Shown here in pieces: positions 1 through 64,000 of a stretch of DNA of 64,000 bases; position 1 is the stretch's first letter; each line of letters begins with the position of its first letter. Made by a program: the position numbers and the translations under genes. The stretch is taken from NCBI RefSeq assembly GCF_964340395.1, contig NC_135557.1, positions 10,314,460-10,378,459 on the forward strand, written 5' to 3'. The stretch comes from Glandiceps talaboti (lineage: Eukaryota > Hemichordata > Enteropneusta > Spengelidae). The notes beneath the pieces were generated by a model. That model did no database searches, was not told the origin of the DNA, and saw nothing but the letters and a program-made list of their open reading frames with translations.

Positions 1-1390
1 ACTAAATCCATATCATAAATATATATGTCACTTTATCCTATTTGAAATTTGTTAATCACAAATGATCCTTATAAAGCTTTTGAGTAATGAATTTGGATGT
101 CAAAGGATAATATCACACTCCTCACTCATCTGACGTATGATTTACATGTACTACATTTGATGGTACAAGTTACGATGTAGTATTACACTAGTAGTTGAGC
201 CTTCAGTTTTCTAAGATACACACCAACTAAAAACTATTGTTGCGACATGTTGATACAACAGTGATAAAGCTATTGCATGGATGTTGGTTTAATTTGTAGT
301 CTCAGTAGGGAGGTGTCTTTGAAAACTAGTTTATTTAGAGTTCCATAAACTTCCAGTACTGTTTTGGGACTCTCAATGTTTACATTTAGCTTTGGTGTTC
401 ACAGGTTGGGTAGAACTGCATAACACTGAGGAACTGCTATCACCCACTTGTGTAATCTACCATGTTAAAATCAAGAACAATACATTTTAGTTTGTAACTA
501 TCTTAGTAAACTGAAGGTTGAATTACCAGTGTAGTATATTTTATTGGATGTTCCTGGACTTTATTAGTCTTCTGTTACTACTAGTCAGGTGAAAATTCTG
601 GATTCGGTCGGCCATTGTACGAAATATGAAGTACAAGCTGGGGATGGGACTGTGACTATGACTTGAAATTAGTGTTACCATGTCAACAAAAACTGAAACA
701 GAAAGAACTAACAACTATAGGTAATCCTCATTCTATTAGGAGGTATTTGTCTTTACACAATAAACACTAAGTTATACTATAAGTTGTGAAAAACAGGATT
801 AACCCACTCTAGGGAAGGGACTGCACGTGTAGCGTTACACACAATATGTTATTTCATGTCAACAAAAACACCTCACAAGTGACAAGTTGTTAACCCATGG
901 CACTAGAAGGGTTTGTGTTGAGTTGATAAAATATGAGTGACCTAAGGGGCCTTTGTCACTTCAAGTCGTTAGACAAGTAGTGACAACCCTTAGGTTACAA
1001 GTATTTTTCTGGCCGAATGAAGAAAACATATTTGAGAATAATATAATTATACCAGCGCCAGTAATATCAGAGAAAAATCAGGAAAAGAAATTGCAATTTT
1101 GAACATTTTGACTCAAATTTCAAAAAACAGCAGAACCAGTGTCGTAGCCATACATTGTCATGGCGTACAACAACCAGGGTATATATTCCATATTTTTTGT
1201 TCAACTTGGCTTGAGCATGTTGTAAGTTACATTTATGCAATTATACCATTCATTCATTGGATTACTGTGAGATTCTGAGTACTACAGTCAATAGATTCAA
1301 CATCTAATATATATGTGTACTCTGAAAAACAAAAAACAAACATGAAACTAAGTTGTGACTAAAATGCCTTCTTCTACATGAACACAATGC
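1..1390. other. Non-coding, nothing recognised
   Basis: AT-rich sequence with stop codons in all frames and no credible exon. One short stretch near 590-665 reads like the start of an Ig domain but runs into a stop; see findings. It could be intron of the adhesion gene that continues at 7018. Confidence 0.5.
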
Positions 1391-1391
1391 A

Positions 1392-1692
1392 CCAGTCAGA
1401 TAATTAGTAAAAATAAGTAGTTACTAAAAAATACCTTTGTGCATGTACATAAACACAATGTACCAGTTTGGTAATTAGTAAAAATAAGTAAGTTACTAAC
1501 AAATGCCTTCGTGCATGTACATAAACACAATGTACCCGTTTGGTAATTAGTAAAAATAAGTAGTTACTAAAAAATACCTTTGTGCATGTACATAAACACA
1601 ATGTACCAGTTTGGTAATTAGTAAAAATAAGTAAGTTACTAACAAATGCCTTCGTGCATGTACATAAACATAATGTACCAGTTTGGTAAATA
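1392..1692. repeat. Tandem repeat, ~72-bp unit, about 4 copies
   Basis: Successive copies share a segment that begins with TTGGTAATTAGTAAAAATAA and ends in a run of the type CATGTACATAAACACAATGT. Copies differ by a few substitutions. The open frame through it is a by-product of the repeat. Confidence 0.85.
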
Positions 1693-2068
1693 GTAAAAAT
1701 TAATCTTTAAAAACTAACTGAAGACTGTAAAATCATCAAATTGTCTAGTGGTGAAAATATCAAGGTTTGCAGTATTAATTGACATTTATTAAAGCAGTCA
1801 TGAAATCAAGTCATTATTGATTGTTGATGTCATCATGTATTAATACAACTTTACAAGGGTGCATCAGGTTCAAGGTAATCTCAGTTAAATAATGAGGTCT
1901 CATTACATCTAGTGTTGACCATCAATTTAGTTGTCAAATTATTTTACTTTGAAGACCCAATTCAAATTAGAGTTTACATTTAAGTGTGCAAATACAGATG
2001 TGAGGCAGAGTTATAGAAAAGGTTGGCTGAAAGATTTGGTGTACACTGCTATCTATAATCACTAGTTA

Positions 2069-2262
2069 CTGAATGATGTATGTTTGTCTGTCTGTATGTC
2101 TCTGTGTATGTGTGTGTGTATGTATGTGTGTGTGTGTGTGTGTAGGTAGGTATGTCTGTCTGTCTGTATGTATGTATGTATATATGTATGTATGTATGTA
2201 TGTGTGTGTCTCTGTGTGTGTATGTGCAGGTAGGTAGGTATGTATGTGTGTATGTATGTATG

Positions 2263-2293
<31 letters not shown>

Positions 2294-2436
2294 TGTGTGT
2301 ATGTACATGTAAGCGTGTATGCATGTACGTACGTATGTATGTATGTATGTATGTATGTATGTATGTATGTATGTACATGTATGCGTGTATGCATGTACAT
2401 ATGTATGTATGTATGTATGTAATGTATGTATGTATG
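2069..2436. repeat. (GTAT)n-rich microsatellite
   Basis: About 370 bp of TATG/TGTG tetranucleotide and dinucleotide repeat with minor interruptions. Frames on both strands stay open and read as YVCM or HTYI periodic peptide; these are not genes. Confidence 0.95.
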
Positions 2437-2579
2437 TTAGGCTTGTTGGTTTATGTCTAGCAGTTATTAACTAGTATATAGGTCTGTGTTGGTTGACATT
2501 TAAACAAGTGTCTGGAGGTTTTGTTAGTTATATATAAATAAAGAATACACATTATTAAATAAAACTAGACGTTATAATT

Positions 2580-2629
2580 GACAGCCCACGTACCCCTGTG
2601 GTTTGACAGCCCACGTACCCCTGTGGTTT
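2580..2629. repeat. Perfect 25-bp tandem duplication
   Basis: The 25-bp segment beginning GACAGCCCACGTACCCC occurs twice back to back without a mismatch, so the duplication is recent. Confidence 0.9.
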
Positions 2630-3045
2630 GGTGATTGTTGGTGTTTTAAACAATTAAGTGTCTCATGTATTTGATGGCAAATTCACAGTCTAATCAGGTG
2701 CTGAAGGTTTCAACTGTTGATTATAGTGATGCAGTCTAGTATTCACTTTATTTCATCTCTAAATTAAATTTATCTACGTTTGCCTGGAGGTTAGCAATTG
2801 TCAGAATTGATTTATACACTGCTGTCATAGTAGTGATGGATTGTGTCTGAATCCCAGCTACAAGGCATTACCTTTCATAAAAAGTCACAGTATTAAAGTC
2901 ATGACAGTCTGCCAGACTGGCAGCCATGCTTCAGGGTATTTCTTATGTGTAATATATAACCTAGTCCAGTGCTAGCCTACATCGAATCAGAGTCAAAGAT
3001 GATCCAATACCATGTTAGAATCTAGATTAATATTAAACCATAAAA

Positions 3046-3290
3046 CATGACAGTATGGAATCCATATTGGTAACTACAGGACATTTCATTCCCTATACTG
3101 TAGAACAGGACAGTGTGGAATCCATGCTAACTATAGGACATTTCATTTCCTATACTGTAGAACAGGATAGTATGGAATCTATGCTAACTACAGGACGTTT
3201 CATTTCATATACTGTAAATCACAGGACAGTACGGAATCTATGCTAACTAGTAAACTACAGGACGTTTCATTTCCTATACTGTAAAATAAC
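3046..3290. repeat. Tandem repeat, ~60-bp unit, 4 copies
   Basis: Copies carry the elements GACAGTATGGAATCCAT, CTACAGGACATTTCATT and TATACTGTA in order. The short open frame across it only reflects repeat periodicity. Confidence 0.85.
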
Positions 3291-3404
3291 AGGCCTATGA
3301 TGCTATTAGTACATACTATTAGGTATTTCAGTCACCGTATAGAAAAGTTCTATTCACCATTATATCATAGAAACTGCTAAACGAGTCAACATGCTACATC
3401 CTAA

Positions 3405-3434
3405 CAACACAACACAACACAACACAACACAACA
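3405..3434. repeat. (AACAC)n microsatellite
   Basis: Six pentanucleotide units in uninterrupted sequence. Confidence 0.9.
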
Positions 3435-3439
3435 TTAAA

Positions 3440-4560
3440 TTTTTCATCATGAAAGCTTAGGTTGAAAGTTTTAAGTTTAATATTTTCATTTCGTCTGTGT
3501 CACCAGAAACACTGCTTTTTATCGTATTTGACTTTAATTATTAAGTGTGAGTCCGTCCGCACTGAACAACATATATACAATGCACTTCACCAATTAAATG
3601 ACCTGATATTGAAAATAATCAATAAAAGTAGCCCTTTTCAGAAGGTTAATTGTTGCAATACTTTAAAGACATGCACCAATTAATAGATCACAAAGATGGA
3701 CTCACTCATGTAGAACCACTTCAAGAATAAGGACAGAATGCACGCTATTACAGGAGAAATGGAGATACCTTGGTGTTTCACTTATGACACAGAATGTTTT
3801 TGTAGTTACACACAGAGAGAGATTACTTCAAATGCAAAAGAGACAATTACAGAGGTGCTGCACATAGTGGGGATGCAGAAGTATAGACAAGTTAGCATGT
3901 TGATTTATCAGTTCGAAAATAATCTAATGAAGCCATTGACATTATCAAGTCCATGTGTAATGTTTTCATAGAAGCCTGTTTTTACTACACTTTGAAAGAA
4001 TAACAATTATCACTTTTCAATGTGATTAGCTAAAGGATCATACTGATTTGAACTGTCTCTATCTTTCTGTTAAGATCAACTCCAATGAGTGAAACACCAA
4101 GGCCACTTCATTTCTCCTGTACTTATAATAGTACAGCATGATAGAGGCCATGTGGCACTGAAGGAATTGAGTGGAGTACAATCACTTCCACATCTATAAC
4201 TAAAGGCCATTTCCTAGACAGGAAATAAAACCGATAATGGATATTGTACTCTTAGTATTATTTATTCATGACAATACCTTGGATTTGAAAGGCTGTGATT
4301 TGATTTCTTTTTTTCGATCTCACTATTTGGTAAAAGAGACCCTAATGCTATTATCGTACCATCTAAAGAGCATTAGCAGTGGTCAATTTTTTCACCATTT
4401 CATGAATGGCTTGTCTTATATGATGAATTATTACTCGTGCGGATTGTTGGGTTTTGTACAGCGTGGCCATATGTTCAAGTATTACAACAGTCACGAGTGA
4501 CTTTCATATTTAGTAATTGGAACGTAAAATTTTCATGAGTTCCCCCCCCCCTTGCATACC
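3440..4560. other. Non-coding, nothing recognised
   Basis: Three open frames of 73-87 codons occur here (near 3462, 3738 and 4237) but none resembles a domain, has plausible splice context or shows codon regularity. I regard them as chance open frames. Confidence 0.4.
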
Positions 4561-4587
4561 TAGCCTGTTTACTGTACTGTTGTGTTA

Positions 4588-4633
4588 GAGAGAGGGAGGG
4601 AGGGAGGGAGGGAGGGAGAGAGAAAGAGAGTCT

Positions 4634-4719
<86 letters not shown>
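4588..4719. repeat. (GGGA)n then (GA)n microsatellite
   Basis: A short GGGA block passes into about 90 bp of nearly pure GA repeat. The minus-strand SLSLSL frame is repeat-derived. Confidence 0.95.
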
Positions 4720-4723
<4 letters not shown>

Positions 4724-5139
4724 AGAAAACACACATAGCTTCTTGAGAGTCTGCCTGTTTTAGATTAAGATATCAGAGGAGTGCAAAGCACTGCCAGGAT
4801 TTGTGTTCCAGCAGTCGAACTGTACACATGTAAAGTTTCATTTTATAAGACTTAGTGTATGTATACAGAATAAACACAGAGTTCAAGTATGTCATATTTG
4901 ATTATTAGAATCCAATATGACTAAATTAAATTAAACCTATTGAAAAAAAATGATATATCTAGGATACACAAAAAATGATAATCAAAATACTTAAGTTAAT
5001 AAACTGAACCATAATATTAATTGCCAACAGGGTCAAATAAATTATGTTGCTCCCAACTTGTAGTTTTTTTGCTTACAAATACTTCCCTGGTCGAGAAAGG
5101 ATATAAGAGCAGTGTGTGTTCTCCAAGAATATTTTTATA

Positions 5140-5800
5140 CAAGGGCTTCGAGACCAGTAATTAACACTTTCAGCATTTGTAGCGATTGAGTTAATTAAGA
5201 CCAGGAAGAGTGAATTATGGATCTGATGACCATTTCTGATACCATTTTGCAGAAAATGAAGTAGTCTGGACTGTGATTCGTTCTATTTGATCATGAGCAA
5301 GCCCTCGCATAATTGAGTTATAGTCGAGCCCCTATACAATGGCTTTATGATTTACACCGATTAGGGACCTCGGGGAAATTACAGGAGGACTTGGCACCCT
5401 TGATAGCTGAAGAACTCTGATGAGTCAATAAACATGTTAAGCATTCAGTAAGATGTTTTCACACCTTGTTACTTTGCTTAGGAAGAACTTGGAAGCATCA
5501 AAACGCTACTTCAATAAGTTCACAGTAATTGTTTTCCTAAAGAACGTTCTACTTTAACAAGAACGCTCAGAGACTAGCCGCCTCCAAAATTTCAAGTTAG
5601 AAACCTGGACGGGAGAATCTGGGGTCTGGTGGCTGTTTTGACAGCATTTCAGTAGAAAATGGAGTAATTTGATAGAGGCCGGATTTACCATCTATCAAGA
5701 GGGCACCCGATATTACAAGAGGGCTTGGTACGACATGTTACCTTGTTCAACGAACACTGAAGCAGTCAATATGCAAAACAAGTATCAAGTTACATGTCTG
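5140..5800. repeat. Diverged duplicated non-coding block
   Basis: Two related segments, about 5215-5480 and 5600-5775, share the order CATTTYAGYAGAAAATG-like, GGRGGACTTGGYACS-like and ACTGAAGCAKTCA-like elements. The similarity is weak to moderate and could be two copies of an old interspersed repeat. Confidence 0.45.
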
Positions 5801-6211
5801 CAATTTGACCTTTGACTTTTTAACGAACTCCCTGACATCATGCTGTCTGTCAAAATTCACCAAAAAAAAAGTACTACAGTGTATAATAAATGTGTTTTAC
5901 AGTCATCAGTTCCATGTATTTAATGATTAAATGCACTCCTAGATGAAATATATAGTCAACTTTGTATGGATTTACATACCTTGTACCACACCTCATTTGA
6001 TGAAATCTGGTGAGCTTATAGGTAGATTTGACCTGTGTAATGTCTGACAGAAATACAGATTGGTTTTGGTTTCCAACACATCAACCATGTGTTCCATTAT
6101 TATGTCAAACAAAATCAATCACAAGTTATTTTAGACCTCAAGATTTGTTATGTAGTACATAGTGACTGATGAATTCACTTATAGTTCACATATGTAAATT
6201 ATCCAATGATG

Positions 6212-6339
6212 CAATTTATCTAGACTGTAAGATACGTTGTGATGTTTCACCCTCACCAGCCTCCTCTCACCCTCTGGTAGGGGTTGGCCGATGTGTGAGG
6301 GCGCCCCGTCATGGTGTACCTTACAGACTACAATTTATC
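6212..6339. mobile_element. MITE copy 1 (TIR TAGACTGTAAG), 9-bp target duplication
   Basis: Element 6221-6330, 110 bp, begins TAGACTGTAAGATACG and ends CTTACAGACTA. It is flanked by a perfect 9-bp direct repeat CAATTTATC (6212-6220 and 6331-6339). Nine-base duplications are typical of Mutator-like elements; no transposase is encoded, so this is a non-autonomous element. Confidence 0.85.
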
Positions 6340-6649
6340 ATACGTATCAAAAAATGTTCAGGAAATCCCAACTATGCAATTAACTGTTTTAACAATGTCA
6401 GACGATAGTTGTAATGTTATAGAAAGTGTGCACTGACATTAAAATCAGTTTAAAATAGTTTAAGTAAGTTTATTATGCAAGTATTATCACTTGAAATGAG
6501 TAAAAATCTTATAAACTCAGCTTGTGCCACCGTAAGTTAGTATAATATGTCATTTGTGAGATGGCATCATGTATGGAATTATTATAAAACCACATGAGAC
6601 ATACAAAAAAGAAAAGAGCAAAGAGAAAAACAAAACAACACACAAACGC

Positions 6650-6900
6650 CAACATCGTAAAAACCCACAGACTTCTTTACGACGCCGTCTGAAATATACC
6701 TGCCATGAGGGTTCTTCATATTTCATTGCTGTAGCAGAAATGTGTGCTCTGTAAGGTACGCCGTGATGGGGCGCCCTCACACATCGGTTAATCCCTACCT
6801 ACTGTGTGAGAGGAGGCCGGTGAGGGTGAAACGTCACGATGTATCTTACAGTCTACAGAAATGTGTGTTCTGGCTGACAAGAATAACAAACATTGCAGCA
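6650..6900. mobile_element. Older interspersed repeat hosting MITE copy 2
   Basis: The host repeat (6670-6735, then 6866-6885) carries ACGRCGCCGTC and a final CTGGCTKRCAAGAAT segment, shared with copies near 21650-21735 and 47610-47712. A MITE of the TAGACTGTAAG family (6745-6855) is inserted in reverse orientation relative to copy 1 and flanked by direct repeats CAGAAATGTG at 6735-6744 and 6856-6865. Confidence 0.7.
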
Positions 6901-7017
6901 AATAAATATGCATACTATGCGTTTATATTATCATACAATTGTTTTTACCTCGAGGATCGTGTGCAGGTCTATCCTATCATGTGGACCGGTACTAAAACCT
7001 GTTCTTTCCTATTTCAG

Positions 7018-7170
7018 AACTTCCTACATTTATACAAGTACCTGAAAATACCAGCAATGTTGAACGCAACTCAGCTCAGTTCCGTTGTGATGCTATCGGT
7101 ATGCCTGATCCAAATTTAAAATGGAAATTTGGCGGCGAAGAAATTACAGCAAGTGAAAAATACTCAATAA
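7018..7170 (+). CDS. Adhesion gene exon a: first half of Ig domain A
   Basis: Acceptor TATTTCAG, donor ATAAGTAAGT read as A|GTAAG. Phase 1 in, phase 1 out. It encodes LPTFIQVPENTSNVE, then the first Ig cysteine (QFRC) and the core tryptophan (LKWKF). Polypyrimidine tract upstream is good. Confidence 0.85.
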
Positions 7171-8678
7171 GTAAGTTTACATTCTATCTTTCTGTGATGC
7201 TTTATAGAAATGGTGTTAATCTGTTGTTTGAGGGCGCTGTTCACTAAAATGAGATCCATGATCACTGTGGACATTACTTCATTTGGGTATATCTTGTTAC
7301 AGTTTAGTTTCTGTGGTAAGGATTGTATTTTACCATTGTTTGTTTTAACTGTCTGTTACACATTGTCATTGTGTTTCAGTGCTGCAATAAAACTCTATAT
7401 TTATAAATTCTGTAATATCTACATAACTTTCTATATTCCTATAGATGTGGATAGTAATACTGTTTGTAACCCAGCTGCAATAAAATTCTATTTTATATAA
7501 ATGTTGTAACATCTGCATAACTTTATATTTTCCTTATAGCTACAGATAGCACTGTGTTAACCATACTTAATCTGGATAAAGATGACCAAGGAACATACAC
7601 TTGCCTAGCTGAGAATCCTATCGCTGACATAGAAGCATCAGCTTTCCTATTGGTCCATACTTTTCCTAAAGTTGGCCCATCTCAGAACAAAACTGCGGAA
7701 GAAGGCACTGATGTGTTTTTTGGCTGCACAGTTATTGATGGTAGTCCAACACCTGAACTGAAGTGGAAATGGAACAACGAAGAACTTTATTATGGTTCAC
7801 AGGTAAAAAAGTAACAAAATATTTCAAAACACTGTAGATGAAAAAGTAAATAGTTGAAAGAGTATTAACTTAGAGGTGCACATTGTCAAGTTATTATTCC
7901 TCAATATGTTTTTTCTCTCAGTCAAGAAAAATATGAGTGACATAGGGGGTGCATTGTAAGTTAACTATCAGTGACATAAGGGGTGCATTGTAAGTAAACT
8001 ATGAGTGACATAAGGGGTGCATTGTAAGTAAACTATGAGTGACATAAGGGGTGCATTGTAAGTAAACTATGAGTGACATAAGGGGTGCATTGTAAGTAAA
8101 CTATCAGTGACATAAGGGGTACATTGTAAGTAAACTATGAGTGACATAAGGGGTGCATTGTAAGTAAACTATGAGTGACATAAGGGGTGCATTGTAAGTA
8201 AACTATGAGTGACATAAGGGGTGCATTGTAAGTAAACTATGAGTGACATAAGGGGTGCATTGTAAGTAAACTATGAGTGACATAAGGGGTGCATTGTAAG
8301 TAAACTATGAGTGACATAAGGGGTGCATTGTAAGTAAACTATCAGTGACATAAGGGGTGCATTGTAAGTAAACTATCAGTGACATAAGGGGTGCATTGTA
8401 AGTAAACTATCAGTGACATAAGGGGTGCATTGTAAGTAAATTATGAGTGACATAAGGGGTGCATTGTAAGTAAACTATGAGTGACATAAGGGGTGCATTG
8501 TAAGTAAACTATGAGTGACATAAGGGGTGCATTGTACAAAATGTAAGTAGGCCTATAGAATCTTTATGTCACAAGATTTTTCGCATAACAAAAGTGAGAG
8601 GTTATGTAGTGTTTTATAAATGAAGTGTCTGTCTGTCTTTATGTATGTATATATATATATATATATGTATGTATGTAC

Positions 8679-8709
<31 letters not shown>

Positions 8710-11700
8710 TGTATGTATGCATGCATGTATGTATGTGCAGATGTGTGTGTGAATGTGAACCACAATAAATATAGTAAGTTGAACATGTTAGTAAGATTTT
8801 TGTTGAGCCAGACAAATTATTGTATCAAATCAACTGACTTCCATTGTATTTAAACAAATGTAATTAATCTGCAGTGGTACAGCAACACTAGCAATACCAA
8901 CTTACCTCAACAACTGATCTGGGGTGTGAACCTGTAGCTATACAAGAGTTCTAGATTTATGACATTTCCTAGAACTCTGAGTCTATAAACTAATTGATTT
9001 GACAGTCATCTAATCCATAAATGGAAGTTATTGAAGTTGATTGCATGTTGTTATACTCATTGTTGAAAAAATAATACTGGCAATACCAACTTACCTCAAA
9101 AACTGATCTGAGGGCTTCGTCTTGTAAGTGTTCCCCATTTATGATATTGCCTTCTCTAAGCTTGTTGTCTCCTGTTGTTTTAACAGCCATCCAATCCCCG
9201 AATGGAGATTGATGAACGAGATGGTGTATTGTTATTATACATTACTGGAGTGACAAGTGATGAGGTTGGTATCTACACTTGTGAGGCAACCAACTATGCT
9301 GGCAGAGATTCTAAGGATTACTATCTCAATGTAGAACGTAAGTATTCTAAGACATTTAGAGGAAAAAGTCCAGTCAGACTTATTTCTGTCTTTAGTACCC
9401 TTGTATTGATTACTGCTATCAACTTAATGGAAAACTCCAGTCAGACTTATTTCTGTCTCTAGTACTCTTGTATTGATTACTGCTATCAACTTAAAGGAAA
9501 ACTCCAGTCAGACTTATTTCTACCTTTAGTACACTTGTATTGATTACTGCTATCAACTTAAAGGAAAAGTCCAGTCAGACATATTTCTACTTTTAGTACA
9601 CTTGTATTCATTACTGCTATCAACTTAAAAGAAAAGTCCAGTCAGACTTATTTCTACCTTTAGTACACTTGTATTGATTACTGATATCAACTTAAAAGAA
9701 AAGTCAAGTCAGACTTATTTCTACCTTTAGTACACTTGTATTGATTACTGCTATCAACTTAAAGGAAAAGTCAAGTCAGACTTATTTCTGCCTTTAGTAC
9801 ACTTGTATTGATTACTGCTATCAACTTAAAGGAAAAGTCCAGTCAGACTTATTTCTGTCTTTAGTACACATGTATTGATTACTGCTATCAACTTAAAGGA
9901 AAAGTCAAGTCAGACTTATTTCTGCCTTTAGTACACTTGTATTGATTACTGCTATCAATTTAAAGGAAAAAGTCCAGTCAGACTTATTTCTACCTTTAGT
10001 AGTGTTTATCATTACTATTAACTTTCATATGATTTGGATGATAAAATAGCACCTCTTTAACTTATTCAACTTTGAAATCTTGTAAAAAAATCCTACTGAA
10101 CTTGACTATGTGTTCAGCAATTTTGGAGATTTCCTGCAAAGGTTTATAGGAAAACTTCAGGTGATGACATCACTTTAATCTATTGGTCTTGACATTCTTT
10201 GGTCAATGAAATAGTATTTTCCTTATTTGCAGATGCACCATACATCTATACCACACTTACTCCATCTACAGTCCGTTCATGGATTCATTACTTACAAATC
10301 CTTCCCTTTGCTGTATATTTTATCATCAAATTTTACTTTTTTCCCTATTTCGGATGCACCATACGTTGATACTGCACCGACTCCATCCACAGTCCGCATA
10401 CATCAATACTTCACTGATCCCATCTACAGTTCATTCATGGATTCGTTCCATTTGTTATATTTCTGAACTAAGTTTACTTTTTACCCAATTTCTGATGCCC
10501 CATACGTTGATACTGCACCGACTCCATCCACAGTCCGCATACATCAATACTTCACTGATCCCATCTACAGTTCATTCATGGATTCGTTCCATTTGCTATA
10601 TTTCTGAACTAAGTTTACTTTTTTACCCAAATTCTGATGCCCCATACGTTGATACTGCACCGACTCCATCCACAGTCCGCATACATCAATACTTCACTGA
10701 TCCCATCTACAGTTCATTCATGGATTCGTTCCATTTGCTATATTTCTGAACTAAGTTTTACTTTTTTCCCAATTTCAGATGCCCCATACATTGATACCAC
10801 ACTGACCCCATCCACAGTCCGTTCATGGATTGGTAACACAGTAGATCTTCACTGTGTTGTAATTGGTTTTCCACAACCCACTATAGAATGGGAACACTAT
10901 GGTAAAACTCTGACCAACGCAACATTTAGAGAAATAGGTTTTAATACCTACAGAAGTACAATAACAGTAAGTATACACACTGCATTGTGTCCTTTGATGT
11001 CCAAACTAAATTGATACACTACTGACTGCCTAATACTGTATTCCAAGAAATTAGTTTATATACATTCTCTACAGAAGCACAATAGCAGCAAATACACAGA
11101 CTCGGCATGCCCTGTATTGCCCTAGCTAAATTAATACACCACTGATGTCTAGTAGTAGTACATGTATATATAATATTCGTGTTATCATAAAGACAAAGGA
11201 TTACACAGTTTCGCCACTAGGGGTGCTATTTAACCTCAGATTTGTGCCAGAATCATTCTGTACCCATAGCATTCCTTGAAAATCACCCTTTCCCAAAGTT
11301 ACATGGCAAGTTTTGATATGTAAAAACTAAAATTCTTGTTGGCAACACCATAACTAATGCAACAGAATCACAGTAGCAGTAAGTATGTATACTGCAGTGT
11401 ACAGTGTTTGTTGCCACTGGCACAGGCAATATGCATTGTGATAATTACACCATATTCTAGTTATCATAAAAAACAAAAGATTGTATACTTTGGCCATTGG
11501 GGGCGCTATTGACAGCAGATTTTGGTTTGACATGTAGTAGGCCAAAATTACACATCAACAATCAACATTAGCATATAAGAAATCAGTTCCAAACCAAACA
11601 AAATGATAGATGTCATGCTGGATATGTTTATTATCACGTTGCAGTTACTAATTTATAATAATATTTAGAATAAATTAATAAAGATTTATAAATATAATGT

Positions 11701-14700
11701 ACCTAATCTCTGCAAATAAAGCTCTACGTGCAGAACTTCATAACTACAAGATAAGACGATATATATATATGGTATGCACATCACTTGACTAAATCTATCT
11801 ATGTGATATCAATATTCTTTCATTGTGTATAATATTAATACGCACGATTTTTCGTGATCAGTGAAGATTATATTTTCTTTTCTACTGACAGGTCACATCA
11901 CAGGAAAACAACTTTGGAGATTACATGTGTAAAGGAGAAAACAAAATAGATACTGTAGAATACACTATAATTCTAGAACAAACATGTAAGTAATCCAAAT
12001 ACTTGTTGTGTTTATACCCACGGGTGATTCAATACTGTTCGACAGGGTGTATGACATTACAGCTGAAATGGTGTGCGATTTTTGTTTTCGCTCATGGGAT
12101 ATTACAGCTAAAATGATGTAGGCTTGGGCTTTCACTCATGGAACATTACAGCTGAAATGATGTAGGCTTGGGCTTTCACTCATGGAACATGACAGCTAAA
12201 ATGATGTAGGCTTGGTGTTGCATTCATGGAACATTACAGCTAGAATGATGTAGGCTTGGTGTTCAAATCATGGGACATTACAGCTGAAATGATGTAGGCT
12301 TGGGCTTTCACTCATGGAACATTACAGCTAAAATGATGTGGGCTTGGTGTTTCACTCATGGGACATTACAGCTAAAATGATGTAGGCTTGATGTTTCACT
12401 CATGGGACATTACAGCTGAAATGATGTTGGCTTGGTGTTTTCACTCATGGGACATTACAGCTAAAATGATGTAGGCTTAGTGTTTCAATCATGGAACATT
12501 ACAGCTAAACTGATGTTGGCTTGGTGTTTCACTCATGGGACATTACAGCTAAAATGATGAAGGCCTAGTGTTTCAATCATGGGACATTACAGCTAAAATG
12601 ATGTAGGCTTAGTGTTTCAATCATGGGACATTACAGCTAAAATGATGTAGGCTTGGTGTTTCACTCATGGGACATTACAGCTAAAATGATGTTGGCTTGG
12701 TGTTTTCACTCATGGGACATTACAGCTAAAATGATGTAGGCTTAGTGTTTCAATCATGGAACATTACAGCTAAACTGATGTTGGCTTGGTGTTCACTCAT
12801 GGGACATTACAGCTAAAATGATGAAGGCCTAGTGTTTCAATCATGGGACATTACAGCTAAAATGATGTAGGCTTAGTGTTTCAATCATGGGACATTACAG
12901 CTAAAATGATGTAGGCTTGGTGTTTCACTCATGGGACATTACAGCTAAAATGATGTAGGCTTGGTGTTTCACTCATGGGACATTACAGCTAAAATGATGT
13001 AGGTGTTTCACTCATGGGACATTACATTTTTGACAGAGATATATTTCAACTCTAGACTAACAACAGAGACACAATAAACACAGCTGTATCCTTTGCCCAA
13101 TCACATTGAACACTGATAAGCATTGCTATTCTTTCACAGTGCAGTAGAAACTGGCTTCTAATAAAAACATCACTCGTGGACTTGATGAATTTAACGGCTG
13201 CAATTGTTTATTTTCTAACTGATAATCAACATATCAACTTGACTAATTCTACATCCCCCACTGTACACGGCACCTATGTAATTGTTTCTTTTGCATTAGA
13301 AGTTGTCTGAGGGGTGTGTATTAAATGTCATGTCCCATGAGTGAAACACCAAGCGAAGCCTACATCATTTTAGCTGTAAGTTGTCTGAGGGTGTGTATTA
13401 GAGTTAACCACTCTTTGTTATCCTGTTTCTATTTTAGACGTACCAGAAGCACCATCCAAGATAGATGTCCTATCAACAGGTCCCACCAGTGTTACATTTA
13501 TAATACACGAACCAGAAAACCATGGCGGATGGCCTATTGAATATTGTAAAGTATTCGTCACAGAAGGTATTGATGGCGCTGGACGAGAACGACAACAGAT
13601 ATTTGAAGGAGGTAAGAGAATGAGCAATATTTAACCTTTTAATTCAAAAGACTCCCTAGGCCAATGACTTTTAATTCAAAAGACTCCCTAGGCCAATGAC
13701 TTTTCATTCAAAAGACTCCCTAGGCCAATGACTTTTTCCACTACAGAGGAGGACCTTACATACTCTACAATTATCAATTGTAACTTGAAAGGAATAATAA
13801 AACATACAACCAATCCTTTTTTCTTTAACCACCCATTACATATATATTGTCAAACAAATATTAATTACCCAGATATGAGGTGAAGATGTGAAAATTGGGC
13901 TTATGCAAATGGGTAAACTTGTCTGCATATATGCAGATGTGGCCTGGGGAGGGACTGTCTGCATATACATGTAGACTCTCTCATAGTATTCGGGAGCATC
14001 ACTATTAGGTGTTTTGTATGTACCAATATCAACCAAATAAATTTACTAGAATATCCTTGTACTGTTGGCCATCATTGACTGCATAGAAGTAACATTCAAT
14101 GGCTTAGAAGGTCTAGAAAGTGTATACTATGAAATTAACTACACTTTTTTTTCTTGTCTTCAGTTGGAGTAGAAGTAACGTTCAGTGGCTTAGAAGGAGG
14201 ACTGGAATATACCATGAAAGTACAATGCAGTAATAAAGTGGGTTATAGTGAATTATCAGAACCACCAATATTATTTACAACTAAATCTTACAGTAAGTTT
14301 TACACACTTATCCTGTTTACTAAACATTGTATTATATGTTGTAAAAATGTTCCTATAAATACACTATGTAGCTGTTGCCATTTCCTAGATGTATCTGACT
14401 GAACACTATCTCATACAACATCATGTGGGTGGCTGGGTGGCTGTGCACGTACTGCTCAGTGGGATTGTTGTCACCTGATTGTACCCTGGGTTTATCAGTA
14501 AAATGCATCTCTGTCATTGATAGCAGTTAGTCTTTGTTCTACTTACAATTAAAGAGGTCAACATGTCTTTCTATGGTTTATTATTATAATAAAGAATGGA
14601 AATGTTATTTCATATGTGATGAAAATACTGGTATTTCCTGGAGTGGTTTTTCCCCTTCAACTCCTTAGCTTGAATACAGATGTGTATCTATAGTATTACA

Positions 14701-15720
14701 TAGTTGGTGCCCTCTTCTCCCTATGTTCCTGCAGATCTCACCTTTACAACAAGTAAGACATTTGGTTCCTCAATACATTGCAGGTAAACCCCAGTGTTCA
14801 CCATTCTTGTAGATCTGTCCTTCACAAAAAATACCCTGACATTTTGCCCCTCAATACATTGCAGGTAAACCCCAGTCACCAATGGTAATAAGTCCAGCTA
14901 AATCAGACTCACAGAACTCTTATACTTTGGAATGGATGCCTGGAGATGATGGCGGTAAAGAAATCACATCCTATACATTCACCTATGGAGAGGTAAGTCT
15001 ATATACTAAACAGTGTTTATGAAATACTGTAAACCTAAATATTTTCACCACTGGAAATTTTTTTTTTTGCTGTCTTCAACAAATTCTCAAAAGTTATTTT
15101 TTTTACTAATTACAAGATTGGTACACTGTGTCCATGTAGAAGGTGGCATTTTAGTCACTTTATTTTGTATGGCTTTGTTTTCTATGAAATGAGCAAAACT
15201 AAGTCTTTAGTGAAAATTACCAGGTTTGTAGTATACATTGAAGTTGAAGTGGATCTTCACACACTTGTAATTGGCTACCTTCCCAATAAATGTCACATGT
15301 CATTTGATAGAATTCTATCAGTGCTATAAGTCTTTAAAAACCAGTAAACAAGATCCCACCAGCCACAACTAAATTTTGTTATCAAGATACTAACTAACAG
15401 TAACACATTTATTCATATCTTTTATTGCATAGAACACTGTCAGCGACAAAAGCCTTTGGAAACTTATCAACGACATCCCACCAACCACAACTGAATATGA
15501 AATCACCAAACTCAAGCCGAACACTGGATATAGAATAGAACTCCGAGCAGTCAACGATGTCGGCACTAGTGACCAAGCCACGATAGATATACTGACAGCT
15601 GAAGGCAAGAATTCGGGTGATCCGCAATACGATAACAGAGATGCGGCGTTCATGTCGAAAGCTTGTACCTCACTCATCCTACTGTGTGTTCTCTGCGCTT
15701 TCAATATTTTTAGGACATAG
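7018..15720 (+). CDS. NCAM/Fasciclin-II-like GPI-anchored adhesion molecule (3' part)
   Basis: Nine exons join in frame: 7018-7170, 7540-7802, 9187-9337, 10779-10966, 11892-11985, 13438-13611, 14164-14292, 14865-14992, 15433-15720. They give 521 residues ending at a TAG stop. The order is three I-set Ig domains (each with the first Cys, a core Trp and a YxC second Cys), two FN3 domains, then a hydrophobic tail (LILLCVLCAFNIF) close to the end with no cytoplasmic residues, which fits a GPI-anchor signal. Each Ig or FN3 domain is split between two exons, domain boundaries fall at phase 1 introns and the internal junctions are mostly phase 0. Five Ig plus two FN3 is the family layout, so two N-terminal Ig domains and the signal peptide probably lie upstream of the window. 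Family knowledge suggests homophilic neural or epithelial cell adhesion; that role is inference. Six exons have decayed edge copies nearby. Confidence 0.88.
7540..7802 (+). CDS. Adhesion gene exon b: end of Ig A, start of Ig B
   Basis: Acceptor CCTTATAG, donor CAG|GTAAAA. Phase 1 in, phase 0 out. DDQGTYTC closes Ig A; EGTDVFFGC and ELKWKW open Ig B. A decayed copy of its acceptor and first codons lies about 92 bp upstream (7381-7472). Confidence 0.9.
7915..8545. repeat. 34-bp minisatellite, ~18 copies
   Basis: The unit GTGACATAAGGGGTGCATTG plus TAAGTAAACTATGA is repeated head to tail with very few changes (CTATCA variant, one TTATGA). It occupies the intron between exons b and c of the adhesion gene. 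High identity indicates recent homogenisation. Confidence 0.95.
8637..8740. repeat. (TA)n and (TATG)n microsatellite
   Basis: A TA run followed by ATGT tetranucleotide units. Open frames on both strands are by-products. Confidence 0.9.
8885..9060 (+). pseudogene. Decayed copy of exon c acceptor region
   Basis: The block resembles 9070-9230: both carry GCAATACCAACTTACCTCAA, an AACTGATCTG element and a CAGYCATCYAATCC exon edge. In this copy the edge reads into TAA four codons later, so it cannot serve as an exon. Confidence 0.8.
9187..9337 (+). CDS. Adhesion gene exon c: second half of Ig domain B
   Basis: Acceptor TTTTAACAG, donor C|GTAAGT. Phase 0 in, phase 1 out. Encodes VLLLYITGVTSDEVGIYTCE, containing the closing YTC motif, then an EATNYAGRDS G-strand region. 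Confidence 0.9.
9345..10010. repeat. ~67-bp minisatellite, ~9 copies
   Basis: Units contain CCAGTCAGACTTATTTCT, TTTAGTACACTTGTATTG and TACTGCTATCAACTT. The array starts within a few bases of the donor of exon c, so the first unit includes intron sequence next to the splice site. Confidence 0.92.
10219..10778 (+). pseudogene. Four partial copies of the exon d acceptor and first codons
   Basis: Copies start near 10232, 10353, 10493 and 10636, spacing about 120-145 bp, each with GATGCMCCATACRT and ACTCCATCYACAGTCCG. Copy 1 retains an acceptor (TTTGCAG); copies 2 to 4 have CGG or CTG instead of CAG, which removes the AG. They lack the rest of the exon. Confidence 0.85.
10779..10966 (+). CDS. Adhesion gene exon d: first half of Ig domain C
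   Basis: Acceptor AATTTCAG, donor ACA|GTAAGT. Phase 1 in, phase 0 out. Encodes STVRSWIGNTVDLHC (first Ig Cys) and TIEWEHYGK (core Trp). It is the only copy of the repeated edge that continues through the full domain half. Confidence 0.9.
11068..11425 (+). pseudogene. Two decayed copies of the exon d donor region
   Basis: 11070-11130 (CTACAGAAGCACAATAGCAG) and 11345-11410 (ACTAATGCAACAGAATCACA followed by GTAGCAGTAAGTATG) resemble the end of exon d and its donor. They lie downstream of the true donor at 10967 and have lost the reading frame. Confidence 0.7.
11892..11985 (+). CDS. Adhesion gene exon e: second half of Ig domain C
   Basis: Acceptor TACTGACAG, donor T|GTAAGT. Phase 0 in, phase 1 out. 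Encodes VTSQENNFGDYMCKGEN with the closing YMC cysteine. Confidence 0.88.
12045..13027. repeat. 44-bp minisatellite, ~22 copies
   Basis: Unit: ACATTACAGCTAAAATGATG, TAGGCTTGGTGTTTCACTCA, TGGG. Variants recur in order about 264 bp (six units) apart, for example the GTTGGCTTGG and GAAGGCCTAG units, showing higher-order duplication of a six-unit block. Confidence 0.95.
13326..13378. repeat. Single inverted copy of the 44-bp repeat unit
   Basis: Reverse complement of one unit of the array at 12045-13027, with a short insertion (CGAAG) in the middle, 300 bp beyond the array and 60 bp before exon f. Confidence 0.85.
13438..13611 (+). CDS. Adhesion gene exon f: first half of FN3 domain 1
   Basis: Acceptor TATTTTAG, donor G|GTAAGA. 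Phase 1 in and out. Encodes VPEAPSKIDVLSTGPTSVTF and the FN3 core tryptophan in GGWPIEYCKVFV. Confidence 0.88.
14082..14135 (+). pseudogene. Decayed copy of exon g start
   Basis: ATAGAAGTAACATTCAATGG and GCTTAGAAGG match the first codons of exon g 80 bp downstream, but no AG precedes them and the similarity ends after about 50 bp. Confidence 0.8.
14164..14292 (+). CDS. Adhesion gene exon g: second half of FN3 domain 1
   Basis: Acceptor TTGTCTTCAG, donor A|GTAAGT. Phase 1 in and out. Encodes GLEGGLEYTMKVQCSNKVG, the FN3 L-x-x-G-x-x-Y-x-x-x-V signature with N-K-V-G. Confidence 0.88.
14730..14795 (+). pseudogene. Decoy copy of exon h acceptor with intact AG
   Basis: CTCAATACATTGCAGGTAAA followed by CCCCAGT is identical to the true acceptor of exon h at 14850-14876. 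Read in the gene frame, this copy reaches TAG after nine codons. Confidence 0.85.
14865..14992 (+). CDS. Adhesion gene exon h: first half of FN3 domain 2
   Basis: Acceptor ACATTGCAG, donor GAG|GTAAGT. Phase 1 in, phase 0 out. Encodes YTLEWMPGDDGGKEITSYTF, a typical FN3 B and C strand region with the core Trp. Confidence 0.88.
15312..15392 (+). pseudogene. Decayed copy of exon i interior
   Basis: AAGTCTTTAAAAACCAGTAA and ATCCCACCAGCCACAACTAA match AAGCCTTTGGAAACTTATCA and ATCCCACCAACCACAACTGA of exon i about 110 bp downstream. The copy has in-frame stops. Confidence 0.85.
15433..15720 (+). CDS. Adhesion gene exon i: end of FN3 domain 2 and GPI signal
   Basis: Acceptor TTGCATAG; phase 0 in; 95 codons then TAG. 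KLKPNTGYRIELRAVNDVG is the FN3 F-strand signature. After a short polar linker (NSGDPQYDNRDAA) comes a C-terminal hydrophobic segment with nothing after FRT, the pattern of a GPI-attachment signal; the omega site is not fixed. Confidence 0.9.
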   Translation, partial: NTVSDKSLWKLINDIPPTTTEYEITKLKPNTGYRIELRAVNDVGTSDQATIDILTAEGKNSGDPQYDNRDAAFMSKACTSLILLCVLCAFNIFRT

Positions 15721-15754
15721 TGAACTCAGCTCAGTTTACAACAACAGAGGAGAA

Positions 15755-16160
15755 AGTACCGGGTCAATATTTTTTGAAAACAAACACATCGTAGTACAAG
15801 CCGTAAGAACACACACAGAGAAATTGACACAATAAACTCTTTGACAATCTTTGTCTCGAACAACACATCATGGCACCGGCTGTAACAACACTGAGAAATC
15901 AACACAACACATTCTTCGACAATCTCAAACTGAAAAACAATTCGTAGAACCAACCGTAACACAACTACGAAATTGACACAACATATTCTTCAGCGATGTC
16001 AAACTGAAAAACACATCATGATACCAACGGTAACAACACTGAGAAATCGACAGAACACATTCTTCAACAACAATCTCAAACCCAAAAACCATATTCTTGT
16101 ACCAGCTGTAATAACAACACAAGAAAGTAAAACAACACACACTTTGCCTATCTCGTACCG
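15755..16160. repeat. ~75-bp degenerate tandem repeat in the 3' UTR, 5 copies
   Basis: Units carry AACACATCATGRTACC, GTAACAACACTGAGAAAT and CACATTCTTCRACAATCTCA. The array begins some 35 bp after the stop codon of the adhesion gene, so it probably lies in its 3' UTR. AATAAA occurs at 15831 and 16455. Confidence 0.8.
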
Positions 16161-16980
16161 CGAAAAACAAAACGAAAAAAAAAAAAAAAAACTGCCGTGA
16201 TCTGAAATATCTGTCACTGTCTAATTGACAACATTGTAACAACTTTGTCTGTTTTTGTTAATTCGTGTATAAAGTTTACCTCTGTTTTGAAATGCTCTTT
16301 TCCATTTATCCATGGGTCGGTCGGTCCTACAACATCAACCCACAAGGAAGCTGTCTCAATAGAGAACTTGCAATCCAGACTGAGCATGCTCAGACGCAAT
16401 GGACTATGGGATTATCTGTGGTTATTGTAATACCTAATCTGGAGCAACCGATAAAATAAACCTCCCACAATAGTCAGGGTGACTATGAATTGATCATTTG
16501 TGGTTACAAACAATGTAACATTACTGTTTACAATACTATTTGATTAGTATTTATTATCACATTTCCCATAGTGCAACATTCAACATGGCGGGTTTGCAAG
16601 TTCCCTATTGCCTCCAATAGTTAGGTTATTTCTCATTGTTGAAATGTCAATTTTATCACGCCTACTTTACTTGTAATAATAGTTATCCCAGATTTACCCT
16701 AGTACCGTTTTATCATTCACCATTAGTGTAGTCCCTCAGTTGTATACTATAGTTAAGGTGTGTGCAGTACTAAACCTATAAACTAGATATATATGTATAA
16801 GTTCAAATCGTTTGTCAGCCTTCCAAAAGTGGTGTTTTCACTTTATTTTTTGATTAAATATATAATTCTTATTAGCCTGTATAATTCAATCCAAATTGTG
16901 TAAAAGTTATGACAATTTTTACTGAAATCAGATTGGAGTTCATTCCACTGAATAGTTACTACACAGATGGCTAAATCCAC
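16161..16980. other. 3' flank of adhesion gene, no gene seen
   Basis: AT-rich; contains a poly(A) tract at 16176-16190 and an AATAAA at 16455-16460 that may end the upstream transcript. The short open frames near 16245-16459 are unsupported. Confidence 0.45.
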
Positions 16981-16984
16981 CAGT

Positions 16985-17330
16985 TGAATCCACAAATTGC
17001 TAAATAAACCAGAGTTTAATCCACAAATTGCTAAATAAACCAGAGTTTAATCCACAACTTGCTAAATAAACCACAGTTTAATCCACAACTTGCTAAATAA
17101 ACCAGAGCTGAATCCACAAATTGCTAAATAAACCAGAGCTGAATCCACAAATTGCTAAATCCACCAGAGCGGAATCCATCAAACAGTACAATCCACAACT
17201 TGCTAAATCCACCCGAGCCGAATCCACAATTTGCTAAATCCATCAAAAAGTTGAATCCACAAATTGCTAAATCAAGCAGAGCTGAATCCATAATTTTTCT
17301 AATTCTACCAAAAAGTTGAATCCACAAATT
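16985..17330. repeat. ~31-bp minisatellite, ~11 copies
   Basis: Units of the type AATCCACAAATTGCTAAATA plus AACCAGAGCTG, becoming more diverged toward 17330. Confidence 0.92.
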
Positions 17331-17339
17331 TGCTACATT

Positions 17340-19580
17340 ATAATTCTGTTAGAACAATCAAACCTACAGCAATGAAATACACCCAAATAGTATGATGACT
17401 CTGTGTAGCACTAACACAGTGGTACACTACTGAAGTATATAACCAAGTAATAACAAACAATTCATTACACTACATCACAATTTTCATATTTCATTATAAC
17501 GGTGTATCTTAACAGAGGCTTTTTTTTTAAAGTTTATTTCATTATTGATAGTTAGCTCCAAGATGAAGAACGTAGTGAAGAAAATTAAAAGTGTCATACT
17601 CAATTAAGTGTTGCTATAGTTACGTGAAGGTATAGATAGGATACAAAAAAAAGTTATGTATATGTTAAGTATACTATATACATATACTTATTATGTTTTA
17701 CATAAAGAATTAAGTTTGTTAGAATAGTTTCAAGACCCCCCCCCCCCCCTATCATGTCTGCTCATTTCCATTTTTTGAAGTTAGTCTATTAAGTTTGGAA
17801 GAATAGTTTCAAGACTTCCCCATCAATAGTGTCATGTCTGTTTATTTCCATTTTTTTGAAGTTAGTTTTTGATACATGGTTGTCTGTGTATTTCAATGCA
17901 ACTGCCGCATGTACAATTTTGCTTGACTTAAATGCAAATACATACACATTATAGTATCCTAGTAAGTTAAATAGTACTTTGAGAGGACATCCCAGCAGTA
18001 AGTGATAATGTGTCCTAATCAGAATAGCTGTCTTCGATAGCACAAATTGAAAAAAAAATGTTGGAAGAATCGCAACACCTCTCCTCAGGGTATTTCAACG
18101 GGTGATGAATATTCATGAGCTAAAAATCTGTCACTTTGCGCTACAAGTATCTATGCAACAGATGTTTATTCGTAGACAGGACACGACTGTTACATATTGT
18201 CGTTCAGAGTGTTATTTTACTTTTATTGAGAAATGTGTATGTACTTGTAATGTTTACAATGTTCTGTAATGTTAGCACCAGATTACTACTATTGCAAGAC
18301 TGAAAAATTTATCGTTGTCGACGCTCATCCACTTCGGACTACGATTACAATACAATTATGTACAATTTTCTACGATCAGACAACCGAAAATAATATTACT
18401 TAAAATTCTGCAAATATATATACATACCAAAAGAACAGTAAAATAAGTTGAAAGTGTAATTCACTGGGGTGCCGATATTTGGGTGCGGACCCAAAAATCA
18501 TTTTTATTGGATTTATTGCACTGTATTATGTTTTTACAACTACACAAATATGTTTACCCACAAGGTGATTCAGTACATCACATGGTGAACAATATCATAA
18601 GTAAGGCATTATACCTAACAAAACTGTTTCAAAAATACATGTACGTTCCATTTGCAGATAGCATGTAGCATTAACCATATAAGCTAAATGGTTAAGTACA
18701 GGAGGGTGCAACTACAATGAATTTTTTCAGTCTTAGCGATTCCATAATTCTAATTTTGTACCTTTAGTTTTATATTATTGGTGGGTACGTGTGATATTTA
18801 AAAAAACTATACAAAAATTATCAAATCTCTGTATGAAAAACAGCGTTTTTTGCTAAGGGCAGTAAGTACAAAACATACCATGATTCCCAAGTTATTGTAT
18901 TAAAATCCTCTTTCTCCAAATTTGTACTTACTTTTGTACTAAGAAATACACCTTGTGGGGAAAGAGGATTAAGGTTCCAAACAATATTACGATAGCTTCT
19001 ATGGGTAGGTAACATTGCCACTTTTACCCCATTCCTGCTTTCTGTTACAGGGGTTCCCCAACCTTAGCAAAAACACTGTAAAAAAACACTCAAAGCAAAT
19101 GATTCAATTGAAATAAACGAAATATTTAGACAGGTGTTTTGCATGATATAACAGGAGAGGATGTAGCCCAATTTCAGTAAATGTTCAGAATAATTTCAAA
19201 TCGGATAATTACATAGTTTACTTTCGGCGTTAGTTTATGTTTGACTTTATTAGTGTTAAAGTGAAGAAAAGAGAAAAAATGTAGTCAATTCAAAATTGAC
19301 AATTATAACTATTTTAATGGTGTAATTTGAGTGCAAGTATTTCTCATATATGTAAATGTAAGTGACTGTCAAATGGTATTTTTCTGTCAGGAAATGATTT
19401 CATAATTATAATATTAAAGTTTTAGTGGTCGTCCAATATGCATGTCTGGATGATTTTTTGTCTATTTTTCTTGCTGATAAAGACAAATGTGTCGCTTTGC
19501 GATCATTATGTAAGCTCTTACCCCTACAAACTTCACACTAATTATAATGATATTTATTCGTCTACATAAATTGGGACCAT
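17340..19580. other. Non-coding, nothing recognised
   Basis: AT-rich intergenic DNA. A segment near 19020-19075 (GTTACAGGGGTTCCCC, then CTTAGCAAAAACACTGT) resembles, in inverse orientation, sequence near 63645-63700, so an old interspersed repeat is present. Confidence 0.4.
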
Positions 19581-19581
19581 C

Positions 19582-19726
19582 ATGTTGAATTTAGCCTACC
19601 TGTAGACTTGAAGGGCTGACACTACTACACTATTTCAGCTAAAAAAAATCAAACTGTCAGTTAGGATAGTGGCAATTGTGTAGTAGTGTTAGGCCTGCAT
19701 TTCTACAGGTTGGCTATGTTGAATTT
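19582..19726. mobile_element. Palindromic MITE with 11-bp direct flanks
   Basis: Element 19593-19715 begins AGCCTACCTGTAGACTT and ends TTTCTACAGGTTGGCT. It is flanked on both sides by ATGTTGAATTT (19582-19592, 19716-19726), a probable target duplication. The interior contains GTCAGTTAGGATAGTGG, shared with the element at 20030 and the array at 22730. Confidence 0.8.
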
Positions 19727-20029
19727 GGCTTTATGGATGACATTAGTTCCCTTTGAGAAAAAGTCTTGTAAATCAATGCATGAAAATTGTTTTATTTGAG
19801 CATCCCAAGTAAGTGGCTAGTGCAGTGTAGCATGGGACCCCAAGGCATGCATGTGTGAATCAGACGACTGCCGTCACATTTTGCCTGTTACAATTACTGT
19901 TGTGGGACAACCTTGCAAAAAAGCAAGCACTAACAAACAAACAAACAATCTGACAAGTCTTCTATTGGCACAGGCAAAAAGTAGGCACAATTATTATAGT
20001 TGTATTAATTATCAAAACTTTATCAGAAC

Positions 20030-20195
20030 TTTGTCTAGCCTAACTGTAGACTTAAAAACTATCACTACACTATTCCACTATCCTTACAGACATTTTGAAT
20101 TGGAACGGAGCGCAAATTCAAAAATTCAAAATGTTAGTTAGGATAGCAGACTAGTGTATAGTGATAGCCGTTGTCAAGTTTACAGATAGACTAGA
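20030..20195. mobile_element. Palindromic MITE related to 19593-19715
   Basis: Left arm: TCTAGCCTAACTGTAGACTT, ACTATCACTACACTATTCC. Right arm: TAGTGATAGCCGTTGTCAAG, TTTACAGATAGACTAGA. The centre has a near palindrome around GACATTTTGAATTGGAACG and CAAAAATTCAAAATGTTAG. Confidence 0.75.
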
Positions 20196-20322
20196 CTTTG
20201 TCAGATGTATGACCAATATATTTAGATCTAATGAATTACAAAAAAAGTTAAAAACTCACAAGCAGTTCAACTTGAAAGCTTTCGATCAAAATACGTAACA
20301 TCTGTAATTTCTGATCCTACTA

Positions 20323-20434
20323 CCATATTATTAGACTGTAAGATACGTCGTGACGTTTCGCCCTCACCGGCCTCGGGGTTGGCCGATGTTTGAGGGCGCA
20401 CCGTCACGGCGTACCTTACAGACTACCATATTAT
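20323..20434. mobile_element. MITE copy 3 (TIR TAGACTGTAAG), perfect 9-bp target duplication
   Basis: Element 20332-20425, 94 bp, TAGACTGTAAGATACG at one end and GTACCTTACAGACTA at the other. Flanking CCATATTAT at 20323-20331 and 20426-20434. Same family as the copies at 6221 and 6745. Confidence 0.88.
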
Positions 20435-21000
20435 CTGTCAGATACGATGGGTCATGTCACCCTATCAGCCAGCACTCATTTAATTGATTTGAGGAGCCTG
20501 GAGCATGTCTGATTTGCACAATCACAATTATGGTTTCACGGTTTGATAAATACCAATCATAATCATTATTGCTAATCACAGTAATCATGCCCCGAACCAT
20601 GATTACAAGATGGCGGACAACGTAATAGTATATAGTATATCATTATGGGGATCATGCTGATGGCAAGTTATAAATGACAGAGAACAGGATGTAAATAAAT
20701 TATGTGGTCAGATTAGTAATTTGTTATCAGTGTAATCATTTTAACGATGTAACAAAATCATTTAATTTATTGGAAATGTATGAAACTTTTTGAAATGTCT
20801 ACATGCAAGTAATCATGATTGTGATTGAGTGTTTTGTTTACAACCTCATTTCCAAAGATGACATCAGATTAATCACAATCATGATTGTGCAAATTGAATG
20901 CGCCCCTTGTAGGGCTATAAACAACATACTGCCACCTAGAGGTCAGCTGTAACTATAGAACTTGTCTTTCTGACAAGGATTGTTTACCAGGGTGTGAAGG
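20435..21000. other. Non-coding, nothing recognised
   Basis: Contains several short near-copies of AATCATGATTGTGAT-type sequence in both orientations (20525-20590, 20810-20890), perhaps another old palindromic repeat. Confidence 0.35.
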
Positions 21001-21029
21001 GCAACATCATGCACCACAGGCCTCTTTAT

Positions 21030-21668
21030 GGCACCGTCCACTGTGCAATATTTTACCCACAACTCTCTCTGATTGGTATGCTTGGAAGTTCCTTATTTTA
21101 TAACTTCTTCAATAACCCATATTTGCCAACATTTTAAGCATAGTAATTACGTTTAATTAATATGTAACAAAAGTACGTTTGGGGAATCAAAAATAAAGTT
21201 CTAAATTTTGCATAAAATGTGCTAACAAGTAAATGAAACATGTACTGTAAATAACACACTTTTCAATGTCAAAGTATCAATAACTTGGGTAGACAGTGTG
21301 TATGATGTGTTTTAGTATGTAAATTTCTTTTGTCATACCTATTCAAATAAATCTATATCTTTGGCAAAGTCATAACAGGTGCATATATTTTCCTTAGTTT
21401 TGTGGAAAATATTTTGCATGTCTTTCAAGAAAATCTGGTGACAAATTTCTAAAATTGCTACTCCTTCTACAATAAATCATTGATACCAAAACCAATGAAA
21501 ATATATATTCAGAAACTCATCAGTGTCAATTCTACGTTTTGAAAATGGCAAAAATATTCATACAAAATCGTGTACACAGGTGAGATTTGTCTGACTTCAA
21601 TGAGTTGATGTCCAACAGTACAAATCAGGGAGAGTTGTGGGTAAAATCTTGTACAGTGCCGTCTAAAA
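21030..21668. mobile_element. Foldback-type repeat with ~55-bp inverted ends
   Basis: GGCACCGTCCACTGTGCAAT then ATTTTACCCACAACTCTC at 21033-21075 is matched in reverse complement at 21618-21665. The internal 530 bp has no gene. The outer right flank continues into the CTGGCTTGCAAGAATGG repeat seen also near 6866 and 47690. Confidence 0.65.
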
Positions 21669-21739
21669 CGTACCCACCAAGAGGTATCCATATTTCGTTT
21701 CAACAGAAATGCATGCTCTGGCTTGCAAGAATGGGTGAA

Positions 21740-22725
21740 GGGTAGATGTACTTCACTTGTAGTATGTATTTGCTTGTAGTCAAGTCTCTGTATTTCTCAG
21801 TAGGCTTTGATGAGATAGTCAGTTATTACCGTGTTTCTTGACTGCCTCTCAAATATTATAACATAATGAAGGATATTGAAAGCCTTACCTGTCTCAAGGA
21901 GTACATGACGTTCCTTCACGGGAAGCAACTAACAAAGTACCTCTTATTGTATCAGGGTACAGTTACAGCCATTATATTAGTAAATAAAAGAGTAGAGTTA
22001 TTCAGTTTAAACTTATTTTATGCACTACCAGTGTCACTTAGTACCACTGAATTGAGTACAAGCACTAGGGAAACGGCATACACTTTCTACAGCCTCGGTA
22101 GAGTCACTATTAAGGACTGTTTTGTATGTACCGATATCTACCACATAATTGTACTCGAAATGTCATTGTACAGTGCGCCCTCATTGTTGACTACATACAG
22201 CTAATCATTTGTTGACGTATTACTTAGATGCTCTGTGTTTCTATGACAGCCTCGGGGCATAGTTCAAAAGATATTCTAGTACATTATTCAGTAGATATCA
22301 GTACAGCCCTTTCTGCTAGCGACATTCCCAGTCTAGAAGAGGCAGGGAAGTTTCCCTTTAATTCATTAGCACTTGCTTCCATGGGTAGTGTTAACAATTC
22401 AGTACCAGCTTGGCAAGAAACAGTGCATTCTTTGTTATTCTAATTATATTAGTGCCACCCACTACTAATAACTATACATAAAGTGGAACTGCTTGTGCAT
22501 TATAAACCTGTTATAAGTCCATTTGTTAAGTGAGGCTGTGCCTATGGTGTTGGAAAATGAAACATTATTTTTCAGTGAATGTTAACTTTTATTGAGTTGT
22601 TGTTTCCATGGGAATACATTCTGATTCATTTTACTTGTATTCAGAGTTAATAAAACAGCTTGTGAAAAATCCAATGTACTGATTACGACTTAAGTAAATG
22701 AAACATGAGAACTTGATTGTGTCAT
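21740..22725. other. Non-coding, two open frames of doubtful status
   Basis: Open frames at 21866-22204 (112 codons) and 22228-22443 (71 codons) show no recognisable domain, signal peptide or splice structure. They may be chance or a decayed exon. Confidence 0.3.
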
Positions 22726-22729
22726 TTTA

Positions 22730-23470
22730 ATCATACTGACATTTTGAATTGGAAAGGAGTGCAAATTCAAAAATTCAAAATGTCAGTTAGGATAGCAGAA
22801 AGGTGTAGTGATAGCCATTCTTAAGTCTACACTCAGGATAGCAGTATAACCGTTCTTAAGTCTACAGGTAGGCTACAGTTAGGATAGCAGTATAGTGTAA
22901 CTATAGCCATTCTCAAGTCTACATGTAGGCTACAGTTAGGATAGCAGTATAGTGTAACTATAGCCATTCTCAAGTCTACATGTAGGCTACAGTTAGGATA
23001 GTGGAATAGTGTAGTGATAGCCGTTCTTAAGTCTACAGGTAGGCTACAGTTAGGATAGCAGTATAGTGTAACGATAGCCATTCTTAAGTCTACAGGTACG
23101 CTACAGTCAGGATAGCAGTATAGCCATTCTGAAGTCTACAGGTACGCTACAGTTAGGATAGCAGTATAGCCGTTTTTAAGTCTACAGGTAGGCTACAGTT
23201 AGGATAGAGGAATAGCATAGTGATAGCTGTTCTCAAGTCTACAGGTAGGCTACAGTTAGGATAGTGGAATAGCGTAGTGATAGCCGTTCTTAGGTCTACA
23301 GGTAGGCTACAGTTAGGATAGTGGAATAGCATAGTGATAGCCATTCGTAAGTCTACAGGTGACTACAGTTATGATAGCTGAATAGTGTAGTGATAGCCAT
23401 TCCTAAGTCTACAGGTAGGCTACAGTTATGATAGCTGAAAAGTGTAGTGATAGCCATTCTCAAGTCACAA
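22730..23470. repeat. 57-bp minisatellite derived from a palindromic MITE
   Basis: Units of CTACAGTTAGGATAGCAGTA, TAGTGTAACTATAGCCATTC, TCAAGTCTACATGTAGG, about 12 copies. The first part (22735-22830) is the right half of the 20030-20195 element, so the array appears to have grown out of one arm of that element. Confidence 0.88.
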
Positions 23471-23474
23471 ATAT

Positions 23475-24530
23475 TGATTTTTAATTATGTAGAAAATAAA
23501 TTTTATCAGACGTAAAATTAGTTTTGCAATCTTTATTTTGAAGTTATGTACATTTAGCAAAAAAAATAAATGCCCTCCCTCATCATAGAAAGACAAAATA
23601 GTTGCTTTTACAATACGCCATATTACAGTTACTGAATTTCAAGCCATTTCTCAGGTAACCACCACAAGAGGGCGCACCATATTTGGCAAAGTGACGGCCA
23701 CAAGTTGTGTCATGGCCACTAGGTTGCATAAAGCAGTGAATGAAATGTGTGTGAAAGAATTACGAATGTCCATAACAGAGTATTACAGTAGTAGTTAGGT
23801 ATGTTTACTGGTAGTCACTAATAAAATAATATTGTGAGAACAACATAGAGAATGCCTGGTAACTTAGTGTCTGCTCTCTTTATGATACAATACTCTACTA
23901 ATCTGGCCCCCACTTCCTGCCTCCAAATGACTTGTGAACAGCACTCCTAGTGGCCAAACTAAGAAATCTTTTATCTTTCCTATAACCGGAATATGGCGGA
24001 TTAAAACCAACAGCTTTGCATAATAATGAGTTTAGGCTTTAATAACATCAAAGTCTAAAGGCTGAATAGTCACTCCTAGGACATTACACAGAGTAAAATT
24101 CTCTGTACAGTCCTTTACTTACACAGTCAACAGTTCCAATAATCTTAGTTCAAAAGTAATTATGCACATGTCACTGCTTATTGCAGAAGAAAAATGATTG
24201 CATTTTGTTTTGATGGTTCTTTGGCTTACAAACCCCCTTCCTAAATTTCAATTTTGCAAGCCCAGTGCCAGCCTGCTATTGAAGACTGGGTGAGCCTGAT
24301 CATAAATTCAGGCAGGTGTATGTATTAATCCTTCCAGTTGCTAACTAACAGAAAGCGATGCTGGTAGGGTGTTAATACCAGCCCACTGTAAGTGCACTGA
24401 GTTAGTCAGATGGTAGCCGAGACAGATGGTAATATCTGAGTTAACCTGGTGCAGACACAACATATGATTAACCGTTTCAGCTGCTAAAGGATGCTGGTAA
24501 GGTCTTAATACCAGTCTTATGTTTACTCTG
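23475..24530. other. Non-coding, nothing recognised
   Basis: No exon seen. A local repeat GATGCTGGTARGGTSTTAATACCAG occurs near 24358 and 24492 in direct orientation. Confidence 0.35.
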
Positions 24531-24715
24531 TGCTAGTGTACCATACAATGATATGTAGCCAAGTTTTGTTGTTGTGAGTCAAAATATTAAAAACTGGTAT
24601 TTCTTGTGAGTCACCACATAGTAAAGAGATAGGGGAATACCAAATTTTGGTGTGTCACTAGAAATTGTGTGCGTCAATAGCACATCAAATTGGCTCAGAG
24701 TCAGAGGGCACACTC
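24530..24715 (+). mobile_element. hAT-like MITE, diverged copy
   Basis: Shares AAGTTTTGTTGTTGTGAGTC, TTGTGAGTCACCACATAGTA, CAAATTTTGGTGTGTCACTA and AGAGGGCACAC with the copies at 43545 and 63286. The left end is degraded. Confidence 0.75.
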
Positions 24716-24719
24716 GCTA

Positions 24720-25455
24720 GCATGATGTTATAACATTGTGGCATCCATTTTTGCACTGTACTACTAGCATGTAAGAATTATGAGCAACTTTGGTGGATGT
24801 TGATTGGTCTTGAGATTGACTGCTACCTTGGATGTCATAACAATGGAGCTATCAACGCAGTACATGAGAATCCTTGCTTGGATTTCAACTCGTTTAATTG
24901 AACCTAACTCATATCTTGGTCTGATCACAGATGTCTATGGCCTGATAAAATATTCCTTGGAGTCACTAAAATGCAAACACCCATTTTGCCACTAGAGGGC
25001 GCTGTCCACCAGGAAATATATTGCAGCCATGAACGAATAAATTCACGGCGTTCATCTTGATCATTTGAATCTTATCAGTGTAGTAGTTTAAGTTTATACT
25101 TCTCGACGATATAACAATATAATTATCATTCATTTAATTAATGTAAATGGAGTCTGACGTCAGTGTCTGTTCTGTGTTGTGTAAAGTTCCAGTGAAACTT
25201 ACAACTCACAGCCATCATAGACGTCCTGGTCATGTGTCCATTTTGTCTTCCTGTGGAGTTGTCTGTTTACATTCTTTATATTTAGGTCCTTTCTTTTTCT
25301 TCTGAGACTGTTTCTGTGAGTGTCCACTATGTTGCCTTGTCCTCTCAAAGCCTCTGGGAACTCCCCTCCCAAAACTGATTGTTTTTGGTACTCTGAAATC
25401 AAATACAGAAATAGTGAATGTGGTAAACATTTACCTTAAGTTTAAAACTCATTTG
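24720..25455. other. Non-coding, nothing recognised
   Basis: Short open frames only. The 24804-24995 frame (63 codons) has no recognisable features. Confidence 0.35.
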
Positions 25456-25457
25456 TC

Positions 25458-25720
25458 AGTCAGTGGCCGAGTGGTTAAACCACTTGTTGCTTACCACTGC
25501 AGTTGAGATTCGAGCCCTCGTCTGAGTTTTGATTAAATTTGCCAGGGTGTAAGTAAGAAGAGCGTGATTCAGTTTGACTCTCCATAACAACACAGGTTTT
25601 CCTGGGGTATTCTGGTTTCCCAACTCCTGCAGTACCACTGAACCTATAAGGGCCATCCCTCACAGAACTTCTTGGGAGACATACATTTATATGCTTATGA
25701 ATAACTATTCAGTCTATAAT
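25458..25720 (+). mobile_element. tRNA-derived SINE, plus orientation
   Basis: Head with an A-box (GTGGCCGAGTGGTT) and B-box (GAGATTCGAGCCC) spaced as in tRNA-Leu/Ser, then a body containing AGGTTTTCCTGGGGTATTCT and GGTTTCCC, and an (AAT)n tail at 25717-25735. No tRNA-like 3' half is present, so it is a SINE and not a tRNA gene. Confidence 0.85.
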
Positions 25721-25982
25721 AATAATAATAATAAACTTTATTCGTCCAAATAAATTTGAAAATTTGTTGAGCAGTACCCTAGTGTTGAAGAAGCAGGAGG
25801 AAACCAGAGTACCCGAGGAAAACCTGCATTGTTCGGCAGGGTCAAACTGAGCATCACCCTTCTTACATGCAGACCTGGTTAAATTTTAATCAAACCCAGC
25901 CAACACCTCGTGGGTTCAAACCCAGACTGCAGGGGTAAGAGGCGTATGAGCTAACCGCTCGGCCACCACCAACCCAATACTT
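25717..25982 (-). mobile_element. tRNA-derived SINE, minus orientation
   Basis: Reading on the minus strand: GGTGGCCGAGCGGTTAGC (A-box) near 25977, GGGTTTGAACCC (B-box) near 25917, the same AGGTTTTCCTCGGGTACTCT body element, and a tail that shares the (AAT)n block with the SINE at 25458. Confidence 0.87.
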
Positions 25983-25984
25983 GT

Positions 25985-26667
25985 CTATTATTAACTAGTT
26001 GATTTGGCTACTTTGTGACAATTAAAAGCTTAATTTGTTGACTTGGTGGAGAGTTAACCCTTGCCAAGTTAGTGCAATCTTATCAGTGTATAGCCATACA
26101 GACTACACAGGTTGATTGATTGATTGATTTGTTCAACGACTCTTTTATACTTATAGCGCTGTCAGACAACTGTTTTCATCATTCAAATTTCAATCCAAAT
26201 TCAAACCGAGTTTTTTTTTGTTTTATCCAGAAGTTTGGACTATGAGTATGATATATACAATGTCCACTAGGAGATGCTTTATATACAATACTTGTATCTA
26301 CAAAATGCGAGGCTCAAAATTAACTTTTCGTAAGTAGTCCCAATTTTTTAGAAAGCAGTAACCCAAGGACTGCAACCAGTAGTTACACATTCCTGAACTG
26401 AAAACAGGAATTTCTCTATTGGAAATATGTGTGTGTTATTAAAATACTTTCATGTCTGTAAATCTACCATCCTTTAAATCATCGTACAATCAGTGGTGGC
26501 CTGAGTGGGCTACCAGCTGCAAATTATGGTAGCCTCATGACAAGAATTGATAATCTGTGGGATTAATTAATTTCTAGCCCTGGAATGCAATGATCTTTTT
26601 GTCTGAATTGTGAAATAGCATGGATGAGAAGGGCCTACAATAGGTTATACTTGAAACAACAAAGTGT
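25985..26667. other. 3' flank of ZNF511, nothing recognised
   Basis: Includes (GATT)n at 26110-26130 followed by TTATACTTATAGCGCTGTC, a fragment that looks like the tail end of another SINE. A possible polyadenylation signal for ZNF511 was not identified with confidence. Confidence 0.35.
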
Positions 26668-26809
26668 TTACCCTGATATTTGTACATACTTGTATATTCT
26701 AGTTCCTGGAGTTACTTGGACTGTTTCCATGGTTTCTGTCAAACCATCAATATCTTTACTACTAGCTGTATCCATTGGTTCAACTTCTACCACTGATTTG
26801 CTCTGAGCA
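26668..26809 (-). CDS. ZNF511: ZNF511 exon 4, C-terminal tail
   Basis: Acceptor TTTTACAG; encodes AQSKSVVEVEPMDTASSKDI and ends at a TAA (26670-26668) after TRIYKYVQISG. Split codon AG|T with exon 3 keeps frame. Confidence 0.8.
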
Positions 26810-28586
26810 CTGTAAAACACACACAAAAACAATAATCTCATAAGATGATGACATAATTACCATCCCCATGAGTGGATTATCCTTATTTATGGGTCTGTCA
26901 TGTTTATGTGTACCTCAAAGGATGATTGCATGATGTAACACAAACTCAATAAATAGGGGAGAGGGAGTCAGGTCTGGCATTAATGCAATTGCTGAACTTC
27001 ATTTTCGCACTTCTAACCAAATTTAGAAAACATTCACACCATCAATGACAGCAGATTTTGTATTTACTACTGAGATGTTGATAAGTTTGATTAAAATTTA
27101 CTTCTAAATGTGATATACGTATAATGTACTTGCTATGTTTTGAACAACTGCATCTATCCTAGTGATGTCACCGCTACAATTTTCATCATGGTTTACATCA
27201 TATGTCATATGAACGTGTCAATTTCAAACTCGTGAATGTTTGTTTAGGGGGAGGAGTTTGTGGCAAAGTTTGTTTATTGAGTTTGTGTAACATTGTCTGA
27301 TTCTCCCTTAGGCATGGGTTCCTTTTTCACCGAAAAAAAAATCCTCAGAAATGAGTACATGTTTGGAAGCTGGGTGCACATCCTGTCTACAATCTATCAT
27401 AGTAACCCCCCACCCCCACCCCACCAGTGTTACACTTTATCAAATTGTTTCAAATGATAACTTCCACTGTCAAAACTTCATAAATCCCTAATATGTGCAA
27501 AGACAACTTCTTCCAATAAATAAAAATAGTAGCCTGACTTACCTTTTCACTTTCCTCAATGGTTTATCAAACCTAAAATTAAGTGGATATTTATGACTTT
27601 TGACAAGGTGATTTTTCCTTTGCTTTGCAGTCTTGAATCGTTCTATACAACTCTGTATTAGACAGCGGTACTGAAACAAGATTAGAAAAATGATTCAGCA
27701 GGAATACCATCATAATGAGATAACTCATTCCGACTTAGTCCACCTTAGTCAATCCCAGATGTATAATTGGGTACCTGATAGAATAGAGGTTGCAATGTGA
27801 ATGCTTTAATCCTCTGCACTTATAAAGACTGCAATGGATTGTATGCTCCCCAGGGATTTGAAGAAGTATAAAGGGCCGCTGTGTCACTATAGATCCGTGC
27901 CAGGGGTAATAATTGTAAAGCTCTCAAATTGGACGTATCATCACCTCATAGTATCATTTCCTAAGAGCTTTGTTTGTCCCTTGGTATTCTGTCGAAGTGT
28001 AAATCAGGGATGTTTTTCATATTGTTCAGACATCGAGGAAAGCAGCAGTGCTCTATGATTAACTGAGTAACCTATACCATGTATACCCCCAAGGTACACA
28101 CAGACAGGAAGTAGAGCACCACCATGGCAAATATTGGAAAGGCCTATTGCAAAAAAAGATGAAAATAAATAAAAACAAATGAATTATTTCTCACCATGTT
28201 TTGTTTCTCTGCCAATATCTGGAACAGTGCATCATGCCACTCTAGTACATGGATGTCAAGTAAATGGTCTGATGGAAAGAATCGTTTACAGTGCATGCAG
28301 ACATGGCGATGTTTAGAGTTGTAGTGTGACTCGTACGAAGAAATACGAGTGAAGAATTGATGACAACCAGGCTCATGGCATTTAAACTCATTCACACTGA
28401 TTGGAATGAAAATAAAATACATTAGTCATAATCTGATCGTATTGTCTTTTGAATGCATATGATGGACATGTATGTACATGTATGTATGTATGTATGTATG
28501 TATGTATGTATGTATGTATGTACATGTATGTATGTATGTATGTACATGTATGTATGTGTGTGTGTGTGTGTATGCATGTACATGTA

Positions 28587-28619
<33 letters not shown>

Positions 28620-31600
28620 ATGTATGTATGTATGTATGTATGTATCATGTATGCATCTATGTATGTATGTATGTATGTATGTATGTATGTATGTATGTAT
28701 GTATTTATGTGTAATTACGGTATATACAAGAATATTATATCTAGACCATGAAAACATAATAATATCCATGATACCAGTCATTAACACATCCTAACATTCC
28801 TTGAGCAACTGACATCGTACTTCAACATAGAACTTGAACTTAAACACTACAGACAATAGATAATTAGACAAATTATCAATTGTCTGTAATACTAGTATTT
28901 GAAAAGTTTATTGTGAAAGCTACACTGAAGATTTTGTCCACTATCATATATCATAATTATATATACATGTATGTTTATACTGATATTAAGATAAGATAAT
29001 ACTTTGAGTCTGAAATTTAAATGCCTGCTACACATGTACAAACAGATATATACAAACAAACTGCCTCAAGAAATAATAAACCCAAAACAAACACAATAAC
29101 ATCCATGATAAAATATGCAGTGAAATACACAAAAACAATACATACATGTACATAATACATAAAAATCATCAAAGGTAAAACAAACACAATGACTTCAAAT
29201 AATGACTTCCATTTGAAGTTAAAATAGAATGTACGGTTTCAATTAAATGTGTCTATTAAAAAGAAAAAAGCAATGTTAAATGACTTGTTTTGTTCGATTA
29301 AAATTTCTGTTAAAAAGCTTGGGAAATAAATGAGTTGATATAAGGGTTAGTGCAAGAAGCTGGCAACCTCAGCCAACCACTTCTGTCAATTCGTCTATTA
29401 TCTATTTCCTGTCTAACAATAGACTACATGTACACTGTTTATGGTCTAAGTGGGTATGTCTCGTCTGTCACTATGCACATAAGTTTGTCTTCAAGTCGCT
29501 CCTGGTAGACTGAGTCCATCGACTGCTGATTTCTATTGATAACCACCCCTGCCTTTCTATTCTCACAACAATGTTTACCACGGCTCAATAAATAATGACA
29601 AAATATCTGGTTGTACATTAAAAGATCGTAACTTTCATAAAAATAAAATCAATGTGGTGTTGGAACAGTGCAAGACTTCTTCTAAAACACAGGGACAGCT
29701 CAACTTTTAACAATTACAATTCAAGGAAATAATATTGGCTAACTGATAAGCATACATGTACATGTACATGTAGTTTGAAGATACAGGGTGAAATAAGGTC
29801 TGGACAATCGGATTGATTTTGATAATGTAATACCTGATTGTGTGTGTATACATGTAATCCATAGAAAGGAGCTAACATGCTGTTGTCTGCTTGCACGCTA
29901 AATTTATTTTACTAGAATACAAGTCTAAAGGATGCAAGTAACAGTGAGTTGAAAGAGATGAATCAATATTTATGACTACTTAGGCTAGTTATAATCGGTG
30001 AAAAGGTGAAATAAAAAAATAAGAGACTGAGAAATGAAGAAAACTATGAAAACCAATATATGACAAATGCATTGACACCTATCAATCATCAATCATCGAA
30101 GTTGATCTCAATACTTTGCCTCTCCTGCAAGATTGGTTAGTTGGTTCTCTTATCATCAAACTCATCACACTGAGTTCTCTTATCATCAAACTCATCACAC
30201 AGAGTTCTCTTATCATCAAACTCATCACACTGAGTTCTCTTATCATCAAACTCATCACACAGTTCTCTTATCATCAAACTCATCACACAGAGTTCTCTTA
30301 TCATCAAACTCATCACACAGTTCTCTTATCATCAAACTCATCACACACAGTTCTCTTATCATCAAACCCATCACACACAGTTCTCTTATCATCAAACTCA
30401 TCACACTGAGTTCTCTTATCATCAAACTCATCACACAGAGTTCTCTTATCATCAAACTCATCACACAGTTCTCTTATCATCAAACTCGTCACACACAGTT
30501 CTCTTATCATCAAACTCATCACACTGAGTTCTCTTATCATCAAACTCATCACACCAAGTTCTCTTATCATCAAACTCATCACACAGTTCTCTTATCATCA
30601 AACTCGTCACACACAGTTCTCTTATCATCAAACTCATCACACCGAGTTCTCTTATCATCAAACTCATCACACTGAGTTCTCTTATCATCAAACTCATCAC
30701 ACACAGTTCTCATATCATCAAACTCATCACACTGAGTTCTCTTACCATCAAACTCATCACAGAGTTCTCTTATCATCAAACTCATCACACTGAGTTCTCT
30801 TATCATCAAACTCATCACACTGAGTTCTCTTATCATCAAACTCATCACACTGAGTTCTCTTATCATCAAACTCATCACACCGAGTTCTCTTATCATCAAA
30901 CTCATCACACACAGTTCTCTTATCATCAAACTCATCACACACAGTTCTCTTATCATCAAACTCATCACACACAGTTCTCTTATCATCAAACTCATCACAC
31001 TGAGTTCTCTTATCATCAAACTCATCACACCGAGTTCTCTTATCATCAAACTCATCACACACAGTTCTCTTATCATCAAACTCATCACACAGTTCTCTTA
31101 TCATCAAACTCATCACACTGAGTTCTCTTATCATCAAACTCATCACACCGAGTTCTCTTATCAAACTCATCACACTGAGTTCTCTTATCATCAAACTCAT
31201 CACACCGAGTTCTCTTATCAAACTCATCACACTGAGTTCTCTTATCATCAAACTCATCACACAGAGTTCTCTTATCATCAAACTCATCACACTGAGTTCT
31301 CTTATCATCAAACTCATCACACCGAGTTCTCTTATCATCAAACTCATCACACACAGTTCTCTTATCATCAAACTCATCACACCGAGTTCTCTTATCAAAC
31401 TCATCACACCAAGTTCTCTTATCATCAAACTCATCACACTGAGTTCTCTTATCATCAAACTCATCACACTGAGTTCTCTTATCATCAAACTCATCACATT
31501 GAGTTCTCTTATCATCAAACTCATCACACAGAGTTCTCTTATCATCAAACTCATCACACTGAGTTCTCTTATCATCAAACTCATCACACTGAGTTCTCTT

Positions 31601-34600
31601 ATCATCAAACTCATCACATTGAGTTCTCTTATCATCAAACTCATCACACAGAGTTCTCTTATCATCAAACTCATCACACTGAGTTCTCTTATTATTAAAC
31701 TCATCACACAGAGTTCTCTTATCATCAAACTCATCACACTGAGTTCTCTTATCATCAAACTCATCACACTGAGTTCTCTTATCATCAAACCCATCACACA
31801 CAGTTCTCTTATCATCAAACTCATCACACTGAGTTCTCTTACCATCAAACTCATCACATTGAGTTCTCTTATCATCAAACTCATCACACACAGTTCTCTT
31901 ATCATCAAACTCATCACACTGAGTTCTCTTATCATCAAACTCATCACACTGAGTTCTCTTATCATCAAACTCATCACACTGAGTTCTCTTTTCATCAAAC
32001 TCATCACACACAGTTCTCTTATCATCAAACTCATCACACTGAGTTCTCTTATCATCAAACTCATCACACTGAGTTCTCTTATCATCAAACTCATCACACT
32101 GAGTTCTCTTATCATCAAACTCATCACACTGAGTTCTCTTATCATCAAACTCGTCACACACAGTTCTCTTATCATCAAACTCATCACACTGAGTTCTCTT
32201 ATCATCAAACTCATCACACCAAGTTCTCTTATCATCAAACTCATCACACAGTTCTCTTATCATCAAACTCGTCACACACAGTTCTCTTATCATCAAACTC
32301 ATCACACCGAGTTCTCTTATCATCAAACTCATCACACTGAGTTCTCTTATCATCAAACTCATCACACACAGTTCTCATATCATCAAACTCATCACACTGA
32401 GTTCTCTTACCATCAAACTCATCACAGAGTTCTCTTATCATCAAACTCATCACACTGAGTTCTCTTATCATCAAACTCATCACACTGAGTTCTCTTATCA
32501 TCAAACTCATCACACTGAGTTCTCTTATCATCAAACTCATCACACCGAGTTCTCTTATCATCAAACTCATCACACACAGTTCTCTTATCATCAAACTCAT
32601 CACACACAGTTCTCTTATCATCAAACTCATCACACACAGTTCTCTTATCATCAAACTCATCACACTGAGTTCTCTTATCATCAAACTCATCACACCGAGT
32701 TCTCTTATCATCAAACTCATCACACACAGTTCTCTTATCATCAAACTCATCACACAGTTCTCTTATCATCAAACTCATCACACTGAGTTCTCTTATCATC
32801 AAACTCATCACACCGAGTTCTCTTATCAAACTCATCACACTGAGTTCTCTTATCATCAAACTCATCACACCGAGTTCTCTTATCAAACTCATCACACTGA
32901 GTTCTCTTATCATCAAACTCATCACACAGAGTTCTCTTATCATCAAACTCATCACACTGAGTTCTCTTATCATCAAACTCATCACACCGAGTTCTCTTAT
33001 CATCAAACTCATCACACACAGTTCTCTTATCATCAAACTCATCACACCGAGTTCTCTTATCAAACTCATCACACCAAGTTCTCTTATCATCAAACTCATC
33101 ACACTGAGTTCTCTTATCATCAAACTCATCACACTGAGTTCTCTTATCATCAAACTCATCACATTGAGTTCTCTTATCATCAAACTCATCACACAGAGTT
33201 CTCTTATCATCAAACTCATCACACTGAGTTCTCTTATCATCAAACTCATCACACTGAGTTCTCTTATCATCAAACTCATCACATTGAGTTCTCTTATCAT
33301 CAAACTCATCACACAGAGTTCTCTTATCATCAAACTCATCACACTGAGTTCTCTTATTATTAAACTCATCACACAGAGTTCTCTTATCATCAAACTCATC
33401 ACACTGAGTTCTCTTATCATCAAACTCATCACACTGAGTTCTCTTATCATCAAACCCATCACACACAGTTCTCTTATCATCAAACTCATCACACTGAGTT
33501 CTCTTACCATCAAACTCATCACATTGAGTTCTCTTATCATCAAACTCATCACACACAGTTCTCTTATCATCAAACTCATCACACTGAGTTCTCTTATCAT
33601 CAAACTCATCACACTGAGTTCTCTTATCATCAAACTCATCACACTGAGTTCTCTTTTCATCAAACTCATCACACACAGTTCTCTTATCATCAAACTCATC
33701 ACACTGAGTTCTCTTATCATCAAACTCATCACACTGAGTTCTCTTATCATCAAACTCATCACACTGAGTTCTCTTATCATCAAACTCATCACACTGAGTT
33801 CTCTTATCATCAAACTCATCACACTGAGTTCTCTTATCATCAAACTCATCACACTGAGTTCTCTTATCATCAAACTCATCACACTGAGTTCTCTTATCAT
33901 CAAACTCATCACACTGAGTTCTCTTATCATCAAACTCATCACACTGAGTTCCCTTATCATCAAACTCATCACACTGAGTTCTCTTATCATCAAACTCGTC
34001 ACACAGAGTTCTCTTATAATCAAACTCATCACACTGAGTTCTCTTATCATCAAACCCATCACACTGAGTTCTCTTATCATCAAACTCATCACACAGAGTT
34101 CTTTTATCATCAAACTCATCACACTGAGTTCCCTTATCATCAAACTCATCACACTGAGTTCTCTTATCATCAAACTCGTCACACAGAGTTCTCTTATAAT
34201 CAAACTCATCACACTGAGTTCTCTTATCATCAAACCCATCACACTGAGTTCTCTTATCATCAAACTCATCACACAGAGTTCTTTTATCATCAAACTCATC
34301 ACACTGAGTTCTCTTATAATCAAACTCGTCACACAGAGTTCTCTTATAATCAAACTCATCACACACAGTTCTCTTATCATCAAACTCATCACACACAGTT
34401 CTATTATCATCAAACTCATCACACTGAGTTCTCTTATCATCAAACTCATCACACACAGTTCTCTTATCATTAAACTCATCACACTGAGTTCTCTTATCAT
34501 CAAACTCATCACACAGAGTTCTCTTATCATCAAACTCATCACACTGAGTTCTCTTATCAAACCCATCACACTGAGTTCTCTTATCATCAAACTCATCACA

Positions 34601-36291
34601 CAGAGTTCTCATATCATCAAACTCATCACACTGAGTTCTCATATCATCAAACTCATCACACACAGTTCTCATATCATCAAACTCATCACACACAGTTCTC
34701 TTATCATCAAACTCATCACACAGAGTTCTTTTATCATTAAACTCATCACAGAGTTCTCTTATCATCAAACTCATCACACAGGGAGTTCTCATATCATCAA
34801 ACTCATCACACAGCGTTCTCTTATCATCAAACTCATCAAACACAGTTCTCTTATCATCAAACTCATCACAGTGAGTTCTCTTATCATCAAACTCATCACA
34901 CAGAGAGTTCTCATATTATCAAACTCATCACAAGAGTTCTCTTATCATCAAACTCATCACACACAGTTCTCTTATCATCAAACTCATCAGAGTTCTCATA
35001 TCATCAAACTCATCACACACAGTTCTCATGTCATCAAACTCATCACACACAGTTCTCTTATCATCAAACTCATCACACAGAGTTCTCATGTCATCAAACC
35101 CATCACACTGAGTTCTCTTATCATCAAACTCATCAGACAGAGTTCTCTGATCATCAAACTCATCACACTGAGTTCTCTTATCATCAAACTTATCACAGAG
35201 TTCTCTTATCATCAAACTCATCACACACAGTTCTCTTATCATCAAACTCATCACACACAGTTCTCATGTCATCAAACCCATCACACTGAGTTCTCTTATC
35301 ATCAAACTCATCACACAGAGTTCTCTTATCATCAAACTCATCACACTGAGTTCTCGTACCATCAAACTCATCACAAAGAGTTCCCTTATTATTAAACTCA
35401 AGAAACACAGAATTCTCTTACCAGTCCTTGAAAGACTGCTTGACGTCAGCTGATTGCAAGATGGCGACCAACTAACCTACATGTATCTTACACGAGAGGC
35501 AAAGTATTGAGATCAACTTCGATGATATGCTAGCTGTCATTGCATTTGTCATATATATTGGATATTTTTTTTCATTTCTCAGTGTCTTCTTCTTTACTTT
35601 GCCATTTTACTGATTATTGACTACATACTTATAACTAGCCTCAGTAGTCATAAATATTGAGTCATCCCTTTCCAAGTCTCTGTTACCTGCATTCTTTAGA
35701 CTATTTATGAATAAAATAAACTTAGCATGCAAAACAGACAACAGTGCGCTATTAGCTCCTCTCTACACACACTATCTATCAGATATCACATTATCAAAAT
35801 CATTTTACAACACCAAGTATCAAAGTTTTTAAATTCCATAATCTCCCTTAAAAAATACATCTAAAATAGACAATTGTTTAGTTTTCTTCTTACAATATTT
35901 GGCTCAGAGCTTAGACTCTTAGAGACCATGGAAGTATAACGTGGGTTATACTTCCATGTCGAGACTAATAGCACCTGTACTTCACATCTTGACTACATAC
36001 TTAGAAGTAGTATAATAGAGATATAGAAAGCGGTCCCACAGAAAGGGTGGGGTTTTTGACAAGTCCATTTCTCCATTATCTCTATTAACACTGACCATAC
36101 CTGTTGAATAAATCATCCTGTTCTTCGAAATCAAGAGAAATTTGTTTGATGAGCAAACAACACGCCAGATTGCCGTCCTCAAAGAAGGGGTCCTCGGGTT
36201 CCAACCTCCGTTTGGCATGTTTATAACTCCAGGACAGCACCCGTCTTTTATGAGACTGCATCTGTTCTTCTTTGCCGTCTTGGAAATCCAT
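26668..36291 (-). CDS. ZNF511: Zinc finger protein 511 orthologue
   Basis: Four exons on the minus strand: 36291-36101, 28396-28195, 27670-27543, 26809-26668, giving 220 residues. All junctions are GT-AG with matching phases. The N-terminal part has the family motif PEDPFFEDGNLACCL (about residue 35-50). Three C2H2 fingers follow, each with ligand spacing Cys-x(2 or 4)-Cys-x12-His-x4-His: residues 70-93, 97-118 and 134-157. The segment HVLEWHDALFQILAEKQNM after finger 2 and YPLNFRFDKP after finger 3 are characteristic of ZNF511. The acidic C-terminal tail has no recognised domain. Human ZNF511 is of similar size (about 250 residues). Its molecular role is poorly known; nuclear location is inferred from the fingers. 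The ATG at 36291 is the first in frame after the 5' stop-rich region, but a more upstream start cannot be excluded. Intron 1 is 7.7 kb and holds the giant minisatellite. Confidence 0.92.
27543..27670 (-). CDS. ZNF511: ZNF511 exon 3, third C2H2 finger
   Basis: Acceptor TTGTTTCAG, donor AAAAG|GTAAGT. Encodes YRCLIQSCIERFKTAKQRKN then HLVKSH and the FRFDKP motif. Confidence 0.92.
28195..28396 (-). CDS. ZNF511: ZNF511 exon 2, first and second C2H2 fingers
   Basis: Acceptor TTCCAATCAG, donor CATG|GTGAGA. Encodes FKCHEPGCHQFF (finger 1) and HVCMHCKRFF (finger 2) with the LEWHDALFQIL helix. Confidence 0.93.
28472..28705. repeat. (GTAT)n microsatellite
   Basis: Tetranucleotide array with TG-rich interruptions, 75 bp upstream of ZNF511 exon 2 in its first intron. 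Open frames in all six frames are repeat artefacts. Confidence 0.95.
28710..29770. other. ZNF511 intron 1 sequence, no gene
   Basis: AT-rich with repeated CATGTA-type motifs. No exon or complete mobile element recognised. Confidence 0.5.
29772..30146. mobile_element. Left inverted arm of a large foldback structure
   Basis: Reverse-complement match to 35448-35830. Diagnostic shared segments, in order: ATTTTGATAATGT, GCTAA-TTTATTTTA, TCAATATTTATGACTACT, GGCTAGTTATAA, ATATGACAAATGCA, ATCGAAGTTGATCTCAATAC, TTTGCCTCTC. Arms are diverged by small indels. Confidence 0.85.
30147..35420. repeat. 30-bp minisatellite, ~175 copies, 5.3 kb
   Basis: Unit GAGTTCTCTTATCATCAAAC plus TCATCACACT, with shorter 24-28 bp variants. 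Because 30 is a multiple of 3, several frames on both strands remain open for hundreds of codons (SLIIKLIT, CDEFDDKRTQ, MSLMIRELSV repeats). No start context, splice support or non-repeat extension supports a protein. It lies in ZNF511 intron 1. Confidence 0.97.
35448..35830. mobile_element. Right inverted arm of the large foldback structure
   Basis: Mirror of 29772-30146. The arm sequence adjacent to the array holds extra bases (35405-35447) not present in the left arm, so the array and the left arm may have undergone a deletion at their junction. Confidence 0.85.
35927..35958. repeat. Short perfect palindrome, 14-bp arms
   Basis: CATGGAAGTATAAC, four spacer bases, then GTTATACTTCCATG. The 3' half with its spacer (GTGGGTTATACTTCCATG) recurs in reverse complement inside the MITE at 39092-39110. 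Confidence 0.85.
36101..36291 (-). CDS. ZNF511: ZNF511 exon 1, N-terminus
   Basis: ATG at 36291; donor AACAG|GTATGG. Encodes MDFQDGKEEQMQSHKRRVLS, then RRLEPEDPFFEDGNLACCLL. Ends with two bases of a Ser codon completed in exon 2. Confidence 0.85.
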
Positions 36292-37072
36292 CTTCTCCAA
36301 AATAAAAGATTTAAATTTGCAAATAAAAGTGGTAATTTCTCGACTACCGACCGCTACATCAACTTACATGAATTGTCGAAATTAAGATATAAAAAGAACA
36401 CATGGCGCTATATTTTCAATATTTCACATAAAACGTTTGTACTGACTGGGTTTTTTCAGTACAGCTTGAGTTGCGGCTGACACAATAAGTTGAAAACCGT
36501 GAAAATTCTGAATGGTACGAAGACTGTGGCGACAACACCAGCCATTTTGCTATGAATGGGATTGTGGGTCGATGTCGACACCACTGGCCAATCAGAATGA
36601 GGCATTCGTGTAGGTCACTCCAGAAATATGCCAAATTATGACAAGGTCGGTCGACTGCAACGGCAATTTTGATACAAATGTAAAGAATAGTTTCTGCATT
36701 AATCGTCTATCTATTCATATATCGGTAAAATAGTTAAATATGGGGGGAAACAGTCAAACAATGCAATGACCCCAAGATCTGTCATGTGAGGTCATCCCTA
36801 GGTATTGACCAATGAACGGAGAGATTTCATGTAGGCGCCAAGCTTAAGTTGTTGGCGCTGAATATTTCGCGTACTTTTTGTGTTCGTCGTCGCAGCTGTA
36901 CAGTCACGGTTGCAGTGCTCTGCAGATTTTCACTTCTTTTCATGGTTTTAGCATAAATTTAGCACTCAAATGGAATCTAACGTTTAAAGCATTAGTAAAC
37001 CGTTTTTCTACAGCCAAAATTTTACCAAATCTGAGAAGATCTTCAAAAACAATTTCATTTTCTGCCATAATC
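36292..37072. promoter_or_regulatory. Divergent promoter between ZNF511 and the Cut8-like gene
   Basis: The two start codons are 781 bp apart and point away from each other. Within the interval are CCAATCAG at 36589, CCAAT at 36809, and three E2F-like sites: GGCGCCAA (36834), TTGGCGC (36852) and TTTCGCG (36865). The E2F-like sites lie close to the Cut8-like side. No TATA box is evident. Confidence 0.6.
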
Positions 37073-37145
37073 ATGGATCGTCAGGTTCTGGGAGATATCA
37101 GTTCTTCGAGATCAACACATGCAGCACCTTCAGCCACAACCGAGA
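37073..37145 (+). CDS. Cut8-like exon 1
   Basis: ATG in context ATAATCATGG; encodes MDRQVLGDISSSRSTHAAPS plus ATTE; donor A|GTAAGT. An open frame extends upstream without stop to about 36878 but the codons look like 5' UTR. Confidence 0.75.
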
Positions 37146-40100
37146 GTAAGTATTACCCTTATTTAATATAAATGCATCAAAATAAGCAGTGAAAACTAAT
37201 ATTTTCTAGAGTTATCACAGTTTATTTTATGCCTATAATAATCCTGACCAAACAAAAAAGATAAATAACCTCCCGGGATCACTTCTGCTGACATTTGCAT
37301 TGTTACGTCATTTGCAAGTGTGAAGATATAGAAAATTGGTTCATTGTTCTTGTTTCCATACCTTGTCACGTGTGAATACAAATAATTGATTCCTCTTTTG
37401 ATCAAAAAGACGCTAACATTTAGCTGGGGTAGTAGTTAGCAGTACAGCACACGTACAGTCAATCACTTGAAATTCAGCGCGAACGGCTCGGGTCAGCAGT
37501 ATGGCTCGTCACATTGGTCTCACTTCAATTCTTGGACAGTCTTCTAGTACTACACCGTGTTATGACCGTAAGTTGTGTTATTCATTACTTATCGACAACT
37601 TCAGTAGAAGGCATCATTCAGGTATCCGCGGTGGTTTTCAGTCATTTCCAAGGAAATTGTCCAGCCAGAACATGAACGCGCCAAAAAATGCCATTGAAAC
37701 ACCTTGGAGTATACAATACTGTTACGCCAAGCCTACACTGACGCACTGCATTGTATGGAGGGAAATTTTACCGGCTGTAAATCACACATGTGGTTGGTAC
37801 ACTAATTGACCCAAGTTTGAGTATACCGTGATCATTGTAATGTAATCTGGGTTCTGTATATTGAACTTGGGCAAGTTGGGACAATGGTAGTGAGAACCGA
37901 TCAACCATATTGCTTCTTTCTGCTATAGTGCTAGTAGTAGTAGCCATCCATACCCCCCCCCCCCCCTGTTTTAATCGTGGAGGTACTATAAGACTAGGCA
38001 AGCTTTAATAGTCATATTTTGTCATGCAGGTAGAATGACTCCTACCATTCACAACATCACACTTGCCACTTTGAACCAAAAAAATCCAAAAAACAACATG
38101 AAATAGAACCCCTATTTAAAATGTTTATGCATATCTTTTTTTTGTGTGTGTTCGCAGCTGTTGTATTATTTTTTCATCTTTGTTGACTTGTTAGTTTGTT
38201 GTACAATAGTAATAGTTTTGTTTTGTTTTTCTTTTGTGTACCGTACAGATACTATAGATATCCCAGACTCCTTCTTGTCACCACCACCTGTAGACCTGTA
38301 TAATCCACCAGTCCTTGATCTTCATAGTTCACTCCAGGAGTACGGAAATTTGAAGAGAAAGCTGAATTTAGCAGAAGCACAGTTTCAACTCCACCAAAAC
38401 AACATTGTATCAATAGATTCAGATAATGAAGGTAGCTATAGTCTCTATTTATTATATATTTCTTTAATAATAATAATGTTGGTTTTTATATACCGCTTTC
38501 CCACTTTGTGCTGAAAGCGCTTTACAATTATTACCCCTGGCATGGATCTATAGTGGCACAATAGCCCTTTATACTTCTTCAACTTCCTGGGGAGTATACA
38601 ATCCATTGCAGCCTTTATAAGTTTATAGGATTAAAGCATTCGCATTGCAACCTCTATCCTACCCTGTCCCCAAATATACAGCTGGGTTAACTGAGGCACA
38701 CTCATGGTTCAAATCTTGCCCAAGGACTTAAGCCATTCAGAAACTAATGACAGCAACGATGAGGCTTGAAACTGCAACCTGCAGATTCCAAGCTGGCAAC
38801 TCTAACCATTCACCCATCATGACTCCACATACTTCACAGATTGTATTTGAATGCTGAGTCAAGTAATTGATACTGATAGCATCTCTTGTAAAGTACAAAT
38901 TTAGTAGACAAACCCATCGAATCAACAACAAAAGTCCAATTTATTACATTTACAATTAAAATGTTATATTTTCTTTCAAAATAAGGATAAAAGCTGATGA
39001 AATTTTGTGATCTTCAACTTGTTTGCCTCATTGAATTGACGTGCACAGAATTTGTAGTGATGCACCAAAATTGGGGTTCCCTTATCTCTTACCATGGAAG
39101 TATAACCCACCATGCTATTACTGTGTGGTGACTCACAAGATATCCCAGTTTTTATCATTTTGACTCACAACAACACAATTTGGCTCTCATAAGAGGGCAC
39201 ACTGCACCAGACATTCCAATACACAGTTTCAATTCTTCAATGGCTACCAACCATACAAGAATTGTCAAAAGTCAGTGTACCGTATTGAGTAGTGTAGTAT
39301 GATTTCTATTCTAATACGATGAAAGTCGTACTGTAACTTCCAGGAAGTTTGTGACCACACTTAGTCGAAGCTCAGACCACCATTGTTTGGTGTGGTGTGA
39401 GGTAGAAGCATGGTAGTAGCCACCATGTGGCATTGAACTTGAGAGAGATATGCTAATTACCATACATGACAACAATACAGTGTAAATTCTTGTTAGTTCA
39501 TGACTCATTGCTAGTTTGTTTATGTAATCTAAGGTTAAAACATAGACCCTATTTCATGTCTGGTCCATGCTTTAAAAGACTAGAAGCAATTGTATGTAGT
39601 AATCAATCCATGGATTGTTTGATGCTAAAAAGAGTTGTTGACACCTCATCTAAATATGTATATACTCACAGACAAGTAAGAAATATTCACATAATTGAAA
39701 GTTATTTCCATGACAGTAGAGTAATGTTTACTTCAGACACTATTCAGACAATGGGAGAAGGTCTGTTGATCTTGTTTCTTACTTGGCTGTGATATAGGCA
39801 ACATTTGTGTTTCGCCATCTTGAACGCCGCACAGGGTTGTGGGATTGCTCTCGCAATGTGCACCGGGAAATTTGAAGACCACCGAGGGGGTGTAATCGGT
39901 CGAAAGCCATCTTTACTATGGGCAACACCATACGAATACCGCACATTGATTACCGAATTATTTTGAGTTTCCGTGAGAGTTTGAAGAGATAACCATTCCA
40001 TAAACTTCTTTTTATCGTTTTTAATGTACCAAGATTTTTTTTTCACCGAACGTCGTCATTTCAAGACATTTTTTTACGATCGGCGATTTGGACGTGTTGT

Positions 40101-43100
40101 GATCGACTGTGTCAGCGGTAGTACTGTTTACATCATTTTATGACGCGTTTTCGACTTACAATCAGTATTCTGATGTCGTATTGCTCTGTATTTGTACGTG
40201 TTTTACAACATGAATGTGCAATGAACTATAGTGAGACACTATTTATACATGTATATATTATATAAATTTATTTTTTTAGTATATTTGACAAGGAAGCCAT
40301 GCAATGATTGAATTGAATCGGAATTTCTCTCCAGACACGCCACTCATGTTTTCGTGCGTGATCGTTCGCTTCCGTATATTTCGTCAAAATATAGCAGTAA
40401 AATGTTGAAATCATGACATACATGTAGACAAAGAAATATTACCGAAATTGTGCTTAATTTACCAGAAGTAATAACGCCGGAACACATGATACGGCGATGC
40501 TACAAATAGCGTTTACAGCCGTACTCGTGTTGATTAATTCCTTAGTTGTATGACGACGTACAGTGAAAAAAACTTCTTAGTACATTCAAGACAATGAAAT
40601 TGAGCTACTGGAGTGGCTGTCGCTTCAAACTTTTACTGAAATTCAAAATAATTCGGTAATCAATGTGCGGTATTCGTATGGTGTTGTCCATAGTAAAGAT
40701 GGCTTTCGACTGATTACACCCCCTCGGTCGTCTCCAGATTTCCCGGTGCGCATTGCGAGAGCAATCCCACAACCCTGTGCGGCGTTCAAGATGGCGAAAC
40801 ACAAATGTTGCCTATACTGTACTAGAAGAATAACAATTGTATATACATGTCAGGGCTCGAAATTAACAGTAGTCCCATGCCCACTGACTAGCAATTCTGG
40901 TCATGGGACTACCATAGTTTGCAGTTGTTAGCCCACTGATTATGAGATGAGAATGGAAGATTTATGGACATGAAAGTATTTTAATACCACACATATTTCC
41001 AATAGAGGAAATCTGTTTTCAGTTCAGGAATATGGGACTACAGGTAATAATTGGGTTACCAATTTCTGAAACTGGTAGCCCACTAGGACTACCAAAGAAA
41101 AAAGTGAATATCAATAATTTAGATAAGTTAGAAAAAAATAAACCACCCAAGTACACAATCATGTTGTTTCAAGTGTAAGCGATACTTTTAAAATTAGCTA
41201 GTCTGACTCTAACTCCCTTCTTCTTCTTTTTCGTAGATGAGAATGTACCAGGATCATTTGAGACACCACCAAAGACACCAAAACAATGTCAAAAGAAAAG
41301 CGCAACCAGTATTAGTGTACAAAGTGACAAGATAGATGAAAATATGACACCTAAGGCTCCACCTAAACCAAAGAAACAGAGAGTACAAAGAAAACCAAAA
41401 TCTGTACCACTATCCACACAATTGGGAGGACTCACAACTAAACAACTGATTGATATGGTCACTCAGTTTGTTGACAAATATCCAGAACAAGAACAGGTAT
41501 GTGATATAGTTATTCTCTAGAGGGAATAACTGAGAGCGATGAGTTACAGGGGTACAGTTATTTCAAACTCTTGAAGAATATATCAATTCTGAAGTCATTG
41601 GAAAAGATGGTATTGGTACTATTCCTAGAGGGGTGAGTTACAGGGGTACACTTACTTCAAACTCTTGAATATATCAATTCTGATGTCTTTGGAAAAGATG
41701 GTATTCCTAGATGGGCGAGTTACAGGGGTATACTTACTTCAAACTCTTGAATACTATATCAATTCTGATGTCTTTGGAAAAGATGATATTCCTCGAGGGA
41801 ATGACTGAGAGGGGATGGGTTACAGGGGTACAGTTATTTCAAATTCTGAGTCTGGAAATTCTGAAGTCTTTAGAACAGCTTATTCCGAGAGGGATAAGTA
41901 AAGTTTATCATTATGCATAGGATTGTAATGATGAGTTGTGCAGGGGTCCTGAAATCAGCTATATATGTGAGCTGAACACAGCCATGTCTGACACTTGTCT
42001 ACATGTGGTAGATGGTGTTTTAGCACATGGTAAGTGTGAGACTGCACTATCTGAACAATCCTACAGGAGATCAGTGGATTTTACACAGCTTGCAGAATTT
42101 GTCTTGTGCATGTATCTACCAGAGACCTATGATTACAAAACAGTCCGTTATACTTCCTCCACACTCTGGCAAGTGTACAGTCCATTACAACCTTTGTAAG
42201 CGCATAGGATATTACAGCATTCGTTTTGCAATCTCTATCCTACCACTGGTTCCGAGTTATACAGTTGACTGGAGGAGGGGGGGGGGGGGGGGGGGGGGGC
42301 ACAATAATTATACAAATCTTGCCCACGGAATTTAGCGATTCAGAAAACAAACTGCAACAGTGAGACTACAACCTGCAGATTCATTCAAAGCCAGCCACTC
42401 TAACCATTTGATTCTAATTTATTTTAATAACCTACATAAATATTTCATAGCTTGGCATGTCTCTGTATTTACAAAGTTCCAATGTTTTTCTTTGCTGTTT
42501 CTAGAAAATCTGTGAATTGATCCCAACACCAGACTTGACAGCAATGGAACAGAGATTAGATTATCTACATCACAATATTTATAAATCCTTCCCCTATACT
42601 CGATGGGGATCATCAAGAGATTCGTTCTGTTACAAGAGAGTGAAAACACATCTGGATGCCTTCAAGGTAAGATGGTCATAAACAATTCACTAATATTAGA
42701 TATTAGGGCAAAAAAAATTAATTCTTTCTGGTCAGGACAGTTTGGCTAAAATAAGTGAGGCACACGCTGACCAGAACCAATTTTCTGAAATTAAGTGATA
42801 TTTTAGTAAAATTCTGAAGTACTAAGAACCATTCAATTCATGAAATGTGGATAATTCTATCTGAATAGTTCTAAATTTGTGAGAGGTAATTAGTATTAGT
42901 AATGAAATAACCCTCAGATAGTACGATGAATGCTTCATTTCTAAATGAAAAATGTTTCATTTTATTGTATATTTACAAAAGATACTTTCAAGCTCACACC
43001 AGAATGGACCCCTGACAATCCTACTTGTTCATGTCTAGAGTGTAGCAAAAGAAAAGTGCTATGTTGTTAATTTGATAGAATTTCACATTGAAAATAAAGT

Positions 43101-44968
43101 GTTAAGTTTGTAGAATTTCATCTGAAAATAAAGTGTTAAGTTTGTAGAATTTCACATTGAAAATAAAGTGTTAATTTTGTAGAATTTCAGATTGAAAATA
43201 ACATGTTAATTTGATAGAATTTCACATTGAAAATAAAGTATTATTTTTGTAGAATTTCACACTGAAAATAAAGTGTTGTTTATTTTACAGAAAGAATGTA
43301 TAGAGAAAGGGAAGACACTTATGGACTCAGAATCGTGGGAAGCAGTAATTAATTATGTCCTATTAGCATGGAAGTTTGTGGACAAAATGCCAAAGTAAGT
43401 CTGATGTTCTTTGATTTACACTATAGTATTACAAAGTATTCTGTTCTTTATAGAAAGGGTAACATATGCCAGTCCGTCATGTCATTCCTAAGCACCCACT
43501 AGAAGTAATGAAAATCATATTCTGAGCACCTTCACATTCATTGGCAGTGTGCCCTCTATTGATACCCAAGTTTTGTTGTTGTGAGCCAAAATGATAAAAA
43601 CTGAGATTTTTTGTGAGTCACCGCATAGTAAAGAGATAGGGGAACACCAAATTTTGGTGTGTCACTAGAAATTGTGTGCGTCAGTGGTGCATTCAATTGG
43701 AATGGCTTAGAGGGCAGACTGTTCATTGGCATTCCAGAGACTTTATTTGTGAAAGAAATGATTGAAATGCAAGGATTTGAAAGTTTGGTTTCTGGATTCT
43801 CGTGACAGAGAATCTCATGTGAAGCTTGAATTCAAGTGATACAAAATATTGAAGTCATGTGTTACTTCATTTTGTGCATTCGAACCACAATACTTCGAGT
43901 TGAATTATTTTACCTTTTTAAAAGTTTATTGTTAAGCTGAATCCCCAATACTGTGATAACAGGATTTTGACATCAGTTTTCACATATTAATTTTCATATA
44001 TGTTTCTTTTCCTTCTACAGTTGGGATAACCCAGCACACAATGCACAAAAGAATCAATGCTTCAAGACACTAGCCACACAATGTAAGAAAGCTCTCAAGA
44101 AAAGTTGTTTAGAGAAAGAATTGTACCATGACATCAAATCAAGGTAAATCACACACTATAGTGTAACTGATAAGTTTTATTAATAGTGTACTTGAAAGAA
44201 ATTACTATTTTATTTATGATTCATTGTAACATTTCAATGTCATTATTAATCAAAGATGAAGGGTATTGTAAAACATTTGCATAAAAATTGATATTACCAT
44301 ACCTTTGTGCGATAATTTTCTTTTGAACCCTGGTAATGGTGGGGGGGGGGGGGGGGGGGATTCCTACTCGTAAAAGTTGTTCAGTCTTTCATACTGTCAT
44401 ACTCTGATTGTGAACTGGAACCGGGTATTATGATGGGGAGGGGTGTCTTGCAAAACTTGTTTAAACATTCATATACTTGTATCAAAGTTTTGATAGGTAA
44501 CCGTGGTAACAGGGAGGTGGGGTTATTTGTAAAAGTTGGATAGATTTCCATAGTCTTGTTACCATCATTCATTTTGAAACCCAGGTTGAATCTGTACCAT
44601 ACCAACTTTTTTGTCCCTGACATTTATAACACAGCATTCAATATTTATATAATTTAGAGAAGAATGAATCAAGAATTTGACATTTTATTGAATTTACAGA
44701 CTAGAAAATGAGTATAGATCATATGATTATGAATTAAATAAATCATAGAATGATTTTAAAAATTTACAAGTTAACATGTAGAAATATCGTACAATTAAAT
44801 ATTAAAACACTTCTTTGACTGCAATAAAAACAACTTCAGTGTAAGCAGTTTCCTGATCTTATTTTTCTCTTTGTTTTATCTTCCAGACTTGAAGTCGCTG
44901 AAGAAGCAGACAGTGTCATGCAATCCTGTGTTGAAGAAGTTAATACAATTCTCAAAAAACTATCGTGA
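37073..44968 (+). CDS. Cut8/STS1-like protein, candidate nuclear proteasome tether
   Basis: Seven exons join in frame: 37073-37145, 38249-38431, 41237-41496, 42505-42666, 43291-43394, 44021-44143, 44887-44968, total 328 residues. Residues 1-150 are low-complexity and Pro/Lys-rich (PPPVDLYNPPV, PKTPKQ, PKAPPKPKKQRVQRKPK, the last a probable nuclear localisation signal). From about 150 to 300 the predicted helical domain reads LTTKQLIDMVTQFVDKYPEQ, IPTPDLTAMEQRLDYL, SFPYTRWGSSRDSFCYKRV and AWKFVDKMPNWDNP. The order 'PE.E / PTPDL / FPY...Y.RV' matches the Cut8/STS1 family as I remember it; that family holds the proteasome at the nuclear envelope and promotes mitotic protein turnover in yeasts. 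The assignment is from motif memory and not from alignment. The gene is divergent from ZNF511. Confidence 0.68.
37501..37809 (+). CDS. Open frame in Cut8-like intron 1, doubtful
   Basis: 102 codons, MARHIGLTSILGQSS at the start, Arg/Ser-rich stretch RRHHSGIRGGFQSFPRKLSS that would suit a mitochondrial presequence. It sits 355 bp downstream of exon 1, in sequence less AT-rich than its surroundings. No family recognised. It could be an alternative first exon, a small nested gene or chance. Confidence 0.25.
   Translation: MARHIGLTSILGQSSSTTPCYDRKLCYSLLIDNFSRRHHSGIRGGFQSFPRKLSSQNMNAPKNAIETPWSIQYCYAKPTLTHCIVWREILPAVNHTCGWYTN
37955..37967. repeat. Poly(C) tract
   Basis: Run of 13 C inside Cut8-like intron 1. 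Confidence 0.8.
38249..38431 (+). CDS. Cut8-like exon 2
   Basis: Acceptor CCGTACAG, donor G|GTAGCT (weak). Phase 1 in and out. Encodes IDIPDSFLSPPPVDLYNPPV and a short helical segment LQEYGNLKRKLNLAEAQFQL. Confidence 0.82.
38466..38828 (-). mobile_element. tRNA-derived SINE family 2, minus orientation
   Basis: On the minus strand the head near 38825 reads GATGGGTGAATGGTTAGAG (A-box like), then CAGTTTCAAGCC (B-box like); the body includes AGGGTAGGATAGAGGTTGC; the 3' end is AAAGCGGTATATAAAAACC followed by an (ATT)n tail at 38468-38477. A second copy lies at 42150-42415. Confidence 0.75.
39035..39202 (-). mobile_element. hAT-like MITE copy with an internal insertion
   Basis: Minus-strand relative of the 43545 element, starting at CAGTGTGCCCTCT (39202). 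Between the ACCACA-AGTA and AGAGATA segments it carries extra sequence including the 19-mer seen at 35943. Its other end is degraded. Confidence 0.75.
39795..40814. mobile_element. 1,020-bp foldback transposon with ~200-bp inverted ends
   Basis: Left arm 39795-39995 and right arm 40612-40814 are inverted copies with roughly nine of ten bases matching by eye. Both begin TAGGCAACATTTGTGTTTCG outward and are flanked by TA on each side (39793-39794, 40815-40816), which fits a TA target duplication. The central 610 bp encode nothing recognisable. Confidence 0.9.
40820..41230. other. Cut8-like intron 2, right part
   Basis: No exon. Contains GGGCTCGAAATTAACAGTAG and TGGGACTAC-type sequence similar, in part inverted, to 26300-26530, so an old repeat is present in both places. 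Confidence 0.45.
41237..41496 (+). CDS. Cut8-like exon 3
   Basis: Acceptor TTTCGTAG, donor CAG|GTATGT. Phase 1 in, phase 0 out. Encodes the basic PPKPKKQRVQRKPK stretch and the first domain helix TTKQLIDMVTQFVDKYPE. Confidence 0.88.
41510..41905. repeat. ~100-bp tandem repeat, 4 copies
   Basis: Each copy carries GAGTTACAGGGGTACA, TTTCAAACTCTTGAA, ATCAATTCTGA and TTTGGAAAAGATGGTATTCC. Located just after the donor of exon 3. Confidence 0.85.
42150..42415 (-). mobile_element. tRNA-derived SINE family 2, second copy
   Basis: Shares with 38466-38828 the segments CCATTACAACCTTT/GTAAG, CTCTATCCTACC, AATCTTGCCCA and ACAACCTGCAGATTC. Interrupted by a 22-base G tract at 42278-42299. Confidence 0.7.
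42505..42666 (+). CDS. Cut8-like exon 4
   Basis: Acceptor TGTTTCTAG, donor AAG|GTAAGA, phase 0 both sides. Encodes KICELIPTPDLTAMEQRLDY and the FPYTRWGSSRDSFCYKRV motif, the most family-specific part. Confidence 0.9.
43050..43285. repeat. ~36-bp minisatellite abutting exon 5 acceptor, ~7 copies
   Basis: Units of TTTGTAGAATTTCACATTGA plus AAATAAAGTGTTAA. The last unit runs into the polypyrimidine tract of exon 5. Confidence 0.9.
43291..43394 (+). CDS. Cut8-like exon 5
   Basis: Acceptor TATTTTACAG, donor AA|GTAAGT, phase 0 in, phase 2 out. Encodes KGKTLMDSESWEAVINYVLL and AWKFVDKMP. Confidence 0.88.
43537..43729 (+). mobile_element. hAT-like MITE, intact, 8-bp target duplication
   Basis: Element 43545-43721 (177 bp) starts CAGTGTGCCCTCT and ends AGAGGGCAGACTG, flanked by the perfect 8-bp repeat TTCATTGG (43537-43544, 43722-43729). 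CAGTG ends and 8-bp duplications are typical of hAT elements. No coding capacity. Confidence 0.9.
44021..44143 (+). CDS. Cut8-like exon 6
   Basis: Acceptor TTCTACAG, donor AAG|GTAAAT read as AG|GTAAAT, phase 2 both sides. Encodes WDNPAHNAQKNQCFKTLATQ then CKKALKKS. Confidence 0.88.
44319..44600. repeat. ~110-bp imperfect tandem repeat with poly(G) tracts
   Basis: Two to three related segments with GGTAAYSGTGGTAAYRGGG, GTAAAAGTTGNWTAGNNTT and CATACTTGTNNCATCATT; a 19-base G run at 44341-44359. Confidence 0.6.
44887..44968 (+). CDS. Cut8-like exon 7, C-terminus
   Basis: Acceptor TATCTTCCAG; encodes LEVAEEADSVMQSCVEEVNT, then ILKKLS and TGA. Confidence 0.85.
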
Positions 44969-45344
44969 GAAGCATAGTATCTAATAAGCACTGTACTGCA
45001 GTTATTGGGGAAAAAATGATTGTACACTTTTACCTTACCTGTTCAAAATGAGGTACTGTTTAGACAGAACCCAGAATATTGCCCTTTCCCAATATTTTAA
45101 GCAAAATTTAATGACATTCTCCAAGTCTTTTCCAAAAGCACTGTTTCTTTGTATTTTGACTGCAATTTTTAAGGGAATCAGAAAATTTATTTTGTTTACA
45201 CTGCCATGTGATTATCATCCATGATGACAACTTTTAACCTACATTTTGTATTTCCCTGATGAGATAGAAAATAGAATTAATGAATTGTCTACAAATATAG
45301 GGTAACTGAAATTAATATACTGTTATATATTGGGCAAACTATAG

Positions 45345-45447
45345 TCCGTATATATGGTACGCCATAATATGACGCCCTCACACATCGGTCAACCTCTCAC
45401 ATCTGACGGAGCAGATCGGGGAGCATACATGTATTTTACAGTCAAGA
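45345..45447. mobile_element. MITE copy 4 of the TAGACTGTAAG family, diverged
   Basis: GGTACGCCATAATATGACGC, CCTCACACATCGGTCAACC and TTTTACAGTC correspond in order to the reverse-oriented family member at 6745. Termini are degraded and no target duplication is visible. Confidence 0.65.
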
Positions 45448-45754
45448 CAAATCATAAGATTATATGATTTATACCACAGATTTGGACTCTCTGCTTGAAG
45501 AATAAAAACATTAAGAATAAGGAGAAATTGTAGAAAAACCTTGAGATAAAAAATCCAGTCCTGAATCAGAATCGAGTATGATTTCACACCAGTTACATTT
45601 TTTTCTATTTCTTGGACAAATTTACATAAAGAAACATCATTTTTAAAGGCCCAGAATTCAGTCCTGGGTTCCCCCAAGTTCTTATCAGTGGATTTAGTCA
45701 TTACATATATATATATATATATGTTGAGGGTAGAAGAAAATCAAGTTGGGTTTT

Positions 45755-45801
45755 TCGTCTCTACAAGCCTGTTTCGTGAGTAAATCACTCGTTAGGAGAT
45801 G
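45755..45801 (-). ncRNA. Hammerhead ribozyme, copy 1, core mutated
   Basis: Same fold as the copy at 45909-45864, but the catalytic CUGANGA reads CTAACGA: the G5 position is A. That position is essential in hammerheads, so this copy should be inactive. Stems are otherwise kept. Confidence 0.72.
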
Positions 45802-45863
45802 TTGATGTACATATATATATATATATATATGTTGAGGGTAGAAGAAAATCAAGTCGGGTTTTT

Positions 45864-45909
45864 CGTCTCTACAAGCCTGTTTCGTGAGTAAATCACTCGT
45901 CAGGAGATG
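45864..45909 (-). ncRNA. Type I hammerhead self-cleaving ribozyme, copy 2
   Basis: Minus strand, 5' to 3': stem I strand CATCTC (45909-45904), core CTGACGA (45903-45897), stem II GTGA/TCAC with TTTAC loop (45896-45884), GAA plus A15.1 (45883-45880), stem III ACA/TGT closed by GGCT (45880-45871), unpaired A17 (45870), stem I strand GAGACG (45869-45864). All invariant core bases match CUGANGA...GAAA...UH. Stem I continues past an asymmetric internal loop with AAATCAA pairing to TTGATTT (about 45849-45855). Predicted cut lies between 45870 and 45869. Stem III of only three pairs is typical of retrozyme-type hammerheads, which often need dimers to act. Confidence 0.82.
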
Positions 45910-46040
45910 TTGATTTACTCACGAAACAGGCTTGTAGAGACGAAAAACCCGACTTGATTTTCTTCTACCCTCAACATATACTCCGCTCTGCGTGCAGACG
46001 TATCGAGCACTGTACTACGGACAAATCTTACCACTGACTT

Positions 46041-46189
<149 letters not shown>

Positions 46190-46194
46190 TCATT

Positions 46195-47600
46195 CTTGTG
46201 TTCTTCTGTAGCTTACAGAGATGATTTTTCTAGACTTTAACAGGCTGTTGTATCAAGAGACTTTTACACACACTCTTATGTATGTACTTGAGAGTACTTG
46301 CACCTTTGCACGCGACTGTTAGACTGAAAACATTATTGCATACGGTTTACCTGTATGCAAATTATATGTAAATAGGAGAAATGCTGGACTATGTCAGGGA
46401 CAATAGTACCATGATTTTTCTCAGTGTATTTTGATTCATTTTATTTTTATCTCAAATTATCCTAAAATATAACAAATGTCGCGTTTACTTTTACTTAATC
46501 TTGCTCTAAAGCAGTACTACTATAATAGGGCATAGACAGAATTTTAACTGTCGAGTGTCTACCCCTATTTTACAAATAGGATCTTCCATTGTGAGTTGTC
46601 CAATTACTGATTACTATTTAAAGTCTCATAAACATAATTATTACTGTTTATGTTAATTAGTATTGTTGACTTTATGTCATTATCTTAAAATTCTTATTCC
46701 TAAAGTACTTATGAATGCTTTGAAAAGTGTTATTTTTCACACAATATTTAGAGAATTTTTTCAAATTTTTCCGGCATATTTTGCTGAAATATTTCAGCTT
46801 CTGAGCATAAATAAGTTCAGAGGAACAGAAGTTCACGGTATTTGAATAAAATGTAACTATACAGACTAATTTTGTGCTGTAAATAAAAAAAATTCAAGTT
46901 TTGTAAAATAGTGCTAACTTTCCAGCAAAAAAGTTTTTAAATAAAAAATGTGTATTATAAATATTCAGCTTTATTTTTATTTTGTGTTGGAAACTGATTC
47001 TCTTTTATTAACCTTAGGCATAAAAAAAAAAATTGTGTGGTTCCGATTACATTCAATTTTAGAATAGTTCACCTGGGTTGGTAGATTTTTTATTTTATTT
47101 TATTATATTGTTTTTCATGTGCGAGTGTCTAGTTCAGGTTTTCCATTGTTTTCGAAATGATCTCTGTTGTTTATTTCTTCCTATTAGATGTACAGCCATT
47201 ACAGATTGGAAGAATACTTTTATATTGTATTTTTAAGTTGATGTAGGTTTCGGCATTCACTATTTCTTGTGAGACCACAAATTGACAATTTTTGCGATTT
47301 TATTATTTTTCTTGAATACGTAAGACAAAGTTTTAGGGCGGTATGAAAAACTCGGCAGGGTCAGGTAACCGGAACCAAACATTTTTTTATTTAGCCTTAG
47401 CACAACTCAACAATTCAGAAGTGATCTAGGTGTACTGAAATGTGTGTGTGTGTGTTTGTGTGTGTATATTGACAACTCCAATGCCCAAAATCCATTTCCT
47501 GGTACTTACATTATTGCTATGTTAACAGTGTAGTTATGCAGATTACATGGGATCACTTTATTTGGTGAGGAGGTTTTCTGTATGTTTATTTCAATTTCAT
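46195..47600. other. Intergenic, nothing recognised
   Basis: AT-rich; may include the 3' UTR of the Cut8-like gene. TTTATT at 47585-47590 is an AATAAA on the minus strand, 300 bp beyond the lectin stop codon. Confidence 0.45.
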
Positions 47601-47606
47601 TAACGA

Positions 47607-47712
47607 CAGCCTCTTTTACGGCACCGTCCAAGACTCACTGCACTCACCGCCCATATATATCGTTACTTCACCAGAAATAAATATGTGTTCTGGCTTGCAA
47701 GAATGGTTTACT
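47607..47712. mobile_element. Fragment of interspersed repeat
   Basis: CTCTTTTACGGCACCGTCCA and TGTGTTCTGGCTTGCAAGAA match the repeats around 21035/21700 and 6670-6885. Confidence 0.6.
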
Positions 47713-47883
47713 ATGAATCAACTAGCATTTCATGCCTAAATTTCAATCATAAACCAAACTGAACCTTTTGAAAGGCCAAGGTTTCAATCCCTGGTTCAAA
47801 ATCCACAGAACTATGTAAACAGCAACCACCGTCTGGGTCTCCTCCATGGAATAAAGTAAACTCTCCATTGATTGTTCGGAGGA

Positions 47884-48090
47884 TCAGTACACAGCTTTCT
47901 CACAGATAAAGGTTGCTTTCCACTGTGATGTCATCGGACTGTCATTCCATTTCAGAGATGGTTTATTCAATGTTCTGATCGCCAATTCGACAGACGTATA
48001 GACATCACCATTGTTTGGCTCCCCTTCATCCCATTGAGCAAATTCTTGTGTTAGTTCTGTTCCATCAACCCAAGTGTAACCTTCCCAAAC
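47884..48090 (-). CDS. Lectin exon 4, second half of the C-type lectin domain
   Basis: Acceptor TCTTAAG preceded by a (CTTGT)n pyrimidine tract; phase 0. 68 codons: [43 protein letters not shown]. Confidence 0.92.
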   Translation of the reverse strand, partial: VWEGYTWVDGTELTQEFAQWDEGEPNNGDVYTSVELAIRTLNKPSLKWNDSPMTSQWKATFICEKAVY

Positions 48091-51000
48091 CTTAAGACAA
48101 GATAAGACAAGACAAAGCAAGACAACACAAGAAAATAATGTTAAGTATCTAAGAGTGTCTTCAGTAATTAGAAGAGTGGGGCTTTGGGAAACCAAGCATA
48201 GTCTTTTGCAAAAAAATGTAACCGTCCCCTCATTACATTTTTTAAGTGACCTTACTTTCCTCTCTCTAAAATATGATAACCCCCACCACCACCACCACAC
48301 CCAACTCCATTGAAATCTCTCAAAACAATTTGGTTATCATGAATTTTAAGGCCTTTGTTCTTTTCCACTATTACCACCACCGCAGTGAATTTGTATGACG
48401 GCACTGCTTTAATTCAATCCAATGTTTGGACCTTATTGGCACAGCAGAAGGTCATCACTCCCAAAGACTAAATTAAATAGATGCATTACTGACATCCTTT
48501 CCCCACTTAGTGAAGATGACTTAGATGTGTTGTAGCTAAATTCACCACTAGAGGGCGACCCTAAGAGAAAGCTTTCTTTCGTGCTTCCTACTCGCTAGAC
48601 AACACTTCGGCTTGCCTTCTAGTTGTGAACTTAGCAACAGTGCCAACTCCCGTGACTTGCCCTGTGCAGACTTTTATCGGCTCCGTGTTTTCCTTCCAGG
48701 AAATAGACATTTTCATAAAATGTGGGTTCTGTAAAGTCATTTTATGATTTTACATCACCAGCAATTATTTGCGACTTCAAAGAAACACCAATTTGATTTT
48801 GTGCTATTGTAGGGTATCTTTGATATGGGTACATAATGGAAGTGGGTAGAAATTATAAACTCCTGTTGCACAACGAATATTCATGGTTCTTGCATGTTTA
48901 TTCCCTCTTTTGTGAATATTCATGACTACTGCGTGCTTACACATTCTCTTATGAATATTCATGACTCCTGAGCGTTTATTCCCTCTCTTATGAATATCCA
49001 TGACTCCCCTCATGCTTATTGCATCAATTATGAATATTCATGACTCCTGCATACTTACTCCCTCATCATGCCATGAATATTCATCTCTCGAAATCCATAG
49101 TTATGTAAATGCCTTCATTTTCAGGAGTAGCCATATTAGTTGAGGAGTGAGCATTTATTTTGGATTTACAAAACAATTTCCATCATCGCTTCCTACTTGA
49201 AAAAAATCACTTATAAAAAAATACACGATGCCATTGTTTGTAACTCAATGCATTGCAAAAGCATAATAAATGTGTAAAAACAGTTTTTATTGTACATGCA
49301 ATAACAAAACTTTTTACACATGTTTTAGATTTTTGCAATGCATTGAGTTACAAATACAGACTTAGTTAATGTTGTTTCACATCGATTTTTTTTCAGGTAG
49401 GAAGCCATGATGAGGCCTAAAAAATAATTGTTTAGCTTCGGTTACCCGACACCACCTAGTTTTTCATTGCCAACCCTATACCTTTTTTGCGTGTTCGATA
49501 AAAAAAATAATAAAATCGCAACAATTGTGAAGTTTCACGAGAAATAGAAGATGCGGAAACTGACGTCAACTTAAAAAAAAACAATAATACATCTGATACG
49601 AAGAAATATATAACACAAGACCACGTGGAATATAATAAAAACATGAACCATACATTAATAAATATATATTAAAATAAATTAAACATTCTACCTATCTATT
49701 CTAAAATTGAGCGTAAAAAAATACATACATACATACATACATACATACATACATACATACATACATACATACATACATACTTACATACATACATGCATAC
49801 ATGCATACATGCATACATACATACATACATACATACATACATACATACATACATACATACACACCTGGTGAGTAAGACCAATGTGAAAATTACATTGCCA
49901 AAGTGGATCACATCGGCTTAGATCAAGTGTCTGCCTTATATGACGAGTCAGAAAGTCGTTCAGTTCGTGATTGTCATCCTTGACAAGGTCACTATCCATA
50001 CTTTGACAGTAACTACGTGCAGTATGCCAAGTCATCAGAGTTTCCATTTCAAAATAGTAGCAGAATGATTTAAATCCAATCCACCCAGCTTCACACTCTT
50101 CCTCTGGTGATAAAAAAAAAACATTTAAAAAAAAAACATTTACGTACATCGTTCTCTAGATAAATATGTTTAAATGTTATAATGAATTGCTCTACAGTGC
50201 CCCATCATTTGCCACTACCACACAGAAGTTTCTATTGTCAAACTCACCGACATCATCATCAGTAAAATAGCAGTAATTGCGGCACAGGACATCAAAACCT
50301 TAACTTGCACCGAAAATGAAGATATTCATATGCAAGTGAAATAATCGCCACCAGTGTCTGATATTGTTGACAAGACCACATGCGATTTCATACTATATTT
50401 TATTGGGATCGCCTGGCGATAATATCACTTTAAATGTTTTAATTCTAAGTTCTTTAAAATAACTACATACATACATACATACATACATACATACATACAT
50501 ACATACGTACATGCGTACATGCGTACATGCGTGCATGCGTGCATACATACATACATACATACATACATACATACATACATACATACATACATACATACAT
50601 GCATACATGCATACATACATACATACATGCATACATGCATACATACATACATACATACATACATACATACATACATACATACATAGACTGTCAACAGTCG
50701 TAGATGAAGTCAAGTCGACGACGCGTCGGATTATATTTGTGTTGGAATCCTCAGTGGTAGCGCGCGCGTTTTGTGTGTATATCACAGAGAATGTGTATTG
50801 TACATGATGATTATTTATCGCATGTCATATGTTATATGCATGCACACAATTAGCATTTAAATAAAAAAATATTTCAGAAGGTTTTATTTAGGAGTGCATA
50901 ATCCGCGTCTAAGGCAAAAAAAATATTTTCTGGTCAGCACGCTCATCACTTAAATACCCCCCCCCCCCCCCCCCGCCTCGGTCTCTTTTTTTCGTGTTTG

Positions 51001-51914
51001 TCCAGCCCATACAGTCTGCAGATCTGTGGTGAAACACAAAAATCATCCACCTTACTTCAGTGAAGACAACTGCAGAGCTAATCATCAACAAACGAAAAGC
51101 TAATACAATTTTAGAACTGTTCTGACCAGAAACGAATTTTTTGGCCTAAATACAGACTACTACATGTATCACCTATTAACAAACTTCGACAAAAATGGAT
51201 AGTCGACTTTCAAATCCCGAAGTCGTTGACAAACAAACAAACAAACAAACAAACAAACAAACAAACAAACAACAACAGCAACAACAACAACAACAAAAGT
51301 TAAACAAATGAAAAGCTAATCCCATAAAATCCGTTTAATAATTTACCGAATTGTTTTCAATTAGTACGATTTGTTGTTTTTTTGAAATTGAAAAAAAATC
51401 TAAATAATTGATAAATGAGCCAGATGGCAAGCGATGTTGTATGTATTGAAGATAATATTTATATTCCTCGAAATAATGATATGTGTATCGCTTGAAGTAT
51501 CAGATGATCCGACAAAAAAAATAGCCTGAACAATTGAAATATTGTAGTGTTTATAACGACAGTTTTACCGACAAATCTTGAATATAGCAAACGATGTAAT
51601 AATATCAAAATTGTTCAAAATTATTTTTAAAACATACTCTTCATGTGCCATGTGTAAATCGACCCTGCTTTGAACAAAATTGGATGCAAGGAATGTTTTG
51701 TAGTGACACACACCTAGTTTATAAGATTTTCGCTTCAACGTGAAAATATTGGTTATCTATATTTTAGTTTAAATGTTAATTTCTATGGTTTTTTGACTTA
51801 ATTACTATTAGATTAGTGTTCAGGAAATCTTTGAACTGCTGATTGCATTCTAGGGAGTTTCTGTATACTTTTAACATATCATATTATATAGTAAATCACG
51901 TTTATTAGTACTAG

Positions 51915-51976
<62 letters not shown>

Positions 51977-54104
51977 GTGCATGCTGTGTAAATCGTATAT
52001 AAGGTGCATGCTGTGTTAAGTCCTTTATTTGTGACGTCATAGCACCACTGTTGTATATTGATGATAAATTGAATTCATTGAACTTAACTCCCACCTTTCT
52101 TATTGGTAGTCTCGGTAAAATATGCTGACGTCACAACGTTGTTGACCGAATCAAATAGTTGAACTGATGAAGCAGGTGTAGTTTTAGATGTAGTTTTAGT
52201 GTGAGAAGGGCCTACTCTCTCTGATAACAAAGTACTTGGTGATGACCAAATGTTAGACTTGTTCTCTCGAGTTGATTGAGTCAGTGCCATGACGACGGTA
52301 CTCGGTATTTTTCTGCTATCTGTACTTTTAATTAGACCTATAACAACAAGAAAAATGAATATGCTGTTAGACACACGAACATGCATGATGGCAGTTACAT
52401 TTGCCATCTGGCAGACTCGTTCTCTTTGTGTGTGTATTTGGGTGCGGGGGGGGGGGTGTTGTTTGTGCATTCCTCATTTTTCGTATATGTATTTTTCTTA
52501 TTTTTTTTGATATTTTGATATTGTTATGAATCACAAGAATTAGCAATAGTGTGATAATGTTCGCCAGAACACTAAAATTAATAACATATATAAAATTACA
52601 GATACAAATGAAAACAGGATTATCTCAACACAACTCAACTCAACTGAAATATGGTTTCCGTCTGTCTGACTATTTTCGTCTTGTTAACAGCTAGAGCCTC
52701 ATCAGATCAGAATGAAACTTGATATTATATATCAAGTTATTCACAACATTAGTTTTCCTTTGTATTGATTACTGTTGTTCTCTCATTTTACAGGTCTAAC
52801 AACATTTTTTACTGCTGAGCAACACAGCACGATTGTTGATGTGGTGAAATTTCAAAATCTGAATGAGTGTAAACAAAACCCTCGCTTCAACCACAACCCT
52901 GCTGTAATAAAAAAAGTAATAAAAGTGCTCTTGTCTAGCGAGTAAATCAACAAAACAATATCGTCGTAAAACATCGTCGTAAAACAACTATAGCTCCTTT
53001 ACGGCAACGCTAAACATACATACACGTCATGTACATGTGCTATTATTTTTTCTTTGGGTCGACTCAAAATTTGTACTTTAGCTTGTGAGAATGCTTGACA
53101 AACGATCGGCGTCGATCAACAAATGTTTATGTTATAATTATTTTCAATTTTCTGGCGACCACTCCGTGTTTTTAGCTGTATATACATATTTAATAAGATA
53201 AAAATTATACGAACGTTCTCTAAGAGAGTCTCTATGTGTTTATCGTATATGTTTAAAGTGGCCATATGGATGCAAGAATTGGGTATTTATTTTGGATTTT
53301 TAATTTAGAAAATAATAATTATTTGATCATGGCGTTCTACTTGAAAAATCAATGTCAAACAACATAATGCCAAGTCCTGGTTTAAATTTGTAACTCACAA
53401 CTAAAATTGTAAAAAAAAAAAAAAAAAAGAAGAAGAAGAAGATAAATGTACATGTAAAATGTTTGTTATGGTACATACAATAACAAACATTTATTCTTTT
53501 ACACATTTTTAGCTATTTGCAATGCTTTGAGTTACATACATAAACTGGCGTCTGTGTTGTTTCGCATTGATTTTCAAGTAGGACGCCATGATGAAATTGT
53601 TTTATTATTAAAAATCCAAAATAAATACTTATTCCCCATCCATATGGTGATATAATTATAATTATTCGATTAATTAATTAAATGAAACAATGATCGATGA
53701 GCAATTGTACTTACACAACAGTTTACAAAGAAACAGTGATTTGTTCTTACACAAGTCACCTGACATGTCATATTTTTTATCATATATTTATCTGCTCTTA
53801 ATTTGTTCATAACTATAGCATATATGGGGCTTATGGTATTCGGCAAAGCTAAAAAAATACTGACTGTGTTATATGAACCTATCCACGTCTAGATCTATAT
53901 CTACCTCGTATAGCCATTCCATTTCTCTTATAATTAATTAGTCACCATCTAAACACCCTGTGATATGTTATATACGCTAACTACTAGTGAACCAGACTTA
54001 CCTTCTTTGCGGGAAACCGCTAGATACGCACTAAGAAGTACCATCAAAACCCCCAATATCACTAATAGTTCTAATATCACCTTCAACCAGTCTTTCACAG
54101 CCAT
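47884..54104 (-). CDS. Type II membrane C-type lectin
   Basis: Exons on the minus strand: 54104-54002, 52337-52095, 50103-49865, 48090-47884; 263 residues, or 280 with the probable cassette exon at 50298-50248. Residues 1-8 are cytoplasmic (MAVKDWLK), about 9-28 is one hydrophobic helix ([20 protein letters not shown]) acting as signal anchor, 35-115 is a Ser/Thr-rich stalk suitable for O-glycans, and 116-263 is a C-type lectin domain. Seen in it: [15 protein letters not shown], AxSYC, HIGL, WVDG, EPN (in GEPNNGD) and WND, then FICEKAVY and the stop. EPN plus WND are the calcium and mannose-type ligand motifs, so calcium-dependent sugar binding is plausible. The C2-C3 disulfide cysteines are both missing while two extra cysteines appear before HIGL. 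Likely a cell-surface recognition receptor; ligand unknown. Confidence 0.88.
48300..48880. other. Lectin intron, nothing recognised
   Basis: Runs upstream of exon 4; a short (CCA)n tract at 48282-48298 and no exon-like frames. Confidence 0.45.
48875..49090. repeat. ~41-bp tandem repeat, 5-6 copies
   Basis: Each copy has TGAATATTCATGACTCCTG and a TTATTCCCTCTYTTA element. Confidence 0.88.
49125..49432. mobile_element. Palindromic MITE, partial copy
   Basis: Inverted halves: TAACTCAATGCATTGCAAAA against TTTGCAATGCATTGAGTTAC; TCCTACTTGAAAAAAATC against GATTTTTTTTCAGGTAGGA. The left end resembles the full-length relative at 53262; the right end is truncated. Confidence 0.82.
49720..49862. repeat. 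(ACAT)n microsatellite at the exon 3 donor
   Basis: Tetranucleotide array that begins directly at the 5' splice site of lectin exon 3: on the minus strand CAG|GTGTGTATGTATG. Confidence 0.95.
49865..50103 (-). CDS. Lectin exon 3, first half of the C-type lectin domain
   Basis: Acceptor TTATCACCAG, donor CAG|GTGTGT. Phase 1 in, phase 0 out. Encodes [33 protein letters not shown] and [18 protein letters not shown]. Confidence 0.92.
50248..50298 (-). CDS. Probable 17-codon cassette exon of the lectin gene
   Basis: 51 bp between AAGTTAAG and GTGAGT, phase 1 on both sides, matching the phase 1 junction between exons 2 and 3. In that frame it reads [16 protein letters not shown] without stop. The acceptor (TTAAG|GTTT) is like that of exon 4. 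It would add two cysteines just before the lectin domain. Without transcripts this remains a prediction. Confidence 0.45.
50464..50685. repeat. (ACAT)n microsatellite
   Basis: Second large tetranucleotide array in the lectin gene, with GCAT/GTACATGC interruptions near 50510-50545. Open frames are artefacts. Confidence 0.95.
50690..51220. other. Lectin intron, nothing recognised
   Basis: Includes an 18-base C tract at 50957-50974. No exon-like sequence. Confidence 0.45.
51229..51297. repeat. (CAAA)n and (CAA)n microsatellite
   Basis: ACAAACAAACAAAC run followed by CAACAA units. Confidence 0.95.
51300..51915. other. Lectin intron, nothing recognised
   Basis: Strongly AT-rich, no open frame of note. 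Confidence 0.45.
51916..51975. repeat. (TA)n microsatellite
   Basis: About 29 TA units, followed by a near-duplicate AAGGTGCATGCTGTGTAA at 51975 and 51998. Confidence 0.95.
52095..52337 (-). CDS. Lectin exon 2, Ser/Thr-rich stalk
   Basis: Acceptor TTGTTATAG, donor AAAG|GTGGGA (non-optimal). Phase 1 in and out, 81 codons. Composition is dominated by S, T, K; e.g. [14 protein letters not shown]. No domain recognised. Confidence 0.8.
52345..53255. other. Lectin intron 1, nothing coding
   Basis: A segment at 52660-52700 superficially resembles a hammerhead on the minus strand but was rejected. Poly(G) of ten at 52446. Confidence 0.45.
53262..53647. mobile_element. Full-length palindromic MITE, 386 bp
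   Basis: Begins and ends with CCATATGG; TATTTATTTTGGATTTTTAA on the left is mirrored on the right. Second inverted block: GGCGTTCTACTTGAAAAATC against GATTTTCAAGTAGGACGCC. An A-rich loop sits near 53410-53430. Related partial copy at 49125. Confidence 0.88.
53650..53995. other. Lectin intron 1, right part
   Basis: AT-rich, no feature recognised. Confidence 0.45.
54002..54104 (-). CDS. Lectin exon 1, cytoplasmic tail and signal anchor
   Basis: ATG at 54104; [20 protein letters not shown], then [14 protein letters not shown]; donor G|GTAAGT, phase 1. A positively charged flank on both sides of the helix leaves orientation to be inferred from the C-terminal lectin domain. Confidence 0.85.
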
Positions 54105-54540
54105 TTTATGTATATTTCTGCGAGAGAATTAATTAATTGGTTGATTCTCGAATGCCGAATGTTTGTGGTGATCTATGAGCCACACCTTGTTTGTACCTGA
54201 ATGTACACAGTAGCTTATAGGAAAGAGTAAACATATGGTATGCTTAGCGTTCTGCTGACGGTTCTTTAGCTGACTACGTACTTATGCTGCACTAACTCCT
54301 GGTGACATCGAGAATACCCCTCCAACAAATTTGGTCTAAACTTGATTTTTTTTGTACAGATTTAAGTAACATGATTTATTTTCTATAAGTTTATTAAAGG
54401 GTGACATATACGTCCATTGGGCTGGGAGGTTATCTATTCATTTTTTCCAGAGATTGTACGTGTACGTAATAATTTATGATTAACTCATGTCACTACTTAT
54501 TATTTTTAAAAAATGCACATGTTCTCAATAACTAACTTAT
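54105..54540 (-). promoter_or_regulatory. Presumed 5' region of the lectin gene
   Basis: Upstream of the lectin ATG on the minus strand; no defined TATA or initiator element that I can support. Position only. Confidence 0.3.
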
Positions 54541-54543
54541 GTT

Positions 54544-54682
54544 CACTCACTCACTCACTCACTCACTCACTCACTCACTCACTCACTCACTCACTCACTC
54601 ACTCACTCACTCACTCACTCACTCACTCACTCACCCACCCACCCACCCACCCACCCACCCACCCACCCACCCACCCACCCAC
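54544..54682. repeat. (TCAC)n then (CCAC)n microsatellite
   Basis: About 22 TCAC units change to about 12 CCAC units. Confidence 0.97.
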
Positions 54683-54814
54683 CATCTTTTTTTAAATATG
54701 TAATTTGCTAAACGAAGATAAAAAGAGCAGATTTTCAAAATAGAACGTTGGTGGCGTCATTCCGATATTGGTAACTACATCGCAGATGTAATGTTGCTCT
54801 GACTCCAGTATAAT

Positions 54815-55800
54815 TAATTACTTAGGCACGGACCTATAGAAGCACAAAAACTTTTACTATTTCCTCAACTCCTCCAGGAACATATAACCCATTGTTGAAT
54901 CGGTGTGCCAAATGATAAACCCTACTCAACTCATTATAACAACCCCTATCTTAGCCCCCTCACCCCCCCAAAAAAGTGTGTTTCCGATTATGCAAAAATC
55001 TAAAAATAAAATGGTAACAATTTATTTCAATTTCCGTGTACATGAGCTTCATGCCTTTGCGTCATCTGCAGTCACTTTAATAAAATCGTATTCCAGAGAG
55101 AAACCAGGTCTTTATAGACTGTAACAGTACAGTCTGCATAACATGGTCGTTTTTTAAAACTTATAATTGTCTTCATTGACTTCTTTTACATCTCATCAAA
55201 CTGTCACGGAAGTATTGTGACCGACAAGTATTTTATCTTGGGGTTGAACTAATTTAAAAAAAATAATAATTTAAAAGCAAATAAAATTCCAACCTACCTA
55301 CCCTATTTTCTGAAGTCAATATCGGAAGCAAACATTTTTATCTTATTTCACTATATATACGAAAAGTCAAATTTACCCACCTTTACCCAACCTTTACCCT
55401 ACCTGTGACCCACCTAACAACCATCTCTGTCCAGGGGTAGTACGAGACGCAATACCACTTTTCACTGTCTACAACCCCCAGGTGAGAGATGACCGTGGGT
55501 ATAGTATGTCAAAGGTGGAACTGTGTCTCATACTCACCACATTTACACACCCCTACCCAAAATTTACCCTCGTGGAAAGACATGGTCAAATGTGAATTTC
55601 GTATAGTGAAATTTGTTCTTACGGTACCCGGATCTCAATTCCATATGTGACTTTGGTATATTTGTGCACAGGCCCTATATCGTGCCCGGCGGTGGAACTG
55701 TGACTCATGCATGCATGGTTCTAATCTCTACTGAGATTATTGGTCATTCAGAAACTAATAATATGAACTGCGAGACTATAACCGGAAAATGATTATTTGT
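54815..55800. mobile_element. Split fragments of SINE family 2
   Basis: 54826-54905 (ACCTATAGAAGCACAAAAAC, CCTCAACTCCTCCAGG) and 55675-55795 (GGTGGAACTGTGACTCAT, GTCATTCAGAAACTAATAAT) match successive parts of 38510-38780. The intervening 770 bp is unrelated, as if the copy had been interrupted. Confidence 0.5.
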
Positions 55801-55804
55801 ACTA

Positions 55805-56280
55805 GCGTTTACACAAGTCAGACGAAACGAAACAAGCTCAAAAACTGAAAGAAAAAAACCCCAACAACAACCACATCAAATCTAAGCTCGTGTACATAAT
55901 ACCTCGTCAATGATTTGCGGGTAGGTGATGCAATATATATATGGAATGATTGAACATACAGTTTCAAGTCTAATTTTGCAGTAGGTTTCACTCAGTACAA
56001 ACTAACAAAAAAAAGCAAAAAAAAAAAGATAATGATATTTGTACTCAGTTAACAATAGGTACATTACTATTGTTAACTCATTTAAATCTCGTCACATAAA
56101 TGGAGTTATCTTTAAAGGAGCAATTGCTTTTTACTGATTTTTTTGGTTTTAAGCGAGAAAGCAAAACTTTTTTGGTGAAATACATATTTACTTCCAAACA
56201 ACGTTGGTGACTCATGTACAAGTACAAGAATAGGGGCACCGGAAAATTTCAAGGATACCCATTTGTCGCCCAATCAACGC
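55805..56280. other. Intergenic, nothing recognised
   Basis: A short inverted repeat ACTCAGTTAACAATAGGTAC / ACTATTGTTAACTC lies at 56042-56078. Confidence 0.4.
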
Positions 56281-56471
56281 TCCCCTTATGTTTGCATTTT
56301 GGGTCACTGGTCACGTGATCTGTCTGGCACAACAATGCTCAAAATGGCGTCCGGGATTTACATGTTCTTCGTTCGTTAGTATATTCCACTTGTTTTTCTT
56401 CGTTTGAATATTTCTTCGTAGCCTCCTTTTTTACCATTTGTCGAGTGGACTGTACAGTTTATCATTAGTCG
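56281..56471 (+). promoter_or_regulatory. Candidate promoter and non-coding first exon
   Basis: GTCACGTGATC (E-box at 56312), AAAATGGCGTCC near 56342 and a strong donor GTCG|GTAAGT at 56471 suggest transcription start and exon 1 of a plus-strand gene. The frame from the ATG at 56345 closes after 11 codons, so the exon would be 5' UTR. No downstream exon is seen before 64000. Confidence 0.35.
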
Positions 56472-56474
56472 GTA

Positions 56475-57985
56475 AGTAAAACCGTTTTCTTTTTTACTTT
56501 GTGTGGGAAATAACTTCTGCAAAAACGACCCGCCGCTCTGTCAATGTCAACGAAAACCCTGAAATCTAATCCGCGTCCGTTAAAAAAAAAGACGGCGTTT
56601 GTTGTTATCTGTGCGATTTCTTTGTACTGAGTTGTTATCAGGTTAGGGAAAATCGCACAGTTGTACAGTGCAACAGGAGGACTAGTTGAATTTATCAATT
56701 CCCCTCGAGTAGAGAAAGGGAAAATTGCAAAGTTATGTGTACGCTGTTGACGAAAGTGTAGAGCGGAAATGACAGTTATGAATTTGGCTGACTTTCTTCG
56801 CTACACTAGGGAAGTACGGTTGTATGTAATTGTATTGTACTAGACCATTCGACGAAAATATTGAGGAAGGGCAGTTTTAGCCAACGTTCAGAGTTTGCGT
56901 TCAACTATATGAATAATAAATAGTGTGTAACGGTACAGACAGATACATGTATAAAATAGAAAGTTTTAGAAACGTTCTCTCCAGATGTTACTTGAGTCAG
57001 AAAATCCCATCATATTTCCGGTACGGTTCAGGCATCATGTTATATGATGTCGCGCTGCCTAGTCTGTTACGAGTATTACAGACATAACTCAAAATCATAT
57101 TTAAGCCCCTCCCACTCAGTATCACGCTATCAAGCCCCTAAAAGTGAAATTACGTGTGTTAAATATAGATTCGCAGTAAGTAATTTGTAAAAAAATATCT
57201 TAGATGTTTCGGAGATGTGTAAAACTGACGAGGTAGTCGAAATGACTCAAGCATGGTTTCACGCCCTATTTAATGTGATTACTTCATAATAACCCCTTCC
57301 TCTTCAGTGTACAAATCAAATTATGATTTCCTATTCAAACACATTGGAATCCAGAAATCATTTCCACAATTCAATTTTAATACACTGATATACATAACTA
57401 TATAGTAAATAGGTGAGTGTCGATATGCATCATAATTTATAGTTTTCATGCTGAATCATACAATTTTTGATATAACACAAATTAAATAAATGACAATTTT
57501 TTTTTGTATGATGTCTGCGATGTTGAAATTTTTTTAAATTGGTGGTAAATTACAAAACTGATTATCATGTGTAGCAACTCATGTTCAAGTTGAAATCATT
57601 ACATGTATGTAACTAAATATAGTTTTTACATGACATTGTATCATTTTGCATTAACAGTCAGATAGCCAATAACTTATTGACATTATGCATACAAATTTGT
57701 TTTCAAATTTAGTTTTGATTAATTTGTGCAATGATTAATTTATTTCCTAGCTGAACTCGACTAACATTATATTTACCGATATATCAATATTGACTGTCGT
57801 TGTCAATCGATATCTTTCAAGGAAAAGAATTACATGTGTTCTCTCTAGATTTTTTTTGGGGGGTCACAAGAGTATTCAGTGGATAGGTATTACAAACTTA
57901 AATTGTTCTGTAGCTAAAGGTAGTCTATCGCTGTCACTTTCACCAAGACATGGATTTAGTACTAGGTGTACTGATACTATTTTGC
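56475..57985. other. Possible first intron, nothing recognised
   Basis: The first 600 bp are less AT-rich than the rest, as expected near a promoter. No exon found. Confidence 0.4.
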
Positions 57986-59229
57986 ATAAATAAAGGCCCA
58001 TGATTCAATCCCGGGTTCTCACATTAGTGCTGCATATCTAATAAGTGGAGTAATGATTAGTGTTTTAAAAAAATACTTTTATTAATATCCTCTGTGATTT
58101 GTATACCTTGGATGTGAATTCATACACAAGTTCTCTTTTTCCACTTTTGATTGAGAAACAGACATGTATTGAACAAAAAACTTCTCCTTCAGTGTCTAAC
58201 TACAACTTACAGAATAATCCTAATTTACTGGAGATGTTGGGTAAACAGACATGTGAAAAGGTTAGCTTCAATATATGTAAATTCAGGTGTGAAAGTACTT
58301 ATCAGTTATGTTCATCTAACCATAGTCAGTAGACTACTGTCTATGATCTAACTGTTCACCTTCTGTGATGATGTCATTGTATTAATATTTACTAACTTGT
58401 ATGAATTTTTACCTAATAAATTCAAATCCAAATAGCAGAGTTATATTTGAAAGGGTTATTCGGAAGAAAAGAAATAATCCTTTGTATTCCTTAAGGTGTC
58501 ACTGATAAGATAACACTGTAAAACAAGAACCTGGGATTGAAACCTTGGCCTTTAATTGAGGGTTTTTCATTTTAACTGTTGATCAATCAATCAATCAATC
58601 AAAAGAATTTGTATAGCCCCCGAAAGTCAATACGACATAATGTTCTGTGGCACTGAACAGGAACTAGAGGTCATTCAGGAATTAAAGAGTGCTTTGAACT
58701 CTTTGCTACATACAGGGACAGCACTGACAAGCGTTTTTAGCTTTGTTTGATAACCAGTATTATTGCTGATATTTCCCCATTTGTCAGATCTACTTCCAGT
58801 GATCAGAGATAAAAATAAAGTAACATGTATATATGATATGTGTAGGTCAGTTAAACAGGAAATGATGAGGATATATAGATATGACTCGTATATCATAACA
58901 CATGAAGACACTTAAGTTACTTAAGTTACAACATGTGAATATTACTGGTGACAAATTTCTCTACTCACAGAGTCAAACGAATTTCTTGTATGCAAATCTC
59001 AAATTCCTGTGTCCTAGATATTTTGTTGTGGCATAATTTTTTAGTGTGCTTGTATGGTTGTAGGTCCAGTTCAATTTTGGTGTGACAAGCAATTGTTTGG
59101 CAGAGTGTATAAAAAGGGTGGTCCAGAACCATAAAAATGACTACATGTATGTGTTTGTTAAGGCTCCACTGATAGATAACATAATGTGAGTACTTGGGAT
59201 TGGAATCCCTGGCCTTTAATTAAGAAAAG

Positions 59230-59990
59230 TACCATTCAGAGATACGTACATCAGTATTTTCCTGAGAAGTCACTGTGACTTACATATTAACTTTTTCCCA
59301 TATTTGGTAATGAAATGTTTTAAGCTATCAGTGATTTGATGGATGACTTAGTCAAGCTGGTCACAGTGAAGCCGTAATCCTTTTTTTTTCTGCATGGCAA
59401 CCTACTGTATCAATGTTGTAAGAATGAATACTGACCGGCAGAGATACATGCTAGTATTTCCCTGGAGAGTCACATACGTAATCTTTCTCCATATTTGGTA
59501 ATAAAATGTTTTAATCTATCAGTGATTTGAGGGCTCACAATAACTGACTTTGTCAATCTGGTCACAGTGAAGCCTTAATCCTATTATCTGTATGTCAGGC
59601 TACCATTGTTGTAAGAATTTAATATAGACAATCTGACTATCTCTTCGCATAGGGAAACATACTAGTATTTTCCCATGAATTTACTTGCATAATCATTCTC
59701 CATAAATGTTTTCACTTATCAGTGGTTATGGGGATGATAAAAACTGTGTGATCACAGTGAAGCCCTAAATCCTTTTCTCTACATGACAACCTCGCATTGA
59801 CTATCTCCTCTCATAGTAAAAACATATTAGTACTTCCATGGAAATTCACTTGCATGATCATTCTCCATAAAGCACTTATCAGTGATTTTTAGGATCAAAA
59901 AAACAGTCTGATCACAGGGAACCCGTAATCTTGTATCTCCGTGACAACGTCCCATTATTATTACAGACAGTCTGACTATTTCTCGTATTG
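59230..59990. repeat. ~220-bp imperfect tandem repeat, 3-4 copies
   Basis: CTAGTATTTYCC, CATATTTGGTAATRAAATGT, TTTAAKCTATCAGTGATTTG and GTCACAGTGAAGCC recur near 59255, 59450, 59660 and 59820, progressively shortened. Confidence 0.75.
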
Positions 59991-59999
59991 CCTTCTAAA

Positions 60000-61060
60000 T
60001 TGATATGAATTATTACTGTCGTTTATTTGATGAAGTTGTGTAGACTCATTAATTAAGTTATGTCATACATATATGCCTAGACTATCAATTATTTTTCACT
60101 CACAGTTGTTATTTCTACATATATAATGGTCAAATTTATTTGAGATATCAGAAAGCTGTTTAAACTCAAGTTTATGCACTGTGTCACAGTATGTGAGTGG
60201 TAGGGGTAGGGGTGGGGCACTGTTTGCTGCATATTTCATTTTCGTCATCCTGCAAAATGGATGAGAAAATCCAGTATTTGAACATTATAACCTGACAGTT
60301 TTGACATCATTAAAATATAGATATAGTATTAAATATTCATAAATAATACAAACTATAAATCATCGCAGTCTGTCCAGTAACTGATAGCTCATTCTACAAA
60401 TGTATGGATGTGAAATACAGGAAGAACTGCTCTTATAGGTGATGGACCCATCAAATTTGATGGTTGTTAGATTGTCTATATTTATTTTGTATTTTGACCC
60501 TTCCAATGTTTTAATTCATTTCACTACATATTATATATATTATGTTCATTTATTAGTTTATGTTTGATACTAAACAGGATTCATTTTCACTATATTAAAA
60601 TAAAACAGAAAATTTATTTTAATTGCTGTGACGGAAATGTCTAAGAAATTTGACACGTGATAGAAGAATTGTGATGCATAGGAAAGGTTGATGCACTTTG
60701 TTTCCAAGTAATGGTGCAATCATAGTTTAAGAATAAATTATGTGAAGCTACTATGACAGGGTCCCATGATGTGCAAGTATAAGTGGACGTGTGACATACT
60801 TGCACGAGTGCTTGCATTTCTATGCTACGCTCGTGAAAGTGCAGGCACGAATGCAAATACTCCCTGAGTACCCAAACTAGAACTCATGTAGAATAGGGGT
60901 TTTGTTATATTACATTAGCATTACCTATCAATGGAGTTAGGATTGTTCTTGGTCTTTAAATGCACTGGGGGATTCACTCCTAGGCTCTCACATGTAATTA
61001 TGAGACAATTCTTTTCCCTACCCAAATTTAAATACAGTGTATCAATTCAAACTTTGATGA
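60000..61060. other. Non-coding, nothing recognised
   Basis: AT-rich; a near palindrome around TGCAAGTATAAGTGGACGTG/TGACATACTTGCACGAGTGC lies near 60770-60810. Confidence 0.4.
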
Positions 61061-61189
61061 CATGTTTTCATCAAAGACTGATAAGGTAACACTCTATGAG
61101 AACCTGGGATTGAAACCCTGGCCTTTAACTGATAAGATAACACTAATGTGAGAACCTGGGACTGAAACCCTGGCCTTTAAATGTAGAGT

Positions 61190-63275
61190 ACTGTAACCTT
61201 GGAGATAAAGGATGCTGTGAGAATGTTTAAAGTGTCAATCTTTTTATCTTACACTATAGATATTGTTTACAAAGTCAACAAATGCAAATCACTGTTTGTT
61301 TCCGATACATCTAAATCTGTGGAGGACAAATACTTTGAACAAATAAATGTCCTTAAATTGTTGATGTTGTCATTAATTTGGCAAACATGAATGTTGACAA
61401 TAGGTTTATTATTGTACCTACATACATGTCAATGTCTCTGCTATACAGGGAAGACATGCTGTACTCTGTGTGTGTCTGTGTGTAATAATGGTGTCATTGA
61501 CTTGTCATTTGGGTTGTTTGACAAAAGGCCAGACTGGTTCCTCAGTGTATAATTCATACTTGTACGTAGTGTACATCTTGTACTTGCCTGGGACCTTTGT
61601 GCCCAATTGTAAGGTACAGCCCCTATGTTATGTAGAGAATCATTGTTCATGTATTTGTAAGAATCAATAGGACAGTAAGATCTACATGAAAATACTTTGA
61701 GTTTCGAACAGTAAATTGGAACCAAATGTAATGTTTTTTTGACCTATTTACTGGGACCTTGATCATGTAACGAGTATTGCATGATTAAGGTTCGTAGTAG
61801 ACTGATCAAAACATTGCATTTGTTTCCACTATACAATTCCAAAGTTAAAACCCACGGCTTACAGTGTGTTGTAATAATTAATCTGTATGATACTTCGATA
61901 TGTCTTTTTTGGATAATGGTTGCCAGGACTTGAATTTAACGTGTATTGTAGTAGTTAGATTTTAATAGCCATGTGATTCAATCAGCTACACTTTTCTATA
62001 ATTTCTAGTAGGCTATTATGAATAGACTGCCATCTTACGAATTTGATGTCAACTAATCAGTGTTGTTGTTACATATGGTAAGCAGGTAAAATCTATCCGA
62101 GTTCCCCAGTCATTTTACTGGGGGTTCCCCACCAAAATTTATGAACAGCATAGTTTAAAAAAAAGGACAACTGATAAACTCAGCTCATGTCGTTTTGATT
62201 GTTGCTGTACAGTATATGTTGTGTTTGGCACTAAACATGTCAATATTCTGGCCGACACCATAGTTCGTTCCATTGTGCTTTGTAGAAAATATTCAAAACA
62301 TGTACTTGTCCTATTATAAGCTTTACCCCCTGTGTCACAGTTGAACTCTAGACTATCACGATGACCAAATCTCATTTTACATGTAGGAGTTTTTGTCAGT
62401 GTCGATAACGTCTGAAATGTGTGAAGCATATACATGTAGTTTAAGGAAAACTAAAGTACATGTACACGATTTGTTAGGTAGAAAATGAAATTTTCTGGGA
62501 ATGGGTTGAAATTGAAGGATATATAGTATTAGCTGTTTTTATCTGATAGTGATTATTACTAATCTTAGGTGTTGGGGGGAAAAAAGATTAACTGATTTAT
62601 AAGAGAAAATCAAATCTAACCTAAAAAATGGTGAAACATTTTAAAATGATGAAAAGTTTTAAAATGATGAAGTCTTGAAGTACAGAAAATGTACCTTGTA
62701 ATTGTGAAATTATATTTACTCGCTGCTCCCAGGAAAACTACAAGTACTTAAATACGTCATCAAGAATTGCTGAAGAAAAAGTGAATAACTGATTTATAAG
62801 ATAAGAGGAAAGCATAAAAATTGTGAAAAGTTTGAAAATGGAAATACACACGTACATTGTGAAGTGGACTTGTGGTCAATAGGTGCTGCCAAGTAAAACT
62901 AATCATGATACTTCAAGAATTGCTGAAAAAATAGTTGGTAAAAAGTTTTTTTTAAATGTATAAAATAGATTGGTCGTTTCCACTAGCCACCTTTGGTTTT
63001 ATCACTGTCGCCATTGTACTGGGTGAAATAATAGAAAAGTGATACTGCCAGGGTGGGTCCATACTTTGACTATGGCTTACATGTACTACACACGTATTCT
63101 CTGAGATGAATGCAGTAATTGTTCCAGCCTGGTAATGTATGTGTCACTTACCTCAAACACAGAGTTCAATAACTGTGTTACTTAAGTTGTACATGTACCA
63201 GTTGTTGGTGATAAAGTTTGAGAAATGCCGAGCAGATTTCATGTTGATGAACTGTTTAGAATACAAAAATATGTA
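61190..63275. other. Non-coding, nothing recognised
   Basis: Weak repetition at 62570-62700 and 62760-62935 (ACTGATTTATAAGA, GTGAAAAGTTTGAAAATG, CAAGAATTGCTGAARAAA). Open frames near 61199 and 61470 are short and featureless. Confidence 0.4.
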
Positions 63276-63277
63276 CT

Positions 63278-63464
63278 GTCCTATGCAGTGTGCCCTCTAA
63301 TAGTTAATTTTTTTTGTTGTGAGTCAAAATGAGAAAAACTGGCATTTCTTGTGAGTCACCACATAGTTAAGAGATAGAGGAACACCAAATTTTGGTGTGT
63401 CACTAGAAATTGTGTGTGTCAGTGGCATGTCAAATTGGCTTTTAAAGGGCACTCTGGTCCTACA
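63278..63464 (+). mobile_element. hAT-like MITE copy, 8-bp flanks
   Basis: Element 63286-63456 with CAGTGTGCCCTCT at the left and AGGGCACTCTG at the right. Flanks GTCCTATG and GTCCTACA agree in six of eight positions, consistent with an aged target duplication. Confidence 0.82.
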
Positions 63465-63639
63465 TGTATGTACAACATATGTGATTATATATCTGTAGCA
63501 TTGACAGACGAGTCTGAGATGACTTCTTCAAATAAATTTACAATAAAAACAATGCCACAATATTGCAAGAAGTAGTGTGGGAATGCTGGCCACAGAGATT
63601 TGAAAAGTTAGACCTTACATTGAAATGTCCATATCTTGT

Positions 63640-63815
63640 TACATACTCTGTGTTTTTGCTAAGGCCGGGTAACCCCCAGTAACAGAAATGGGGATATGGT
63701 AAAAATTGGCATAGTTTCCAATATAATTTTTGGTAGGGAACCCTGATAAAATTACAAGGGAACTGAAGTACAATGTAGATTTTACCCGCTTACCACCCTT
63801 AACAAAAACACTAGT
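63640..63815. mobile_element. Inverted-repeat element, ~170 bp
   Basis: GTGTTTTTGCTAAGGCCGGG at 63650 is mirrored by TTACCACCCTTAACAAAAAC near 63790. A related inverse segment occurs near 19030-19075. Confidence 0.55.
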
Positions 63816-64000
63816 ACATACTTTTGGGTGTACCTAAGTAAAATATGTATGGAAGTTCAGATAGATTTTACTTTCTATATTAACCTCAATTTTTGAATCC
63901 ATACAATTTGACTTGTGGTGAAGTATTGTCTTGTCCAACTTTTCTATTACAACTGTCTTTCTGAGCCAGATTTAATCCTAATCTAAGTCAGGCCTTTCTA

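Follow-up and report, generated by a model that had tools for sequence, protein, structure and literature searches.

Across the window, the whole 64-kb stretch of DNA that was analysed, immunoglobulin exons and a fibronectin III exon lie on the plus strand between 7521 and 15720, with minisatellites between them. These exons are perhaps from a DSCAM-like or related cell-adhesion gene, the match to the DSCAM FN3 model falling below its cut-off. A C-type lectin occupies 47884-50155 on the minus strand, with a match to Pfam Lectin_C in 49781-50155; the frame at 47884-48333 looks by eye like the end of the lectin and yielded no Pfam match. The presence of Ig/FN3 and C-type lectin exons points to animal DNA. 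The window is rich in minisatellites and tetranucleotide arrays (51 entries, some of them overlapping), among which a 5.3-kb array of a 30-bp tandem repeat at 30144-35400 (176.7 copies, 92% matches) is open in several frames. The locus described here is situated approximately 900 bp past a plus-strand frame that stops at 44968 and ahead of the minus-strand lectin exon. The frame stopping at 44968 may be the terminal exon of a gene in which an upstream ORF weakly matches Cut8, below the cut-off.

The locus comprises two direct repeat units, an inverted and shortened copy and tracts of (AT)n (Table 1). Unit A is the first on the minus strand and unit B the second, with (AT)n between them. Alignment of 45705-45810 with 45813-45918 gave identity in 103 of 106 columns. 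One of the three differences, 45793 versus 45901, changes G5 of the copy B core to A (CTAACGA) and breaks the consensus; another, 45807 versus 45915, already lies past the snap-back junction considered below. The unique part of unit A has a G+C content of 42.2%, below 50%. An open frame runs through both units because 108 is a multiple of 3, and a coding role for it was rejected: no Pfam family was matched above cut-off and the frame is probably not a gene. A protein search with the frame at 45918-46043 on the minus strand returned no candidate from collections containing little animal DNA.

Table 1. Features of the repeat locus, with positions numbered from the first base of the window.
Feature	Position	Strand	Basis
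Hammerhead ribozyme type I, copy A, full consensus core	45864..45909	-	Direct reading, structural descriptor, RF00163 alignment
Predicted self-cleavage site, after A17 at 45870	45869..45870	-	Inferred from core position
Copy B of the hammerhead, G5 to A	45756..45801	-	Sequence comparison with copy A
Two direct units, period 108 bp	45705..45914	-	Tandem-repeat and alignment analysis
74-codon open frame through both units	45694..45918	-	ORF listing; no Pfam family above cut-off
Inverted, shortened copy	45911..45980	+	70/70 complementary to 45826-45895, 69/70 to 45718-45787
Spacer between inverted arms, 15 nt, loop of the proposed snap-back	45896..45910		Sequence
(AT)n tract after unit B	45705..45722		Sequence
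(AT)n tract between units A and B	45811..45830		Sequence
Unique 62-bp segment from the inverted copy to (TA)72; pseudo-LTR tail or host/target sequence	45981..46042	+	Sequence
(TA)72 tract, 62 bp past the inverted copy	46043..46187		Sequence

Copy A on the minus strand has three helices of 4, 4 and 3 bp and is open at stem I, the arrangement of a type I hammerhead. Stem I is formed by TCTC (45907-45904) and GAGA (45869-45866), stem II by GTGA (45896-45893) and TCAC (45887-45884) with the loop TTTAC, and stem III by ACA (45880-45878) and TGT (45873-45871) with the loop GGCT. Between the helices, CTGACGA occupies 45903-45897 and GAA 45883-45881. The hammerhead consensus core consists of C3 U4 G5 A6 N7 G8 A9, G12 A13 A14, A15-U16 and H17 (Perreault et al., PMC3088659), and all of these positions were matched in copy A, as CUGACGA, GAA, A15-U16 and an A at H17 (45870). 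A preliminary description had claimed that every core base was present in order, that the three stems paired as given above and that the cut would fall between 45870 and 45869; the first two points were confirmed by this reading and the third agrees with the core position. It had also extended stem I with AAATCAA and TTGATTT. This pairing exists (45916-45910 with 45852-45846), but it falls outside 45864-45909, and its first two A's belong to the inverted arm and not to the unit, the sister unit permitting 5 bp. The outer helix adds little, since the computed energies were -3.8 for the core alone, -2.5 with the 5-bp outer helix and -4.7 with all 7 bp.

A strict descriptor (stem I of 4 bp, stem II of at least 4 bp and stem III of at least 3 bp including A15.1-U16.1) located a single place in the 64-kb window, whereas at least one place was found in only 1 of 1000 dinucleotide shuffles. 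With a looser descriptor (3, 3 and 2 bp) the same single place was returned, and 5 of 1000 dinucleotide shuffles contained at least one. Besides copy A, the descriptors detected no second hammerhead in the window, nor a minimal form without helix III. The core pattern stripped of its stems was not significant, giving 25 partly overlapping matches against a shuffle mean of 15.55, with 16 of 100 shuffles reaching 25.

The Rfam model RF00163 (Hammerhead_1) aligned end to end with copy A at 12.7 bits, below its gathering score of 34, with an E-value of 1.4 over all families. No family attained its gathering score in an Rfam scan of the 64-kb window. A search restricted to 451 bases around copy A listed 17 matches up to an E-value of 10 with no hammerhead among them, and none was listed up to the same E-value at copy B. 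A covariance-model score under the threshold had been set beforehand as refuting the motif. It was not taken to do so here, given the full core and the rarity of the structured motif in shuffles; the low score nonetheless counts against the motif, and we infer that the short stems are its likely cause. Judged from the sequence, the copy A motif is real by its anatomy and weak by the curated model. A chance look-alike arising within an inverted repeat would account for the Rfam score below gathering and for the frequency of the bare core pattern; such an origin is nevertheless highly improbable given the occurrence of the structured motif in 1 of 1000 shuffles and its position in a retroelement-like tandem unit, a place where a hammerhead would be expected.

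The inverted copy lies head-to-head with unit A and starts 2 bases past the copy A interval. As its start falls inside stem II, the inverted copy is without the CUGANGA half, and a plus-strand hammerhead formed from this arm was ruled out on these grounds. When read on the plus strand, unit A continues as ...GATGTTGAT|TTACTCACGA and unit B as ...GATGTTGAT|GTACATATAT, the two diverging right after TGAT. Immediately before ATCA (45892-45895) on the same strand lies the stretch of which TTACTCACGA is the reverse complement, and TGAT (45911-45914) pairs with this ATCA. The junction fits exactly with what would be produced by a cDNA 3' end, TGAT, folding onto ATCA 15 nt away on the same strand and being extended, namely a head-to-head palindrome of 70 bp with a 15-nt loop; the maker of the junction was presumably a retroelement enzyme. 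If this reading is right, an event of reverse transcription is preserved here to the nucleotide: the cDNA would have passed without a break through the cleavage site of copy A and folded back over 4 nt immediately upstream of stem I. The same cDNA end would also result if the enzyme had stopped prematurely, and little can be proved from one locus.

The array ends within or close to (AT)n on its outer sides. The window has five tracts of (AT)8 or longer, and three of them are found at the locus, where two border the units directly and the third is that past the inverted copy; the (AT)n may belong to the unit and not to the target. A tail shared between the sequence after unit B and that after the inverted copy was considered and rejected, since its score of 9.5 was equalled or exceeded in 268 of 2000 shuffles and in 289 of 2000 pieces of the window. 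The contact of the units with (AT)n, the low Rfam score and the mutation of one of the two cores would be compatible with some other AT-targeting mobile element, or with a microsatellite-linked repeat, carrying an inherited hammerhead-like motif that had lost its role. This explanation is improbable, as chance would seldom produce a full core together with three stems and a simple microsatellite would not show direct and inverted copies.

The Penelope layout includes pLTR-like repeats in both direct and inverted orientation and a palindrome where the inverted repeat joins, and all of these features are present here. On balance, the locus is probably the relic of an insertion by a Penelope-like or Penelope-mobilised retroelement, made up of short hammerhead-bearing, pseudo-LTR-like units, two direct and one inverted, among (AT)n. 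RNA containing the units would have been reverse-transcribed at an AT-rich target, and the snap-back of the cDNA end would then have primed the second copy. In an intact element the tandem units would constitute a double hammerhead, stem III of one (ACAGGCUUGU) pairing over 10 bp with that of the next, and by the example of known dimeric hammerheads each core would cut the site of the other unit and the RNA would be trimmed. Of the 36 ORFs listed around the locus 10 were scanned, and none of these had a reverse transcriptase or GIY-YIG endonuclease domain; a solo repeat would lack both. Exact pieces of the motif gave no matches in viral contigs or in prokaryote genome contigs, both of which hold little animal DNA. 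By analogy with known elements, two characters would count against a Penelope origin: the 108-bp unit is shorter than the 181-218 bp pLTRs of Adineta vaga (PMC3846280), and helix III, here of 3 bp, is usually absent from Penelope hammerheads (PMC6155905, PMC7761336).

The preliminary description had placed the motif among hammerheads carried by animal retroelements. The complete type I core and a short stem III of that sort uphold this attribution in general, whereas the small metazoan retrozyme, to which it had been likened, fits poorly. Non-LTR retrozymes are non-coding hammerhead repeats arranged in tandem, from whose RNA monomers are cut and made circular, and the locus would be a degraded dimer of one. 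The tandem units, the G+C content of the unique part of unit A and the lack of a coding domain in the ORFs scanned are all in keeping with such an element. However, the lengths given for animal type I hammerhead repeats are approximately 150-450 bp and those for retrozyme RNAs approximately 170-400 nt (PMC7229834). With a period of 108 bp the locus is therefore not a well-formed metazoan retrozyme, and a circle of 108 nt would be smaller than the RNAs reported. Moreover, the unit B core is without G5, and it is in Penelope elements that inverted copies with palindromic junctions have been described. A retrozyme origin is thus considered doubtful. A circular RNA had also been envisaged. A unit-length circle would need two working cuts, and since the B core is mutated no unit-length RNA would be expected to be cut out at this locus.

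The stem III loop of copy A (GGCU) can pair with itself through two G-U and two G-C pairs, a property that a 4-nt loop has by itself with a chance of about 14% by arithmetic. Because stem III is of 3 bp and its loop is self-pairing, tandem copies can share a continuous stem III of 10 bp. This helix was computed at -12.3 kcal/mol as a duplex and at 0.0 for the lone strand, which has no fold. For an RNA of A and B without the inverted arm, the dimer fold lacking outer helices was computed at -32.7 against -28.7 for two monomers, an advantage of 4 kcal/mol; the dimer with outer helices (-28.6) was no better than two monomers without them. With an ensemble value of -44.7, this RNA is predicted to have neither hammerhead fold as its ground state, and the monomer core of copy A alone has a computed probability of 1.8e-4, figures from an energy model that ignores tertiary contacts and ranks folds only roughly. 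In the dimer, to judge by the two cores, that of A would cut the site of B, and that of B, being broken, could not cut the site of A.

RNA read from the inverted arm onward was computed to form the 70-bp hairpin at -126.6 kcal/mol, compared with -30.5 for shuffles (z -27). The computed probability of the hammerhead was 6e-60 in an RNA of the arm and A, and 1e-19 with B included, since B can compete for the arm. Pairing with the inverted arm is thus predicted to bury the copy A ribozyme in read-through RNA. The locus is probably catalytically silent, and copy A outside this context could be active. Sub-threshold Rfam matches to microRNA families were recorded at 45842-45964, including MIR8007 at 53.1 bits (gathering 195) and MIR1223 at 41 bits (gathering 77). 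The assignments to MIR8007, MIR1223 and MIR4208 (39.3-53.1 bits, others lower) were rejected, all being below gathering and attributable to the array's long hairpins. The 70-bp arms could give small RNAs if transcribed.

A further and quite unlikely reading is a family of hairpin-locked hammerheads, in which self-primed inversion would furnish each insertion with an antisense arm that silences the read-through ribozyme, and RNAs starting inside the units would be active double hammerheads of approximately 108 nt. If true, this length would be below that of the animal hammerhead circles reported in those parts of the literature that were consulted.

Dimeric small hammerhead variants have reportedly been characterised by Lunse et al. 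Together with the hammerheads of Poseidon from Anolis carolinensis, these Penelope-like hammerheads share with the locus, as far as descriptions allow them to be likened, the type I form, a short stem III, tandem copies, AT-rich surroundings and the placement of the hammerhead in a terminal repeat; the locus differs in its 3-bp stem III with a tetraloop, in being ORF-less and in its unit of only 108 bp. The double hammerheads of viroid-like RNAs and Penelope elements are described as tandem motifs with a palindromic loop and 1-3 bp in stem III (PMC6466107), and a dimeric mechanism is described for newt hammerheads (PMC6155905). In the Aedes aegypti repeat hammerhead, likened to the locus from the legend of Figure S8 of Perreault et al. 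2011 (PMC3088659), loop III likewise pairs fully in the dimer to give a stem III of 10 bp. The Anolis Penelope element cleaves an AT-rich DNA target and has its hammerhead at the border of pLTR and ORF, and this hammerhead needed the addition of its protein to cut (PMC11167929).

Metazoan non-LTR retrozymes from coral, mussel and axolotl resemble the locus in their tandem type I hammerheads, low G+C content and, in some, a weak helix III; they differ in the longer units noted above, and inverted copies are not described for them in the parts of PMC7229834 that were consulted. The same source describes a two-pair helix III with a tetraloop in invertebrate retrozymes, and by this analogy the helix III of the locus, with 3 bp and a tetraloop, is closer to the invertebrate retrozyme helix than to Penelope hammerheads that have none.

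The layout resembles that of the Penelope elements of Adineta vaga, in which direct pLTRs are accompanied by an adjacent, shortened inverted pLTR in head-to-head orientation, palindromes at the inverted junction have been read as self-priming, and TATATATA occurs in a pLTR (PMC3846280). These elements differ in pLTR length and in possessing an ORF, and the words 'hammerhead' and 'ribozyme' have no occurrences in PMC3846280. In the giant squid genome 235 'hammerhead 1' loci have been annotated (PMC6962438), and the present locus would otherwise simply add to an abundant kind. What the hammerhead does in Penelope-like elements has been called a mystery (PMC7761336), and the point of wider use in this locus would be a readable self-priming junction beside a ribozyme.
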